Positions 1-64,000 of a stretch of DNA of 64,000 bases are shown one piece after another (position 1 is the first letter of the stretch; every line of letters starts with the position of its first letter). Origin of the DNA: Gloeobacter morelensis MG652769 (GTDB lineage Bacteria; Cyanobacteriota; Cyanobacteriia; Gloeobacterales; Gloeobacteraceae). The notes under the pieces were generated by a model. It was not told where the DNA came from. It saw nothing but the letters and a program-made list of their open reading frames with translations, and searched no databases. The translations under genes and the position numbers were made by a program. Where the stretch lies: contig NZ_CP063845.1 in the NCBI RefSeq assembly GCF_021018745.1, forward strand, positions 806,001 to 870,000. Direction: 5' to 3'.

Positions 1-866
1 ACGCTGTCCGCACGGATCGTACAGCCATCGCTCACGCAGCTGTACCCCAGCACCCGCGCCCCTTTTTCGATCGTGCAGCCTTCGCCTATCAGAGCGTGTT
101 CGGAGACCACCGCCCCGGCCTCCACCACCGTATTTGCCCCGACCCGTTGCTTCAGTTGCGGGTGGGTCAACAACTCCCAGTGCGTGTACAGATACTGCGA
201 GAGCGTTCCGACATCCGACCAGTACGCCCCCGTGCCCATCGCATAGACTGGCGCTCCCTTGGCCACCAGCAGCGGAAACAGGTCGTTGCCAAAATCAAAA
301 AAGGCCGCCGCCGGGATGTAATCGAACACCTCCGGCTCCAGCACATAGATACCCGTATTGGCCCACCGCGAGCGCTCGGCACCTTTGGCGGGTTTTTCTT
401 GAAAGCTCTCGACCCGGCCGTCGGGGGCGGTGACGACGATGCCGAAGCGGCTCGGGTCACCGACTTCTTTGACGGCCATGGTGGCCACAGCACCGGATTG
501 CTTGTGAAAGTGCAGCAGGGCAGTGAGGTCCAAATCGGTCATCACGTCGCCGGAGATCACCAAAAAAGCGTCGCCGGCCAAAAAGCGCGCCTGTTTGCGC
601 ACGCCGCCGGCGGTGCCAAGGAGTTGTTCTTCCCAGGAGTAGTGCAGGGTGACGCCGTGGTGGTGTCCGTCTGCGAAGCGCTCGGCGATCTTCTCGCCGC
701 GGTAGTGGAGGTTGGCGACGATCTCATCGAAGCCGTGCTTGCGGCATAGTCCCAGGATGTGGGCCATGACCGGTTTGTTGATAACGGGCATGAGCGGTTT
801 GGGGAGGGCGTCGGTAAAGGGGCGCAGGCGGGTGCCTTTGCCGGCGGCGAGCACAAATGCTTTCAT
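1..866 (-). CDS. NDP-sugar pyrophosphorylase (mannose-1-phosphate guanylyltransferase-like), C-terminus cut by window edge
   Basis: The minus-strand frame opens with [18 protein letters not shown], the nucleotide-binding signature of sugar-phosphate nucleotidyltransferases. The metal/substrate motifs ISGDVMTDLD and FGIVV follow, and the last ~50 visible residues look like left-handed beta-helix hexapeptides (EAGAVVSEHALIGEGCTI). About 288 codons are present and no stop is reached before base 1. The family makes NDP-hexoses from sugar-1-phosphate and NTP in the cytoplasm; the substrate cannot be told from sequence. It lies 69 bases downstream of rfbC on the same strand and probably supplies activated sugar to the polysaccharide locus. 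Start is the ATG at 864-866. Family assignment is firm, substrate open. Confidence 0.88.
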   Translation of the reverse strand, partial: MKAFVLAAGKGTRLRPFTDALPKPLMPVINKPVMAHILGLCRKHGFDEIVANLHYRGEKIAERFADGHHHGVTLHYSWEEQLLGTAGGVRKQARFLAGDAFLVISGDVMTDLDLTALLHFHKQSGAVATMAVKEVGDPSRFGIVVTAPDGRVESFQEKPAKGAERSRWANTGIYVLEPEVFDYIPAAAFFDFGNDLFPLLVAKGAPVYAMGTGAYWSDVGTLSQYLYTHWELLTHPQLKQRVGANTVVEAGAVVSEHALIGEGCTIEKGARVLGYSCVSDGCTIRADS

Positions 867-935
867 CGGTTTTCTCCAATTGATTGAGCTGACAGTCAGT
901 GGCCTTCGGCACTGCGGGAAGCGCACCCCGGGGCC

Positions 936-1490
936 TTACGGATAGGTGGGCAAATCGAGCGGATCGATGCGCGACAGCGGTGGGTTACAACGGTCGCGCC
1001 GAGAGAGAATCGGCTCCGCGATACACCAGGCGATGGTGAGGGAGGGATCGTTCCACAGCACCCCCCGCTCATCCTGGGGATAGAAAAAATCATCACATTT
1101 GTACATCAATTCGGCCTCCTCCGACAATACCAGCAGGCCGTGGGCGAACCCGCGCGGGATGAACAGTTGGAGTTTGTTGGTTTCGGACAACAGCACTCCT
1201 GCCGACAGACCAAAACTCGGTGACCCTTTGCGGATATCGGTAGCCACCGCGAAGACTTCACCGTGCAACACCGTGCACAGCCTGGACTGGGGCCGGTGCA
1301 ACTGGTAGTGCAAACCGCGCAAGGTGCCTTTGCCCAGGCGGGAGCGATGGTCCTGCACGAAGGTGCCGGTGATGCCCGCCGCCGCAAACTTTTGTTGCTG
1401 ATAGCTTTCAAAAAAATACCCGCGGCTTTCCTCGTAGACTCTCGGTTCAATCACAACCACGCCGGGCAGGGCGGTGGCAATGAAGTGCAT
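936..1490 (-). CDS. rfbC: dTDP-4-dehydrorhamnose 3,5-epimerase family protein
   Basis: A 184-residue cupin of normal RmlC length. The catalytic His lies in TLRGLHYQ (about residue 61), followed by GEVFAVATDIRKGSPSFG, IPRGFAHGLLVLSE and the LMYK tyrosine region. RmlC epimerises dTDP-4-keto-6-deoxyglucose at C3 and C5 on the way to dTDP-L-rhamnose. The start is the ATG at 1488-1490, one base after the rfbA stop; the longer upstream reading lies inside rfbA and does not look like this family. The substrate-contact lysine usual in the QxKL stretch reads Arg here (QSRL), a conservative change. No RfbD reductase gene is visible; it may lie beyond the left edge or the pathway may yield another sugar. 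Confidence 0.9.
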   Translation of the reverse strand: MHFIATALPGVVVIEPRVYEESRGYFFESYQQQKFAAAGITGTFVQDHRSRLGKGTLRGLHYQLHRPQSRLCTVLHGEVFAVATDIRKGSPSFGLSAGVLLSETNKLQLFIPRGFAHGLLVLSEEAELMYKCDDFFYPQDERGVLWNDPSLTIAWCIAEPILSRRDRCNPPLSRIDPLDLPTYP

Positions 1491-1491
1491 C

Positions 1492-2367
1492 TCACCGACT
1501 GCCTCGTTCGACAAGGGTTCTGAGGTACTGTCCGTACTCGGTTTTGCCCAAACGCTCCGCCTGCGCCAGCACCACCTCGGCATCGATATGGCCCATCTGG
1601 TAGGCAATCTCCTCCAGACACGCCACCTTCAAACCCTGGCGCTTCTCGATCGTCTCGATAAAGTTCGACGCCTGCAGCAGCGACTCGTGCGTGCCGGTGT
1701 CCAGCCACGCCATCCCCCGGCCCAGCCGCTCCACCCGCAGCAGCCCCTGCTCCAGGTAGGCGTTGTTGACGTCGGTGATCTCCAGTTCGCCGCGCGCCGA
1801 GGGCTTCACCCCCGCGGCGATCTCGCTTATCTGGGCATCATAAAAGTATAGACCGACTACCGCATAGTTGGACTTGGGCACTTTGGGCTTTTCGTCGATC
1901 GACAGCACCCGGCCTTCTTCGTCGTACTCCACCACCCCGTAGCGCTCGGGGTCCGAGACGCGGTAGGCAAAGATCGTCGAGCCGACCGTGCGTGCGGCGG
2001 CTTTTTGGAGCATTTCGCCCAGGCCGTAGCCGTGGAAGATGTTGTCGCCCAAGATCAAACAGGCCGGGCCGCCCGCCAGAAACTCGCGCCCGAGGATAAA
2101 GGCCTGGGCAAGGCCGTCGGGGCTCGGCTGCAGGCAGTAGCGGATGTCGATGCCGTAGCAGGAGCCGTCGCCGAGCAGTTCTTGGTAGGCGGGCAGGTCG
2201 CGGGGGGTAGAGATGAGCAGCACCTCGCGGATGCCGGCCAGCATCAAAGTGGCCAGCGGGTAGTAGATCATCGGTTTGTCGTAGACGGGCAGCAGCTGTT
2301 TGCTGAGCCCGAGGGTAAGGGGGTAGAGCCGCGTGCCCTTGCCCCCAGCTAAGATAATCCCTTTCAT
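1492..2367 (-). CDS. rfbA: Glucose-1-phosphate thymidylyltransferase
   Basis: A 291-residue RmlA-type enzyme beginning [19 protein letters not shown], with [17 protein letters not shown] and ILGDNIFHG, the classical dTTP/glucose-1-phosphate motifs. It makes dTDP-glucose, the first step of dTDP-rhamnose synthesis. The length matches the family's short (RmlA) form. The ATG at 2365-2367 overlaps the rfbB stop by one base, indicating translational coupling in the order rfbB-rfbA-rfbC. A 12-residue upstream extension in the same frame lies within rfbB and is not needed. Confidence 0.95.
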
Positions 2368-3446
2368 CAGGCTGTCCTCCCCCGATAGTTGATGGCGAAC
2401 CACTCTTTGTATTCACCGCTAAGCACCTGCTCCACCCAGTCTCGGTGTTGGGAGAGGTACCAGTGGACCGACTTGCGAATGCCGCTTTCAAAGCTTTCAA
2501 GGGGCTTCCAGCCCAGTTCGCGCTCAATCTTGCCGGCATCGACGGCGTAGCGGCGATCGTGGCCGGGGCGGTCGGCGACAAAACGGATCTGTTCGCGGTA
2601 ACTGCCGCTGCCTGGGCGCGGGCGCTCCTGATCGAGAATCGCGCATAGCGTGCGGACCACCTCCAGATTGGTCTTCTCGTTGTGGCCGCCGACGTTGTAG
2701 GTCTGGCCGGGTGTGCCCGCATCGAGCACCCGTTCGATGGCACGGCAGTGATCTTCCACAAACAACCAGTCGCGGATGTTGGCGCCGTCGCCGTAGATAG
2801 GCAACGCTTTGCCGGCCAAGGCGCTCAGCAGCATCAGGGGAATAAGTTTCTCGGGATGCTGGTAGGGGCCGTAGTTATTGGAGCAGTTGGTGGTCAGCAC
2901 CGGCAATCCGTAGGTGCGGTGGTAGGCGCGCACCAAATGATCGCCGGCCGCCTTGGAAGCGGCATAGGGGCTGTTGGGCCGGTAGGGCGTCGTTTCAGAA
3001 AATGCCGGCTCCGCCGCAGACAGCGAGCCGTATACCTCGTCGGTGGATACCTGCAAAAATCGGAAACCTTCCGCCTCAGGCTGGGGTAATTGCTTCCAGT
3101 GGTGTAAAGCCGCCTCAAGCAGCGAAAAAACACCGTCGACATTGGTTTTCACAAAGGCTTCGGGAGAATGAATGGAGCGATCCACATGACTTTCGGCGGC
3201 AAAATTGACGATATAGCGCGGACGGAAACGCGCCAGTAACTGTCCAACCAACTCGCGGTCGCAAATGTCCCCCCGGACAAACACATGCCGGGGATCGGCC
3301 TGAAGGGCGTGGAGGTTGGCGGGATTGCCGGCGTAGGTGAGCTTGTCAAGATTGACAAGGGTGCCATTGTGCCGCAAAAGCCAGGCATAAACGAAGTTGG
3401 CACCGATGAATCCAGCGCCGCCGGTGACTAATATTGTCGGTTGCAT
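2367..3446 (-). CDS. rfbB: dTDP-glucose 4,6-dehydratase
   Basis: A 359-residue extended short-chain dehydrogenase. It has the NAD-binding [12 protein letters not shown] at the N-terminus, the catalytic TDEVYGS region, the YxxxK pair in [13 protein letters not shown] and the family stretch [18 protein letters not shown]. It converts dTDP-glucose to dTDP-4-keto-6-deoxyglucose. The start ATG at 3444-3446 follows a good ribosome site (GAGGAG). It is the first gene of the dTDP-sugar block, so its promoter should lie in the 289-base divergent gap 3447-3735. Length and motifs are canonical. Confidence 0.95.
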
Positions 3447-3735
3447 GATTTCTCCTCACATCGACATCACTAAAGGGTAGGCAGGCAGCACCGGTCGTAG
3501 TTCGTCGAGAACGCAGCAAATCTTCGCGCTTTGGCCGCTCACCGGTGGGTTCAGAAAAAAGCACGCTCTGCAAGTGTGCGAATTTCTACCGATGTCGCAA
3601 GCAAGGTTCTGATTGCGTGTTTTCTCTGAGTAGAGCCAGGGGGGTGTAGAGTTAAAATCTAAGCGTGCTTGGTATGGGTCGTTGAAGCGCAGTCGGTATC
3701 CTGCAACCGAACGATGCACTGAGGCAAGTTAAACT

Positions 3736-4062
3736 ATGTATGAACAAATCAAGAGCCGCACCGGCTGGTTGTGGTTAAGATTGCAGCAGGCATTTGCAGC
3801 TGCGACGGACGACGTTCTCCCTATGGCGGTGTCGGCGCGGCGGGGCACAGGGCTGTACCCTCCTGGTTATCTGCAAAGGTTAAAGACACTCACTCTTAAG
3901 CAACTGCTAAATGTGCACAGGGCGGATTTGAGACGCTATCTCGCTCACAAGGAAGCTGGAATTGAGGGCAAGCTGGTGACGACGACCGAACTGGTAACGG
4001 ACTGCCGACAGGCGATTCTTGCTGTCGAGGGTGAACTGCGGCGTCGGGGTGCCGCCCCCTGA
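3736..4062 (+). CDS. Hypothetical protein, 108 residues
   Basis: A short plus-strand gene diverging from rfbB and converging on the glycoside hydrolase-like gene at 4093. The protein is basic and largely helical, with no membrane segment, cysteine pair or known motif that I recognise. Its central part (about residues 55-100) reads as two amphipathic helices (LTLKQLLNVHRADLRRYL and TTELVTDCRQAILAVEGEL). A GAGG lies about 10 bases before the ATG. Codon use resembles the neighbours, which supports a real gene, but no function can be given. Confidence 0.55.
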   Translation: MYEQIKSRTGWLWLRLQQAFAAATDDVLPMAVSARRGTGLYPPGYLQRLKTLTLKQLLNVHRADLRRYLAHKEAGIEGKLVTTTELVTDCRQAILAVEGELRRRGAAP

Positions 4063-4092
4063 TTGAATCGTGGGGGATGCGCAGGCAGGCGG

Positions 4093-5637
4093 CTATGAAG
4101 ACAAGCGGGTAATCGAGTAAGCCGGTAGGGTGATCTTGCCGGTAAAAGCTCCGCTGGTTCTGCGCAGGGAGCCTGGAGCATTAACGAGGGTAAGCGGATC
4201 GCCGGCGATTTGCTCGTAACTGCCGCGCGCTAAAAGGGCACTGGCGGCAAGCTGCTGCGCGGCGGCGGAAAGGTTCATGACAATCACCTGACTATTGGAG
4301 CCGCGGCTGAAACTCCAGCCCAGCACCGATGGAAAGGAGGGACCGGAACTACCCTGCATGGCTGGGGCACCGGGAAAACTTAGCTTTTGGGCAGTGTTCA
4401 TACCTTGCAAAGCGTTGCCAATCAGTTGCAAGGCCGTTCCCCCGGCCGTCAAGCTCAATGGCACCGTCTGGGGCGCTCGACTTGGACTTGTAAAATCGCC
4501 CAGCGCCGCGAAACCTGTCTCGTTGCTGAAAATACTCGCAAACAGGGCGTTTCCGACCAGCACATGGTTGATGACACGGGTGATTTTGGGCTCTTCCAAG
4601 AACAATAACGTTGCAGCAGACACCCCAAGACCATGCATCCAGGTTCCATGTACAGGTTGGCCCCTATCTAGCATGTTGTATTCTGTAATCCACACTTCCA
4701 GGCCCGAGGGGAGCGGCTTGATTCCATCTCGCTGGAATTGCTTCCAGGCGGCAAACGGGCTACCCAGCACTGCCGCAATTTGGTCCGCCGTGAAGGCAAC
4801 AGGCGCAGAAGCACGGGTGCGCTTGAAGGGATTGGATGGCAAACCGGCACTGTAGTAGTGGTGCAAGGTTAGAACATCTGCACCGCGCTGCGCAGCGAGC
4901 AGGGCCCTGTTCCAGCCGGTCCAGCGGGGATCACGCACCTTGCGAGGAGCGGCACCGACCACAGCCAGTTTCGCTTCGGGAAACTCTTTGCGGATCGCAG
5001 TCACCCAGCGGTTCGCTTCATTTGCGTAGTCTGTGGCGCTGGGGAACTTGGCTTTGTTGTCTTGACTGCCGATGTAGAACTCATTGCCCAGTTCGATATA
5101 CCGAATCGGGAGGCCGGCTCGCTTCGCACTGCGGAGCATCTCGAGTTGATTGCCAAGATTAGCGGTCAACAGGTTCAACACGAACACTGGTGTAGCCCCC
5201 GTGGCCTGGCAGCCTTGCTGGAGGTCTTCAAGGTCGACGGCGTTGAGTTTTTGTTTTTTGAATTCACCCGGAAGCTCGGCGTCCTGCAAAAAGCCACCGC
5301 TGCGCCAGTTCCAGTAGTTGGCTATTGTTCCGCCGGGATAGCGCAGGGTGCTCGGCTGCAAAGATTTGACCCCACGCACGAAAGCCGGATCACTCCAGGA
5401 ATTACCGCGCAGCAAGCCAGCACCGTTGTAACCAAAGTAATCGGAAGGCAATGGACGCGGCACCCCCTCAGGCTTGGGAGCGATATCCTGAGCACCGACG
5501 GACGGGACGGCAGCGAGCAGTAGAGTTCCAACTAGCCACTTGACAAACCATCGACGTACAGTCGAATTCGGTAGAGGTGAAATCTCCTTCGATCTGGATG
5601 CGATATTCCACACAATTGTCGGCTCCCATGCTCGCAT
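4093..5637 (-). CDS. Secreted clan-A glycoside hydrolase-like protein
   Basis: A 514-residue protein with a signal-type segment at about residues 28-49 (WFVKWLVGTLLLAAVPSVGAQ). A TIM-barrel of the alpha-L-arabinofuranosidase/GH clan-A type follows: TLRYPGGTIANYWNW, the probable acid/base Glu in YIELGNEFYIGS, and a probable nucleophile Glu in EVWITEYNML. The C-terminal ~100 residues look like the beta-sandwich common after such barrels. It likely trims or remodels extracellular polysaccharide, in keeping with the surrounding export locus. The ATG at 5637 gives an unusually long polar stretch before the signal segment, so the real start could be shorter. The exact GH family is uncertain. Confidence 0.7.
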   Translation of the reverse strand: MRAWEPTIVWNIASRSKEISPLPNSTVRRWFVKWLVGTLLLAAVPSVGAQDIAPKPEGVPRPLPSDYFGYNGAGLLRGNSWSDPAFVRGVKSLQPSTLRYPGGTIANYWNWRSGGFLQDAELPGEFKKQKLNAVDLEDLQQGCQATGATPVFVLNLLTANLGNQLEMLRSAKRAGLPIRYIELGNEFYIGSQDNKAKFPSATDYANEANRWVTAIRKEFPEAKLAVVGAAPRKVRDPRWTGWNRALLAAQRGADVLTLHHYYSAGLPSNPFKRTRASAPVAFTADQIAAVLGSPFAAWKQFQRDGIKPLPSGLEVWITEYNMLDRGQPVHGTWMHGLGVSAATLLFLEEPKITRVINHVLVGNALFASIFSNETGFAALGDFTSPSRAPQTVPLSLTAGGTALQLIGNALQGMNTAQKLSFPGAPAMQGSSGPSFPSVLGWSFSRGSNSQVIVMNLSAAAQQLAASALLARGSYEQIAGDPLTLVNAPGSLRRTSGAFTGKITLPAYSITRLSS

Positions 5638-5691
5638 TGGCTCTGGACAGAAGGAGCTTGATTCGCGTTCTATTGTTCCCCATATCCTGCC

Positions 5692-6837
5692 TCAAATTTT
5701 CCCGCTATTCAGCAAAGAGGGTTGCTTGAGGGCCAGTTCATTCTGAGTCGCCAGCGCCAGGTAGGAATCTGCAACCGCATCCCAATCGTAGAGCTGTTCG
5801 ATGCGCTCATGAAGTTGCTTGCTTTTGTCCGCAGAGCCGACCGCACGTTGAAAGTCATTGGGCAAAGATGCGACTGTAAAAAACTCTCCCAATTCTCCAA
5901 GAGTCTCACGGCTGAAGGGTGTATCGATTGCCAGAACCCGCGGACAAAGCTGCATCGCTTCAAGCAATGCCGGGTTAGTACCGCCGACGGAGTTGCCATG
6001 GATGTACAGGCTGCAGTGGCGACGCAGCACCGCAATGACATCGGCATCGTACACTGCCTTTCTCACCAGAAGATGTTCATCATCCAGAGTTTCAAGGCTT
6101 TTGAGCTTCAGACTGTAGGCAGTCTCGTGACTGTAGCCGATCACAAGGTGCTTAAAGCCCTTTTTCGCCAGGCCAGATTTCAGAAAACCTTCCGCCGCTT
6201 CTACCGGAAGGTTGTCGGCTTCAATGCGCGTAATCTGAAGAGAATACTTGCCCGGCTCGACGCCATACTGCCTGAGTATCTCTGCTGAGCGGGTTGCAGA
6301 AATTTGGGGCAGTTGCGGCACACCGTAGGGGATAAAGGTTGAGCTGGCGCCAAAGCGTTTGCGATAGTAGATGCTCAGTTCGCGAGAGTCGGAGATGAGG
6401 TTGCAAAGCTTTGCGATAATTGCAGAAGCGGCAAAATAATAGAACTTAAAGGGCAAAGACCACTTGGGACGGCGCCACTCCAGACCATCTGTGTTGACAC
6501 TCATAGGGACGCCGCTCAGCAAAGTCATCAAGATTCCAGGCAAATTGGCATTGTTGAACCAAAAAATGTAATCGTACTGCTTCCGGTTGAGCAGTAGGTA
6601 CCAACCCGTCTGTATGGAGGAGACAAAAGTGTCCAAGCTGCGCTTGGTCGATCCTGGAACGTACACTAGGTTTCGCCCCTCGAACACTTCTAGCTTTTTG
6701 TTGTACATGTGCCCGCGGCAGAAAACATCACATTCAACCCCGGCCGCTGCCATACGGGAGGTGATTTCCTGTACGGCGGTCTCGAAACCACCGTACTTGG
6801 CAGGTAGGCCGCGAGTTCCGCAAAATGCAATCCGCAT
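5692..6837 (-). CDS. Glycosyltransferase, DUF1972/Cps2T rhamnosyltransferase type
   Basis: A 381-residue GT-B enzyme opening MRIAFCGTRGLPAKYGGFET, the hallmark of the DUF1972/Cps2T group, several members of which transfer rhamnose. The C-terminal donor-binding half carries IHGNSVGGTNPALLEAM, the loop that normally contains the E-x7-E motif of GT4 retaining enzymes. The start ATG at 6835-6837 follows AGGAGA. It probably adds a sugar, plausibly the dTDP-rhamnose made by the rfb genes in the same locus, to the lipid-linked repeat unit on the cytoplasmic face. Specificity is inferred. Confidence 0.85.
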   Translation of the reverse strand: MRIAFCGTRGLPAKYGGFETAVQEITSRMAAAGVECDVFCRGHMYNKKLEVFEGRNLVYVPGSTKRSLDTFVSSIQTGWYLLLNRKQYDYIFWFNNANLPGILMTLLSGVPMSVNTDGLEWRRPKWSLPFKFYYFAASAIIAKLCNLISDSRELSIYYRKRFGASSTFIPYGVPQLPQISATRSAEILRQYGVEPGKYSLQITRIEADNLPVEAAEGFLKSGLAKKGFKHLVIGYSHETAYSLKLKSLETLDDEHLLVRKAVYDADVIAVLRRHCSLYIHGNSVGGTNPALLEAMQLCPRVLAIDTPFSRETLGELGEFFTVASLPNDFQRAVGSADKSKQLHERIEQLYDWDAVADSYLALATQNELALKQPSLLNSGKI

Positions 6838-7010
6838 TACGAATTTCTCCTAGCTGAAACGTTGAATTGCGTCGCTCGATTCAGAGCCGATTTGGCAGCC
6901 ACAGGAAGTGCACTGCCCCTGGTCAGGCTGGTTCTAGTATTTGCAAAACATCCCCCAACCTGGATTCACATCTTTGCCTGCCGATTGGACAGACTTTCCT
7001 GGAGTTGCAC

Positions 7011-7889
7011 TTACTGGTTCCAGTGCACCAATGGGCGGTTGAGTAGCGCGCTCAATGCGTCGTTATGGGGTGCAAAATGATCGACAAGACGCTTTCTAGT
7101 CTCGGGATTCATGGGGGGGGGAGTAAAGGGTTTCTCGTTCATGCTCAAGATAGTTTTGCGAAGGTCGTAACGGATCTTCCAGGGGAACAGGGGCCTTAGC
7201 ATGGCTTTAAGGAAGTTGTCAGATGTGATGAACTTGGTCAATTCGACAGACCGAGACAGTGCCGCTGAATTCATTCGGCGTTCGAAAGAAGGTGCAAACG
7301 ACGGGTCGACATCCGCCGCCTGGAAAATCCTGCGGCAGACACCTGCAGCATCCTTCTTGAGATCATCCACTAGAAATACTTGCACTCGCTCCCCAAACAT
7401 GTTGTGCAAGTTGCGCACGTGCTTGTGGTAAGTGCTGCGGTCGAGATAGGCCCCTGAAAAGACGCGGATATTGCTACTGCACAGGCGATCCGGTTCCTCG
7501 GCGATTGCCTGCTCGAAGGTTGGACGCTCTTCCCAACCTTTGCGGCGCAAGTACCAGTAAGCAGAGTAAGCGCGGTCGATCGGATGGCGAAGAAGAACGA
7601 CAATTTGACAATCTGGATTGTGCCGCCATAGCCGCTCAATGGCTTCCGGTTGGTACATGACCTCTATGCTCTTCGCGAGGATCGCCGCTTTTGTGCCAGT
7701 CGTTACATCGAAGTAGCGGGCGAAAGTCGACTCGTAACCCTGGTTGAGCTCTGGGCCGGCCACCAGGCCCGAGTATTCGGTTTGATCGTGGGTCACAATG
7801 TCGGGGTGCTGCCCAAGGTAGTCTTTGAGCGAAGTGGTCCCAGCTTTGTGAGCGCCGGCAATCATTACCTTGATGGGCGGATAGTTCAT
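7011..7889 (-). CDS. Sulfotransferase family protein (1 of 3)
   Basis: A 292-residue PAPS-dependent sulfotransferase fold. The 5'-phosphosulfate loop is AGAHKAGTTSLKDYL at residues ~9-23 and the 3'-phosphate strand is IVVLLRHPIDRAYSAYWY. The start is set at the ATG 7887-7889, preceded by GGAGAGAGG; a longer reading to 7979 has no family support at its N-terminus. Family members move sulfate from PAPS to sugar hydroxyls. With two further paralogs directly upstream it suggests a sulfated exopolysaccharide. Acceptor sugar unknown. Confidence 0.82.
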   Translation of the reverse strand: MNYPPIKVMIAGAHKAGTTSLKDYLGQHPDIVTHDQTEYSGLVAGPELNQGYESTFARYFDVTTGTKAAILAKSIEVMYQPEAIERLWRHNPDCQIVVLLRHPIDRAYSAYWYLRRKGWEERPTFEQAIAEEPDRLCSSNIRVFSGAYLDRSTYHKHVRNLHNMFGERVQVFLVDDLKKDAAGVCRRIFQAADVDPSFAPSFERRMNSAALSRSVELTKFITSDNFLKAMLRPLFPWKIRYDLRKTILSMNEKPFTPPPMNPETRKRLVDHFAPHNDALSALLNRPLVHWNQ

Positions 7890-7971
7890 TACCTCTCTCC
7901 GGTTATTGCTTACGAGTGTGCTGAGTTTGGGACGGATTGCACATTGGACAGGGGAATAAACGAAAGTTTTC

Positions 7972-9018
7972 TCACGCAAGTCTGCGCTTGATCGTCTCTG
8001 TAATGCTGCGCATTCTGTTGAGGTTGAGCAGAAACGCTAGACCAAGCTTCAGCGGAAAAGAGGCCGAATTGGTGACTAAATCGACGACAGGCAGCCGCAC
8101 TGGCTGGGGTTTATAACCGTTGCGCTCCATGTACACTTTGGTAATGCTCTGGCAAAGGGCAATTTCCGCTAAGCTCAATCCCCCTTTTTGCCAGCTGCCC
8201 GCCCGATCGCGATTGATACCTCGCACCTCCGGTCGATCGGCCGTGGTGGAGGAGCCGATCTGGGGAACTTCCAACATCGACTGGCTGTACTGCAACTCTA
8301 AAAAGTCACAAAGGCTGCGAACCGTACCCTCCGGCTCAGCTACCACGTCCTCAAAACGTAGGTGAAAGATACGGGGATGGGGCTGTTCGCGCTCGGCAGC
8401 CCGGATGGCTGCATTCCACAGTCTGCTGATGGTAATCGGGTGATAGTTGACCCAGGTGCGTAGCGACTCGCGTAGGGGTGTCTTGTTTCCGCTCAAAAAG
8501 CGTCGCTGCCAGCGGCGTTTCTGCGACAACAACACATCGCGTGGATCGCGAACCATGTTGATGATGCGCGCCTGGGGATATATGCGTAGGATTTCAGGCA
8601 GGTAATAGACGTTGCGCGGCGTCTGATCGCAGGCGATCCGCCCGTCGTTCAGTGCTGTCTCGTACTTGAGAAATGCTTCGAAGACGGCCGGGGCTGTCAG
8701 CGAAGCGGCCCCAGCCTGAGAGATGCACCCCTCGGCCTCCGCCAAAAACTGGTTCGGATCGCGTTGCTGAAGATAACCGACTCTCTGCATGTCGATCAGG
8801 CGCGCGAAGAGCCTGGCTGCCTCTTGGGAAGCGAGGCTCTTCGCCTGCTCCTTCGCAGCAAACATCTCTTCGAAAAAATGTAGCTCGTGAAAGGTAAAAA
8901 TCTCGGGATGTCGAGCGAGGATTCTGCCCATCATCGTCGTGCCGCTCCGGCTATTGCCAACCACAAAGATCATCGGCTGCCGGGAGGCGGTGCCAAAAGT
9001 CTGCGAAAGTTCCTGCAT
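7972..9018 (-). CDS. Sulfotransferase family protein (2 of 3)
   Basis: A 348-residue sulfotransferase-fold protein. The 5'-PSB loop is VVGNSRSGTTMMGRIL (residues ~19-34) and the 3'-PB region is INMVRDPRDVLLSQ. It is longer than its neighbour and only distantly similar to it, so it is not a recent tandem duplicate. The final residues (LGLAFLLNLNRMRS) are hydrophobic/basic and could touch the membrane. It lies in the same minus-strand run as the other two sulfotransferases. The acceptor, polysaccharide or lipid, is unknown. Confidence 0.8.
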   Translation of the reverse strand: MQELSQTFGTASRQPMIFVVGNSRSGTTMMGRILARHPEIFTFHELHFFEEMFAAKEQAKSLASQEAARLFARLIDMQRVGYLQQRDPNQFLAEAEGCISQAGAASLTAPAVFEAFLKYETALNDGRIACDQTPRNVYYLPEILRIYPQARIINMVRDPRDVLLSQKRRWQRRFLSGNKTPLRESLRTWVNYHPITISRLWNAAIRAAEREQPHPRIFHLRFEDVVAEPEGTVRSLCDFLELQYSQSMLEVPQIGSSTTADRPEVRGINRDRAGSWQKGGLSLAEIALCQSITKVYMERNGYKPQPVRLPVVDLVTNSASFPLKLGLAFLLNLNRMRSITETIKRRLA

Positions 9019-9066
9019 TGGTATGATCCCGCTGAAGTCTGCTGGTTCCTGCTAACAACCCGAGAT

Positions 9067-10023
9067 TTAGGACAGCCGACCTGTCGGTGCGGAGGACAGC
9101 CAGTCGGGTAAGTCGCGGTAGCCTCTGTGCGTTAATTGAACAGCCAGGCGCCGATTGTAAGGTTCGTAGACGGAGCGTAGATGTGCGCGAGTTGCCTCGG
9201 TCATTCTCTCCTCAAAGGGGCGGCCGTTGAGGGCAAAATAGAGCCTGCGGGTCGCATCTTTGAGATCGGGAAAAGCCCTCAACACTCGCTCAGCTCGCAT
9301 GTTGACGCTCAAGGCCGCCTTGTGCAACCAAGCGTTCTTGTAGTTGACCGTCTTATTTTCAACCCTGAGGGAATCCGGCAGAATAGGCTCGACCTTCAAC
9401 CAAGCGTAAATCTGCTGCAACAGTGCAGCAGGATCGGATTTGAGCTGATCGAAGAAAAAGACTTTAAGAGAGTCTTCGTAGACATCGAACCAGCTGTCTA
9501 TGTACTCAGTGTAAAATCCGCCTTTAATTCCCCAATATGGATCATTGACTTGCTTGCAAACTTCAGTGTCCGGCATGTTTTGACATGCTTCGATATACCG
9601 ATCAAAAGTCATATTCTGCGCGAGATTAAGCATAGCTTTCTGGTAATTATAGAAAGAGAACAAGCGCTCGATCGGCTCGCGCAGAATGACAATGACCCTT
9701 GTTTTGCTGCCCAACGTTTCCCGCATGGTTTGCGCGAGCTTGCTGCCGCCCTCAAAGTATCCGGGCGTTGCTTCCATAACGTAGGGCTGCTCTCGATAGC
9801 GGGAAAAATTGGCAAGATACTGATCGACAGGAGCGAGCGGGTTGCCGTAACGCAGCGGCAAAAAGTAGCATGTTTCCTTTTTGCTCGAGGCGCAAATATC
9901 TGGGTGCTGCGACAGGTAGGTAAACACCGAGGTGGTACCTCCTTTGACGACTCCAGCAATAACCAGATTGGGCAGCACTCCCGCTGCCGTCCGCCGGGGC
10001 GAAGGTGAGATTTGGGTTGTCAT
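9067..10023 (-). CDS. Sulfotransferase family protein (3 of 3)
   Basis: A 318-residue sulfotransferase with PSB loop IAGVVKGGTTSVFTYLSQHP and 3'-PB strand VIVILREPIERLFSFYNY, plus the C-terminal EPYNRRLA segment typical of heparan-sulfate-type sulfotransferases. The ATG at 10021-10023 is preferred; a reading beginning 27 bases upstream would use a TTG. It resembles the first sulfotransferase (7011-7889) more than the second. It likely sulfates the exported polysaccharide or its lipid-linked repeat. Confidence 0.82.
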   Translation of the reverse strand: MTTQISPSPRRTAAGVLPNLVIAGVVKGGTTSVFTYLSQHPDICASSKKETCYFLPLRYGNPLAPVDQYLANFSRYREQPYVMEATPGYFEGGSKLAQTMRETLGSKTRVIVILREPIERLFSFYNYQKAMLNLAQNMTFDRYIEACQNMPDTEVCKQVNDPYWGIKGGFYTEYIDSWFDVYEDSLKVFFFDQLKSDPAALLQQIYAWLKVEPILPDSLRVENKTVNYKNAWLHKAALSVNMRAERVLRAFPDLKDATRRLYFALNGRPFEERMTEATRAHLRSVYEPYNRRLAVQLTHRGYRDLPDWLSSAPTGRLS

Positions 10024-10075
10024 TTTCGATTGCGTCACTCGGGTTTGCAATGGATTGCCAACTCAGGCAAAGCGG

Positions 10076-11287
10076 TTACAACAATTTGCTGTAAATAGCC
10101 ATGATCTGCTCGTAGTGACGATCCTGGCTGAAGCGTTCTTCGATCTTCCGGCGGCCTGCAAGCCCCATCCCGGCGGCGCGTTCGGGGTCATCGGCCATAT
10201 AGACCAGTTTTTCGCGCAGGGCCTCCACAGCCCCCGGCGGGAAGAGCCAACCGTCGACTCCGTCGTCGATCAATTCGGGGATACCGCCGATAGTCGTGCC
10301 CAGGACCGGTCTGCAGAAGGCATAAGCCTCCAGAATCGCCATGGGACAGTTTTCGTACCATTGCGCAGGCAAAATACAGCACAGGCTGCCTTTGATCAGG
10401 TCTTGAAGCTCCTGCCCGCGTTTGGGCCCAAGAATACGGATATGCGAGAGGCCCCGCGCACTCACCAATTGCTCGGCCTCCACCCGTGCTTCGCCGTCGC
10501 CGACGATGAGCAGGGGAATATCGACTAGGGGAGCGGCTGCCTCGATGAGGGTGAAGATCCCCTTCAAACGCTCCAGGCGCCCGAAGTACAGAAAGTATCC
10601 TCCTGATCGAGAATTCAGCGCAATGTCGGAGACATCGACGAAGTTGTGAACGGTGGTCATCTTCTCCGCAGGCACGCCCAACTCAGCTAGCTTGCGGCGC
10701 TGGAAGTGACTGACGGTGATAAAACGGTCGATACGGTCGATCACGCCACCGATGAGTCGAGCGAAGTACGCTTCCGTTGCGCTGAGCAAAGAACGTGCAA
10801 ACGAGCCGCGATTGCACCGGCCGGCGACAGCACGCCAGTAGTCTTTGCCGTTGCAAGCCTGGCAGAGCTTACCGTCGTTGGACAACAAGGTTGAGACCGG
10901 GCAAACCAGCCGGTACTCGTGCAGAGTCTGAACGACGGGTACGCGGGCTCGCCTCAGTGGTCCAAGAATGGCGGTGCTCAGCTGGCCATAGTAGATGTGT
11001 AGATGAGCGATTTCGGGGCGGTGCGCCTCCAACAGCCGGTGCATCGCCGCCGCCGCCGACCGGGAGTGGACAAATCGGCTCAAATCCCTTAGCGAAGGAT
11101 TGGTGAAATTGACCGCCTCAGGAAAGTGGTCTGCCCACCGGGTCTCAAGGTTTTCGCTATGGCGGGCAGCGAACGGAATTACCCGATGTCCCCGCTTCTC
11201 AAGCAATTCTGCCAGGGAGAAAAAGTAACGGTCAGAGCCGCCCCGCACAAAGTAATTTTGCGAAACATTCAACACCGTTGGTGTCAT
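10076..11287 (-). CDS. Glycosyltransferase family 4
   Basis: A 403-residue GT-B glycosyltransferase. The N-terminal acceptor half contains NYFVRGGSDRYFFSL; the C-terminal half contains FLYFGRLERLKGIFTLIEA and the nucleotide-sugar loop ENCPMAILEAYAFCRPVLGT, where the E-x7-E pattern is partly changed. Several cysteines near residues 150-170 (CPVSTLLSNDGKLCQACNG) are common in this GT4 subgroup. The ATG at 11285-11287 is chosen because the longer frame extends through non-family sequence. It probably adds one residue to the polysaccharide repeat in the cytoplasm. Confidence 0.85.
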   Translation of the reverse strand: MTPTVLNVSQNYFVRGGSDRYFFSLAELLEKRGHRVIPFAARHSENLETRWADHFPEAVNFTNPSLRDLSRFVHSRSAAAAMHRLLEAHRPEIAHLHIYYGQLSTAILGPLRRARVPVVQTLHEYRLVCPVSTLLSNDGKLCQACNGKDYWRAVAGRCNRGSFARSLLSATEAYFARLIGGVIDRIDRFITVSHFQRRKLAELGVPAEKMTTVHNFVDVSDIALNSRSGGYFLYFGRLERLKGIFTLIEAAAPLVDIPLLIVGDGEARVEAEQLVSARGLSHIRILGPKRGQELQDLIKGSLCCILPAQWYENCPMAILEAYAFCRPVLGTTIGGIPELIDDGVDGWLFPPGAVEALREKLVYMADDPERAAGMGLAGRRKIEERFSQDRHYEQIMAIYSKLL

Positions 11288-11336
11288 GGGCTTGCACCGA
11301 GATAGGTAGATGCCGTGGGCTCCCACAAGTTTCGAG

Positions 11337-13265
11337 TCAAGGGTTGGTTTTGACGATCTGGAAATTATCAAAAACGATCTTGAACGAAGGGGAGTCTTTG
11401 CTGTAGGCCAGAATTCCAGCTTTGCTCTGCGGATCAAAGTAACGCCCGAAATCTGCCCCAACAAGATTCACCGTTCCCGGCAGATTGACCCTGCCGGTGT
11501 CCGAGCTTGTGTAAACGGCCCGGTAGGCGGCCTTGACTGTGCCGACGCTCGGATCGCCAATCAAGAACAACTCCAGGTTTTGCAGCGAGCCGGGGTTTGC
11601 CAGGCTCACCGTACTGAGGGTAGTGCCCACAGCTCGCCGTTCCTGGTAGAACTCGATACCCAGGGTGTTGACGTCGGTGGAGCGAACCACCACCTTGATG
11701 AAATTGTCCTGGTCAGGGCCAAGAAAGATGCCCGCTTGTTGGAAAGGAGGAGTGTTGATCTGATTGAGAGGGCCAAGAATTTTCGAGGACACCGTAAATG
11801 GGATCGAGCGGCCATCGAAAGCAAGTTGCAGTCCATTAATCAAAGTGTTGTCCGATCGGCTTGGGCTGCTGTTGGTCGTAGTTACCACAAGGGTTCCGGT
11901 CGCACTACTGGTGTTGAGCAACAGGGAGCTGGGATCAAAAGACGGTGTGCTCGTAAAGGTGTCGTTCTTGTTGCGTTGGGTGCTCGTAAAACCGATGCCC
12001 TTGCCTTCGCTGTCCGCAAGGGTGCCCGATACAGCCGAGCGAAAGAAAAGTACCAGCGACGAATTGCCTGGGGCCGCTTTGGGCACGGACGGGTCAAGGT
12101 TGGCACTCTCAGGGCGGGCGTTGCTCAGCAAAAAGGCGCCGTCCTGGTAGTCAAAGTTTTTGCCAACCTCGTTGCCCTCCGTAGGCAGCACATTACCCGG
12201 ATCGACAATGGCATACCAGGTGTTGGGTATCAACTTGCCTTGGGAGTCGCGCAGGGGGTACGTGCGCCAGTTGTGCGGCTGGTCGGGCGTGTTGAGGGCA
12301 TCGTCGGTATAGGAACCTGAGAACTTGAGGCTAAAGGCACCTGCAGGCGTTTCGCCAATGTTGTTGGCCGTAGGGGTAACCGTTGAACCATCGATGGAGA
12401 CCTTGGGCAGCAGTCTCTGATTTTCGCCCCCGCTGACGTCTGAACCTCCTGGGAAAGCATATATCGTTGGTTCACTTCCGCTCGCGTTTTCGCGATACTT
12501 CGTGTAGCCCTGCAGGCCAGTCTTTCTGGCACCGTACCTGGCCAGCGGCCACAGCAACACCGGGCTGCTCGCATTGGCGCGGAGCCAGTTGGGCGAATAA
12601 ATCTCTTCACCGAGAGGGGCTTTGGCACCGCCCAACTTCAATGCTTCCGAGCCGATGGAATTGCCTAGGCCGAAGGAGCGGGCGATTTCGGCAGCTGAAG
12701 GCTCGCCTGTGCCTTCGTAGGCAAAAGCATTGAGACCCGCCAGTTGCACTTTCGCGCTGGGCTGGCTCGGATCGCTGCTGCTGATCGTCAGTGACGCGTA
12801 GTTTTCGCCGTTGGTGGTGTGGGTTGGGCTGCCTGAGACAATTCCTGAGCCCCGCTGGGGCGCAAATTGAATGGACAGCTCGTAGGCTTGCCCCGGCGCA
12901 AGCGACAGAGGTAAAGCCGGGGCATTGAGAATCTGAAAATCGCCGGCGCGCTTGTAGTCGCTCGTGCGGCCATTGACGGCATTGACCACCTCATCGGAAT
13001 CACCCAATACCAGTGAAGAAATGGTCAGTGTGCCTGCGCCTGAATTGGTGAGGGTAATGCTCTTTGGCGAGCGAATCTCCTCGTCTACTGTACTGAAGAC
13101 AAGCCGACCCGTGACGATAGCTGCGTCTTCGGTGGTAACCACCAGTTTGCCCGACGTCTGAGCGGCCAGGGGTAGGCTTAAAGAAGATGCGGTCAGCAAC
13201 GAAAAAGAAAATGCGCACAACAGCATCCTTGAAGAAGGATTCAATGCGAGCTTGCGGTTGTTCAT
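11337..13265 (-). CDS. Secreted Ig-like (ASH/SPD-2/HYDIN-type) protein with C-terminal lectin-like region
   Basis: A 642-residue exported protein. The signal peptide (hydrophobic core LLCAFSFSLLTASSLSLPL) ends near AAQ, about residue 36. The first ~150 residues form an Ig-like domain of the choice-of-anchor-D/ASH type (SITLTNSGAGTLTISSL, APGQAYELSIQFAP, SSDPSQPSAKVQLAG). The remainder is beta-rich, and the last ~200 residues resemble a concanavalin-like carbohydrate-binding fold (FKIVFDNFQI). No enzyme motif is seen. Its place among glycosyltransferases suggests a matrix or surface protein that binds the polysaccharide; that role is inferred. Confidence 0.7.
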   Translation of the reverse strand: MNNRKLALNPSSRMLLCAFSFSLLTASSLSLPLAAQTSGKLVVTTEDAAIVTGRLVFSTVDEEIRSPKSITLTNSGAGTLTISSLVLGDSDEVVNAVNGRTSDYKRAGDFQILNAPALPLSLAPGQAYELSIQFAPQRGSGIVSGSPTHTTNGENYASLTISSSDPSQPSAKVQLAGLNAFAYEGTGEPSAAEIARSFGLGNSIGSEALKLGGAKAPLGEEIYSPNWLRANASSPVLLWPLARYGARKTGLQGYTKYRENASGSEPTIYAFPGGSDVSGGENQRLLPKVSIDGSTVTPTANNIGETPAGAFSLKFSGSYTDDALNTPDQPHNWRTYPLRDSQGKLIPNTWYAIVDPGNVLPTEGNEVGKNFDYQDGAFLLSNARPESANLDPSVPKAAPGNSSLVLFFRSAVSGTLADSEGKGIGFTSTQRNKNDTFTSTPSFDPSSLLLNTSSATGTLVVTTTNSSPSRSDNTLINGLQLAFDGRSIPFTVSSKILGPLNQINTPPFQQAGIFLGPDQDNFIKVVVRSTDVNTLGIEFYQERRAVGTTLSTVSLANPGSLQNLELFLIGDPSVGTVKAAYRAVYTSSDTGRVNLPGTVNLVGADFGRYFDPQSKAGILAYSKDSPSFKIVFDNFQIVKTNP

Positions 13266-13331
13266 TGGACTCGGTTCTCCGAACGGCAGTTAAGAAGGCC
13301 TGCGCCAGGGACTGTTTTTGGGCCTATATCT

Positions 13332-14234
13332 TCAATCTGTGAGCATCTGTGCTTTATTCAGTGATTCTGATGGGAAAGCGCCGGATTCGACTTCCTGCTG
13401 GTACATATTAAACGGCTTGCCATCCCAATACTTCCGGGGAATGAAATGCAGGACAATTGCCCAGCGAGGGTTGCGGTTGTAGCCTCCCTGGTGCACTATC
13501 AGTTGGTTGGACAGTGTCATCGTGCCTGCCGATCCCAAGACCTGGGTGCTATGACGCTCGTTGTAGAGAATAGCCATGTCTCCAAACTGGTCGGAGCGCT
13601 TGACCTTCTCCTTACTCCAGGTGAGGGTGCGCCAGCGAACGTAAAACAAGTTCATGATTTTTCGCAGGACGTGGCGGTGGGAGCCGGGAATAACAGTGTA
13701 GGGACCATCTTCACTACCGTTGACATCGCTTAGGTAAATGAACGCTTTGTAGCGTATGGTCAGTCCGTCGGTATGCAATCGCCGCTTTGTCTCACAGTCG
13801 GGCATATCCAACTGAATCACCGCGCTTTGTGCTTGTAGCGATTCACCGGTCCTTGCCTCCAACATCTTTTGAACCGTAGCGAGCAACTGCGAAAAGCGTC
13901 GATCGAGTTTCTGTACATTGATAAACTGGACCATCCCCAGGTTAATGTCTCTTACCTCGGCGCGATGGTGCACATAGCATTTCCCTCCATCAACTTCCTC
14001 GTCGCGGTAGTGCTGCGGTGGAACCACATAGCTATGGCCCTGCAGATAGCCGTTGGCAAAATGAATGATATCCTGGCATGTTTCTCGCTCGAGAAAACCA
14101 GGAAGGACTTCGAATCCGGCGACTGTGAAGCCATTGCTTGGCTGCCGCCGAACGTCCGATGCCATTTTTAGCACCTTGCTGACCATCCGGGCATAGTTGC
14201 GGGCATAGCTGACTAGACGGCGCACTGGACTCAC
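13332..14234 (-). CDS. PhyH-like Fe(II)/2-oxoglutarate dioxygenase family protein
   Basis: A 300-residue protein with the HxD iron ligands in RRLHTDGLTIRYK and the distal His plus 2-oxoglutarate Arg in LIVHQGGYNRNPR, in PhyH/prolyl-hydroxylase order. GPYTVIPGSHRHV between them is typical of PhyH. Start is a GTG at 14232-14234 with AGGAG eight bases upstream. It is the first gene of a minus-strand run behind the 391-base divergent gap. Such enzymes hydroxylate small molecules, lipids or sugars; here a modification of the polysaccharide or its lipid carrier is possible but unproven. Confidence 0.78.
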   Translation of the reverse strand: MSPVRRLVSYARNYARMVSKVLKMASDVRRQPSNGFTVAGFEVLPGFLERETCQDIIHFANGYLQGHSYVVPPQHYRDEEVDGGKCYVHHRAEVRDINLGMVQFINVQKLDRRFSQLLATVQKMLEARTGESLQAQSAVIQLDMPDCETKRRLHTDGLTIRYKAFIYLSDVNGSEDGPYTVIPGSHRHVLRKIMNLFYVRWRTLTWSKEKVKRSDQFGDMAILYNERHSTQVLGSAGTMTLSNQLIVHQGGYNRNPRWAIVLHFIPRKYWDGKPFNMYQQEVESGAFPSESLNKAQMLTD

Positions 14235-14625
14235 TACTCACTCCTTCTACCTACTGTGATTGTTCCGGCACAGGGAAAACGTACTTACTGTCTATAGCCG
14301 GATGAGTGTTGAAGCGTTGCTCGAGCTTACTTATGGAAGCTGGCGGAAGCAAAGGACTTGCTGTACAAGACAAAGTTCTGACAGGTTTTTTGTGATTTCA
14401 CCTGTTCGGTGGAGCTGGGTTTACATGGCCCAGGTTTTATGGGATAAGTCTTTCTAATTGGAAATGGCTGCAGTAGGGCTTTACAGCTCCCTTCCCCATG
14501 CCCACTCAGGAAAGTGAAAACGCCTGTGCGCACCAACTGCACGGGATCGCAGCCAAAGTATCTAGCGATAAATCTGTACAGGTTATGCCACTGAGCATTA
14601 TCCCGTCACGGGTCTGGAGATTGCC
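14235..14625. other. Divergent intergenic region (391 bases)
   Basis: Separates the minus-strand PhyH-like gene from the plus-strand IPT/TIG gene and must hold promoters for both. The only signals I can defend are the ribosome sites at its two ends (AGGAG before the GTG at 14234, GGAG before the ATG at 14626). Short open frames inside lack ribosome sites and family features. Confidence 0.5.
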
Positions 14626-16023
14626 ATGAATCCTCTTTATATTCGTTTGCTTGTGATTTTCGCATTGCTCGTACCCCTTGGTTTGCAGTGCCGATTTGTT
14701 GAACAGGGTGCAGCCTTTGCTGCCGCCGGCGCCATTACCGGCTTTTCGCCTGCGAGCGGTTCGCAGGGGACTGAGGTGGTCATTGAGGGCAGTGGGTTCA
14801 ACAATGTCAGTTCGGTGAAAATAGGGGGCGGTTCATTAAGTTACAAAAGAAACTCAGACACCAAGATCACAGCCACAGTCACCAGCAACGCCCAAACCGG
14901 AAGCATCACTGTACAAACTGCGGAAGGTTTGCTGACCAGTGCTTCTGCGTTTACGGTGATTGAGCCGGCACCGACAATCACCAGTTTCTCGCCAACCAGT
15001 GGCCCCCCAGGAACAAAAATCATCATCCAAGGTTCAGATTTTAACAATGTGCAGTCCGTCAAAGTCGGCAGCGTCTATCTAGCGTATTCTCGCGATAGCG
15101 AAACCCAAATCACAGCCACCACAGCGACCGGTAAATTGGACGGCAAAATTACTGTCACCACCCCAAACGGCTCAGCTACCAGTTCCGGCACCTTTACTAG
15201 CGATCCGCCAAGTGTCACCGGTTTTTCGCCCACCAGCGGCACTGCCCAACCCAAAACACAGGTTGCCATCAACGGCGTCAACTTGCTCGGGGTGACCAGC
15301 GTCACCTTTGGTGACAACGATGGATTCGCGCAATTTACCCTCCCTTCACCTAGCCAAATCCAGGCCGATGTGCCCTGCACGGCCAGAAGCGGCAAAATCG
15401 GCGTCAGCACCGCCGAAGGAGTGGTCTACAGCAGTGGCAGCTTCACGGTGCCCGATACAGGGGTTCCTGAGGAAGTGCCGACGCGCATCGCCTGCCTTTG
15501 GACCCCCGCCGCACCGGACGGATGGACTTCAGCCCAGTGGTGGGGACAAGCCATCTATGACAACGACCAGTCCGGGGAGGCCAGCCTCGAGATTGACTAC
15601 GTGCAGCTGTGGTGCAAGGTCGATGGTGTAGATACCAAACTAATCGACGATCAAGGGTCGGCCGCCGGCGGACTCTACGTTCGCTATCCATGGTACGAAG
15701 GGGCTCCAGAGCACGATCCATTGCCAACCGAATACAACGCTTCGAGCGATTCTCTGAAGTTGAACATTTCTAACCACCCCCACAAAATCTGGCAAATCTG
15801 GGGCACGGGCGCCAGACCGTCCTTTTCCTCCTCAGCTGTGGTCAACGATTGCCGCATCAAGGCCCGCTTCAAAGTCAGCGGTCCAGCCCTCGTCCAGTGG
15901 GGGGCCGATTGGTGGATCGACGCGACGGCTCAGCGCGGAGAAGTGCTGGAGAACAACCGCGGAATGATGCGCACTAACTGGTACTTCTCTTCTTCGAACT
16001 GGTACGAAGTTTCTTACCCGTAA
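14626..16023 (+). CDS. Secreted IPT/TIG-repeat protein
   Basis: A 465-residue protein with a signal-type N-terminus (LLVIFALLVPLGL, with Cys22 that could also suit lipidation). Three IPT/TIG Ig-like repeats follow at about residues 37-112, 113-192 and 194-275, each starting with the pattern F-S-P-x-S-G and ending in a GxxxxSxxxFTV-type strand. The C-terminal ~180 residues are unlike any domain I know: Trp/Tyr-rich with three Cys (WTSAQWWGQAIY, QWGADWWIDA). It is the only sizeable plus-strand gene in the polysaccharide locus. A role in binding the exported polymer at the cell surface is likely but inferred. GGAG precedes the ATG, and a strong terminator follows the stop. Confidence 0.8.
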   Translation: MNPLYIRLLVIFALLVPLGLQCRFVEQGAAFAAAGAITGFSPASGSQGTEVVIEGSGFNNVSSVKIGGGSLSYKRNSDTKITATVTSNAQTGSITVQTAEGLLTSASAFTVIEPAPTITSFSPTSGPPGTKIIIQGSDFNNVQSVKVGSVYLAYSRDSETQITATTATGKLDGKITVTTPNGSATSSGTFTSDPPSVTGFSPTSGTAQPKTQVAINGVNLLGVTSVTFGDNDGFAQFTLPSPSQIQADVPCTARSGKIGVSTAEGVVYSSGSFTVPDTGVPEEVPTRIACLWTPAAPDGWTSAQWWGQAIYDNDQSGEASLEIDYVQLWCKVDGVDTKLIDDQGSAAGGLYVRYPWYEGAPEHDPLPTEYNASSDSLKLNISNHPHKIWQIWGTGARPSFSSSAVVNDCRIKARFKVSGPALVQWGADWWIDATAQRGEVLENNRGMMRTNWYFSSSNWYEVSYP

Positions 16024-16044
16024 GTCGATCGCTGCCTGTACGAC

Positions 16045-17214
16045 CTACCCTGCCGCCCTGGCAGGGTTTTTCGTCTGGATAGTGTCAACGATCGCATCGC
16101 GATAGGCCAGGCTCACCCGCTCCCAGCCGAAGCGGTTGGCGCTGCGCACGGCACGCTCTTGCCAGTCCTGGCAGAGGGCCTGTCTTAGACATTGGGCGTA
16201 GGCATCCGGGTCGGTGACGTCGCACAGCAGGCCGCCCTCGCCGACGATAAGTTGCCGCATGGCGTCGTCGGTGGCGACGACGCCGCGGCCGCAGGCCATC
16301 GCCTCCAGGTACGCCAACCCCCAGGGTTCATCGATCGAAGGAAGGGTAAATAGATCGCACGAGCGGTACACCGCGGGCATTTGGTCGTAGGTAAAAGTGC
16401 AGATGCGGTACCGCCCGGCACCCAGCAGCCTTTCAGCCAGTGACTCGTAATAGTCTTGATCCCTGCCGGTACCGCAGATAAGCAAGGAGACATCGGGCAA
16501 CTTTGCCACTGCCTCGATAGCCAGATGGACTCGCTTGTGGCTGGTGCGGCGCAGCGAGGCAACGCACAGCACCACCGGGCCGGGAAGACCATGCTCAACT
16601 CGCCCGCCCGCAGGCGAGAAGCGCCCAAGGTCAACACCGTTAGGAATGATGCTGACTGTCTGGTTGGGGTGGCGGCGGCGAGCGATTTGCACCATCTGTT
16701 CGGAGAAGACTACCAGGTGATCCGGCCGAAAACCCAGGCTGCGCGCCAGAATACGGCCGTTGTTGAGCAGTCCTGCGTGTTCGGTGTAAAGCATCGGCGT
16801 ACCCGTTATGGCCCTTGTCGTCGCAGCCACTGCCAGACCGCCGAGGTAATTGTTGGGAAAGATTAAATCGACGGGCTTTTTAAGCAAATGCATCAGGCAG
16901 GGGGAGTAGCTGGTCAGGTACTCCCACCACAACTCGGGAACTTTTGTAAAGCGTTGCCAAAGCGGCGCCAGCAGGGGATGCCGAAAAACCGCACGCGAAC
17001 GGGTGCGGGCAATCCCGCCTATGGGTGTGCTCCAGGGACCGCAGTCGGATTCGCACAACAACTCCACCTCAAAATGCTCGGTCAACCGCCGGGCCATTTC
17101 GATGGCAAAGATCTCGGAGCCGCCGTTGGAGTTGGCATTCGCATTCGAGTGGATGAGCGCTACCCGGTAAGGACGACCGCGGGGGCTCAGCGCACGCTCT
17201 TGTTGGGAAAGCAT
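16045..17214 (-). CDS. Glycosyltransferase family 4
   Basis: A 389-residue GT-B enzyme. N-terminal ALIHSNANANSNGGSEIFAIEMA is the acceptor-side glycine loop. The donor half has VVLCVASLRRTSHKRVHLAIEA, and PSIDEPWGLAYLEAMACGRGVVATD carries the E-x7-E motif intact. It transfers a sugar from an NDP donor to the growing lipid-linked repeat. The ATG at 17212-17214 is assigned; a GTG at 17266-17268 would extend it 18 residues and overlap the sugar transferase gene by 11 bases, and neither start has a strong ribosome site. It is the last gene of the wza-led run. Confidence 0.85.
   Translation of the reverse strand: MLSQQERALSPRGRPYRVALIHSNANANSNGGSEIFAIEMARRLTEHFEVELLCESDCGPWSTPIGGIARTRSRAVFRHPLLAPLWQRFTKVPELWWEYLTSYSPCLMHLLKKPVDLIFPNNYLGGLAVAATTRAITGTPMLYTEHAGLLNNGRILARSLGFRPDHLVVFSEQMVQIARRRHPNQTVSIIPNGVDLGRFSPAGGRVEHGLPGPVVLCVASLRRTSHKRVHLAIEAVAKLPDVSLLICGTGRDQDYYESLAERLLGAGRYRICTFTYDQMPAVYRSCDLFTLPSIDEPWGLAYLEAMACGRGVVATDDAMRQLIVGEGGLLCDVTDPDAYAQCLRQALCQDWQERAVRSANRFGWERVSLAYRDAIVDTIQTKNPARAAG
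16048..16071 (+). terminator. Rho-independent terminator after the IPT/TIG gene
   Basis: A perfect 7-bp stem (CCCTGCC/GGCAGGG) with a 5-base loop is followed by five T residues, 24 bases after the IPT/TIG stop. The stem also encodes the last residues (ARAAG) of the convergent glycosyltransferase, so the terminator sits inside that gene's coding end. Confidence 0.85.
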
Positions 17215-17257
17215 GTTTGTGTCCGTTTGCTTGGAGTCTTTGAGCGATCCGCCAGAA

Positions 17258-17917
17258 TCAGTAAGCACCTCTTCTGGCCACCACCACCACGATCGTCCGC
17301 CACAGCAGCGTCAGGTCATAGGCGAGCGACCAATTCTCGACATACACCAGATCGAGATCGAGCATCTGCTCAAAGCTCAACTCGCTGCGGCCACTCACCT
17401 GCCACAGACCGGTCATCCCCGGCATGACCGACTGGCGCAACGCCAGCCGAGTACTGTCCACCACGGCGCGGGCGCGTTGGCAGTCGCGCTCCTGCAGGGG
17501 CCGCGGCCCTACCAGGCTCATTTCGCCCCACAGGACATTGAAAAGTTGAGGCAGCTCATCGAGGCTCGTGCGGCGCAGAAATTGCCCAAGGCCGGTGACG
17601 CGCGGATCATTTTTCATCTTGAAGAGCACGCCGCCCTCCGACTCATTGAACTGCTCGAGGCGCTTGAGCTGTGCCTCGGCATCGGCGACCATGGTGCGGA
17701 ACTTCCAGACCAAAAAGGTTTGGCCCCCAACCCCCATGCGCTTTTGTCTAAAGAAAACCGGCCCTGGTGAATCTAAGCGAATGGCAATGGCGATGAAGGC
17801 AAATACAGGGGACAACAGCAGCAGGCCGGCCGCCGCACCGAGAAAATCCAGCAGGCGCTTGCCCAGCAGCTGGTGCTGCAGGCTGCGCACTTCGGTCTTG
17901 CGTGTAAGAGTGTCCAT
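17258..17917 (-). CDS. Undecaprenyl-phosphate sugar phosphotransferase (initiating transferase)
   Basis: A 219-residue PF02397-type bacterial sugar transferase lacking the extra N-terminal membrane domain of full WbaP. It has one membrane hairpin (FLGAAAGLLLLSPVFAFIAIAI), then PVFFRQKRMG, FLVWKFRTM, RRTSLDELPQLFNVLWGEMSLVGPRPL and MPGMTGLWQVSGR, all signature blocks including the catalytic Asp-Glu. It loads the first sugar-1-phosphate onto undecaprenyl phosphate and so starts repeat-unit synthesis. It lies four bases after the flippase gene in the same run. Confidence 0.92.
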   Translation of the reverse strand: MDTLTRKTEVRSLQHQLLGKRLLDFLGAAAGLLLLSPVFAFIAIAIRLDSPGPVFFRQKRMGVGGQTFLVWKFRTMVADAEAQLKRLEQFNESEGGVLFKMKNDPRVTGLGQFLRRTSLDELPQLFNVLWGEMSLVGPRPLQERDCQRARAVVDSTRLALRQSVMPGMTGLWQVSGRSELSFEQMLDLDLVYVENWSLAYDLTLLWRTIVVVVARRGAY

Positions 17918-17920
17918 AGG

Positions 17921-19420
17921 TTATTGCTTCGAGGCTGAAGAAATAGGCTCAACGAGTGTGCCCCTGGGCACCGAAAGCTTTTTGGAGCGTCGGCCGGGCA
18001 ACTGGGCAAGCAGGCTGGCGGCGAAGGCAAGATACACAACCAGCACCATGGCGGCTTCCGCAGCGATGGGCAGTGTGACAAGCAAGGTAGCTCCCACGGC
18101 CGCCGCCGCCGCCGCGGGCGGCAGTAGAATTGGCCGAGCCAGGGCCCGCAACGGCCACCCGGAGGTGCGGCACACAGCCAGCCAGAACCAACCTGCCGCG
18201 CCGATGCCCATGACGATGGCGACGGCAATGGCGACGCCTTGAATGCCGCCCAACCAGGCGCCGACCAGGTAAGCCGGGATGGTGACGGGTACCAACGCCC
18301 AGTTGATTCGGGCGTTGATGTCGGGCTTGCCAGCGGCGGTGAGAGAAGTGCCAAGAATTTGCATTATGCCACGCACGTAGGCGAACCCCAGTACCGTCTG
18401 GAATATGGCCACGGCTGCATTCCACTCAGAACCGTACAGAAACGGAATGAGCCAGGGAGCGATCACGAAGGAGAGGGCATTGATCGGGGCTACGATTAGA
18501 CCATACTTTTCTAGGGCGCCGACGACGTAGGTTTGCCGAGCCTCCGGGTCGAGTTTCGAGAGCTCGGAAAAATGTACACGGTTGGTCTTGGCAGCGGCGA
18601 AGACGGGGACCATCGCCAGCTGGTAAGCAACGTTGTAGTATCCCAACGCCTGGGCTCCCAGCAGCCGACCGATGACCATGTTGTCGCCGCTGGTGTTCAT
18701 TTGGGCAGCCATGCTGATGCCCAAGATCCCGGCGATGAATCGGCGAACCTCACGAATGGCCTGGGGGTCGGGCCAGAAGGAGTAGGTGAAGCGATAGCCG
18801 CTCAACCGGCGACGGGTCAGCGCATCGGCGCAGGCGTAGCTCACCTCGGCCGCAGCGAAAGCCCATGGGCCTGCTCCCAGCAAACCGCAGACGCTTGCCC
18901 CTAAAAGGCGGGCCAAACCGGCGGCGGTGTCGCTCATGGCTATCTGCTTGAAGCGCTGCTGCTGCAGAAGTACTGCATCGTGGGAGCCTGTACCGGCGTT
19001 GATCAAAAACACGGCCGCGTGCAAGGCGGTCAAGGGCCAGAGGATCGGTTCGTTGAAAAACAGCGACAGCGGATAGCCGGCCAGCGACTGGACTAGAAAG
19101 AGGACGACCGAGATGTTCACTCCCAGGCTGTAGACCGCATTGACCAGATGCTTGTCCTCCAGACCCCGCTGCACCAGCACAGAGGCAATCGCTCCGTCGC
19201 GAAAATGTCGCGAGAAGTTCGTCAGCACCAATACCATCGCCCAGAGGCCAAAATCGCTCGGGGCGAGCAGCCGAGCCAGCAGAAGCTGCATGAGAAACTG
19301 CGAGCCCCGATCGAGCACAAAGCCGCTCAACAACCACATTCCGCCCTTGGCCAGCCGCCCGCGCAAGGGCAGCCGCTGCACAACCGGCTCCAGCCAGCGA
19401 GGGAACTTCAATCGGTGCAT
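17921..19420 (-). CDS. Wzx-type polysaccharide flippase
   Basis: A 499-residue MOP-superfamily membrane protein of the RfbX/WzxC type. It has about 12-14 hydrophobic segments and the N-terminal block KGGMWLLSGFVLDRGSQFL typical of WzxC/PST transporters. It flips the lipid-linked repeat unit across the cytoplasmic membrane. The ATG at 19418-19420 follows a weak GAGAAG; a TTG six codons upstream is the only alternative. Its place between GT2 and the initiating transferase fits a Wzx/Wzy-dependent pathway. Confidence 0.88.
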   Translation of the reverse strand: MHRLKFPRWLEPVVQRLPLRGRLAKGGMWLLSGFVLDRGSQFLMQLLLARLLAPSDFGLWAMVLVLTNFSRHFRDGAIASVLVQRGLEDKHLVNAVYSLGVNISVVLFLVQSLAGYPLSLFFNEPILWPLTALHAAVFLINAGTGSHDAVLLQQQRFKQIAMSDTAAGLARLLGASVCGLLGAGPWAFAAAEVSYACADALTRRRLSGYRFTYSFWPDPQAIREVRRFIAGILGISMAAQMNTSGDNMVIGRLLGAQALGYYNVAYQLAMVPVFAAAKTNRVHFSELSKLDPEARQTYVVGALEKYGLIVAPINALSFVIAPWLIPFLYGSEWNAAVAIFQTVLGFAYVRGIMQILGTSLTAAGKPDINARINWALVPVTIPAYLVGAWLGGIQGVAIAVAIVMGIGAAGWFWLAVCRTSGWPLRALARPILLPPAAAAAAVGATLLVTLPIAAEAAMVLVVYLAFAASLLAQLPGRRSKKLSVPRGTLVEPISSASKQ

Positions 19421-19450
19421 GATCTTCTCGGTAGACAACCGTTTGCCAGC

Positions 19451-20536
19451 TCAAGAGCGAGAGGTCGGAGAATCGCCGACAGTATCTGCCAGCGGGGTAA
19501 ACAGTTTGGCCCGCAAAAACCGGCGCAGCCCCAAGCGCCAGACGTTGCGGCCTTGCTCCGGTGAGACCACACACGTCACACGGCGCAACAGCCGGCCAAT
19601 GATATCCCTGGGTCGAACCTGGGTCTCCAACGCTTCTTGGAGAGTCAAAGCGACCATCCGCCAGGCAGAACAAGTGCGAACCCCTTCATTGAGGGCAAGC
19701 ATGGCCAGATACTGACCGTCGCTTTCCAGGTTGTACCGCCCGGCAAAGCCATGTTTTTCGGCGGCCCTGTTGACAAACTCGGCCACAGCTCTGTACGACG
19801 CCAGGGCGTGGTCGAAATTGCCGCTGCGGCTGCGCCGGTTCTTGCCGTGGATTCGGTAATACATCAGCGGCTCGCCGCTGACATAACCAACCTGCCCATA
19901 AAAGGGCACTGTGGCAACCAGATAAGTGTCGGCACCGCCGTTGAAGGGGCGGCCCGCCAGGACGATCTGCCGGTTGGGCACAGGTAAAACCTTCTGCAGC
20001 ACCACGCGCCGGTAGCAGAGCCCGGAGGTGATGGCACAGGGATAACGCCCCCAAGAAAGCAGCATGCGGCAGACGTCGCCTTGTACAAAGCTTTTTGGAC
20101 CCTGGCCGATCACGGCATTTTCACTGTCAACAATCGTCCAGGTGTGTGAGATCTGCAGCCAGTCGGGGTGTTCGTGAAATGCGCGAACCACTTTTTTGAG
20201 CTTATGCTCGTGATAGTAATCATCGGAGTCAAGAAAACAGATGATCTCTCCGCGGCTGTGGTGGAAGCCGACGTTGAAGGCTTCCCCTTGACCAGAATTG
20301 GTCTCAAGAAAAATGGGCTTGACTTTGTCCCTAAATGAACTGATAACTGCACGGGAGTTGTCGGTCGAAGCATCGTCGACAACAATAATCTCAAACGAAC
20401 GATAGGTTTGCTTCAGGACGCTCTCAATGGCTTGGCCGACATAGCGGCTGTAGTTGAAGTTACATATGATCACACTGACGAGGGGTTCTACCTCCCCAAG
20501 CGCAGAGCGCTCGAGGCAATCCTGGTTGCTTTTCAT
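19451..20536 (-). CDS. Glycosyltransferase family 2
   Basis: A 361-residue GT-A enzyme. It has VSVIICNFNYSRYVGQAIESVL, the Asp of EIIVVDDASTDNS and the metal-binding DxD in ICFLDSDDYYHEHKL, the classic inverting GT2 arrangement. A C-terminal ~120 residues after YRIHGKNRR is helical. The ATG at 20534-20536 is chosen; upstream in-frame sequence overlaps the polymerase gene end and lacks family features. It adds a sugar to the repeat unit at the cytoplasmic face. Confidence 0.88.
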   Translation of the reverse strand: MKSNQDCLERSALGEVEPLVSVIICNFNYSRYVGQAIESVLKQTYRSFEIIVVDDASTDNSRAVISSFRDKVKPIFLETNSGQGEAFNVGFHHSRGEIICFLDSDDYYHEHKLKKVVRAFHEHPDWLQISHTWTIVDSENAVIGQGPKSFVQGDVCRMLLSWGRYPCAITSGLCYRRVVLQKVLPVPNRQIVLAGRPFNGGADTYLVATVPFYGQVGYVSGEPLMYYRIHGKNRRSRSGNFDHALASYRAVAEFVNRAAEKHGFAGRYNLESDGQYLAMLALNEGVRTCSAWRMVALTLQEALETQVRPRDIIGRLLRRVTCVVSPEQGRNVWRLGLRRFLRAKLFTPLADTVGDSPTSRS

Positions 20537-20561
20537 TGAAGGGGGCTCGCAGAAATTGGAG

Positions 20562-21935
20562 TTAATCAGTACGCATCGCGACACCGCGGCCCAAAGACGG
20601 CTGTACGGATCGATTATCTAGAGCAGAGCTCCGGCTGCTGCACAACATGGTACACAGCAAAATAAACGACATACGGCTGGTGTCAAAGGCGACCGGCAGA
20701 GCCAAGATCATAAACAGCAACATGGTCCACAATACACAGTCCGGGCGGTCCGCGCGTGTTCGCCAAAGCCAGTTCAAATACAGTACGCCGAACAGCCCGA
20801 ACAAGGCAGTTCCCACCAATCCACTGCAGTAGAGCAGCGAGCCGAGCAAGAAACTGTGGCTTCCAACTTTCGCCGGTTCGTAGCCAGGGATAACGGTACG
20901 ACCTGGAACACCGTGGCCAAAAAGCAAACTGTCCTCCAGACTGTCGAGCGTTCTTTGGTAAATCAACGAGCGGGCTTCCGTCGATTTACGGCGCAAATTC
21001 GCGCTCGACTCAACAGATTGTTGATAAGTTTCCACCAACCTGTCTGTGATAGGCGGCACCGAGAGGACAGCGAAACTGGCGATCGCGAACAGGCCGACAA
21101 ACGCTATTCCCAGAGGCCCCCTGCCGGCGAGCACAAGGTAGCGCAAACCGACAAGCAGTACCAGCACTGCTAGCGAGGAACGCGCCCCGTCGATGAGCAG
21201 ACCGAACAGTGCGGCTGAACCCAAAAATAGGGGCCAGGATCCTGGTCCGCTCAGCGCGAAAAGACAAATAGCCGCCATCGCCTGTCCACCGAACTCGGGG
21301 TGGCCAAAAAAGGCACCAAACCGCGACGTGCCGATGAAACTCGTACCGTTGGTGGCATCAAAAAGGCGCAGATAGTTGCTGTCGCCAATTCCCTCAACAA
21401 AGCGCTCCTGCTTGGCCAACAGCAGACCGGTCAACGATCGGCCGACCGGGATTCTCGATTCGCCGATGATAAAGTGTCCGAGAAACCATACCGACAGAAC
21501 CACAGTCATCAACAACGCCAGGGCCCATAAAACCACCTTTAAGCGCACTCGAACGCTGTTGCTCTGGATGTACCAGAGTACAAGTCCACCACCGATCCAC
21601 AGCAGTGAAGGCGAGAGAAGCGTGTTGCCGGTGATCTTATCGACGTGGAGATTGGTGTTGACGGTAACGTACACTCCAAAAGCCAACAAGGCCCAGACCT
21701 CGGGCCTGGGGGCCTTCAAACGAATCCGGCCGTACCGCCACAGTTCAGAAGCGATCAGACCGCCGATGAGCAACAGATAGATGTAGCCGAAGCCTACTGC
21801 CCACCACAGTGGCAATAGCGCAATGATCCCAAAAACGACGCGCTCGGAATGGGTTGCTTCATCCCAGGCGGATCGGAGTCTTTCTTTGAGGCTGGCTGGG
21901 ACCGCAATCGGTCTATTCAGGGTGGGTGTGTGCAT
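20562..21935 (-). CDS. O-antigen ligase/Wzy-like polymerase
   Basis: A 457-residue polytopic protein with about 10-12 membrane segments and a large periplasmic loop around residues 290-340. GVPGRTVIPGYEPAKVGSHSFLLGSLLY contains the His-Ser pattern (HxxL after a GSHS) seen in Wzy_C/O-antigen ligase proteins. It likely polymerises the repeat unit outside the membrane. The start ATG shares a base with the stop of the copolymerase gene (TAATG), so the two are translationally coupled. Confidence 0.8.
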   Translation of the reverse strand: MHTPTLNRPIAVPASLKERLRSAWDEATHSERVVFGIIALLPLWWAVGFGYIYLLLIGGLIASELWRYGRIRLKAPRPEVWALLAFGVYVTVNTNLHVDKITGNTLLSPSLLWIGGGLVLWYIQSNSVRVRLKVVLWALALLMTVVLSVWFLGHFIIGESRIPVGRSLTGLLLAKQERFVEGIGDSNYLRLFDATNGTSFIGTSRFGAFFGHPEFGGQAMAAICLFALSGPGSWPLFLGSAALFGLLIDGARSSLAVLVLLVGLRYLVLAGRGPLGIAFVGLFAIASFAVLSVPPITDRLVETYQQSVESSANLRRKSTEARSLIYQRTLDSLEDSLLFGHGVPGRTVIPGYEPAKVGSHSFLLGSLLYCSGLVGTALFGLFGVLYLNWLWRTRADRPDCVLWTMLLFMILALPVAFDTSRMSFILLCTMLCSSRSSALDNRSVQPSLGRGVAMRTD

Positions 21936-23968
21936 TAGGAATCGGCTGCCGACTGAAGGGCTGGGCGCTCGTAGCGATAGCGGTAGGCGTCTTTTACAGA
22001 TTCGCTGCCGTTGATGACCAAGCTAATGCTGCTGCCAAAGCGCTGCAATGTATAAAGACTGCTGTTAACCGAGTCGCGATTGCTGACCCCCGAGCGCACG
22101 ACAAACAGCACATTGCGGATCGCCGCAGCGATGAGCTTGGTCTCCGCCACTAGATCCTCTGGGGCCGTATCCAGCAGAATGTAGTCGTAGCCGCCGGTCT
22201 GCTCAAGTTCATCTAGGTAGCGGACAAACTGGCCTCGGGCAATGTACTCGCCTACGGACATGCCCGAATCCGGCAACCGTGCCGGCAAAAAGTTCAGCGA
22301 CGGTGCCAGGGCCACCGGTTGGCTACCTTGCTCGTCCACCTGCAGCCGCCGCCCCAGTCCAGCCTGTCGGAAATCGGCATCGACCACCAGCACCCGAAAG
22401 CCCAGTTCGCGCAACGCCTTAGCCAGGCCAAGGGTGACCGTCGTTTTGCCTTCGCCGACGCCGGAACTGGTGATCATCAGCCGCCGGTTCTCCAGGGGGA
22501 GCAAGCTGACCACTGAGGCCAGCTGCCGGAATTCTTCCGCCTGAGCGCTCAGTGCCGCGAATTCTTTGAGCTTTGGAATGCGTGCGAGCACCGGCAGACC
22601 GGTACCTTCGAGTTCTCGCAGCGCCAGCAACGGATTGCGCCGTTCCAGCCACAATGCCAGAGCGACGCTGCCGGATAGCATCGCCAGTAGCCCCCCCAGG
22701 GCGACGACCCAGCCCCTCGGGCTTGGTTTGGAGTCCACCGCCGGCGCGTCGAGAATCTGCACATTCGGATAGGCGTCGAAGGCATTTACCTTGGCCTGCT
22801 GCACCTGGGCCACCAGCCCCCTGTAGACGCCTTCGGCAATTTCGTAGCGCCGGGTCAACTCCCGCAGCTGGCTCTGGCGGGGGGCAAGAGCGCGCAGCTG
22901 TGCCTCGATGGAGTCTATCCTTCCTTGAAGGCGTTCGGCCTGCCGACGTTGGGCACCCCCTTCCGCCTGCGCCTGAATCAGCTGCAAAATCAAATCGATG
23001 CGCGAATCTCGGTAGTTGTTGCCGCCTAGCGAGGTGTTGACATTGGCAGCATCGGGCACGATGCCGTCGACTTGTTGCTTAATTTTGCCCATCAGCTCCT
23101 CGCGCTGCAGCTCCAGGGATTTAACCCGCAGATTTTTGTCGGTGTAGAGCCCTCGGGCCTGGGCAAGCTGGGTTTCAACATCGGCCAACCTCTGACGCAG
23201 TACCTGGAGGCCTTTGTCTTCGCCAAGGTTGAGGGCAGCCGTCGCCCGCTGCAGATTCATCCCGACGGCGCGCTCCAGGCTGCTGGCGCGCTGGGTAGAC
23301 GCTTCCGCCTGGGCTAAGGTCAAAGTTTGCGTGGAGCGAAGTGCGTTGAGGGCCGTCACCAGGCCGCGCGTCTGCTCGTCGGCGTCAACTAGGCCTGTGG
23401 ATTGCTTGTACTGAGAAAGGGCAAGCTGAGCTTTTTGCAGCTCGTCTTTGGCCCGTTGCATTTCTTCGCGGCTAAAGTGATCGCGGCGATTAGCGTCGTC
23501 AATGCGCAAATCGTTGAGGCGCTGCTGGTAGGACTTCAGCACCGCCTCAGCTCTCTGTCTTGCCAGCTCGGGGCTTGAACCTTTAGCTTCAAAATCCAGA
23601 ATGGTCGATTGGTCTCCGGCTTTGCTTTTAAAGAGCTTAGAATACTGCTCCAAGCGCTCGAACTTCTGCTCACGCTCCGGATCTTGCAACCAAACCGGCC
23701 GCAGGACATCCTCACTCATCAAAATGTTCGACTGAATCCCAGTGGGGTTGATTTCGCTTGAAAAGGTCAGCCCTTGCTGCTGCAGGTTACCAAGCGGACC
23801 AAGGCTGGCACTTAAATTGCTGCTGGTATTCGGCAAAATCAATTGGGCGGTCGCAGTCCAAGTGCGTGGGTAGAACAAAGCTATACCCACCGTCGCAGCC
23901 AGCAAAACACCATTGAGCACCAGCAGAGGACGCCAGTGACGACGGCCAATCGCAACGACACTACTCAT
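21935..23968 (-). CDS. Polysaccharide copolymerase/BY-kinase (Wzc-like)
   Basis: A 677-residue fused PCP-2a protein. A Wzz-type membrane segment lies near residues 13-31, long coiled-coil stretches run to about residue 400, and a second membrane segment (WVVALGGLLAMLSGSVALAL) sits near 425-445. The cytoplasmic BY-kinase follows: Walker A SSGVGEGKTTVTLGL, Walker A' VLVVDADFRQ and Walker B YILLDTAPED. The C-terminus carries a short Tyr cluster (AYRYRYERP), the usual autophosphorylation tail, with three tyrosines. It regulates chain length and links Wzy to the export channel. Confidence 0.9.
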   Translation of the reverse strand: MSSVVAIGRRHWRPLLVLNGVLLAATVGIALFYPRTWTATAQLILPNTSSNLSASLGPLGNLQQQGLTFSSEINPTGIQSNILMSEDVLRPVWLQDPEREQKFERLEQYSKLFKSKAGDQSTILDFEAKGSSPELARQRAEAVLKSYQQRLNDLRIDDANRRDHFSREEMQRAKDELQKAQLALSQYKQSTGLVDADEQTRGLVTALNALRSTQTLTLAQAEASTQRASSLERAVGMNLQRATAALNLGEDKGLQVLRQRLADVETQLAQARGLYTDKNLRVKSLELQREELMGKIKQQVDGIVPDAANVNTSLGGNNYRDSRIDLILQLIQAQAEGGAQRRQAERLQGRIDSIEAQLRALAPRQSQLRELTRRYEIAEGVYRGLVAQVQQAKVNAFDAYPNVQILDAPAVDSKPSPRGWVVALGGLLAMLSGSVALALWLERRNPLLALRELEGTGLPVLARIPKLKEFAALSAQAEEFRQLASVVSLLPLENRRLMITSSGVGEGKTTVTLGLAKALRELGFRVLVVDADFRQAGLGRRLQVDEQGSQPVALAPSLNFLPARLPDSGMSVGEYIARGQFVRYLDELEQTGGYDYILLDTAPEDLVAETKLIAAAIRNVLFVVRSGVSNRDSVNSSLYTLQRFGSSISLVINGSESVKDAYRYRYERPALQSAADS

Positions 23969-24042
23969 AGAACGAACTTCCTTTTAGCGAGCTTGGCTAG
24001 GTAAGCTGTGGGTAATAATAGTCGGCGCAACCACCGAAATAT

Positions 24043-25017
24043 CTAACGGAACAGCCACACGAAGGGCATCAGCAACGGTTGGATCAAGCTCAGAAATCCT
24101 TCGGCGTTGGCCGGGGAGCCGGCGTTGACCACGATGCTGTCGTCCTGGAGCAGCTTGGGATCGTTGGTGCCATCCATCACCTGGGCGACGGGGAAATTCT
24201 GGGCCGTGCGCTGGCTATTGGTTGGATCGGTGCGAATCAAAGTCACCTGGCGACCACCGCGCAAGAAAGACTCGCCCGAACCGCCCGCCGCAGTGAGCGC
24301 TCCCGCCAGGGTGGTGCCGGGCCGGACTTTGACCGGGCCGACCGCATTGCTGGGTAGATCCTGACCGGAGACGTAGACGGTAATCTGCTCAGGGGCCAAC
24401 TGCGAAGGCAGGTTGGCCATCTCGTACTGCCCCGGGCCAAGACTTGCGACGACGATGCGATCGCCACTAATCACCGGGACATCCTGCCCCAGGGGCAGAC
24501 GCGTGCGCTGGCCGTTGCGCTCCAGTTCGATTTGGGCCAGGTTTGCGTCGGGGCGCACCCCCCCCGCCTCTTTAATGGCGTTGTAAACTGTGCGTACCGC
24601 TCCAACTTCCAGCTTGGTGGCCACTGAAGCGGGCGGCTGCAAGGTCACCAGACCGGGCCGGTAGACGGCACCGCTGACGTCGACGGCGACCGAACTCATC
24701 GACAGCAGACGCACGTGCACATCGGGCACGCGAATGTACTCGCGCAGCCGCTGGGCAAGCTCCTGCTGCAACTCGGCTTCCTCGCGACCCGCTGCCGGAA
24801 TGCGACCCAGCTGTGGAACAAAGATGTTGCCGTCGGCACTGACTACGAAGCCCTGGTCACCCGCGGAACTGAACTCTTCGCCGTTTACCACGGTCACCGA
24901 GACCCGGTCGTAGGCGCTCAGGGTCATCGCTGAAGCCGACCCGACCAGCGCCGATGCGCTCCAGAGGGCCAGCAAACCAGGCTGGACCATCCACGCACGC
25001 CAGTTGCGCATTTGCAT
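24043..25017 (-). CDS. Polysaccharide export outer-membrane protein (Wza-like, SLBB domains)
   Basis: A 324-residue exported protein. The signal segment LLALWSASALVGSASAM ends near residue 30. A Poly_export domain follows (SAYDRVSVTVVNGEEFS, VSADGNIFVPQLGRIPAAG), then SLBB-like repeats (GVRPDANLAQIELERNG; VKVRPGTTLAGALTAAGG). The C-terminal hydrophobic stretch (FLSLIQPLLMPFVWLF) could be the membrane helix. It would form the export channel together with the Wzc-like protein encoded 74 bases downstream. The ATG follows GCAGGAG, and a hairpin plus U-run lies 36 bases upstream in the leader. Confidence 0.88.
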   Translation of the reverse strand: MQMRNWRAWMVQPGLLALWSASALVGSASAMTLSAYDRVSVTVVNGEEFSSAGDQGFVVSADGNIFVPQLGRIPAAGREEAELQQELAQRLREYIRVPDVHVRLLSMSSVAVDVSGAVYRPGLVTLQPPASVATKLEVGAVRTVYNAIKEAGGVRPDANLAQIELERNGQRTRLPLGQDVPVISGDRIVVASLGPGQYEMANLPSQLAPEQITVYVSGQDLPSNAVGPVKVRPGTTLAGALTAAGGSGESFLRGGRQVTLIRTDPTNSQRTAQNFPVAQVMDGTNDPKLLQDDSIVVNAGSPANAEGFLSLIQPLLMPFVWLFR

Positions 25018-25052
25018 TGTTGCTCTCCTGCTATTCAGGCCATCGTCAGTGC

Positions 25053-25092
25053 AAAAAAATACGCGAACGGTCTCCCTTTCGAGAGACCGTTC
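25053..25092 (-). terminator. Leader terminator/attenuator upstream of wza
   Basis: Read on the minus strand: a perfect 10-bp stem (GAACGGTCTC pairing across 25083-25092 and 25065-25074, 8-base loop), five spacer bases, then seven U (25053-25059). It lies between any upstream promoter and the wza start at 25017, so it would stop transcription before the export operon unless disrupted. Farther up the same leader are two small hairpins (6-bp stem 25129-25144, 5-bp stem 25151-25167) that could take part in switching. Confidence 0.6.
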
Positions 25093-25977
25093 AAGCGCAC
25101 TCAGAGGTGTCGTCTTAAGCAGCCCGCCGCGGTTCTAAAACCGCACCCAACAGGGAACCTTGCCCTGCTTTACTCTTTGCTTGTCGATTCGCAAGTGTTT
25201 ACAAAGTAACTACGTGTTTTCGCGTAGTCAGTATCACAGAGCACAGAGAGATCAAAAAACGTGGAATAGCTAACTTTAAACCGCAGGGATCGGTAGAAGC
25301 TCACTGTTTTGGATTAAGCGTGAAGCAGATAACACGTTTGTACTGTTCCTGCCCTTGGTGCTATCCAAGCTTTCGCTGCCCGAAGGCCGCTTTTTAGCTG
25401 CAAACGCGCTCGCAGGTGATCTGGATTCTTTGCTTGGACAGATTAGCAAATCCAGTTAGTAGTTAAGTGCTAATTTTTATAACGGGCTTGCGTCGTATAC
25501 CTAACGTTTGATAAGGTTCTGGCTGTTAACACTTCGTTTTTCTCGCGGAATTGTGTCGAGAGGTCACGGCTTGTTCATCCTAGCTACCTACGTGAAAGAG
25601 CCTATGCCCGCTGAACCAGTCTGGCAGGTGCCTTCTGAAGCCCCCTTCACTTCTGGGTTTCAGGCTTGTTGGGCTTTCGGCATGGGTGAGCTCTGAGCTT
25701 TGAGCCCTTCAGGTATGCTAGTTTGCCTCTATAGTCAAATTTGATGGTTCTGTGGGCTCTGCTGGATTGGCAAGGCAAGTAATTGGTCGCTTCGGAGTGT
25801 GTTCTTTCAACAGCCGCTCAGCCAGTGGAAGGCCCCCAGGTAATTCCTGCCCGCGCGCGGGAGACATTTTTATAGTCATAGCAAGCCACGCGCTTCGAAG
25901 CCGGTCATCCTCAGAAGAGACGGTGGGCGAGCATTTTTCTTTCGAGCACTTCTAGGGCCTCAGGCCGGGAAAGAGTT
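25093..25977. other. Long non-coding gap upstream of the export operon
   Basis: About 885 bases without a gene I can support. The part next to wza holds the small hairpins of its leader. A 62-codon open frame at 25508-25696 has no convincing ribosome site and no family features. The segment is visibly more AT-rich than its surroundings between about 25200 and 25530, which suits promoters and regulatory sites for a major operon. Confidence 0.5.
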
Positions 25978-26370
25978 ATGCCGGGCAAGCGCAGCAAGCG
26001 AGGTAAGGTCGATCGGTTCCACTGCCCCCATTGCGAGGCCCGTCTGTGGCGCCTCGGTAGCCAGAAGTACCACCTGTTCTACACCCACCTTTCGGAGATG
26101 ACCACAGAGGGTGGGATTCCACGCAAGCAGGCTGCTTTGCTCATCAGCAAGAAGGGCGAGTACGTCGATAACTGCGCGTGGTTGGAGGAGTTTTTTTGCG
26201 GCGAGCACGGCAAGATGTGGATGCTGGTGCGCCAGAGCAGCGAAGGCGTGCTTACCGCAATAGTGCCTTCCGAACACGACTGGAAGCGCACCACCGGTAC
26301 GCTTTTTCCCAACCGGCCCAATCCCTCCGTCAGTGAGTTTACCTACCGCATGAGCCGAGGAACCGGCTAG
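25978..26370 (+). CDS. Conserved cyanobacterial-type hypothetical with CxxC motif
   Basis: A 130-residue soluble protein with a CPHC pair near residues 16-19 followed by EARLWRLGSQKYHLFY. A single later Cys (about residue 64) and Cys74 with His77 (CGEHGKMWMLV) might complete a zinc site. The style recalls conserved cyanobacterial proteins of unknown function. It converges with the next gene, 12 bases apart. The start is the ATG at 25978. Function unknown; a small zinc-binding protein is the most that can be said. Confidence 0.72.
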   Translation: MPGKRSKRGKVDRFHCPHCEARLWRLGSQKYHLFYTHLSEMTTEGGIPRKQAALLISKKGEYVDNCAWLEEFFCGEHGKMWMLVRQSSEGVLTAIVPSEHDWKRTTGTLFPNRPNPSVSEFTYRMSRGTG

Positions 26371-26382
26371 CGGTGGGTGCCC

Positions 26383-27210
26383 CTAGTTGACCGAGCGCAC
26401 CTGCGACTCGTAAAGAGCGTGGGCTTCGTAGAACCATTCAAACAAGGTGTTCAGTGCCCGCTGGTTGAGCCCTGCGACTTCAAGGTCATCCGCCTCAAGC
26501 AAGGCTTGGGTGACATGCAGGCAAAGGTGAGCGGCGTCGCGCAGGTGGGTGAAGTTGACGCGACCGCGGACCTGGGCAGCGCGCGAATTTTCCAGTTGCA
26601 AATCAAGCCAGCTTCCCGGTGGCACGAGTAGCCGAATTTTGCGGGCCGGGTCGCTCATAAACTGCAGCCCCTGCCACCGGGCGCGCTCGTCGAGGTTGTC
26701 GGCACTCTTAAAAGGCACAGGCCCCCCCTGGCGGTTAAGCATCGAGCGCAGTGTCTGGCGGATAGAGATCAGCTCGCTATGCTCCGGAAAAGCCACCAGC
26801 TGCTCCTCGACGATATCGACCAACCGGCACAAATAGGGTTGGGACTCTGCAATGTAGGTTTCAAAGCTGTGGGGTTTCTCGATGAGATAGAGCAGCGTGA
26901 CTCCTACCCGATAAAGCTGATCCAGTACAAATCGCGATGCCACCGTGTCGCGATAGACCTCCAGGGCGGTATGGGAGTAGTAATGGCGGACCATACGGGC
27001 AAAGAGGGCAGCCACAGTCACACTCAAGGTGTCCGGCTCTTTGTGGCGTTGCACAGCGGCCTCGACCCGCTCGAGCTGCCTGTGCAGAATCCGGGCGGAT
27101 TTTAGAAATGCTTTGGCCAGGCCTGCCTCCGTCCGCTCCAACTTGCGTAGTTCGGGCAAGTTGAGCCTGTCGGAACCGGCTTGAAGGTTCTGGGTATACT
27201 CTTGAGACAC
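26383..27210 (-). CDS. Conserved hypothetical, all-helical protein
   Basis: A 275-residue, mainly helical protein without signal or membrane segments. A central stretch (YYSHTALEVYRDTVASRFVL, then VGVTLLYLIEKP) resembles helical bundles of unassigned DUF families. The start is a GTG at 27208-27210 with no clear ribosome site, though the first residues look natural. It diverges from the gene at 27377 across a 166-base gap. No catalytic pattern is recognised. Confidence 0.65.
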   Translation of the reverse strand: MSQEYTQNLQAGSDRLNLPELRKLERTEAGLAKAFLKSARILHRQLERVEAAVQRHKEPDTLSVTVAALFARMVRHYYSHTALEVYRDTVASRFVLDQLYRVGVTLLYLIEKPHSFETYIAESQPYLCRLVDIVEEQLVAFPEHSELISIRQTLRSMLNRQGGPVPFKSADNLDERARWQGLQFMSDPARKIRLLVPPGSWLDLQLENSRAAQVRGRVNFTHLRDAAHLCLHVTQALLEADDLEVAGLNQRALNTLFEWFYEAHALYESQVRSVN

Positions 27211-27376
27211 AGATAAAGTGAAAGTGTAGGATGGCAGCCCTTATATAGTAGCGGTCCGGGGCGCTTCGCTATAGTCCGCAGCAAATTGATACATACCGTT
27301 AACCTGGAACTCGCTCCACAGGTACAGCAAACGGTCCTATCCTGTACGTAGGCAATGGTTAAACAGCGAGGCAACC

Positions 27377-27856
27377 GTGAGCTATACCCAGCAGTTGGCA
27401 CACTTGAGCGCCATGGACTACGTGGTTGTGGGAGTGGCTCTGTGCTACCAAAAAAATGCGGAGGGCAAAACCGATCCCGTGCGCGTGGTGGAGCCTATCC
27501 CGGCGACCGCGCTTGAGGCGATGAGCCGCGGCAACCGTACCTCCTACCTCAAGATTTATGCCACCACGCTCGGTGCGGTCATTGTCGATCAGCGCCCGGT
27601 GCTGCCCACGGACATTCTGGGCGAAGATGCCTATGTCTGCCACGATTTTCTGAGCCGCACCCAGGCGGCCGCCCGCACCTACAAAGCCAAAAGCGACCTG
27701 CGCCTGGTGCCTGTGGGGGAGGTTTGCACTCCTGAAGTAGGGCAATTCCGGCTCCACTATGATCCTGCCTTCCGCCGCATTCTGGGGGGGGAGCGGCTCA
27801 TCAGCGACAGCGACAACATCAAGCAGCACAGCCACACCCACAAAACGCTGGTTTGA
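27377..27856 (+). CDS. Conserved hypothetical, 159 residues
   Basis: A soluble 159-residue protein of the kind conserved in cyanobacteria without known role (MDYVVVGVALCYQKNAEGK, LKIYATTLGAVIVDQRPVLP, YVCHDFLSRTQAAAR). It appears alpha/beta, with no membrane segment and no repeated Cys or His motif. A GTG start follows GAGG closely. Its stop is directly followed by the GTG of the recombinase-like gene, so the two are probably co-transcribed and translationally coupled. Confidence 0.68.
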   Translation: MSYTQQLAHLSAMDYVVVGVALCYQKNAEGKTDPVRVVEPIPATALEAMSRGNRTSYLKIYATTLGAVIVDQRPVLPTDILGEDAYVCHDFLSRTQAAARTYKAKSDLRLVPVGEVCTPEVGQFRLHYDPAFRRILGGERLISDSDNIKQHSHTHKTLV

Positions 27857-28720
27857 GTGGACGGGGCGGGCGTGAGTTGCCTCGACCATTTTTGGGATTA
27901 TCTGGAGCGCGAGCGTCGGCTGCAGCCTGCCACCTGCCGGGCCTATCGCTGCGATCTCAAACAATGGTTCGGCTATCTCCAAACGGCCAATCCCCTCGAA
28001 GCGCGGCCGGAGCAGTTGCGAAGCTATCTTGTCCAGCTTGGCGAGCGGGGGCTCGGCCCCGGCACGTTGCGCCGCAAGCGCAGCAGCCTGCGGGTGTTCT
28101 ATGGGTTTTTGCACCGGCAGGGCGTCATCGCTGCCGATCCGGCGGCGGCTTTGCCCACAGAGACCTCGCGTGTGCCCGGGCCGCCGCCGTTGCGCCCGCA
28201 GCAATTGGAAGTCCTGCTGGGTGCGTTGGGCGATGACGCCTTCGGTGTATGCCATCGGGCCTTGATTCTGGCCCTGTATGCGGGTGGATTGCGTTCAGGG
28301 GAGGTGAGTGCAGCCAACCTGGAGAACCTGGACTGGGAGCGCGCGCTGTGGCGGCTGCCGCAGCGCGACGTCCTGCTGGATCCGCGCTTGTATGCGGCCC
28401 TCCTGGACTACCTTCGGTGTGGTAGGCCAGGTTTGGCGACCAGTATCGCCGAGCGGGCTTTGTTTATCTCTCGGCGCGGTCATCGCTTGAGCGTGCGTGC
28501 CCTGCAGGCACACCTGGCCCGCTGCGGAGTCACTGCACAGCAGCTGCGCAACAGTTACGCCGCCCACCTGCTGGAGGGGGGAGCCGATCCGGTAGACGTG
28601 CAGGCGCTACTGGGCCTGCGCTCGACCCAGGCCGCTGCAGGCCGACAAGGCAACGCCGCCCAGGGCCTTCGGCGCGTCTACGATCTGGCCCATCCGCGCA
28701 GCGGTCTCCACAAAAAATAA
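27857..28720 (+). CDS. Xer-like tyrosine recombinase with degenerate active site
   Basis: A 287-residue protein with full XerC/D architecture. The SAM-like core-binding domain spans residues ~8-85 (YLERERRLQPATCRAYRCDLKQWFGYL), followed by the catalytic domain (ALYAGGLRSGEVSAANL ... GADPVDVQALLGLRS ... VYDLAHPRS). Arg I (GLRSGE) and Arg II (QQLRNSYAAHLL) remain. The beta-hairpin Lys segment is shortened, the HxxR His reads Gln, the GH His reads Leu (LLGLRS), and the position of the nucleophilic Tyr is an Arg in AAAGRQGN. The frame is otherwise open and undamaged, so this looks like a maintained non-catalytic protein and not simple decay. Starts with GTG next to the upstream stop. Confidence 0.78.
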   Translation: MDGAGVSCLDHFWDYLERERRLQPATCRAYRCDLKQWFGYLQTANPLEARPEQLRSYLVQLGERGLGPGTLRRKRSSLRVFYGFLHRQGVIAADPAAALPTETSRVPGPPPLRPQQLEVLLGALGDDAFGVCHRALILALYAGGLRSGEVSAANLENLDWERALWRLPQRDVLLDPRLYAALLDYLRCGRPGLATSIAERALFISRRGHRLSVRALQAHLARCGVTAQQLRNSYAAHLLEGGADPVDVQALLGLRSTQAAAGRQGNAAQGLRRVYDLAHPRSGLHKK

Positions 28721-28792
28721 CCGACACAAAGACCCGTTCTTGAAAAGAAAAAACGGCCTGGAGTATAAATTGTCAACTCTGCGCGGCGTGCA

Positions 28793-29599
28793 TCAACCGA
28801 AGCGACCGGAGATATAATCCTCGGTGCGCTTGTCCTTGGGAGAGAAGAAGATCTCCTTGGTGGGACCATTTTCGACCAGTTGGCCGATACGGCTCTCGTC
28901 GGTGTTGAAAAACAGGGTGTTCTGGGAGACGCGACCCGCCTGCTGCATGTTGTGGGTCACGATGATAATCGTGAACTGATCGCGCAGTGTCTCGATCAGT
29001 TCTTCAATGCGCAGCGTAGCGATCGGGTCGAGGGCCGAGCACGGTTCGTCCATCAAAAGCACGTCGGGATTGACCGCCAGGGAGCGGGCGATGCACAGAC
29101 GCTGCTGCTGGCCACCCGAAAGACCGAGGGCTGAAGTCTTGACTTTGTCTTTGACTTCGTTCCAGAGGGCGGCTTTGCGCAGGCTCGTCTCGACGATTTC
29201 GTCGTAGTTGCCCTTAAATCCAAACACCCGCGGCCCGTAGGTGATGTTGTCGTAGATGGTCATCGGAAACGGGTTGGGCCGCTGGAAGACCATGCCGACG
29301 CGGCGGCGCAGACGGGTGATGTTGACTTTGGGATCGTAAATGTTTTGACCAAACAGTTCGATTTGCCCGTCGATGCGCACTTTGGTCTCCGCCTCGGCGA
29401 TGCGGTTGAGGGCCTTGATAAAGGTGGATTTGCCACAGCCGGAGGGGCCGATAATCGCCGTCACCGACTTGGCAGGCAGATCGACGTTGATATTATCGAG
29501 GGCCTTCTTGGTGCCGTAGAAAAAGGCCATGTTGCGCACTTTGTAGGCGGTACCGGCCTTGGTGGGCACCTGATCGGCTTGAAGCTGCTCACTGCTCAT
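28793..29599 (-). CDS. pstB: Phosphate ABC transporter ATP-binding protein
   Basis: A 268-residue ABC ATPase of PstB type. Walker A is GPSGCGKST, signature [15 protein letters not shown], Walker [14 protein letters not shown], switch His in [13 protein letters not shown]; the PstB-specific [19 protein letters not shown] is present. The ATG at 29597-29599 is chosen; upstream in-frame sequence overlaps pstA. It powers phosphate import with PstC/PstA and is the last gene of the pstSCAB run. Confidence 0.97.
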
Positions 29600-29616
29600 T
29601 GCGGAAGTATCCCAAT

Positions 29617-30504
29617 TTAGAAACGACGACGGAAGACATAACGGGAGATGATGCTGATGGCCAGCACCAAGATCAGTAGCAGGAGGGAAGCTCCCCACGC
29701 CTTTCGTTGCAAATCTGCGTAGGGTGTGGTCGCGTAGTTAAAGATTAACACTGCCAGCGAAGCGGTCGGCTGGCCCACCTTGTCAATCCAGTATTGGCTG
29801 AATAGCGCCGTAAACAGCAGCGGTGCCGTCTCACCGGCGGCGCGGGAGACCGCGAGCATCACGCCGGTGATGATCCCCGGCAGGGCCGCCGGGACGATCA
29901 CCCGGGCGATCGTGTTGAAGCGATCGGCCCCTAACCCCAGCGAGCCCAGACGCAACTCCCAGGGCACCAGTTTGAGCGCCTCTTCGGTTGTACGCACGAT
30001 GATGGGCAGCATCAAGATGGCGAGGGCAAAGCCTCCCGCGTAGGCCGAGAAGGTCTTGGTGGAGAGCACCACCACACCGTAGGCGAATACACCGATCACG
30101 ATCGAAGGCACGCCGGCCAGAACGTTGACCCCGAAGCGGATCACTTCGATGATCCCCCGATCGTCGCGGGCGTACTCAGAAAGGAAAATACCCGAAAGTA
30201 CCCCGAACGGGACGCTGATCAGTGCGGCAATTCCCACCATCAGCAGCGTGCCCTGAATGGCGTTGCCGAAGCCGCCGCCGGGGGTGCCGGCCGGGGCGGG
30301 CAACTCGGTGAAGATGTCCAGGCTCAAAGAGGAGAAACCCTGGATGAGCACGTAGATCAGTACCGAGAAAAGCGGGATGATCGCAAAGAACGTGAAGACG
30401 ACCGACAGGGTGGTCATGCTGGTCGTAAACAGTGCCCGGCCCGGTTCGAGCGGGCTTGTCAGATCGTCGGAAACCGGCGGTTCGGGCCTAAGGGAGGTTG
30501 TCAT
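29617..30504 (-). CDS. pstA: Phosphate ABC transporter permease
   Basis: A 295-residue permease with six membrane segments and the EAA-type loop ([33 protein letters not shown], in pieces). [20 protein letters not shown]-like residues near 70 match PstA. The ATG at 30502-30504 lies six bases downstream of the pstC stop. Forms the membrane channel with PstC. Confidence 0.95.
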
Positions 30505-30510
30505 GGCGGT

Positions 30511-31488
30511 TTAGTTGCGCTCCAGCGAGACTCTGCGCACGATCAACTCGGCAACGATATTGACCAACAGTGTGATCAAAAACAGCAGCAGAGCTGCGAA
30601 AAACAGCGCGCCGATGTGCACCGCAGTGTTGGCCTCCGCAAACTCATTGGCAAGCAAAGCAGCGATCGTGTAGGCGGGGGCAAAGATCGACGTGTCGATT
30701 TGCGGCGTGTTGCCGATGACCATGGTGACGGCCATCGTCTCGCCCAGGGCGCGGCCCAGGCCCAGGATGCAGGCGCCGACCACCCCCGAGGAGGCCGCAG
30801 GCAGAAGTACCCGGAAAATGGTCTCCCAGCGGGTGGCGCCGAGGGCCAGCGAGCCGTTGCGCAAACTGCGCGGGATCGCCTTGAGCACGTCGCGGCTGAT
30901 GGAGGCGATGGTGGGCAAGATCATGATGGCCAGCAGCACGCCCGCCGTGAGCAGGCCCGGCCCATAGGGCACACCGAAGATCGATTTGCCGCCAATCTGG
31001 ATCCAGCCCAGGGTTTGATTTAAGAACGTTTCGACTGCGCGGACGATCGGGATCATTACGAAGATGCCCCACAGCCCGTAGACGACGCTTGGGATGGCCG
31101 CCAGCAACTCGACCATGAAGGCGATGGGAGTGAGTATCCACTCCGGCAGAAAGTCCTCAGTCAAGAAGATCGCAATTCCCAGGCCCACCGGCACCGCCAG
31201 AAGCATGGCGATGGCGGAACTGGCGATCGTCCCGAAGACGAAGGTGAGCCCGCCAAACTCCTCGACGACCGGATCCCAGGTCGAGTTGACCAGAAAACCG
31301 AGGCCGAATTTGGAGATGGCGGGCAGTGCATCGCGAGCGACCACGAACGCCATCCAGAAGAGGGTGCCGACGACGGCCAGGGCCGCCACCAGGAACACAC
31401 CGCGGGCGATGGTGTCGGGTTGTAAAGAACCCCCGCCGACGGTCAGGTTCTCGGGAGCTTCGAGCTGGTTCGATGGTTGCGTCTGCAT
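30511..31488 (-). CDS. pstC: Phosphate ABC transporter permease
   Basis: A 325-residue permease with six predicted membrane segments, the PstC block VYGLWGIFVMIPIVR and the EAA loop RDVLKAIPRSLRNGSLALGA. GLGRALGETMAVTMVIGN is a conserved PstC stretch. It lies 34 bases after pstS and six before pstA. It partners PstA in high-affinity phosphate uptake. Confidence 0.95.
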   Translation of the reverse strand: MQTQPSNQLEAPENLTVGGGSLQPDTIARGVFLVAALAVVGTLFWMAFVVARDALPAISKFGLGFLVNSTWDPVVEEFGGLTFVFGTIASSAIAMLLAVPVGLGIAIFLTEDFLPEWILTPIAFMVELLAAIPSVVYGLWGIFVMIPIVRAVETFLNQTLGWIQIGGKSIFGVPYGPGLLTAGVLLAIMILPTIASISRDVLKAIPRSLRNGSLALGATRWETIFRVLLPAASSGVVGACILGLGRALGETMAVTMVIGNTPQIDTSIFAPAYTIAALLANEFAEANTAVHIGALFFAALLLFLITLLVNIVAELIVRRVSLERN

Positions 31489-31522
31489 AACTCTTTTGGA
31501 ATGGCAAGTGGTCGGTGGATGT

Positions 31523-32566
31523 TTACTTGATCTGCTCGGCCGCCTTCATGACGTTTTTGGAGACGGCGGCAGGCAGCGGGGTGTAATTGAGGGGCTCGAC
31601 GTACTGTTGCCCTTCAGTCAAGGCCCAGTTGACGAACTTTTTCAGTTCAGCGGCCTTGGCCTTGTCGTTGCCTTCTTTGTACACCAGCAGCCAGGTGAGG
31701 CCCACGATCGGGTAGGAACTGGCCCCGTCCGGATCTTCGATGAAGACGCGGAAATTTTCGGGGTACTTGGTCCCGTCGAGGGCGGCCTCAGTCGCCTTTA
31801 CCGTCGGCAGCACGAACTTGCCTTCGCGGTTTTCGACCGCGGCTACCGGCAAGTTGTTCTCGGTGGCGTAGGCGTACTCGACGTAGCCGATCGCTCCGGG
31901 CGTCTGCTGGACCTGGGCTGAGACACCCTGATTGCCCTTGGCGCCGATGCCGGTGGGCCACTTCACCGAGGTGCCCTTGCCGACTTTCTCGGACCAATCG
32001 GAGGATTTGATCGCCGACAGGTGGTTGGTGAAGATAAACGTTGTGCCGGAGCTGTCGGAGCGGCGCACCACGGCGATGGGCAGATCCGGCAGCTTGACGT
32101 CGCGGTTGACCGAGGCGATGGCCGGGTCGTTCCACTTGGTGACCTTGCCCAGGTAGATATCGGTCAGGGCTACGCGGGTGATCCGCAGACCCGACTTCAC
32201 ACCGGGCAGGTTGTAGGTGATAGCCACCGCACCGGCGGTCATGGGCAACATCAGCATCTTTGAGGCGCCGCCGACCTTGGCCAGTTGCTCGTCGTTCATC
32301 GCGGCGTCCGAAGCGCCGAAATCGACCGTTTTGTTGGTGATCTGGTTGATGCCGCCGCCGCTGCCGATGCCCTGGTAGCTGATTTTGACATCGGGGTTCT
32401 TCTTGTTGTACTCGAAGAACCACTTTTCATAGAGCGGTTGCGGGAACGTCGCGCCGGCGCCGCTAAGGGTCAGGGCGTGGGCGACCTGCGTCAACAGGGG
32501 AGAAGCGAGTGAAGCCAGAGCCACTACCGAAACAAAAGCCCTGCGGGTCCACTTGTTGGTCTGCAT
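31523..32566 (-). CDS. pstS: Phosphate ABC transporter substrate-binding protein
   Basis: A 347-residue periplasmic binding protein with a signal peptide (VSVVALASLASPLLTQVAHAL, cleavage near residue 32). Ligand-site blocks are GAGATFPQPLYEKWF, IGSGGGINQITNKTVDFGASDAAM and RSDSSGTTFIFTNHL, with KWNDPAIASVN between; all are PstS signatures. It captures phosphate for PstCAB. The preceding gap contains a candidate Pho box, so induction under phosphate limitation is expected. Confidence 0.96.
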   Translation of the reverse strand: MQTNKWTRRAFVSVVALASLASPLLTQVAHALTLSGAGATFPQPLYEKWFFEYNKKNPDVKISYQGIGSGGGINQITNKTVDFGASDAAMNDEQLAKVGGASKMLMLPMTAGAVAITYNLPGVKSGLRITRVALTDIYLGKVTKWNDPAIASVNRDVKLPDLPIAVVRRSDSSGTTFIFTNHLSAIKSSDWSEKVGKGTSVKWPTGIGAKGNQGVSAQVQQTPGAIGYVEYAYATENNLPVAAVENREGKFVLPTVKATEAALDGTKYPENFRVFIEDPDGASSYPIVGLTWLLVYKEGNDKAKAAELKKFVNWALTEGQQYVEPLNYTPLPAAVSKNVMKAAEQIK

Positions 32567-32631
32567 GGGTTCTCAACCTTTTTTGTCTGGGGAACGTTGT
32601 TGTCCAGCCCAGTAAACACTGAGCGCCCCCA

Positions 32632-32663
32632 GGGTAACGAAATTTGATTAAGACGAGGTTAAC
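32632..32663 (-). promoter_or_regulatory. Candidate Pho box upstream of pstS
   Basis: On the minus strand GTTAACCT and CTTAATCA are spaced 11 bases apart, matching the (C/T)TTAACC(T/A)-plus-3 pattern of cyanobacterial SphR/PhoB boxes. A third, weaker and shifted copy (CGTTACCC) follows. A TTTACT lies about 15 bases further on and could be a -10 element. Only two good repeats are seen, so the call is tentative. Confidence 0.45.
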
Positions 32664-32822
32664 AATAGTCAGGGAGCGCCCACACCCATACGGTAACTGA
32701 TTGCTGGGAGCACCCAATTGCAGGCGGCTTGCACGCAACGGGCGGTGTGTCGCCGGCATACTGACATTTACGGCGTTCTGGCAATGCGCGGTGGTCGGGG
32801 CGGGGGATGAAATAATAGAGCC

Positions 32823-33614
32823 ATGCGCATTCTTGTCAGCAACGACGACGGTATCCTCGCCCAGGGTATCCGCACCCTGGCCAATACCCTGCACCGCGCC
32901 GGTCATACCGTGACGGTGGTCTGCCCGGATCGGGAGCGCTCCGCCACCGGGCATGCCCTCACGATGCACAAACCCCTGCGCGCCGAAGCGGTCGACAACC
33001 TCTTCGAGCCGGGGCTGACGGCCTGGGCGATCAACGGCACCCCCTCCGACTCGGTGAAGCTGGGTCTTGACGCGCTGCTGGGCGAACGACCCGACTTGGT
33101 CGTCTCGGGGATCAATTGCGGAGCGAATTTGGGTTCGGATGTCCTGTACTCGGGTACGGTCTCGGCGGCCATGGAAGGGACGATCGAAGGCTTGCCGAGC
33201 ATTGCCGTTTCGCTCGCAAGCCGCATCCGCTGTGACTTTCAGCCGGCGGCCGATTTTTTGGTGCGCTTTGTGCGCGCTCTGGAGGGGCAACCGCTGCCGG
33301 AGGCGTTCTTGCTCAACGTCAATGTGCCGGCCCTTCCGGAAAGTGAGATTCTCGGCGCGCGCGTCTGCCGTCTGGGGATGCGCCGCTACCGCGACCAGTT
33401 CGTCAAGCGCGTCGATCCGCGCGGGGTCAACTATTACTGGCTGGCCGGGGAGGTGATCGAATCGGAGGAGGCCCCCGACAGCGATGTGGTCGCCGTGCGC
33501 GAGGGCTGTATCGCGATCACCCCGCTCAAGTACGACCTCACCTACGAGCCCGGGATCGGCTTACTGGGCGCCCGGCCGTGGGAGAAAATCTTCGGTCCCC
33601 TCGCAGGCGGCTAG
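32823..33614 (+). CDS. surE: 5'/3'-nucleotidase SurE
   Basis: A 263-residue Sur[17 protein letters not shown] provides the metal-binding Asp-Asp, [14 protein letters not shown] the second site, and [26 protein letters not shown] the family core. It is a cytoplasmic metal-dependent phosphatase of nucleoside monophosphates, tied to stationary-phase survival. It diverges from pstS. Its stop (CTAG palindrome) is shared with the convergent glmU stop, a 4-base overlap. Confidence 0.95.
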
Positions 33615-34981
33615 CCTTCCTCGGTGCGCTCGTAAGGGGGCTGCCAGTTGGGCTTGACCACCTGGCGGCTGCGGGCGATTACCAATCCGGAGGGCACATC
33701 CTCGGTGACGGTGGAGCCGGCGGCGACGGTCACCCCGTCGCCCAGTTTGAGCGGGGCCACCAGGCAGGAGTTGGCGCCGGTACGCACCCCGTCGCCGATC
33801 TCGGTGTGGTGCTTGTGTTTGCCGTCGTAGTTGACCACGATCGTGCCGGCGCCGAAGTTGACCCGCTCGCCGACCCTCGCGTCGCCCACATAGCTCAAGT
33901 GCGCCGCGTTGGTGTGATCGCCGATGGTGGCGTTTTTGATCTCGACAAAGTTGCCGACCCGGCAGTGGGAGCCGACATCGGCGCCGGACCGCAGGTGCGA
34001 GTACGGGCCGACGGTGGAGTGCGCTCCCACGCGCGAACGGCGCAGGACCGAGTACAGAATTTCGGTGCCCGTCCCCACAACCGTATCCTCCAGCAGGGCC
34101 CCAGGACCGATGCGGCAGCCGCTCGCGATGCGGGTGGCGCCGCGCAGGTGGGTCTCCGGCTCGATCACCACGTCCGGTTCGATTTCGACGGTCTCGTCGA
34201 TGGTGACCCGCAGCGGGTCGACGATGGTCACCCCCGAGAGCATCAACCGCACCAGCGCGCGCTCATTGAGGATGCGGCTCGCCTGGGCCAGTTGCACCCG
34301 ATCGTTGATGCCGAAGATCTCCTGGGGGTCTTCCACGGCGACGGCGCGCACGTGGGTGAGCATCGGCAGTGCGTCCGGCAGGTACAGCTCGCCCTGGTCG
34401 TTGGCGGCGCTCAATGCAGGCAATACCGCCGATAGCGCCGGCCATCGAAAGCAGTAGACTCCGCCGTTGATTAAGTCATTGCGGCGCTGCTCCTCGGTAC
34501 AGTCGCGATCTTCGATCACCTGGCGCACCCGGCCCTCGGCGCCGAGGAACACCCGGCCATAGCCACCCGGATCGGCGATCCGGGCGGCGAGAATCGTGGC
34601 GTCGGCCCCGAAGCTGCGGTGTTTTTCGACCAGATGGGCAACCGTGCTGGGCCGCAACAGCGGCGCGTCGCCGTTGAGCACCAGGACTTCACCTTCGAAG
34701 CCCTCCAGGTGCGGGATCACCTGCTGGACAGCATGCCCGGTGCCCCGCTGTTCGGTTTGCTCCACAAACTGGACCCCCGGACGGGCGATGCGTCCGCGCA
34801 CCAGATCGGCCCCCTGGCCCACGACAATGAAGCATTCGGCCAATGCCAATTCGCCCAACGCGGCGAGCACCCGTTCGAGGATGGTGCTGCCCGCCAGGGG
34901 ATGCAGCACCTTCGGCAGGGTGGAGCGCATGCGGGTGCCTTTGCCCGCCGCCAGTACAATCGCTGCCAACTGCCCGCTCAT
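33611..34981 (-). CDS. glmU: Bifunctional UDP-N-acetylglucosamine pyrophosphorylase/glucosamine-1-phosphate N-acetyltransferase
   Basis: A 456-residue enzyme of normal length. The uridylyltransferase domain has [38 protein letters not shown] and [10 protein letters not shown]. The left-handed beta-helix acetyltransferase domain begins near residue 250, with the active-site His in [18 protein letters not shown]. It makes UDP-GlcNAc for peptidoglycan, lipid A and polysaccharide. The ATG at 34979-34981 follows AAGGAGAG; the longer upstream frame is antisense to purS. Confidence 0.96.
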
Positions 34982-35068
34982 CGTCTCTCCTTGCTGATGC
35001 TCAAACAGTATATCGGCGGCGGTGGAATTGCTAAAATTGGCCCTACAACCCGCTGAAGCAGCAGAAGT

Positions 35069-35335
35069 ATGCACTACAAAGCAACCATCCGGGTAACGCT
35101 GCGTCCCTCCGTCCTCGATCCGGCGGGTGTGGCGGTGCGCTCCGGCCTGCAACAACTGGGGTACACCAGCGTCGCCAACGTGCGCATCGGCAAGTACGTC
35201 GAACTCGAACTGGAGGCGGACAACGACGCTGAAGCGCGCCACCAGGTCGACCGCCTGTGCGATCAGATGCTCGCCAACCCGGTAATCGAAGTCTACAAAT
35301 TCGAAGTAGCGGCCTTCGAAGCGGCCCGGCGCTAG
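35069..35335 (+). CDS. purS: Phosphoribosylformylglycinamidine synthase subunit PurS
   Basis: An 88-residue PurS: MHYKATIRVTLRPSVLDPAG, then GYTSVANVRIGKYVELELEA and CDQMLANPVIEVYKFEV, the standard small subunit that bridges PurL and PurQ in purine synthesis. It diverges from glmU across 87 bases. purL and purQ are not in the window. Its stop directly abuts the convergent gene at 35336. Confidence 0.94.
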   Translation: MHYKATIRVTLRPSVLDPAGVAVRSGLQQLGYTSVANVRIGKYVELELEADNDAEARHQVDRLCDQMLANPVIEVYKFEVAAFEAARR

Positions 35336-35746
35336 CTATTCAGGCTTTTTGCCGTCGCCTAGAAACCGCTCGACGACAATGCGGGCTCCCTCGCGCAGGG
35401 CGATGGTGGCTACGGTCGAGACTACCGAGGCAACGAGCGAACTTTTGCCTACCTCCCGGGCGATCACTGCGTCGCGGTTTGCTCTGCGTCTGCTCCCCCC
35501 GGGCAGGCTCAAGGCGACCAGGGCTCCGGCGGCGGCGGCTACGCCCACGGCTCCCAGGGGATAGCGGTTCACCCAGGTGCGCCAGTCGAGGTCTGCTTTG
35601 ACGCGCTGTTCGATGGCGCTCGCGGTCTGGGCGATGCGCTCGCGGGTGCGCTGCAGGTCCGCCTCGGCAAGCGGTGCGGTCTCGGGCGGGCCGGAGGGGG
35701 CCAGTTTGCCGTTGGCGGCCACGGTTACTTCCTGCGAATCAGCCAT
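35336..35746 (-). CDS. DUF3618-like membrane-associated hypothetical
   Basis: A 136-residue protein with a helix rich in charged residues at about 25-50 (DLQRTRERIAQTASAIEQRV, DUF3618-like). One membrane segment lies near residues 62-80 (PLGAVGVAAAAGALVALSL), and a second hydrophobic stretch near 100-118. The start overlaps the upstream holin-X-like gene by 22 bases, so the genes form an operon. The trio 35336-36480 resembles small envelope-stress cassettes common in bacteria; function unknown. Confidence 0.72.
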   Translation of the reverse strand: MADSQEVTVAANGKLAPSGPPETAPLAEADLQRTRERIAQTASAIEQRVKADLDWRTWVNRYPLGAVGVAAAAGALVALSLPGGSRRRANRDAVIAREVGKSSLVASVVSTVATIALREGARIVVERFLGDGKKPE

Positions 35747-36108
35747 GTGATCGTCTCCTGCGCTTCTTCGATGGCCCGTCCCGGGCTGTTGCGCTTGAGG
35801 TTGCGCATCGAACCCGCCGCGATGACGCTGCCGCTACTTAAAAACAGCAAGGCGACGACGATCGCCGCCGCCCAGGTCGGTAGCACCAGTTGCAATCCCA
35901 CCAGCAAGGCCACCCCGGCAAAGGCCATGCCGAGCACCAACAGGAGCAGCCCGAGCACAACCCCGCCCGCGTGGAAGGCCAGCTTCTGGCCATCGGCGGT
36001 GAACTCCTGGCGGGCCAGGCGAATGTGCTGGACTACCAATTGCTCGAACTGGCCCACCAGTTCGGTCAGCAGATCTTTGAGGCTCGGTTCGCTCTGGCGC
36101 ACGGGCAT
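35725..36108 (-). CDS. Holin-X/DUF1469-family membrane protein
   Basis: A 127-residue protein with a charged N-terminal helix (LKDLLTELVGQFEQLVVQHIRLARQEF), then two membrane segments separated by a short turn (VVLGLLLLVLGMAFAGVALLVG and AAIVVALLFLSSGSVIAAG), the PF07332 pattern. Despite the family name there is no phage context; such proteins sit in envelope-stress gene clusters. AGGAGAG precedes the ATG. Confidence 0.8.
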   Translation of the reverse strand: MPVRQSEPSLKDLLTELVGQFEQLVVQHIRLARQEFTADGQKLAFHAGGVVLGLLLLVLGMAFAGVALLVGLQLVLPTWAAAIVVALLFLSSGSVIAAGSMRNLKRNSPGRAIEEAQETITWLIRRK

Positions 36109-36117
36109 ATCTCTCTC

Positions 36118-36480
36118 CTAGCGTCTGAGCAGGCGGGCCAGGATAAAGCCGACCCCAAAGGCGATCCCCAGGCTCGCCACCGGATGGCGGCGGACAGTCG
36201 AGCGGGTGCGCTCCAGTAGATCGTCAACTTCGGCGCCTTCTAAGTAGCGCGCGCCCGTGCGCAGTTGCGAGGCGACTTTTTGGGAGTACTCGCTCGCCTT
36301 GGTGCCCTGGGAGCCCAGGCGCTCGAACTGCTCGGCGGTCTCTTCGAGCTTGCGCGCGGCCTCGTGCAGCGCCCGATCGAGGCGCTCCTGGACACTGGCT
36401 TTCGATTCGGCGACGGGGGGAGCGGCCTCCGGTGGTGGTGGGGTGCTCTCCGTGGGGCTCGGGTTTTCCTCGGGTGCCAT
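36118..36480 (-). CDS. ElaB/DUF883-like small membrane protein
   Basis: A 120-residue protein: a Pro/Glu-rich start, a long amphipathic helix (VQERLDRALHEAARKLEETA and on to YLEGAEVDDLLERTRSTV), and a single C-terminal membrane helix with Arg tail (ASLGIAFGVGFILARLLRR). This is the ElaB/YqjD/DUF883 layout. GAGGAG spaced six bases supports the ATG at 36478-36480 over one two codons upstream. First gene of the three-gene stress-type cassette. Confidence 0.78.
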   Translation of the reverse strand: MAPEENPSPTESTPPPPEAAPPVAESKASVQERLDRALHEAARKLEETAEQFERLGSQGTKASEYSQKVASQLRTGARYLEGAEVDDLLERTRSTVRRHPVASLGIAFGVGFILARLLRR

Positions 36481-36541
36481 CGTCATCTCCTCGCCTGGCC
36501 TCACTTTCAGTATAGAGATCCTGCCCGTACCGCCCGTATCC

Positions 36542-37192
36542 TCAGGGAGTCAGGCGACGAAACCGGTACGGTTCTTCTTTAGCTCCCCACACCTGGTTGC
36601 CTTGGGCGTCGAAGCCCCGGTCCCGGGTGTCCATACCTTCTTTATATAAGGTGATCTCGTTGGTGATCCGGGCTGCCCCGCGCACGTTGCTCGGACAGCC
36701 GCCCTCGGGGGTGGTGCCCACGTACTTGTCGCCCGCCTGCACCAGCCGCACAGTACAAGTCGGATCGCCGTCCAGAGCCATGGGCGGGATCAGCCGCTCG
36801 GCGACGGGTTTGGCGCACAGTCCCGCCAGAGGCTTCGCATCGACGAATTTGAATCCTGCCGATTCGACCGCGCGGCCGTCGGCGCTCGCGGCGATGCGCA
36901 ACAAGCGCTGCCGGTAAGGCTCATTGAGCTTGTTCGACATCGCCTGCTCCTGGTAGAGATAGAGCGCTTTTGACTTATCGCCGTCAAGGCGTACCGGGCA
37001 GGTGGTCATCCACACATCGGGGCGGCCGGAATTGCTTTGCGCTTGCTGGGTGGTGGTCATGATCCCCGTCAGGTGCGCGGCTACCTCCTCTGCCTGCCGC
37101 TCGGTAGCCGGAAGCACGCTTTGCTCGGCCGGGGCAGGTACGGCTGCAAGCAAACCGGCGGTGAGCAGCAAACAGCAAATGGCGACGCGCAT
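36542..37192 (-). CDS. CpcT/CpeT-family protein with signal peptide
   Basis: A 216-residue member of the CpcT/CpeT chromophore-lyase family. Diagnostic blocks are DVWMTTCPVRL, ALYLYQEQAM, NEPYRQRLLRI, GTTPEGGCPSNVRGA and RDRGFDAQGNQVWGAKEEPY. Authentic CpcT attaches phycocyanobilin to a beta-phycocyanin cysteine in the cytoplasm. This copy begins with a clear signal peptide (ICCLLLTAGLLAAVPAPAEQ, probable cleavage after APA), so it is probably exported and may not act on phycobiliproteins. The ATG at 37190-37192 is taken as start; sequence further upstream overlaps the permease gene end. Confidence 0.85.
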   Translation of the reverse strand: MRVAICCLLLTAGLLAAVPAPAEQSVLPATERQAEEVAAHLTGIMTTTQQAQSNSGRPDVWMTTCPVRLDGDKSKALYLYQEQAMSNKLNEPYRQRLLRIAASADGRAVESAGFKFVDAKPLAGLCAKPVAERLIPPMALDGDPTCTVRLVQAGDKYVGTTPEGGCPSNVRGAARITNEITLYKEGMDTRDRGFDAQGNQVWGAKEEPYRFRRLTP

Positions 37193-37232
37193 GGGCTGAT
37201 TCAACCTCTCGGATTGGCCCGAGGATAACACT

Positions 37233-38819
37233 TCAATAAATTCGATGCAGATCCCAACGGTGCTTGAGGTGGCAAACGGCCACCAGCACAGCCGCGATGG
37301 CGGCATAGCCTCCCTGGACAGCTGGTGTGGCTTTGCCGTACCACCCGGCAAAGTCGAGCGTGGCTGACTGGCCGCCGTTGAGGACCAGGTAGAGAAACAA
37401 CAAAAAAATCAACACAAAAGTCTTTGGGCTGCCGGAAAGCATACCACCCGCCAGAGCCACCGCCGCCACAAATAGCGAACCTGTCATCAGGGAAAAGCCC
37501 GCACTCGGTTGCACCCATACCAGGCGCAGCAGCGGGATCGCCGTGAAGCAGAGCGTCACCACCAGCAGCGATCCGTATTTCCAGCCGGCAAAGTGGCTCC
37601 TGGCGGCAGGGGTACTCAACAGCAAAGCGGTCAGACCCGCCTGCCTTTCGCGGGTAGGAATCCCAGCCAGCACGGGTACCAGTGCCACGAAGATCAGGGG
37701 CAAGATTGCGGAATGCACGGTCTCAATCGGTAGAAGGCTGTTGGCTACCGCAAAGCCGACAACCATGATCAAGATCAGGGGCGAGAGACTCAGCGTCAGG
37801 AGCGCATCGCACAAAACGAGCCGCAACCAACCGGGTAGGCCGGCGATAGCGGCGAGGGCATAAAGAGGCTCAAGAACACGGGCTAGAGGCTTGACCAGCC
37901 CGTTGAGCCAGGCGAGCGGATTGATTGTGCTGCTACGCTCAGACAACTTGATGCGAGTCGGGTCGAAGCGCGCGAAGGCAGCGAGGGCAAGACCGAGAAG
38001 AGGTAGGGCCAGGAGGCTGGCGGCCAGGCGGGCGAGGATGGCACCCTGGCTCCAACCCACAGCGGTCATCTCCAAAGTAGGCTTACCCCGATCGAAGGGA
38101 ACTGCCCCTAAACTCACTTCTTTACCCTGGGTTTGCCGAGTAATCTCATCGATGACATAGCTCAAGCCGGTGGTATCTATGAGTTGCCATCCATCAAGAG
38201 CCCGACCCGAAGCAAGCAACGCGGCAGGAACACTCAACAGAACAGCCCAGACAAAAAAATAAATGACATCCCCCAGGCGACCTGATAACCAGGGAGATGT
38301 CTCGAAGACAAGGGCTATTGCCGATACAAAGGTGACTGTCGGCAGCAAGATCCAAAGGTAAATCGACAAATATACCAAGGGCTCAAGCGGGGCTTCCGCT
38401 CGCAGCAGGTGCATGACCATAATGGCCAGCATAAAGCCCACACCGATCGAGCCCAATAAAACGGCGTTGCCGAGGAATTTGCCCGCCAGATATTCGATGT
38501 TGCACACGGGGGTGGCGGCGACAACGAAGCCGGTGCGCGCGGTGATCTCGCGCTGGAGGGAGTGGCTGACCAGATAAAAGCCCGTCAAAGTGAGCAGCAC
38601 CGAACCCAGAACCGATGTGACCAGGGCAATGACGGTCGAATTGTACAAAACCCGTTGGCCGTTCACCGCCATCAAGGTTGTGCCGTTGCTGGGATCGGGT
38701 ACGAGACTGTAGGCCGTCAGGCACAGCAGCAAAAAGAGCACGGCTGTGGAAAGGCGACGAAAGCGCAGTCGGAAATCCGTGATCACGATTGCTCGGATGC
38801 GTTGAAAAGCGATATTCAT
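37233..38819 (-). CDS. ABC exporter permease
   Basis: A 528-residue permease with about 12 membrane segments in two halves, separated by an extracytoplasmic region at about residues 200-245. The first segment is STAVLFLLLCLTAYSLV. It resembles large ABC-2 permeases whose two halves are fused (SHSLQREITARTGFVVAATPV is typical). It overlaps the ATPase gene by 4 bases (ATGA) and so forms a pair with it. Substrate unknown. Confidence 0.82.
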   Translation of the reverse strand: MNIAFQRIRAIVITDFRLRFRRLSTAVLFLLLCLTAYSLVPDPSNGTTLMAVNGQRVLYNSTVIALVTSVLGSVLLTLTGFYLVSHSLQREITARTGFVVAATPVCNIEYLAGKFLGNAVLLGSIGVGFMLAIMVMHLLRAEAPLEPLVYLSIYLWILLPTVTFVSAIALVFETSPWLSGRLGDVIYFFVWAVLLSVPAALLASGRALDGWQLIDTTGLSYVIDEITRQTQGKEVSLGAVPFDRGKPTLEMTAVGWSQGAILARLAASLLALPLLGLALAAFARFDPTRIKLSERSSTINPLAWLNGLVKPLARVLEPLYALAAIAGLPGWLRLVLCDALLTLSLSPLILIMVVGFAVANSLLPIETVHSAILPLIFVALVPVLAGIPTRERQAGLTALLLSTPAARSHFAGWKYGSLLVVTLCFTAIPLLRLVWVQPSAGFSLMTGSLFVAAVALAGGMLSGSPKTFVLIFLLFLYLVLNGGQSATLDFAGWYGKATPAVQGGYAAIAAVLVAVCHLKHRWDLHRIY

Positions 38820-39685
38820 CCGAAAGCCGCAGGTGCAAAATTCATCAGATACAAAAACGCATCCTCCAGATTCGCTTCGACAGGGACAGCGTTTTGCAGG
38901 GGACGATCTTGAGCGACGATGCGCGCGTGGATCCCATCGGGTTTGCGCACAGCAGCGGAAACCTTGAGGGAGGAGCGGATCCCGTCGAACTGGGCTGAGG
39001 ACAGTACAGCTTCCCAGACCCTGCCACCAGTGGTGGCGAGCAAAGCTTCCGGTGGAGCGCAGGCGAGCAGTCGCCCCTTTTTGATGACGGCAATCATTGT
39101 GGCGATCGATTCGATATCCGAGACAATGTGGGTCGAGAGAATCACCAGTTTGCCGGAGCCGATGTCGCCCAACAGATTGCGGAAGCGGACGCGCTCCTCC
39201 GGATCGAGACCGGCCGTCGGTTCATCGACGATGAGCAGGTCTGGATTGTTGATCAGTGCCTGGGCAATCCCAAGGCGCTGCTTCATGCCACCTGAGAAGG
39301 TGCCGGCCGATCGGTGGGCTACGGTGTGTAAATTGACCAGTTCCAGCATCTCAAGGACGCGCGCCCGGCTGGAGACGCCTTTGAGGGCTGCAAAGTAATT
39401 CAAAAATTCGAACGCCGTCAGGTTGTCGTATACACCAAAGTCCTGGGGCAAATAGCCGAGGCGTCGGCGCAAATAATCGGGTTGGCGAAGGATATCCACA
39501 TCCTGAAAACGGATTTGGCCCGCTGTGGGGGGGGTGATCGTCGCCAGCATCTGCATCAACGTCGTCTTGCCCGCACCGTTGGCGCCAAGTAGGCCAAGAA
39601 CACCCCCATCAAGTGACAACGACACTTCCGAGATGCCTACGGCACCGGATGGAAAGACCTTGCTGAGCTTGTGGATATCAAGCAT
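38816..39685 (-). CDS. ABC exporter ATP-binding protein
   Basis: A 289-residue ABC ATPase: Walker A LLGANGAGKTTLM, Q-loop LGYLPQDFGVYDNLTA, signature TFSGGMKQRLGIAQAL, Walker B LLIVDEPTAGLDPEER, switch His in ILSTHIVSDIES. The Q-loop and long tail are typical of CcmA/NatA/antibiotic-exporter ATPases. It is translated just before its permease with a 4-base overlap. Substrate cannot be assigned. Confidence 0.92.
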   Translation of the reverse strand: MLDIHKLSKVFPSGAVGISEVSLSLDGGVLGLLGANGAGKTTLMQMLATITPPTAGQIRFQDVDILRQPDYLRRRLGYLPQDFGVYDNLTAFEFLNYFAALKGVSSRARVLEMLELVNLHTVAHRSAGTFSGGMKQRLGIAQALINNPDLLIVDEPTAGLDPEERVRFRNLLGDIGSGKLVILSTHIVSDIESIATMIAVIKKGRLLACAPPEALLATTGGRVWEAVLSSAQFDGIRSSLKVSAAVRKPDGIHARIVAQDRPLQNAVPVEANLEDAFLYLMNFAPAAFG

Positions 39686-39738
39686 CGTTGTGGGCGCGCG
39701 GGAGCCCGAGGCGAAGGTGCATGCATTTGTGAGAGTAA

Positions 39739-41247
<1,509 letters not shown>

Positions 41248-41392
41248 GGAGGTCGGACGAAAAACTCTCACCCACGGTATCAGCTTTTGCAGACAGAAAG
41301 CTTTCTCCCCGCGGAGGGTGCTTTTTGTTACTGTGGTGAAAGTGTTCCTTGCTCCCTTCGGGGGGCCAGAATCGACCGTAAGGAGCGATCCC

Positions 41393-41683
41393 GTGTCCAC
41401 CAAGTACGAGACCATGTACATCCTTCGTCCTGACCTCACGGACGAGATCATCGATCAAACGATCACCCGCTACCAGACGCTGCTTGCCGAGCAGGGCGCC
41501 GTCCCCGTCGAGACGCAGCACCGGGGCAAGCGCCGCCTGGCCTACGAGCTGAAGAAATTCAAAGAAGGCATCTACGTCCAGATGAACTACGACGCCCCGA
41601 CAACGGCGGTGGCCGAACTGGAGAAGGCCTTCCGGCTCAGCGAAGAGGTGATCCGGTTTTTAACTGTTCGCGAAGAGGATTAA
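41393..41683 (+). CDS. rpsF: 30S ribosomal protein S6
   Basis: A 96-residue S6: [20 protein letters not shown], then [22 protein letters not shown] and a C-terminal FLTVREED. The start is set at the GTG 41393-41395 because AAGGAG lies seven bases upstream and it restores the usual [11 protein letters not shown]-terminus; a downstream ATG would truncate the first strand. It is followed after five bases by ssb, the widespread rpsF-ssb order. Confidence 0.95.
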
Positions 41684-41688
41684 CCGCC

Positions 41689-42144
41689 ATGAACGCCATT
41701 GCTTTGATGGGTACGCTTCAGTCCGAGCCGGAATTGCGCTTCACCCAGGACGGGCTTGCGCGCCTTTCGGCCCTGCTCGGCTTCACTGCCGGCCGCCCCG
41801 AGGAACCGGATTTTCAGATCCGGATGGTGGCCTTCGGCAACCTAGCCGAAGAAGTCGCCCGCACCCTCCATCACGGCGATGGCGTCCTGGTAGAAGGCCG
41901 CCTGCAGGCGGAGACCCGCAATCGCCCCGACGGCACCAAAGAAAAAGTCACCGAACTGATCGCCCGCAAGGTCTACCCGGCCACCGTGGGCGAGAGCCTG
42001 GCCGGAGCGGCCCCTGCTCCTGCCGCCGCCCCGTCGGCCTCCGCCAAAAACGGTGCTCCCGCCGCCGCGCGCCCGGCACCCCGTCCGGCGGCTCCCGCCC
42101 GGCCCACGGCTCCCGAGCCCGATCTCGACGATATTCCGTTCTAG
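41689..42144 (+). CDS. ssb: Single-stranded DNA-binding protein
   Basis: A 151-residue SSB. A divergent OB-fold covers residues 1-105 (MNAIALMGTLQSEPELRF, IRMVAFGNLAEEVARTLHHGDGVLVEG). An Ala/Pro-rich linker and the acidic tip DLDDIPF follow, the tip by which SSB recruits partner proteins. The OB domain is shorter on aromatic residues than E. coli SSB. It lies five bases after rpsF; its CTAG stop is shared with the convergent FHA gene. Confidence 0.93.
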   Translation: MNAIALMGTLQSEPELRFTQDGLARLSALLGFTAGRPEEPDFQIRMVAFGNLAEEVARTLHHGDGVLVEGRLQAETRNRPDGTKEKVTELIARKVYPATVGESLAGAAPAPAAAPSASAKNGAPAAARPAPRPAAPARPTAPEPDLDDIPF

Positions 42145-43241
42145 CCGGCCGCTTTGCGACTCCGGTAAAAAAACCAGCCCAGCCCCAGCAGCACCACCAG
42201 CGGCACCGGGATAAAAAAGGCCACCGACTGGCGCAGCAAGAACACCCAGATCACAGCCAGCAGGGCAAGCACGCCCAGGGCGAATAAAATCACCAACAGC
42301 CAGGGGAACTGCGCGGGTTCTTGCAGCAGCGTCGGATTGCTGTCGATGACCGGTGCCGGTGTCTGCAACATCGTCTGCTGTTCTGGCGGAATGTAGGAAT
42401 TGGCCTTGGGGGCGGCGGGAGCCGGTCTGGCCGAGGGCGCGGACGGTGCGGCGAAGGGTTGAAAGAAGGTTTCCCCCGGGATAGGTGGAGCGGACGGTGC
42501 CTGAGGGTGGTAGACCGTGGCGTCGGGATCGACTGTTTGCTGGAAGAATGTCTCGCCGCCCAGCGGCGGTACCGGTGGGACGTAGGGCGCCTGGGCGCTC
42601 GGCGCCGGTACCGTCGGACGTGGAGGGGACGGCACGGTGGGAGCGCTCGGAGACGGGGCCGGCGGCATCTGGAGCATCGTCTGCTGCTGAGAAGGCGGCG
42701 GTGGGGTGCTCACCGGCGGCAAAGGCAGGGGCACTGTGCCATTGGGCGGCGGGGCATCCGGTGGCTGGATCGCCGTCGCATCGGCGGGCATAGCCGCCGC
42801 GACGGGTGGCAGCGGCGCGGCGGCCGGGCGCGGCGGCGGCAGCGGTACCGGCGGCGAATCCATAAGCGTCTCGGGCTGGTCCAGCATCTGGGTGTGCATC
42901 CGTCCCGGCTCGACAATTTGGGTGAGAGCCCGGTAGCGTACCCGCAAACGCGGGCCGCTCGGTCCCCCGAGTTGCAGTTCGTCGCCCGAACACAGCTCCA
43001 CCGAGTCGTTGTTGACGCGTTGGCCACGCACCAGGGTGCCGCCCCGGCTCGCATCGGTGAACACGACGCGCCCGGCGCGGAGGGTAATCAGACCGTGGTT
43101 GCGGGAGACACCGATGTCAATATCTGCGAAATCAATATCTTTTTCTTTTTGCTCGCCCCGCCCAAGGCTGATTTCTTCTTGATCGAAGGCAAGTACTTTT
43201 CCCGCCAGGGAGCCCGTCAGGCATTCGATGGTGATATGCAT
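42141..43241 (-). CDS. FHA-domain membrane protein with proline-rich linker
   Basis: A 366-residue protein. The FHA domain (residues ~1-100) has ISLGRGEQKEKDID, the phosphothreonine-binding Ser-Arg-Asn-His in GVSRNHGLITL and a TLVRGQRVNN strand. A long Pro/Ala/Thr linker (~110-310) carries repeated T-x-L-type motifs (ETLM, QQTMLQ twice, PTLLQ). Two closely spaced membrane helices end the protein (FPWLLVILFALGVLALLAVIWVF and IPVPLVVLLGLGWFFY). The ATG at 43239-43241 is preferred to a TTG two codons upstream. It diverges from the pseudokinase gene beside the CIS genes; FHA proteins regulate several secretion systems. Confidence 0.85.
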   Translation of the reverse strand: MHITIECLTGSLAGKVLAFDQEEISLGRGEQKEKDIDFADIDIGVSRNHGLITLRAGRVVFTDASRGGTLVRGQRVNNDSVELCSGDELQLGGPSGPRLRVRYRALTQIVEPGRMHTQMLDQPETLMDSPPVPLPPPRPAAAPLPPVAAAMPADATAIQPPDAPPPNGTVPLPLPPVSTPPPPSQQQTMLQMPPAPSPSAPTVPSPPRPTVPAPSAQAPYVPPVPPLGGETFFQQTVDPDATVYHPQAPSAPPIPGETFFQPFAAPSAPSARPAPAAPKANSYIPPEQQTMLQTPAPVIDSNPTLLQEPAQFPWLLVILFALGVLALLAVIWVFLLRQSVAFFIPVPLVVLLGLGWFFYRSRKAAG

Positions 43242-43381
43242 GGCCAATTCTCAACGCGGCGCTGGTCGCTGCACACGCCCAGCTTACCTCCCTAGGGAAA
43301 ATGGCTGTGTTAGATTCTTGGCTAGATCCGTGGCAGTACCGGCATTCTTCTACAGGTTCCAGCCCGGGCAGGAGTTGCGCT

Positions 43382-45472
43382 GTGCAACTGTTTGAAACTT
43401 CCTACAAGGCTTACCGCTGTTCGCGCAACATGCCGCTCAGTTGCGACGTGCTCGTACAGACCGCCCAGCAGATCCCCGGGGCCAAATTTTGCCAGGAATG
43501 CGGCTTTCCGACGTTGCTGGCCGAAAAATCCGAGATCCGCGGCACCCGCGGTACCTACCGGATCGTCAAGTTCGTGGGTACCCGCGGGATGGGCAGGCTC
43601 TACCAGGCGATCCAGGCGGGGGATAATCAGCCGTGCGTCGTCAAGGAGTACCTGCTTCCCAGCCGCTGCTTCAACAAAGCCGAGACCCGCCAGCGCAAGG
43701 ACGCCTTCAAGCGGGTGGCGGGTCTCCTGCCCGCCGACGGCAAAAACCAGGACTTTCGGCTGGTCAGCCCCTGGGAAGCGATCGCCGACGAGCAGGGCGA
43801 GCGGTGTTATCTGGTGACCAAAGGCGCGCTCGAAACGTCGCCCACCCTCGCGCGGCATCTGGCCGAAAGCGGCCCGATGAACGCGGCCCAGGTGCGCTCG
43901 GTGCTCAACCAGGTGCTCCAATCGCTGCAATTTCTGCACAGCCAGAAGTTCCGGTTGCCCTCGGGCCAGGTGCAGCCGGGGCTCGCCCACGGACATCTCA
44001 CCCTCGACAGTTTGCTCATCAGCCGGGGCGGGGCGCAGTTTTTTGTCTACGTCTGCGATCTGGCCCTCTGGGAGCAGTTGTTTGACCCGCCTCCGGCGGT
44101 CGCCGACGAACCGCTGCCCGAGCATGATCTGATCGCCCTCGGGTACGTGGCCTATTTTTTGCTGACCGGTCAACTGGTCAACCCGGCCACCGGCGGCTAC
44201 TTTGACCCGCGCGACCCGCAGCAGTGGCCGAGCGTGGAGCCACGTCTGCAGGAGTACCTGTACCGGCTGATGGGTCTCGATGTGCCCTTCGAGACGGCCG
44301 AGGCGGCGCGGGCGGCGTTGCTCAAATTGCCGGGAGAAGAGCAGTTCGAAGCGGTAAGCGCCCCGGTCGAGTACGACAAAAAGGACAAAGCCAACCTGAC
44401 CCTTTTTGCGCTGTTGGCGTTCGCCTTGCTCGCGATGATCGCTGGATTGTTGTTTATTTTTTGGCCCCAACTGGAGCGCTGGTTCCCGAAGCCGCCCCAG
44501 ATCGACACGCGCGTGGCGAGCTTTGCGGAAGTGAGCGGCGTGCCGGAGGGCGCATTTAGCTATGCCGCCGAGCGCGACGGCACCTGGAGCTATCTATTGC
44601 AGGGCAAACCCGCCGACGACCAGCGGCTTGTCGACCTGCTCACCGAGCCGCGCACCCGCGTCGAGATGCGCTTTGTGCCCGTCGTCTCTCCCAAAATCGA
44701 CACCGAGAGCGAAGCGGTGCGGCTGGTGCAGCTCATCCGCACCGACTTTGCGATCACCAGCCTGACCGAAGATCTCAGCGATGAACTGGAGAGCAAGCCC
44801 ATCGCCATCGATGGGCTGGTGGTCTACGTCGCCTTCAGCAAAAAACCGCGCAACCTGCCCAACGCCCTGGGGGGCAAAATCAGCCTCGAAAATCTCCAAA
44901 AGCTCTACACCGGCAAGGTCCGCAACTGGAAAGAGCTCGGCGGGCCGGATCTGCCGGTGCGGCTGTTTGCCCCCACCGAACCGGAGGCTGTGCGTATGTT
45001 CGAGCGGCTGGTACTGGGGAACGACCCCCAGCGCGTCGCCACCTTCCGCAGCCTGGCGACGGTATTGCCCACCAAGGAGACCCAGCGGCTGGTGCTGCCC
45101 GAATTTGACAACAACCGCTCGGGGATCATCGCCTTCAGCACCCTGGTCAAAGCCTTCGACCAGTGCTCGGGCTACCCTCTGGCCCTCGATCAGGGCAAAG
45201 GCGAAATCCAGCCGCTGGTGCAGACCGACCCGCGCTTTGACGGCCAGCCCATCCACCCCAACGTCAACCTGTGCGCCAAGGCCTTTCGTCTCGACGCCGG
45301 GGCGTTCACCCAGCGGCGCTACCCGCTCGGCTTTCCTCTGACTGTGGTGTATCCCCGCGACAACAGCCGTCCGACCTCCGGCCTCAAATTTGCCGAATTG
45401 CTGACGACCCGCCAGGGCCAGCAGTATCTTGAAAAACTGGGCGTCGTCCCACTGCCGCTGTCCAATAAGTAA
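43382..45472 (+). CDS. Membrane pseudokinase fused to PstS-like extracytoplasmic domain
   Basis: A ~696-residue protein. An N-terminal four-Cys zinc ribbon (YRCSRN..SC..KFCQECGFP) is followed by a Ser/Thr kinase-like domain (~55-320): Gly loop VGTRGMGRLY and the beta-3 Lys in CVVKEYLLP. However, HRD reads HGH in LAHGHLTLDSLLI and DFG reads DLA, so it should be inactive. One membrane helix follows (LTLFALLAFALLAMIAGLLFIF). The ~330-residue C-terminal domain is PstS-like (ISLENLQKLYTGKVRNWKELGG; IIAFSTLVKAF). The GTG at 43382 with AGGAG seven bases upstream fits best; an ATG at 43301 would add 27 residues. Confidence 0.8.
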   Translation: MQLFETSYKAYRCSRNMPLSCDVLVQTAQQIPGAKFCQECGFPTLLAEKSEIRGTRGTYRIVKFVGTRGMGRLYQAIQAGDNQPCVVKEYLLPSRCFNKAETRQRKDAFKRVAGLLPADGKNQDFRLVSPWEAIADEQGERCYLVTKGALETSPTLARHLAESGPMNAAQVRSVLNQVLQSLQFLHSQKFRLPSGQVQPGLAHGHLTLDSLLISRGGAQFFVYVCDLALWEQLFDPPPAVADEPLPEHDLIALGYVAYFLLTGQLVNPATGGYFDPRDPQQWPSVEPRLQEYLYRLMGLDVPFETAEAARAALLKLPGEEQFEAVSAPVEYDKKDKANLTLFALLAFALLAMIAGLLFIFWPQLERWFPKPPQIDTRVASFAEVSGVPEGAFSYAAERDGTWSYLLQGKPADDQRLVDLLTEPRTRVEMRFVPVVSPKIDTESEAVRLVQLIRTDFAITSLTEDLSDELESKPIAIDGLVVYVAFSKKPRNLPNALGGKISLENLQKLYTGKVRNWKELGGPDLPVRLFAPTEPEAVRMFERLVLGNDPQRVATFRSLATVLPTKETQRLVLPEFDNNRSGIIAFSTLVKAFDQCSGYPLALDQGKGEIQPLVQTDPRFDGQPIHPNVNLCAKAFRLDAGAFTQRRYPLGFPLTVVYPRDNSRPTSGLKFAELLTTRQGQQYLEKLGVVPLPLSNK

Positions 45473-45483
45473 ACGGTACCGCC

Positions 45484-46122
45484 ATGGCCGCTCCCAAGTG
45501 CCCCAATCCGCAGTGCGAATACTTCAACCGGACACTGCCCAACACCGCCCAAGTCTGCCCGATGTGCGGCACACCCCTCGGGAACGTCGTGCGCAGCGGC
45601 GCCGCCCCGGTCGCCGCCGCTCCACCGCCGCCGCCCATCGTCTCGCCCTACCAGCAGTCGGCCCCGCCGCCGCTGCCGCCCGTCTACGCGCCGGTCGCTC
45701 CGCCGCCCGGGTACCCACAGCCCGCTCCCGCCGCCTACCCCCCGCCGCCGGTCGCCCCGGCCGCCGCGCCGCCTGTCTCCCAGGGGCGGCCGACGCTCAA
45801 GCTGGTGCACGCGCTCATCGGCCGCGAATTCGCGGCGCCGGGCGACGAAAGTTATATCGGCCGGCGCGGCGGCACGGTCAAACCGGCTCCCGAGATTGAT
45901 CTGACCGGCATCCCCAACGATCAGGTCATCTCGCGGCCCCACGCCTGTATCCTCTGGGACGCCGCCTACGCCACCTACACGATCACCGACAACAACAGCC
46001 GCAACGGCACCTTCGTCAACGGCCAACCGCTCACCCCGGGGGTTTCCTACCAGCTGGTGGACGGCGACACGCTCCAGTTGGGCCGGGAGAGCCTGGTGCA
46101 GTTCAAGGTGGCCATCGCCTGA
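45484..46122 (+). CDS. Zinc-ribbon/FHA-domain protein
   Basis: A 212-residue soluble protein. An N-terminal four-Cys ribbon (CPNPQCEYF ... CPMCGTPL) and a Pro/Ala-rich linker (~35-102) precede an FHA domain at ~103-212 (ESYIGRRGG, VISRPHACILWD, NNSRNGTFVNGQPL, LQLGRESLVQF), with Arg, Ser and Asn of the pThr pocket in place. It begins 11 bases after the pseudokinase stop, so the two are co-transcribed. The FHA likely binds a phosphothreonine on a partner, which could link an active kinase elsewhere to the injection system. Confidence 0.85.
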   Translation: MAAPKCPNPQCEYFNRTLPNTAQVCPMCGTPLGNVVRSGAAPVAAAPPPPPIVSPYQQSAPPPLPPVYAPVAPPPGYPQPAPAAYPPPPVAPAAAPPVSQGRPTLKLVHALIGREFAAPGDESYIGRRGGTVKPAPEIDLTGIPNDQVISRPHACILWDAAYATYTITDNNSRNGTFVNGQPLTPGVSYQLVDGDTLQLGRESLVQFKVAIA

Positions 46123-46220
46123 AATATATTCCCTAGTTTGGAACCGAGGGCTCCGACTTTTGGCCACTGGCAGGCCGGGCCAGGAGCTTCCTACACTGAT
46201 CCCAGCCTCGGGTCCGACCT

Positions 46221-46496
46221 ATGGATTTCAACTCCAAACCGCCCCAGCTCGAAACCCGCTTTCACGCTTCACCCGTTCAGCAACCCGCCGCTCAGGCGCA
46301 TTCGGCCGCAGGCACGGCCGCGGGCGCCGCTTTGCAGACGCGCAACAAGCAAAAACTGGCGCTGATGCTGCAGGCGGGCCAAGTGCTCAAAAGCCACCTG
46401 GTGATGCGCCGCTTGAGCGACCGGGTTTACGAACTGATGCGCGACGAGCTGGATCGGCACCGCGAGCGCGGACGCGATTACGGGGGGCGCTTTTGA
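46221..46496 (+). CDS. Small CIS-associated protein with C-terminal helical module
   Basis: A 91-residue protein directly upstream of the tail-tube gene, with which it overlaps by one base (TGATG). The first half is Ala/Gln-rich. The C-terminal ~30 residues form a charged helix ending RERGRDYGGRF, preceded by LSDRVYELMRDELD. That end closely matches the end of the 3239-residue protein encoded at 47029 (LAQEIYGLLRQRLE ... RERSGHHYLGRMPW). Position and shared module suggest a structural or assembly factor of the particle; the family is not one I can name. Confidence 0.78.
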   Translation: MDFNSKPPQLETRFHASPVQQPAAQAHSAAGTAAGAALQTRNKQKLALMLQAGQVLKSHLVMRRLSDRVYELMRDELDRHRERGRDYGGRF

Positions 46497-47026
46497 TGGC
46501 ACAAAACGGCAATGTCGTCCACGAACTGAACTATGTTCTGCCCAACCGCTTCTACGTCGAGATTGACAGCGAGTTGACCGCGTCGTTCATGCAGTGCAGC
46601 GGCATCGGCTTCACCATGAAGAAAAACTCCTACGCCGAGGGCGGGGTCAACGAGCAGGAGCGCATCTACCTGGGGCCGGTGACCTACAGCGATGTCACCC
46701 TCCAGCGCGGCATCACCGACAGTCTCACTTTTTGGGAGTGGGCCTACGGGTCGCTCGATCCGGCCACCCCGACCAAACGGCGCAATGTCAACATCGTATT
46801 GTTCAATCAGGCGGGCGAAACCATGCAGTGCTGGACCCTGATCGGTGCGGTGGTGACCGGCTTCAAAGGTCCGCAGTTGATGGCGAACCTGCCTGCGCAG
46901 AACGCGACGGCGGCCATCGAGCAGGTGATTGTCTCCTACGAGGGTCTGCGCATCCAGAGAAGCGGCGGCGGCGGGGCGATGATGAACCTGACCCGCGACG
47001 CGAGCGGCTACTTCGGCAGTAATTAG
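46496..47026 (+). CDS. CIS tail tube protein (phage T4 gp19-like)
   Basis: A 176-residue tube protomer: an N-terminal strand (NRFYVEIDSELTASFMQCSGIGFTM, in parts), KRRNVNIVLFNQAGETMQCWTL and the C-terminal strand IEQVIVSYEGLRI are hallmarks of the gp19/Pvc1-Pvc5 tube family. Such proteins stack as hexameric rings to form the inner tube. The ATG overlaps the stop of the small upstream gene. Two bases separate its stop from the start of the giant gene. A 5' extension of the frame to 46160 is antisense-style filler and not adopted. Confidence 0.9.
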   Translation: MAQNGNVVHELNYVLPNRFYVEIDSELTASFMQCSGIGFTMKKNSYAEGGVNEQERIYLGPVTYSDVTLQRGITDSLTFWEWAYGSLDPATPTKRRNVNIVLFNQAGETMQCWTLIGAVVTGFKGPQLMANLPAQNATAAIEQVIVSYEGLRIQRSGGGGAMMNLTRDASGYFGSN

Positions 47027-47028
47027 CG

Positions 47029-50000
47029 ATGGAATCGCAACCGTCGCTCTCCGATTTTTCGGCTCCGCTGGGCATGTCCGCTCCTGCGGGCGCGCCTGAG
47101 ACCCTTGCCCCCGAACTGGTCAGCCCGCCCGAGCCGCTCGGACAGGACATCCAGCTGCCGCAAGCGCTGATTGCCCCGGTAGGGGCAGCGCCGATGGCCG
47201 CGGCGGATCTGACGGCGCTGATCCCGGAGGGCATCCCCGGTTACGAACGGCCGCAAAACCCCTTCGAGGGCTGGCCCTTCCAGGCTCCCGAACCGCCGGA
47301 ATTGCCGCCGCTCGCGGTTCCCGAGCCCCTCGCCCCCGGCCAGATGAGCCTGGAGGAGGCGATGGCGGCGGATGCAAGAAATCGAAACGACGACCGCCGC
47401 AGTGAAGATCCCCGCCGCGAGCAGCAGGAAGAGCGCACCATCGAATTGCCCCGCTACCAGCCGGGGGAGTTGGGCACGTTGGGCGACGAGTTCGAGCCGC
47501 CGACGGCCCTCCAGTTCGCACCAGAACCCGACGACGACGACGACGACGACGCCCTCCCCGCCTCGGCGGATCTGCCGCCTCCCGCCGAGGCGTTGGCGGA
47601 CTTTACCAGCGCGGACGATCCCGAGGTGCTCCCGGCGGAGTACTTGAGCCAGGTGCCCGAGTCGCCCGTGGCCGAGGCGCCGGGAGATACTTTGGAAAAT
47701 CCTCTCGATCCCGCCGAACCGTCTCAGCCACCGGAAGCGCTCTCCCCGCCGGAGGAAGCTCTGCAGGCCTACAACGCCCTGTCGCCTTTGCCGCCCACCG
47801 AGCAGCTTTTTCCTTCGTTGGCCACCCAGGAAGCGCTGGTTCCCCCCGGGTCGCCGCTGCAGGCCGTCCCCACAGCCCCCGAGCTGTCCGGCGCAGGGGG
47901 CGCGGAGGGTTCGGGGCCGTCATTGGGCACGGGCGATCCCCGCTCGCTGTTTTCGCTGGAAGAAAGCTTTGCCGCCGAACCGGGCTCGGCACCTTTGATC
48001 GCGGGCAACTTGAACCCACTTTTCCCGGACGATGCTTCGGCGATGGTGCCGCCTGGCGGCCCGGGGCAAGAGGCGCTCCCTGCCGTCGAGCCGCCCGATA
48101 CCTCCGCCCAGGCATTTCTTTCGCTGGAGGATCGATTCGTCCAGGAAGGTTTTTCTCTGCCCGATCAGCTGGCTGCCCCCGAGCTCCTCCCAGAGTTGCT
48201 ATCACCGGAGCTGCTCGAAGCCGAGTTGCCCCCGCCTCTCGATGGGTTGCCCACAGAAGCGGTGGATCTCGCTGCGTCGCCGCCTACGGATAACGGTGAA
48301 CCGCTATCGGGCGAAGCAGAGAATTTATTCACCGCCGTGGACCCGGAAACTGCCGAACCGACGATGCAGCCGCCCATTCTGGAGGCAGCGGCGGACGGCA
48401 CAGCGAGCCCATTTGCCGGCTATCCCCCCGAGCCGCTCACGGAGGCGCATGGGTCGCCCGTGGGCGAAGGGCCGATACCTCCGGTCGATTTTTTCTCAGC
48501 GCCGGATGAAGGCAGTCTTCGATCCTCGGTGGCGGAGCCATCCGCCCAGGTAGATGAACTGGAAAGCATCGGGCAGCCGGGGATGATCCCCCAGCCGGAG
48601 CCGTTGGGCGCACAACCGCAGCTGCGCGAGCAGGCCGAGCCGACGGTTGAACCGCAGTTGACTGCTCAGCCCGAACCGCCAGCGGCGGAGCCGACTGACC
48701 TGCCACACACACCGCAAGCGGTCGAACCGCAGCTCATAGCACAGCCCGAGCCGCTTTCAGCCGATACCGTTACCCCGTCCGAGCGGCCCGAGGCGGAACC
48801 ATCGCTGCCTGCCGCTCCGGCGGAGATCCCCTTTCTAGAGCAAACTGAACCGTTCTACGCCAACGAAAGCGCACCGGAGCTGCCGCCCGCCGAGGGCAAC
48901 AGTCCGGTCGCGCAGGTGGAGGAAGTCTTCCCGGTGCCGCCGCTCATTTCCCAGGCGACGGACCTGGCGGCAGACTTCCCCTTGCCTGTCGAGCCGGTGA
49001 TGCTGACGCCGTCGGAGTTGCCGGGCGAGGTCACTGCAAGCGAACCGCTTCGCGCAACCGCATTGTCCGAGGGCGAAGCACAGCGGTACGTACCGTCGGA
49101 CGATGCAGGTGCATCCGAATTTTCCGTTGGGGCGCCAGAGTTTTCCGCACCATCGGAGAGCGAATCGTCCTTCGAGGCCCCTGGGATCGATACCCCGGTC
49201 GAGCCGTTGGCAGAGGTTGCGTTTCTGCCGACGCAGGATGAACTGGCGGACAACGAACCGGTCGAGTTCGTCGAGCCGCTGCCGCATCCTGAGCCTCGGG
49301 TGCAACCCGAGTACGGTATCGCCCAGGATCAGCCGCAGCAACCGACGGCGCCATTCGCCGACAGCCAGTCGGAAGTTTCCGGATCACCTCCAGCTCCCCA
49401 GGTCGAATCGCGTGGGGAATTGCCGGGCCTGCCGCCCCAGGAGCAAACTGCGCAGGTCGAGCCGCCGCAATCTGCTGACGGGATGGGATTGATCGACCAA
49501 CCCGAGGCTGGCTCACCGTCGCCTGTCGGCGATGAGGAATTGGTCCTCCCTTCCGAGGCGATGGCCGGCAGCTCGCTGCCGGAATCCGAGCCGTCAGCTT
49601 TTGAGGCCACTTCGCCACCCCCGAGCGAGGCGCAAATTTTCCAACTGGACCCGGCGATCCAGTCGCAACTTGTTGATGGAGCCCCGGGCGGCGAAGTGTA
49701 TGGTGCGTTGTTGCCGGAGTCAGAAATTGGCGAAGCCAGTTCAGCGATCAGCGACCGCCAAGCGGGGCCGCTCGCTGATCCGGCAGTGCCGCTCCGGGAA
49801 GAGCCGTCGGTCGAACCGGCCATTCACTCGTCGACTACCGAATCGCTCAGCACCGGGGATCTCAGGGAGACTCCCGAGCCGCCGTTTGTTGCGCTGGAGG
49901 AGCAATTCTCCCAGGAGGGATTGCCCGAGCCGGTCTTACTCGCCGCCGCAGAACCCTTTGCTTCGGTCGACACCCCAGTGTCGTCGTCGTTGTCGGATGG

Positions 50001-53000
50001 TGAGTTGCAGGCAGCGATTGGCGACGAGCCACTGCCAGCGGCGGCGTCCTACGAGGCGGCCGGGTTGGCGGCCCAACCGCTCCAGATGGACATGCCAACC
50101 CGCCTGGAATCTTCAGGCGAGCCGGTGCCGCCCGAAGGGTTCGTAGCCCAGGGCGATCCGTCGGTGTTGGAGTCCCTGGAGCCCGAGCTGTCTGCGAGCT
50201 TAGAGAACCGGACTCCTATTGGATCGGACGCAGTCGCCGTCCCGCAACTTTCGCTGCGCGAACAGCCCGCCGCCGAGCCGGATCCGGCGGTGCCTTTGGA
50301 ACTGCCGCTCGACGACGAGACCCCTGCAGGGCAGGTCGCGCAGGCACAAACATGGTTGGAGGAGCTGTCCGGCCGGACGCAACCGCTTTCGCCGCTGCAA
50401 CCGGTAGAGTTGTCTGGACAATCTGAGCCGCTCCTGCCCTTCGAAACGCAGGCACCGGGCGAAGCGCCCGAAGGGATCTTTCCACTCGAAACCGAAACAC
50501 TCGATGCGGCTGGTGGAAGCGATGGACCGGTTGCATCCCTGGAAGCGGTGGAATCGATTGGTGAGCCTGAGCCGCTCCCGGTGCTGGAAGCCGAAGCGAG
50601 CGAGCTGAGCGAACAACCGGATACGCTCCTATCGCCGGTCACAACCGAACTGACCGACGAACCGCCATCGGCCGGACCGCCGGCATCCCCAATGGGAATA
50701 CCAGGCGACGAACCGGAAATCTTCGCGCCGCAACCGGCGCAGACAGCCGCCGAGGTGCCCGAGGCGACTGTGCTGTCTGCATTGCAGACGCCTCCGGCAG
50801 TAGAAGCATGGAGCGGTCAACCGGAGGCGATGCTGCCGCTTGAAGGGCCAGATCCGCAGGTGAGCGAGTTTTTGGAGAGCGCCGGGGAGCCAGTCTTTAC
50901 CTCCCTGGAAGACCAGTTCTCCCGCGAGCAACCTCCCGACAGCGCGCCGGTCGCCGAGGTCACAGCCCCACCTGCACAACAGCTTAGCCAACCGCAAGCG
51001 CTGGGCGAGGTGACCGTCCAAACCCCAGAACTCCCCCCTGAGCCGCAAGCCGTTGCCGATGTTCCACAACAGCCTGGCCAGCCGCAAGCCGTTGCCGAAA
51101 GCGCGCAACTGCTCGAACCACAAGCCGTCGCAGAGCTTCCCGAACGGCTGGTTCCCTCCGAACCTGTTTTGCCGGCTGTTGCCGAAACGCCGCCCGTGCC
51201 CGCCCGGCTGCAGAGTGCCGAGGAAGGCGAGCCAGCCGTTGTTGAACCGCAACCGACGGCCCCGCCAGAACCCCTGGCAGAGACGGAACTCACCACTCCA
51301 TTGGAGCCGCTGAGTGAAACGGCATCCACCGACGATGCGGTATCGTTTGCTCAACTTCGGACTCCAGGAGAATTTCAGTCATCGGAAGCGCCCCTTCAGG
51401 CAATAGATGGCCCGATCGAGCCGGCTGCCGATGCACTGGAGCCGGAGTCCGAAGTGTTGGCCCTGGAGGAACGATTTGCCCAGGAGCAGGGGCAACCGAC
51501 CTCGACTATTTCTGCAGATGGCACAACAGCGGTGCAGGGAGCGCCCGATACCGAAGTCGGTTTCACAGAAGAGATCACCCGGACACTGCCGGAGGTGCTC
51601 GATCCTGTCGAATCGGTCATGCCGCCCGCCGAGCCGTTGCTTCCGGCCGAGGAGCCAGTGCCGGCCGAGGTTGGGGTCATCGGGCCTTCGGCGGAGCCGG
51701 CAGCCCAGCCGGAGCCGCAGGCCGTCGAGCCTGAAGTACTGATTTCATCGGGCTTGCCGGGTGAAATACTCACATCCGCAGAAGAAACGGTTGCTCCGTC
51801 TGAGGCGTCGGCTGCAGCCGGACTGGAGACGCAGCCGGTTGCCGTACCCACCCCGGAACTGGCCACGCCGGTACTGGACGTTTCTGAGGGCGAATTTTTC
51901 TCAGAACCGCCCTTTCAGGGAGAGCAGGCGGAGTTGCTTCCTCAACCTGAGCCGCTCCCGCAATCAACCCCTGAGGCGTCTGCTACCCAGGAGGCATCGA
52001 TTCCCCTGGAAGAGCCGTTTGTCGGCGAGGAGCTTCCCAGGCCGCAGCCGCAAGTTTTGCCCGACGTAGCCTCTGCGGCCACTCCTGCGGGGCTTCTCGA
52101 TCCCGTCGAAAGTGAGACGGAACTGGCGGCCCAACCGGAGACGCCGCAGGCGGCAGAACTATTCGTCTCGGACGAAGTGCCGGACGCATCGTCGAGCCCC
52201 GAGCTGTCTGCGGCCTTGACTGCGCAAGCCATGCCGGGTGGATCAGCAGAGGCCATCCGACCGGAACCGCCGGTAACGCTTGAGGAAGCGTCTGCGGCGG
52301 TCGAGGAGCTGGGAGCCGAAGTACCAGGCGAAGGTCTAGAAACCCCCGAACTGACCTTCGCCGCGTTGGAGGATCAGTTTTCCCAGGAGAGGGGACTCGA
52401 CTCGGGGGTGTTCACGGCGGAACCGCCTGTGGCTTCGGACGACCCATCGAGCAACGCCGAGTTGCCGCTGGAGGCGCTCCTCCGGAGCGAGTTGCCCGCC
52501 GAATTCCCAGTACAGCTTCAAAGCGCGGACGATTTACCGGAATCGGTCGTCCCAGCCGAGACGGCGATCGAGCAAGCCACTGCCGCGCAGACGGCCGAAG
52601 CAGCGGTGGAGCTGTTCGAGCCACCCCTGCAAGAAGATCCGGCGCTCTTTGCAGCACTGCACTTAGAAGCCGAGGCGCAGGAGTTGCCGCTCTCGCCTCT
52701 CTCAGCCTTCACAGAGCTGGAGGAGCGCTTTGCACCGGAGCCAACGGCCGAACTTGCAGCTGTCGCACCGGAGCTTGCGGCGGCTGCAGAACCGACATCC
52801 GACGACGAAATAGTGGTGGCAGCGGTTGTGGCGGCACAACCGCTGGAGATCCCCGGAGGAGAGCCGGAGGCTGGCTTGCCGCTCCAACCGGCGGAGTTGT
52901 CCGGCGAACCCGAATCGCTGCCGTCCCTGGAACTCGAAGCGGTGGAGCCGAGCGGTGAGCCGGAGACGGTCGAATCGATCGGAGATGGGGATCTCGATCC

Positions 53001-56000
53001 GGTCTTGCCGCCACTCGCAGCGGTGGCAGAAGGCGGCGAAGCCGGGATCATGCCGCCGCTGGAACTGGCGGTTGCAGTCGAGCCATTCGAGCCGGACACA
53101 CCGTCACCATCGCTTGACCCGCAGGCGAGCGAGTTTTTGGAGAGCGCCGGGGAGCCAGTCTTTACCTCCCTGGAAGACCAGTTCTCCCGCGAGCAACCTC
53201 CCGACAGCGCGCCGGTCGCCGAGGTCACAGCCCCACCTGCACAACAGCTTAGCCAACCGCAAGCGCTGGGCGAGGTGACCGTCCAAACCCCAGAACTCCC
53301 CCCTGAGCCGCAAGCCGTTGCCGATGTTCCACAACAGCCTGGCCAGCCGCAAGCCGTTGCCGAAAGCGCGCAACTGCTCGAACCACAAGCCGTCGCAGAG
53401 CTTCCCGAACGGCTGGTTCCCTCCGAACCTGTTTTGCCGGCTATTGCCGAAACGCCGCCCGTGCCCGCCCGGCTGCAGAGTGCCGAGGAAGGCGAGCCAG
53501 CCGTTGTTGAACCCCCGAGACCTGGGCAAGTCGATAGTGCCCACACAGACGCGATTGTCCCACAAATTGTCGAGCCGTCCGGCGAGTTGCCACAGCCGCC
53601 GATGGCCTTGCGCTCCGAACCGTTTGCAGAGGTGCTCTCGGATGTACCTTCTGTGCTCGATGTGCAAGGTGAGCCGCGGACGATGGAGCCGCCGCCGGTT
53701 GAGGCGCAGCCGCCAGAAGCGTTGGAGCTGTTGGAGCAGCCGCAAGCGCTGGGCGAGGGAGGTCTTGCCGATGGGTTGGAATTGCCTGTCGATGAATCGC
53801 CGGAGCGGCTTGACCAGCCGCAAGCGCTGAGTGAGCAGACGCCGCTGGAGCAGCCGGAGCGGCTTGGGGAGTTGGAGTTGCTGGAGCAGCCGCAACCACT
53901 GAGCGAGGAGCGGCTTGGGCAGTTGGAGCTGCTGGAGCAGCCGGAGCCGCTCGCTCAAAGTGCTGGTGAGTCGGGGTTGCTCCTGTCGGCGCAAGCGTTG
54001 GGCGAGCCGGACCTGCTCGCTGTGGCGCAGCCGCTTGGGGAGTTGGAGCTGCTGGAGCAGCCGGAGCCGCTTGGCGAAGCGCAACCGATGGCCCCGCAAG
54101 AACCGCTCGGGGAGAGCGGCTCGATTGCACCGGAGTTGCTGATTCCCCAGGACGCGCCTGTCCGGGGTGCCTTCGAAGAAAATCTGCTGTCGCTGGAGGA
54201 GGGCTTTGCCGAGCGGAGCGCTTTCCCAGCGGCGACAGAAACTGCAGCCACCGAAGCGGTTGCCCTTGAACCCGGCGACATCGCAGCGCCTTCAACCGGG
54301 GATTTGCCGCCGTCGGTTGCAAGGAGTGTTGAGCCTTCGTTGCCCGTCTTTCGGCCAACTCCTGAATCGTCCGTAGAATCGCCCCCGGCAGAACTGCCTG
54401 CAGACAGCATTACCGGCAAACCCACCGACCCCCTTCAGCCGACCGCCCCCGAGGCGGCATACCCCGAGCTGCTGTTGCCGGAGCGCGCCGATGGGCAGGC
54501 GGAACTGGCGGATTTGCCTCCTGCACCCACCGAGGTGTTCTCCATCCCGGAGGCCGTACCCCTCGAAGAGCCGTTGGCTACGCCAGAGCCGCCGGTTGCG
54601 GAACTGCCGGTGCAGATCGAGGATGCGACCGAACCAGCCGGATTTGCTGGCGAACCGCCTGAAATCCCACCGCGACCGGAGGAGCTGCAAGACGCCGAAG
54701 CGCTGCCCATCGCCGAGTCGGAGCCGGTCGCGGCGGATTTTGCCGAAGGGGAGGAAACCGAGTCTGCCGATGGGCCTCTCGCCGCAGGGGCAGACGCGAC
54801 CGTCGAGATCGGCGAACTTGCAGAGCTGGTGGACGGCTCGCCTGAACCGCTGGGGGATGCGTTCGCCCTCGGTGTATTGCCAGGGCTGCAGAGCTGGCCC
54901 CTGGGTCTGCTCGACCCGCTGGGGGGCACCGATCATCTCGGTGCGGGCAGCTCCGCAGACCTGTTGCTCCCGAGCCTCGTCCAGGATCTGACGGTTCTGA
55001 GATCGCTCGTCGAAGCCGAGGACGATTTAGCGGCCACCCTCCCGGAAGGACCGGAGCTGCCGACGTTGGCGGCCATCGAACCCGACTTGACGCCGGTAGA
55101 TGAGGTGCGGGCCATCGAGCCGGACCTACCGCCGCTGAGCGAACGGGAGATCCGGCCCGACCGGAGCGAAGACCGCAGCACCCCCGATCTGACGACGCTC
55201 GAAGCGCTGCCTGTCGATGGCGAAGCAGCCGACGACCAGCCGGAATCACCCCTGGGTGTTGCCCGGGATCTATCGGTGCTGCGTTCGTTGAGCGAAGCTG
55301 CCCTGCCCCTGGAGGCGGACGGGATAGTGTCGGCGTCGCCGGCATTTGCGCTGCCGGATGAGCCAGGCGAAACCACCGGGATCGATCCGACCCGCGCGGC
55401 AATCGACGATACCCAGGAGATCCCTGATGCGGACGGCGTGTTCGATCCGGCGCCGGAGGATGGTTCTGTCGCCGCTGAAGGACCTCTGGGTGTTGCCGAG
55501 GATCTGACAGTGCTGCGTCCGCTCGCCGGGGACGGTTTCTCACCGACAGTTGCCCAGGATCTGGGTGTTCTCGGTCTACTGGGGGTCGCGGCGGGCGTTT
55601 TCGCAGCAGCCGGGAGCGAGGCGATCGACCCGGTGGAGTACGGACCGCTTCCATACGCCCTGGCCGAGCAGGATCCGCTCGACGAGGCAGGCGGTGAACT
55701 GGAAGCGCTGCTGGCGCCTCTGGATGCGACCGTTCCCGAACCATTCCCCCCGCAGTTGGCGGCGGACTGGCCTGCAACCTCAGATGCGGATACGGTGGCC
55801 TCCCGGCCGCTCGGGATGGACGTGCAGCCGCTCGGGGTGTCGGAGGTTCCGGCCCTCGGACTGGAGGCGGGCGTTCCCCTGGTGTCCGTGGCCGACCTGC
55901 AGGACTTCGATGCGGATCTCCTGGAAGCAGATCTCGAAGCACCGACGTTGCCGACCGCTTCCGAGCGCACCCTGGGGCAGGGGCCGCTGCTCTTTGCCGC

Positions 56001-56748
56001 CCAGCTGTTGGCGGATCAACAGCCGGAGGAAGACGCGGAAGCGGAGCCGGAAGTCCCCTCAGACAATGCCGCTTTGCAAAGCGATTTTGCCCAGCAGGAG
56101 CCGGACGGGTTCTCCGGCGCCGGTGAGGACGAGATGGAGGTCGAACCGCTCGTCCTGCAGGAATACCTGCTGCAGCTGGAGGCCCGCAAAAACGCCGAGG
56201 AAGAGGACGAAGAAGAGGAAGCGGACGACGGCGACTCAGATCTGCCGACCGTGGCGGGCGAAGCGGCGGCACTCAGCGGCGCGGCCTTTGCTCCGCTGCT
56301 GTTTGCAGGTTCCGGTGCGCTCAGCGACGCCCTGGGCGGAGTGGACCACCAGATTCCCGACAACTTGTCAGACATCGAGGAATTGCTCACCGTCTCAGCC
56401 ACCGATATTGGCCTGGGCACCACCCTTCCCGCGGACACCGGCAGCAGTACCAGTACCGGTGGGGGCGGCGGCGGTGGAGGAGCGCAGGAGGCCGCCTCGA
56501 CCTATAGCGGCTATATGGGCGATTCGATGGAGCAGGTGTTGCTGAGCGGACAGCTTCCCGCCCATGTCCCCCACCCCCCACCCACGGAGGCGGCAGCCCA
56601 GGGGAACCTGGAGGAAGCGGAGGAGGCCGACGTCGAAAATGCGGATCTCGAAATGCTGGCCCAGGAAATCTACGGCCTGTTGCGCCAGCGCCTCGAAGTC
56701 GAGCGCGAGCGCTCGGGTCACCACTACCTGGGCCGTATGCCCTGGTGA
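47029..56748 (+). CDS. Giant acidic Pro/Glu/Ala-rich protein (3239 residues) within the CIS cluster
   Basis: A single uninterrupted frame of 9.7 kb, two bases after the tail-tube gene. The product is dominated by Glu, Pro, Ala, Leu, Ser and Gln, with very few Lys and no Cys noticed, an Asp7 run near residue 167, and no clear membrane or enzyme domain; it should be largely disordered. Nine spaced copies of (S/A)LE(E/D)xF occur between residues ~309 and 2388, four copies of DLxVL near 2653-2850, and an acidic coil near 3055-3075. The last 35 residues form the module shared with the protein at 46221. A 387-base internal repeat is described separately. Where CIS loci usually carry a tiny gene, this one carries a giant: scaffold, length ruler or surface tether are guesses. 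Confidence 0.85.
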   Translation: MESQPSLSDFSAPLGMSAPAGAPETLAPELVSPPEPLGQDIQLPQALIAPVGAAPMAAADLTALIPEGIPGYERPQNPFEGWPFQAPEPPELPPLAVPEPLAPGQMSLEEAMAADARNRNDDRRSEDPRREQQEERTIELPRYQPGELGTLGDEFEPPTALQFAPEPDDDDDDDALPASADLPPPAEALADFTSADDPEVLPAEYLSQVPESPVAEAPGDTLENPLDPAEPSQPPEALSPPEEALQAYNALSPLPPTEQLFPSLATQEALVPPGSPLQAVPTAPELSGAGGAEGSGPSLGTGDPRSLFSLEESFAAEPGSAPLIAGNLNPLFPDDASAMVPPGGPGQEALPAVEPPDTSAQAFLSLEDRFVQEGFSLPDQLAAPELLPELLSPELLEAELPPPLDGLPTEAVDLAASPPTDNGEPLSGEAENLFTAVDPETAEPTMQPPILEAAADGTASPFAGYPPEPLTEAHGSPVGEGPIPPVDFFSAPDEGSLRSSVAEPSAQVDELESIGQPGMIPQPEPLGAQPQLREQAEPTVEPQLTAQPEPPAAEPTDLPHTPQAVEPQLIAQPEPLSADTVTPSERPEAEPSLPAAPAEIPFLEQTEPFYANESAPELPPAEGNSPVAQVEEVFPVPPLISQATDLAADFPLPVEPVMLTPSELPGEVTASEPLRATALSEGEAQRYVPSDDAGASEFSVGAPEFSAPSESESSFEAPGIDTPVEPLAEVAFLPTQDELADNEPVEFVEPLPHPEPRVQPEYGIAQDQPQQPTAPFADSQSEVSGSPPAPQVESRGELPGLPPQEQTAQVEPPQSADGMGLIDQPEAGSPSPVGDEELVLPSEAMAGSSLPESEPSAFEATSPPPSEAQIFQLDPAIQSQLVDGAPGGEVYGALLPESEIGEASSAISDRQAGPLADPAVPLREEPSVEPAIHSSTTESLSTGDLRETPEPPFVALEEQFSQEGLPEPVLLAAAEPFASVDTPVSSSLSDGELQAAIGDEPLPAAASYEAAGLAAQPLQMDMPTRLESSGEPVPPEGFVAQGDPSVLESLEPELSASLENRTPIGSDAVAVPQLSLREQPAAEPDPAVPLELPLDDETPAGQVAQAQTWLEELSGRTQPLSPLQPVELSGQSEPLLPFETQAPGEAPEGIFPLETETLDAAGGSDGPVASLEAVESIGEPEPLPVLEAEASELSEQPDTLLSPVTTELTDEPPSAGPPASPMGIPGDEPEIFAPQPAQTAAEVPEATVLSALQTPPAVEAWSGQPEAMLPLEGPDPQVSEFLESAGEPVFTSLEDQFSREQPPDSAPVAEVTAPPAQQLSQPQALGEVTVQTPELPPEPQAVADVPQQPGQPQAVAESAQLLEPQAVAELPERLVPSEPVLPAVAETPPVPARLQSAEEGEPAVVEPQPTAPPEPLAETELTTPLEPLSETASTDDAVSFAQLRTPGEFQSSEAPLQAIDGPIEPAADALEPESEVLALEERFAQEQGQPTSTISADGTTAVQGAPDTEVGFTEEITRTLPEVLDPVESVMPPAEPLLPAEEPVPAEVGVIGPSAEPAAQPEPQAVEPEVLISSGLPGEILTSAEETVAPSEASAAAGLETQPVAVPTPELATPVLDVSEGEFFSEPPFQGEQAELLPQPEPLPQSTPEASATQEASIPLEEPFVGEELPRPQPQVLPDVASAATPAGLLDPVESETELAAQPETPQAAELFVSDEVPDASSSPELSAALTAQAMPGGSAEAIRPEPPVTLEEASAAVEELGAEVPGEGLETPELTFAALEDQFSQERGLDSGVFTAEPPVASDDPSSNAELPLEALLRSELPAEFPVQLQSADDLPESVVPAETAIEQATAAQTAEAAVELFEPPLQEDPALFAALHLEAEAQELPLSPLSAFTELEERFAPEPTAELAAVAPELAAAAEPTSDDEIVVAAVVAAQPLEIPGGEPEAGLPLQPAELSGEPESLPSLELEAVEPSGEPETVESIGDGDLDPVLPPLAAVAEGGEAGIMPPLELAVAVEPFEPDTPSPSLDPQASEFLESAGEPVFTSLEDQFSREQPPDSAPVAEVTAPPAQQLSQPQALGEVTVQTPELPPEPQAVADVPQQPGQPQAVAESAQLLEPQAVAELPERLVPSEPVLPAIAETPPVPARLQSAEEGEPAVVEPPRPGQVDSAHTDAIVPQIVEPSGELPQPPMALRSEPFAEVLSDVPSVLDVQGEPRTMEPPPVEAQPPEALELLEQPQALGEGGLADGLELPVDESPERLDQPQALSEQTPLEQPERLGELELLEQPQPLSEERLGQLELLEQPEPLAQSAGESGLLLSAQALGEPDLLAVAQPLGELELLEQPEPLGEAQPMAPQEPLGESGSIAPELLIPQDAPVRGAFEENLLSLEEGFAERSAFPAATETAATEAVALEPGDIAAPSTGDLPPSVARSVEPSLPVFRPTPESSVESPPAELPADSITGKPTDPLQPTAPEAAYPELLLPERADGQAELADLPPAPTEVFSIPEAVPLEEPLATPEPPVAELPVQIEDATEPAGFAGEPPEIPPRPEELQDAEALPIAESEPVAADFAEGEETESADGPLAAGADATVEIGELAELVDGSPEPLGDAFALGVLPGLQSWPLGLLDPLGGTDHLGAGSSADLLLPSLVQDLTVLRSLVEAEDDLAATLPEGPELPTLAAIEPDLTPVDEVRAIEPDLPPLSEREIRPDRSEDRSTPDLTTLEALPVDGEAADDQPESPLGVARDLSVLRSLSEAALPLEADGIVSASPAFALPDEPGETTGIDPTRAAIDDTQEIPDADGVFDPAPEDGSVAAEGPLGVAEDLTVLRPLAGDGFSPTVAQDLGVLGLLGVAAGVFAAAGSEAIDPVEYGPLPYALAEQDPLDEAGGELEALLAPLDATVPEPFPPQLAADWPATSDADTVASRPLGMDVQPLGVSEVPALGLEAGVPLVSVADLQDFDADLLEADLEAPTLPTASERTLGQGPLLFAAQLLADQQPEEDAEAEPEVPSDNAALQSDFAQQEPDGFSGAGEDEMEVEPLVLQEYLLQLEARKNAEEEDEEEEADDGDSDLPTVAGEAAALSGAAFAPLLFAGSGALSDALGGVDHQIPDNLSDIEELLTVSATDIGLGTTLPADTGSSTSTGGGGGGGGAQEAASTYSGYMGDSMEQVLLSGQLPAHVPHPPPTEAAAQGNLEEAEEADVENADLEMLAQEIYGLLRQRLEVERERSGHHYLGRMPW
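50862..51248 (+). repeat. Internal 387-base direct repeat, copy 1
   Basis: Matches 53127-53513 (copy 2) with one difference that I could find (GTT versus ATT near 51178/53443). The offset is 2265 bases, a multiple of three, so both copies are read in the same frame and encode the same ~129 residues but one. Confidence 0.92.
53127..53513 (+). repeat. Internal 387-base direct repeat, copy 2
   Basis: In-frame near-identical copy of 50862-51248 inside the giant gene. The sequence diverges abruptly on both sides, as expected of a recent segmental duplication or recombination between paralogous repeats. Confidence 0.92.
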
Positions 56749-56781
56749 GTGTACGCAGCACGCAAGTGAAGGAGAAAGACC

Positions 56782-57348
56782 ATGACTCTCGTAAAGGCCC
56801 AACTCGTCCCCCAGGAAGGCGGCGGCTCGACAATCACGTTCTTGTACAACCCGAGTGCCATCTCGTTTACGCGCACGGTGGAGTGGAAAGAAAATAAAGG
56901 TTCGGTCGGCAATAACGACACCCTGCCCAGCACCGACTACAAAGGTGTCAAACCTTACCAGGTGACGATCGAGAACATGCTCATCGACACCTACGAGTCG
57001 CGCTCCTCCTGCCAGTCCTATATCGATGCGCTCAAGGACGCCGTCTCCCCCAAACAGGTCTCCGACACGACCGCCGGTGCGGACGGAGCCGCCGACGGCG
57101 GCCTGCTCAACCGCAAACGGCCGCTGGTCTACATGTTCACGATGGGCTCCAACATCCAGCTGCGCTGCGTGGTCACCACGCTGACCTACAATTACACGAT
57201 GTTTCTGCCCAACGGCGATCCGGTGCGGGCGATGATCACCCTCAAGCTCCAGGAGGTCGACGACATCGCCGCGGGCTCCCAGGGGGACAACGCCGGGGGG
57301 GCGAACCGGCAGGCGGATTCGCGCAGCGCCCGCACCCCGACCGGTTAG
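56782..57348 (+). CDS. CIS tube-initiator/tail assembly protein (Pvc7/gp53-like N-domain)
   Basis: A 188-residue protein: ITFLYNPSAISFTRTVEWKEN, YQVTIENMLIDTYESRSSCQ, RPLVYMFTMGSNIQLRCVVTTLTYNYTMF and RAMITLKLQEVDD form the conserved N-terminal domain of CIS tube-initiator proteins. Homologs commonly end in a LysM domain; here only a ~25-residue Gly/Asn/Arg-rich tail follows, so LysM is missing. GGAGA precedes the ATG by seven bases. It joins tube to baseplate in characterised systems. Confidence 0.85.
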   Translation: MTLVKAQLVPQEGGGSTITFLYNPSAISFTRTVEWKENKGSVGNNDTLPSTDYKGVKPYQVTIENMLIDTYESRSSCQSYIDALKDAVSPKQVSDTTAGADGAADGGLLNRKRPLVYMFTMGSNIQLRCVVTTLTYNYTMFLPNGDPVRAMITLKLQEVDDIAAGSQGDNAGGANRQADSRSARTPTG

Positions 57349-57390
57349 TCTCCAGCCGCTGTTCACCATTTTTATTCCAGGGTCTCAGCG

Positions 57391-59064
57391 ATGCCAAAGT
57401 ACAACTCGAAGCCGAATATCACCATCGACGGGATGAGCGGTGAAGATACCGATCAGCTCGCCATCAGCACCCAGCAGATCTGTGTGGAGGAGAGCCTGCA
57501 CCTGCCCGACGCCTTCACGCTCATTCTGCACAACCCCTTCACCCCGGGCCGGATGCGCGACATCCACCACTGGATCAACCACCCGGCCCTCAAAGTCGGT
57601 GCGAAGATCACCTTTGGTTTTCGCGCCGCCACCACGACCGCGCCGGAATTCGTAGCGGACAATGCCCTGCCGAAGCTGTTGGTGGGCGAGATTACCGGCA
57701 TCGAGACCCACTTCACCGAAGATCCCTCCGCGCCAATGGTTCTGCGCGGCTACGACATGTCCCACCGGCTGCACAAGGGCCGCTTCAACCGTTCGTTCGT
57801 CAACATGACCGACAGCGATATCGTCCGCAAAATCGTGGCGGAGGTGGGCCTGCAGGCCGGCGGCGAAATCGAAGAAAGCGGCATCCCCCACGACTATGTC
57901 TTTCAAGAAAACCAGACCAACATGGCGTTTTTGCGCGAACGGGCGGCGCGCATCGGGTTCGAGTTTTTTGTGCAGGACGAACAGGTACACTTCCACCGGC
58001 CCCGGGAGCTTGAGCCGGTGCAGCTGCGCTGGGGTGTGCGGCTGAATGCCTTTCGCGTGCGCATGAGCACCGCCGAGCAGGTCAGCTCCGTCGAGGTGCG
58101 CAGCTGGGATTACACCGAGAAAAAGACGATCGTCGCCACCGCCCAGAGCGAACAGGTGGTCACCAGGACCGGCTACGAACCGGGCAGTTCTTCCAATTCC
58201 CAGTTTGACCTCCAACCAAAACTGGTCGTGGTCGATCATCCCGTCTTCAACGCCCAGGAGGCCGACACGATGGCCCAGGCGATCTGCGACGAGATGGGGG
58301 GCGAGTATATCTTTGCGGATGCCCGCGCCGAGGGCGAGCCGAAAGTGCGTCCGGGGCGGCTGGTCAAACTCGTCGGCCTAGGCGAAAAGCTGACGGGCGA
58401 TTATTACGTCACCGACGCGCGCCACCTCTACCACGACCTGGTCTACACCACCGAATTCAGCGTGCGCGGCACCCGCGGCGGCAATCTCATGACTGGGTTG
58501 TCACCCCAGCCCAAGCTCAAACCCGGCCAGACCAACCTGGTGGGCATCGTCACCAACAACAAAGACCCCGAGGGCATGGGGCGGGTGAAAGTAAAATTTC
58601 CGACCCTCACCGAGGAGCACGAGAGCAACTGGGCACGCGTCGTCGGCCCCGGCGCCGGACCCAAGCACGGCATCTACTGGATGCCGGAGGTCAACGACGA
58701 AGTGCTCGTCTGCTTCGAGCACGGCGACATCCACCGGCCCTACGTGGTGGGTGGCGTCTGGAACGGTAAGGATGACACCCCTGAGACGGTGGACGATTCG
58801 CTCACCCCGGTAAAGCTGCGCACGATGAAGACCCGTGTCGGCCACTATCTGCGCTTTGCCGACGAGGACACGCCGCCGGACAAAAAAGGGATCTACATCC
58901 GCACCGCCGATAATTATCAAATTCAGATCAACGAGACCGACCAGTTCATGGAGCTGCGCACGCCGGGGGGCTGTTTTATCAAACTCGACGATGCCACGGG
59001 CTCGATCACGATCGAAGCGCCGATGACGGTGACCATCAAGGCGGGGCAGGTGTTCATCAACTAA
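57391..59064 (+). CDS. CIS spike protein (VgrG/gpD-gp5-like, Pvc8 type)
   Basis: A 557-residue spike. The gpD-like region covers residues ~1-350 (ITFGFRAATTT, LLVGEITGIETHF, VLRGYDMSHRLHKGRF, FLRERAARIGFEFF). An OB-fold gp5 domain follows (~375-470: LVGIVTNNKDPEGMGRVKVKF, RVVGPGAGPKHGIYWMPEVNDEVLV), then a short beta-prism tail (IQINETDQFMELRTPGG, ITIEAPMTVTIKAG). It trimerises at the baseplate centre and would carry the PAAR tip. It is the last plus-strand CIS gene; no effector domain is fused. Confidence 0.93.
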   Translation: MPKYNSKPNITIDGMSGEDTDQLAISTQQICVEESLHLPDAFTLILHNPFTPGRMRDIHHWINHPALKVGAKITFGFRAATTTAPEFVADNALPKLLVGEITGIETHFTEDPSAPMVLRGYDMSHRLHKGRFNRSFVNMTDSDIVRKIVAEVGLQAGGEIEESGIPHDYVFQENQTNMAFLRERAARIGFEFFVQDEQVHFHRPRELEPVQLRWGVRLNAFRVRMSTAEQVSSVEVRSWDYTEKKTIVATAQSEQVVTRTGYEPGSSSNSQFDLQPKLVVVDHPVFNAQEADTMAQAICDEMGGEYIFADARAEGEPKVRPGRLVKLVGLGEKLTGDYYVTDARHLYHDLVYTTEFSVRGTRGGNLMTGLSPQPKLKPGQTNLVGIVTNNKDPEGMGRVKVKFPTLTEEHESNWARVVGPGAGPKHGIYWMPEVNDEVLVCFEHGDIHRPYVVGGVWNGKDDTPETVDDSLTPVKLRTMKTRVGHYLRFADEDTPPDKKGIYIRTADNYQIQINETDQFMELRTPGGCFIKLDDATGSITIEAPMTVTIKAGQVFIN

Positions 59065-59447
59065 TCGCTGCAATTGCGAAGATTTCTGGAAAGGGTTACC
59101 GGGATCGCAGGCCGTGGTCCCGGCGGGCTGGTGCGGCTGGGATCGCTGTAGTAACTTCCCTTTTGTCGTCGGATACGGCGGCAAAGTGCGAAAAAGATTG
59201 CCGGGCACTCCGGTTCGTAAGAATGTACAATTGGCCCAACATTTCAATCCACACCATGCGCGACCAGTTCATCTCGATCGACACCTGCGTCCAGTCCCAT
59301 CTGCTGTTTATTGCCGCTTTGCGCCGCGCTCTGGCTATCGAGCAGCCCCTGCCTCTGCGCCCGCCCGCCCGTATTCACGACCGCCGTCCCCGGCAGCCCT
59401 CGTCCAGAGCGGTGGAGCACTGAGCTGAGCGAGCCTTGGAGCGGTTT
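59065..59447. other. Non-coding or decayed sequence after the spike gene
   Basis: No gene I can support. Open frames of 86-104 codons on the plus strand are Arg/Pro-rich and lack ribosome sites. Together with the remnant at 59448-59771 this ~800-base stretch looks like eroded accessory DNA. Confidence 0.4.
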
Positions 59448-59771
59448 TCAATAGGTTTTGCTCCAGCTCGGCCACCTCGTTCCCGCGTGGGCACGCAGGA
59501 GGGTTGGGCCATTTCGCCTGGTTGTAATCTTTTGGCAATTCCTGGTTCCTCCTGCGAAGTAATCCAGGCTTCGAGGGCATTTCGTCAACTGTGCTCTTGA
59601 ACCTGCGCAAGATCTGCTCGCCGGTTTACTTATCCCTGCCAGGACTTTTTCGTCCGGCCCGACAAGCTCGATCGCTCTGGCTCCAGCTTCGGTCTTAACC
59701 TCGGTGCCTCGTGCGAAGCGCGCGCCCGCCCGGCTCGCGGCAACAATGCCTGAAATTGGGGCGTTGCACAA
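59448..59771 (-). pseudogene. Possible remnant of a HINT-type (pretoxin/intein-like) domain
   Basis: The minus frame contains FARGTEVKTEAGARAIELVG and then PDEKVLAG. This parallels the first block of HINT domains (C-x-x-G-T-x-V-x-T-x-x-G-x-x-x-I-E ... G-D-x-V-L-A), but the catalytic Cys position is Ala/Arg. The rest (~70 residues) is not recognisable. HINT domains often precede C-terminal toxins in injected proteins, so the location beside the spike gene is suggestive. Evidence is one block only; it may be chance. Confidence 0.3.
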
Positions 59772-59872
59772 AAGGGTATCGACTATGGCGCAACCCCAAT
59801 ATCTTTGCGATAAAGCTCACAGAAATCTAGCCGGATGACACAATTAAACCAATGCACTGGAGAACGTCAGTT

Positions 59873-60469
59873 ATGACCACTACCCAGAGATTGACGTTCG
59901 AGCAATACCTCGAATGGGACGATGGCACCGACAAACGCTATGAACTGGTGGATGGGAGGTTGATCGAGTTGCCGCCAGAGTCAGAGCCCAACTCGTCCCT
60001 TGCCAACTTCCTCTTCCTCCAACTCGTCAATGCTGGAGTGCCGTTTCGCCAAATTCAACCCCATACCTGCGAACTTCAGGTACCGGTCTTACAGCCTGGC
60101 GATCCAGCGAATCGCTATCCAGACCTGGTAATTTTGCGGGAGGAGCATCTGGAACTGACTCGCAGACGACTCACTATCACCTTTGATATGCTGCCTCCCT
60201 ATCTGGTGGTCGAAGTTGTTTCACCAGGAGAACGCAACCGCGATCGCGACTATGGGCGTAAGAGAAGACAGTATGCAGCCCGAGGGATCCCAGAATACTG
60301 GTTGCTCGATCCCCGTGAGGACGCCATTACTGTTCTGCAGCTAGACCAGGGCACCTACTCTAATGTAGGCAAATATAAAGGCAGCGCTCAAATCCAGTCA
60401 CCAAAACTTGCCGAGAGGGGCATTACTCTTGTGCTAACGGCGGGACAGGTCCTGGAGGCAGTCAAGTAG
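59873..60469 (+). CDS. Uma2-family putative restriction endonuclease
   Basis: A 198-residue Uma2 protein: LTFEQYLEWDDGTDKRYELVDGRL, NRYPDLVIL, LVVEVVSPGERNRDRDYGRK and YAARGIPEYWLLDPRED give the PD-(D/E)xK core with its Asp, Glu and Lys. Uma2 genes are abundant and of unclear role in cyanobacteria. The ATG at 59873 is preferred (GGAGA upstream); another ATG lies 21 bases earlier. Slightly lower GC and codon style than the neighbours suggest independent acquisition. Its 3' end overlaps the antisense TIG remnant. Confidence 0.9.
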   Translation: MTTTQRLTFEQYLEWDDGTDKRYELVDGRLIELPPESEPNSSLANFLFLQLVNAGVPFRQIQPHTCELQVPVLQPGDPANRYPDLVILREEHLELTRRRLTITFDMLPPYLVVEVVSPGERNRDRDYGRKRRQYAARGIPEYWLLDPREDAITVLQLDQGTYSNVGKYKGSAQIQSPKLAERGITLVLTAGQVLEAVK

Positions 60470-60839
60470 GCACTGAATCTGGGTGGCACTATGAGCGCGA
60501 CCACTGATGGTCACCGAGTTGAGGGTGTGGAGATTCGTGCCGTTGACCAAAACCGTGTCGGAGGCACTGGCACTGAGCACGCCGCTGCCTGGATTGCCGA
60601 CCACTCCGTCGGTAGAGTTGTCGGGGTGGATTGCACGTCGAAGAAGCCGCCGCTGGCCGTTCCCCCCACCGTGCTCACAGAAACTGCTTCGTCGGTGGCC
60701 CCAAAAGGCACCGTCGCGGAGATCTGGCTTGCGGCGACGACCGTCGGCGGCAAAGGCGTGCAATCGAGCGCACCCTGACTGGGGGCGGTGTCGGTTCTGG
60801 AGCCGGGCTGAGCCAGGCGGACGGACTTGCTCTGCGGTT
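60434..60839 (-). pseudogene. Frameshifted IPT/TIG-domain remnant
   Basis: Two halves of IPT/TIG-like repeats lie in different minus-strand frames. Bases 60631-60729 encode SQISATVPFGATDEAVSVST and GGTASGGFFDV, the end of one TIG repeat. Bases 60473-60625 encode SDTVLVNGTNLHTLNSVTIS and SATQIQ, the first part of the next. One frameshift around 60626-60631 would join them. No intact start or full repeat remains. It follows the PAAR and 110-residue genes on the same strand and might be the eroded end of a surface or fibre protein. Confidence 0.45.
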
Positions 60840-60857
60840 GCAGCCCTGAAACCCGCC

Positions 60858-61190
60858 TCAGTTGTCGACTCTGACGTTTTGCAACAACGTCGCCGATGTG
60901 CCCCACTCCCGGCGCGGGCGGGCGTGGCAGGGGCTGCTCTCGATCTGCTCGATCGCCTGGCGCTGGCGCTCCCCGTGCCCCTCTAGAAAAGCGTCCGGGT
61001 CGAAGTGAGGCTCGCACTGGTGGAGCAGGTAGCGGGCATTGAGCCTGAGATCCCGGTTTGCCCAGATCCGAACGTTGCCTTCGGTGTCGAGGGCTAGATT
61101 CAGCCCCTGCAGGCGGAGTGTGCAATGGGAAGCCTGGCGCTCGAAGCGCAGGTTCCACAAACAAAACCAGAGAAATTTGAGCAAGTCCAT
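60858..61190 (-). CDS. Hypothetical protein encoded behind PAAR
   Basis: A 110-residue soluble protein starting MDLLKFLWFCLWNLRFERQA, with three Trp among the first 27 residues. A beta-type segment follows (LRLQGLNLALDTEGNVRIW), then a charged helical end (HGERQRQAIEQIE). AGGAG precedes the ATG, and the gene lies 13 bases after the PAAR stop, so they form an operon. No family recognised. A chaperone, adaptor or immunity partner for the tip is possible but unsupported. Confidence 0.62.
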   Translation of the reverse strand: MDLLKFLWFCLWNLRFERQASHCTLRLQGLNLALDTEGNVRIWANRDLRLNARYLLHQCEPHFDPDAFLEGHGERQRQAIEQIESSPCHARPRREWGTSATLLQNVRVDN

Positions 61191-61203
61191 GGGTGCTCCT
61201 GAA

Positions 61204-61482
61204 TTAGCCGATAAACGTATCGGGGCTGGCTGCTGTGCAGGCGCCCGCGCAACTGTTGGCGTCGGTGAGCCGGTGGGCGGGGATGCCTTCGTGAAAGACG
61301 CTCGTCGAGCCACCCACGGTCGTCGCTCCGCAACTGACCCCGTCGCCGATGACGGAGACCAGCAGGCCGTTGCAGAATGTTCTTGTGCACAGCATCGCCG
61401 AGATGGTGCCCGTCGGGGTGATGCAGGGAGGAATCGCCGGGCAGGATTCCGGGTCGCCCATGCGGGCTTGCGCCAGACCCAT
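61204..61482 (-). CDS. PAAR-domain spike tip protein
   Basis: A 92-residue PAAR protein: short beta repeats with SVIGDGVSCGATTVGGSTSV, GIPAHRLTD and Cys/His residues (CPAIPPC, VSCG, CAGAC) fit for the metal that sharpens the tip. PAAR proteins cap VgrG/gp5-type spikes. The ATG follows GGAGA. It lies 2.1 kb from the spike gene on the opposite strand, separated by decayed DNA and a Uma2 gene. No toxin extension is fused, so any effector would be separate. Confidence 0.82.
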   Translation of the reverse strand: MGLAQARMGDPESCPAIPPCITPTGTISAMLCTRTFCNGLLVSVIGDGVSCGATTVGGSTSVFHEGIPAHRLTDANSCAGACTAASPDTFIG

Positions 61483-61629
61483 AAGGTCTCCGTAGTGGTT
61501 GGGCTATCCCTATGTTTAGGGACAACGCTCCCCAGCCCTTAGTGCTGTGGAGTACCGCCAATCCAAAAACCCGCCTCCTCCGTACACTCAGCAAATGCAG
61601 CCACCCGCAGCTTGAACAGGAGCAGCACG

Positions 61630-62079
61630 ATGCCCAGCAAAGTCTTCAAATCAGAAGCCGAATGGAAAAAAATTCTGACACCCGAACAGTTTTTGATCAC
61701 GCGCAAAAAAGGCACCGAGCGGGCCTTTACGGGTAAATACCACGACACCAAGCAGGTGGGTATTTACCAGTGCGTCTGCTGTGAAACGCCCTTGTTTTCG
61801 TCCGCTCAAAAGTACGACTCGGGGACGGGTTGGCCCAGCTTCTGGGGACCTGTCGACCCGAAAAACATTGCCACCAAAGCCGATTTCAGTCTTTTTATGC
61901 AGCGCACCGAGGTGCTCTGCGCGGTGTGTGACGCCCACCAGGGCCATGTCTTCAACGACGGTCCGCCCCCGACCGGCTTGCGCTACTGCATCAATTCCGC
62001 CGCGCTCAAGTTTGTCAAATCGCCACTGGTGAGCCGTCTGGGCCGGGGTTTTATTGAATACCTCACAAGCCAGGTCTGA
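61630..62079 (+). CDS. msrB: Peptide-methionine (R)-S-oxide reductase MsrB
   Basis: A 149-residue MsrB. The four zinc Cys lie in [10 protein letters not shown] and [13 protein letters not shown], the substrate block is [12 protein letters not shown], and the catalytic Cys is in [12 protein letters not shown]. It reduces R-methionine sulfoxide in damaged proteins. CAGGAG lies upstream of the ATG at 61630. Length is normal for stand-alone MsrB; the C-terminal tail ([15 protein letters not shown]) is a small extension. Confidence 0.94.
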
Positions 62080-62256
62080 TGGCTGCTTTTTGTACAAACA
62101 CGGTACGCTAAAGAATCTGGCAGTTGGATTGGCGTCCGGTCTGCACAACATTGTTATCCTCCGGTTGCTGCGTCTGAGCCCAGTCGATAAAATTCCAATG
62201 CAAAGTCGCCAATTTGCTCAGAAGACCAAACAAGATCCTCGATGATTTGGCGGAGT

Positions 62257-62487
62257 TTAGTAGGAGCCATCGTCAAGCTGGGCATCAGTGAAGACCATGA
62301 TTCCAAGGCGGGGATCTCCCGGATGATACGATAGAAATTCAATACCAATCGGCTCTCCCGTCTCCTCGTCTTTAATTTGGATAATTCCGTCTCCAAGTTC
62401 GGAACTAATCTGATTTTGAGTGGGCTCCTTCCAGAAAACCGTTAGAAGTTTTGTGCTCGGCTCGTAAAACACTTTCATGGAGGACAT
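62257..62487 (-). CDS. DUF2283-family protein (putative antitoxin-like)
   Basis: A 76-residue protein with the DUF2283 pattern: MKVFYEPSTKLLTVFW, then DGIIQIKDEETGEPIGIEFL. Such proteins usually follow a short DUF4258/PBECR-like gene and are thought to act as antitoxin-type partners. AGGAG six bases upstream supports the ATG at 62485-62487; a second ATG nine bases later overlaps the stop of the upstream (frameshifted) partner as TGA/ATG. The gene itself looks intact. Confidence 0.78.
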   Translation of the reverse strand: MSSMKVFYEPSTKLLTVFWKEPTQNQISSELGDGIIQIKDEETGEPIGIEFLSYHPGDPRLGIMVFTDAQLDDGSY

Positions 62488-62787
62488 AGGCGCTCTCCTG
62501 CTTTGATGGCATCAGTTTGGTATGCGGCAATCAAAAAACCTTCTCCATTTAACCGTTTTGCAACAGCCACCATCCATCTTTCTACTTTGATTAGGAATGT
62601 AAAAAAGAAGCACATTGGAATTTCTGCTGCTGCGCCTAATTTCTAACGGAGTGGTAAGGGCTTGTTTCACCAAATATTCTTTATCGAATAAATTGGGATG
62701 CTTCTCCAAAAGCCTTTGCCAGTAGTTCTCGGTTGTTCTCACAGTGAACCCCGGCGGTGTTGCCACCTGAAACTTCCATGATGTCAT
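62475..62787 (-). pseudogene. Frameshifted DUF4258/PBECR-like toxin-type gene
   Basis: The first ~65 codons (WQRLLEKHPNLFDKEYLVKQ, LTTPLEIRRSS, VLLFYIPNQ) match the HP...L..P..I pattern of short RNase-fold partners of DUF2283. The frame then reads implausible Cys/Arg-rich residues to a stop at 62512. The next frame instead gives RWMVAVAKRLNGEGFLIAAY and TDAIKAGERL, exactly the expected family end, stopping at 62475 over the DUF2283 start. A one-base shift near 62575-62590 separates the two. It is either an inactivated toxin, a sequencing error, or (less likely) recoding. Confidence 0.7.
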
Positions 62788-62932
62788 CAGGCTTGAGCGC
62801 TCACATTGCTTCGGGCTTCCCCATGCAATTACTATAAATTATGCTTGAGTACAGCAGGAAAGAGTCCTGGAGGCTAGATTCCATCTCCCCCGATATAATA
62901 AAAAACGGCGTCAATGGACAGGTCTTGGGCTG

Positions 62933-63571
62933 ATGGCCATGGATGTGACCGATTTTTTTCGCGCCAGCGCCGGACGCTGGTTCTCGCAGCGCAATCGCCT
63001 CGATCTGACCGGCCGCCGCGCTGAGGGGGGCCGCAGCGAAGTCGAAATTGCCTGTCTGGCAGCCGACGATCCGCGCGCGGTCGGACTGTGCCGTCTCGGC
63101 GGTATCGATCCTGAGCGCGCCGCTGGAGCTTTACTTATCGAGTGGAAGGGTGCGCTCGATTTCGACACCAAGACCTACGCCGGCCGCTCTTTGCTGGTGA
63201 GTGTTCCCGACGCACCCGGCTCGGAGCAAGGAGATCTGGTGGCCCAGAATGGCGCGGGCGGTGAGCCGATGGTCGGGCGCTTTCGGATGGGCGAGGACGA
63301 CGCTCTGACTTTGTTGACCTGCCAGGGCGCTGTCGAGATCAAGGAGCGGTTGCTGTTTGCCAGCCCGAACCTGCGCCTGCGCGCGAGCGTGGTCACCGGC
63401 CCGGACGGCCTGAGTGTGACGACCTTCTGCTCGGAGGTGCGCAGGGCAGAAGCCCCCCCCGCTCAGCAGTCGCCGCAGACCCAGGCGCGCACCTGGCCCA
63501 GCCAGACGAACGAACTGCCAGATTGGATCACCGAGGAGATGGCCAACAAGGGCGATAACCCGGAGGTTTAG
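62933..63571 (+). CDS. CpcS/CpeS-type phycobiliprotein lyase
   Basis: A 212-residue lipocalin-fold lyase: MDVTDFFRASAGRWFSQRNR is the family N-terminus, followed by beta strands through LLIEWKGALDF, VGRFRMGEDDALTLLT and KERLLFASPNLRLRASVV. These enzymes attach phycocyanobilin to the Cys-84-type site of phycobiliproteins in the cytoplasm. The last ~40 residues (Pro/Gln-rich, then LPDWITEEMANKG) are a usual extension. ATGs at 62933 and 62939 are both possible. Its stop overlaps the convergent mscS stop by four bases. Confidence 0.88.
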   Translation: MAMDVTDFFRASAGRWFSQRNRLDLTGRRAEGGRSEVEIACLAADDPRAVGLCRLGGIDPERAAGALLIEWKGALDFDTKTYAGRSLLVSVPDAPGSEQGDLVAQNGAGGEPMVGRFRMGEDDALTLLTCQGAVEIKERLLFASPNLRLRASVVTGPDGLSVTTFCSEVRRAEAPPAQQSPQTQARTWPSQTNELPDWITEEMANKGDNPEV

Positions 63572-64000
63572 CGGGAAGTCTCCTCCGGGCGGCGGCTGCC
63601 TGTCGGGGGAATGCTGCCGTTGGTGGTGCCGTCGATGACGACGCGCACCTCGCGCTGGGGAAAGGGAATCGCAATCCGGTGGGTGCGCAGGGCCGCCTCA
63701 ACGGCGAAGTTGAGCTGGGATTTGAGCCTTGGGATCAAATTGGGCGCACTTACCCAGACGAGAAGTTCGAGATTGAGCGACGAATCGCCGAAGCCAGCCA
63801 GCCACACCTCCGGCGCCGGCTCGGCCAGCACGCCTGTTTGTCGGGCTGCCACACCTAGCAATATCTGCCGGGTTCGGTCGAGATCGCTGCCGTAGGCGAC
63901 GCCGATGGGCAAACGTACCCGCGTCTGGGGCTTTCCGCGCGTCCAGTTGATGACACGGTTGCTCACAAATTCGGTGTTGGGGACGATGATCATGATGTTG
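63568..64000 (-). CDS. MscS-family mechanosensitive channel, N-terminus beyond window
   Basis: The C-terminal ~144 residues of an MscS protein: IIVPNTEFVSNRVINWTRG is the beta-domain exit motif, then the alpha/beta vestibule (VRLPIGVAYGSDLDRTRQIL, SSLNLELLVWVS, LRTHRIAIPFPQREVRVV). The frame runs off the right edge, so membrane segments are not seen. The family releases solutes under hypo-osmotic stress. A short polar tail ends the protein. Confidence 0.92.
   Translation of the reverse strand, partial: NIMIIVPNTEFVSNRVINWTRGKPQTRVRLPIGVAYGSDLDRTRQILLGVAARQTGVLAEPAPEVWLAGFGDSSLNLELLVWVSAPNLIPRLKSQLNFAVEAALRTHRIAIPFPQREVRVVIDGTTNGSIPPTGSRRPEETSR

Follow-up and report, generated by a model that had tools for sequence, protein, structure and literature searches.

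A giant disordered protein between the tube and tube-initiator genes of a Gloeobacter CIS: a probable plug-anchored tape measure

What is the role of an unbroken 9.7-kb frame lying between two structural genes of a contractile injection system (CIS), a phage-tail-like nanosyringe, where characterized loci carry short genes? The question is raised by a stretch of 64,000 nucleotides from Gloeobacter morelensis MG652769 (contig NZ_CP063845.1, positions 806,001 to 870,000), which we call the window, and whose own positions are used throughout. Its forward strand carries, in order, a gp19-type tube gene in a Cis5-like position (46496..47026; PF06841 match, 3e-34), the giant frame (47029..56748), a Cis7-like tube initiator (56782..57348; PF19266 CIS_tube, 6.7e-17, with PDB matches 8kea, 9rce, 7aeb and 7b5h) and a Cis8-like hub and spike of the VgrG/gpD type (57391..59064; gpD/OB-fold match); a LysM domain was looked for in the initiator and none was found. 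The frame encodes 3239 residues, opens with an ATG two bases 3′ of the tube stop and ends 33 bases before the initiator gene, and the chance expectation for a frame open over 3239 codons at its own base composition is ~4e-35. A preliminary description, made from the letters alone, had already noted this frame between two CIS genes, correctly, and had placed the start of the tube gene at 46160; the tube gene in fact starts at ~46496 and is preceded by a separate 91-residue gene (46221..46496, + strand). We propose that the giant is probably the tape measure of its CIS, a disordered chain anchored at the plug by a C-terminus resembling that of a spike plug.

The composition is as extreme as first described, with Pro, Glu and Ala at 15.4%, 13.9% and 13.8%, two Lys among 3239 residues, no Cys and a net charge of -564. 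Near-absent Lys combined with such a charge is found only in copies from the window's genus, Lys reaching ~5% elsewhere. Many short motifs recur, for example LE[ED]xF with 11 copies against 0.5 expected from shuffled sequences, and a 398-bp segment (~130 residues) is duplicated internally in near-identical copies at 50851..51248 and 53116..53513 (+ strand, 99% identity in DNA). A single hydrophobic, transmembrane-like stretch, LGVLGLLGVAAGVFAAAGS, occupies residues 2845-2863 (55561..55617, + strand); one of 76 other homologues tested comes near it in hydrophobicity. A Pfam search of the protein gave no domain match. Its longest stretch free of Pro, 52 residues, is located at the C-end, where AlphaFold2 predicts a helix (residues 3194-3228; 56608..56712, + strand) with pLDDT 83-97 over the last 35-40 residues and below ~60 elsewhere. 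The helix is part of a plug-like module conserved in 79 loci (consensus LExLAREIYxxLRQRLEIERERxGxxYSGRLPW), which has no match in Pfam, NCBIfam, PHROG or PDB, matches none of the solved plugs in PDB by sequence, and was searched for in viral contigs and found in none.

This C-terminal module was previously taken to be the only obvious domain. A conserved module is also present at the other end, where profile and alignment delimit residues 13-85 (47065..47283, + strand; PLG...PLGQ..LPQ..IAPVG...F), which we propose as the distal docking end. Most non-Nostocales members begin with PLGxxxPL..PLGQxxLxPKFLxPLG, and a profile of this N-end built without the window's genus finds residues 20-72 of another protein of that genus (from G003; 5e-7) and, weakly, residues 33-85 of the window's protein (0.06), which is the same place. 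Nostocales giants have a conserved N-end of their own kind, and between it and the other N-ends no homology is detectable beyond 'PLG'.

When the genomes of 84,980 species were scanned with the C-terminal module alone, 79 loci were found, all of them cyanobacterial. Among 59 relatives, 17 have the initiator, 16 the module and 15 both, and in these 15 the module terminates a long open frame just 5′ of the initiator wherever the contig permits. The gene order tube, giant, initiator, hub holds in every locus with both flanks present, the initiator match lying 13-206 nt downstream and the tube match usually ~26 nt upstream. Length varies between strains, as had been thought worth checking: in the window's genus the four copies encode 3239, 3277 (the family maximum), 2736 and 2500 residues, while the 61 ORFs uncut by a contig end encode 313-2568, with most Nostocales giants at ~900-1500. 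In the three shortest complete-looking ORFs (313-402 residues) the matched flank is absent or the tube lies far upstream, and these may be truncated or broken frames.

Conservation is concentrated at the ends of these proteins. Across 31 Nostocales members, pairs of sequences have a mean identity of 0.55 at the N-end and 0.87 at the C-end, while in the middle it is 0.03-0.2 with gaps in about half or more of the alignment. Within the window's genus, the middle of the giant has a dN/dS of 0.3-0.6 versus 0.02-0.1 in tube, initiator and spike, and segments of the giant have been duplicated and rearranged between strains. Conserved ends flanking a length-variable middle are the design that would be expected of a ruler. 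Assembly collapse alone is unlikely to lie behind the shorter gene of one strain (G002), as the differences involve several segments and the three genomes with an unbroken locus are not alike either. Many Nostocales copies contain tandem repeats whose period is lineage-specific (13/26, 28, 35-36, 38 or 47 residues), and we reject a single period common to all giants, as a register with the rings of the tube would have predicted. One 2568-residue homologue, from Nostoc sp. CMAA1605 (L114:2405-10108), has a PG_binding_1 match mid-protein (7e-7).

The 91-residue gene upstream of the tube gene has at its end (RRLSDRVYELMRDELDRHRERG) a module of the giant's kind, paralogous to the giant's C-end, and small gene and giant are found again as a pair in most cyanobacterial loci; perhaps both products contribute to one hetero-plug. 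In a Leptolyngbyaceae MAG (L054:10067-10771, - strand) a second initiator-like protein of 234 residues is fused to a small-type C-terminal module, and this fusion ties the module to initiator and hub.

Some of the orthologues also carry a sequence signature of phage tape measures. A profile of the phage-type motif SDTVPAMLTPGEFVIN..DAQKNLPLLHHINTGG finds 57 family sequences, nearly all from Nostocales (shuffled sequences score 7 bits or less), and in the Nostocales-type orthologues the motif lies 200-290 residues before the C-end as GYATGGxV...APSDTVPAMLTPGEFVIN..DAQKNLPLLHHINTGG. By tblastn, 748 of 50,697 phage records have a match to it, the best being Nodularia phages (53% identity, 9e-15). 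Annotation reads tape measure in all 40 of the 40 best of these 748 matches and, among 60 records taken evenly down the ranking, in 54, with five 'endolysin' and one other; one of the five is a known tape measure, that of phage TM4, which has a peptidoglycan hydrolase motif and appears among the references of PMC13277306. PHROG 25241, a tail length tape measure, weakly matches the same stretch (0.0044). The profile has no match in the window's copy, in its genus or in Leptolyngbya-type copies, and the tape-measure identity would carry over to the window's protein through the position and C-terminal module that it has in common with these orthologues, not through the motif.

The resemblance to phage tape measures goes further. 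Their gene lies between those of tube and initiator or hub and is the longest ORF of its cluster, as the giant is, and variable length and a C-terminal helix are common to both. In cyanophage A-1(L), whose initiator (8kea) is the solved initiator nearest to that of the window, the C-end of the tape measure gp13 forms a tripod of three helices lodged in the hub (PMC10966104); for the giant, a C-terminal helix is predicted with high confidence. Phage tape measures have a coiled-coil body, the giant has Pro-rich disorder in its stead, and its gene stands beside that of a CIS-type initiator. This disorder rules out a coiled-coil body for the window's protein, and, having looked for a helical body and found none, we do not class it among the classical tape measures. 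Afp14, the antifeeding prophage tape measure, has the same function as that proposed for the giant, but its gene occupies a different position in the cluster. FliK/YscP of the flagellum and type III secretion are largely disordered molecular rulers, as the giant is proposed to be, and act during secretion, but they are not the core of a contractile tube and share no homology with the giant.

Also close is the spike plug Cis6/Alg6/Afp6, whose gene likewise lies between the second tube gene and the initiator gene and whose product has a C-terminal helix (PMC8894136, PMC8894135). An Anabaena-like locus, with an initiator 75% identical to All3321, carries at the giant's place a gene for ~61 residues (MSIVPLEIRELVIRASIND...ADIIAACVEQVLAILKEQSER) that fits the published description of the Cis6/Alg6 plug as N-terminal strand, loop and C-terminal helix (PMC8894135), in line with the earlier statement that characterized loci have short genes here. 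The giant is ~50 times longer and has no N-terminal strand of the LEIRELVI type, and because of strand and size we do not file it as a Cis6 either; it may instead work like both tape measure and plug, without every defining feature of either.

By analogy with Cis6/Alg6 and the phage tape measures, we hypothesize that the C-terminal helix, probably as a trimer, is seated in the spike/hub cavity below the tube initiator and has a part in nucleating assembly. The long disordered chain would then extend up the tube lumen, and growth of the tube would stop once the conserved N-terminus had docked at its growing tip or at the cap, such that chain length would set tube length and duplication of internal segments would alter both gene and tube. 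With 0.15-0.31 nm for each residue, particles of ~0.5-1 µm are predicted from the window's protein. Both the particle association suggested in the preliminary description and, among the four functions it listed, that of length determinant are supported by the conserved synteny, the plug-like helix and the motif in orthologues. There are also points against length control from within the lumen. The lumen of other tubes is negatively charged, and if this one is likewise, the strong negative charge of the giant would be repelled; the charges of giant and neighbouring tube show no clear co-variation (rho -0.22, p 0.11). Furthermore, the short-plug CIS of Anabaena and AlgoCIS are also of defined length, and therefore something else can set length.

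Other roles for a long chain at this position are conceivable. The protein might derive from a tape measure and fill the tube, only to be ejected on firing as cargo carrier or effector with no part in length, as tape-measure-related CIS effectors are known from Streptomyces: Sle1 of S. lividans (PMC13277306) and Tme of S. davawensis, which is large, ~70% disordered, tape-measure-like and equipped with effector domains (PMC11126660). Tme, the largest ORF and upstream of the baseplate genes, qualifies the earlier impression that no CIS component like the giant had been described, although its effector domains have no counterpart here. The repeated short motifs of the giant could bind cargo, and the window's copy has one hydrophobic stretch. 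Tme and Sle1, however, have a DUF4157 domain or partner, transmembrane helices, coiled coils or a nuclease, and of these the giant has nothing but that stretch; it has no DUF4157 signature (HExxH is absent), no enzyme domain and no Pfam match, and its middle is unconserved, unlike an effector. We consider this reading unlikely.

Still less probable, in our judgement, is that the C-terminal plug alone matters and that the remainder is a functionless expansion, tolerated and free to drift. The middle, with its dN/dS of 0.3-0.6, duplications and low complexity, is what such drift would produce, but its dN/dS is still below 1, lengths of ~900-1500 residues have been maintained over most Nostocales, the N-end is conserved and the phage motif has been kept in 57 sequences. 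As for the external scaffold or tether of the preliminary description, joining particles to the membrane or to one another, an acidic disordered chain with one hydrophobic stretch would suit it; the gene, however, occupies the place of the plug, flanked by tube and initiator genes, and the Leptolyngbyaceae MAG has the small-type module joined to an initiator domain. We regard such a role as very improbable, and found no support for a surface tether or an effector recruiter. A tape measure anchored at the plug remains our preferred reading, and with a candidate ruler at the phage tape-measure position and a phage motif in its relatives, what sets the length of a CIS becomes testable.

Similar long proteins are encoded next to these genes outside cyanobacteria as well. 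Reading the neighbours of LysM-type initiators on plasmids, we found long low-complexity ORFs with a similar C-terminal helix adjoining the initiator (or tube and initiator) in Streptomyces (1020 and 1381 residues), Paraburkholderia (878), Paenibacillus (532) and a Nostoc plasmid (524). When 2383 ORFs were ranked with a module profile built from cyanobacteria only, these C-ends took the first ranks or came close to them (Paenibacillus 1e-5, Paraburkholderia 7e-4, Nostoc plasmid 1e-3, Streptomyces 0.015 and 0.17). In the archaeon Haloferax larsenii a frame of 2301 residues, its start unsure, precedes the initiator (L199:14-6919), and its end is module-like by eye only; the gene table of PLSDB, itself incomplete, does not list this frame.

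Streptomyces and haloarchaeal CIS have been described as having no tape measure (PMC10066040, PMC12237407, PMC11566945): in S. coelicolor all particles have one and the same length despite the absence of a tape-measure gene (PMC12237407), and in the haloarchaeal system plug and tape-measure genes were not found (PMC11566945). On the present reading, a long ORF would be expected in S. coelicolor between the DUF6760 gene and cis1b. Particle lengths have also been published for Roseiflexus castenholzii (217 nm), C. chliarophilus (238 nm) and Deinococcus aquatilis (365 nm), the haloarchaeal value being that of Halogeometricum borinquense. Crude arithmetic with 268 nm for S. coelicolor and, for the haloarchaeal system, a contracted sheath of 220 nm (~480 nm extended, using the AlgoCIS ratio of 92.4 to 42.5 nm) yields ~0.2 nm per residue, a lead and not a test since protein and particle come from different species. 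We tentatively suggest, holding it somewhat less probable than its converse, that in clades whose CIS are said to be devoid of a tape measure, those of cyanobacteria, Streptomyces and haloarchaea among them, a disordered ruler has been overlooked, one derived from or merged with the plug and with constant ends and a middle of free length, at ~0.2 nm of tube per residue. If so, such a ruler would explain both the uniform Streptomyces length and the missing haloarchaeal genes, a coiled coil would not be required of a tape measure, and tube length could be read from one gene; Gloeobacter tubes would then measure ~0.6 µm, exceeding the measured CIS particles in the open-access literature searched.

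Core CIS parts are all present in the Gloeobacter genome but split: the cap and sheath genes map near C1:528-531 kb and that of baseplate J to C1:978 kb, tube, giant, initiator and spike lie in the window, and each family searched has one match. Gloeobacter has no thylakoids. Anabaena CIS are anchored to theirs (PMC8894136), an arrangement that for this reason is inapplicable here. Directly 5′ of the tube genes (43301-46122) the window encodes a protein weakly similar to kinase and periplasmic-binding-protein, followed by an FHA-domain protein, reminiscent of kinase/FHA control in type VI secretion. Similar large proteins occupy that place in two other cyanobacterial CIS loci (L049, L058), and an FHA gene is also present in a Treponema CIS.
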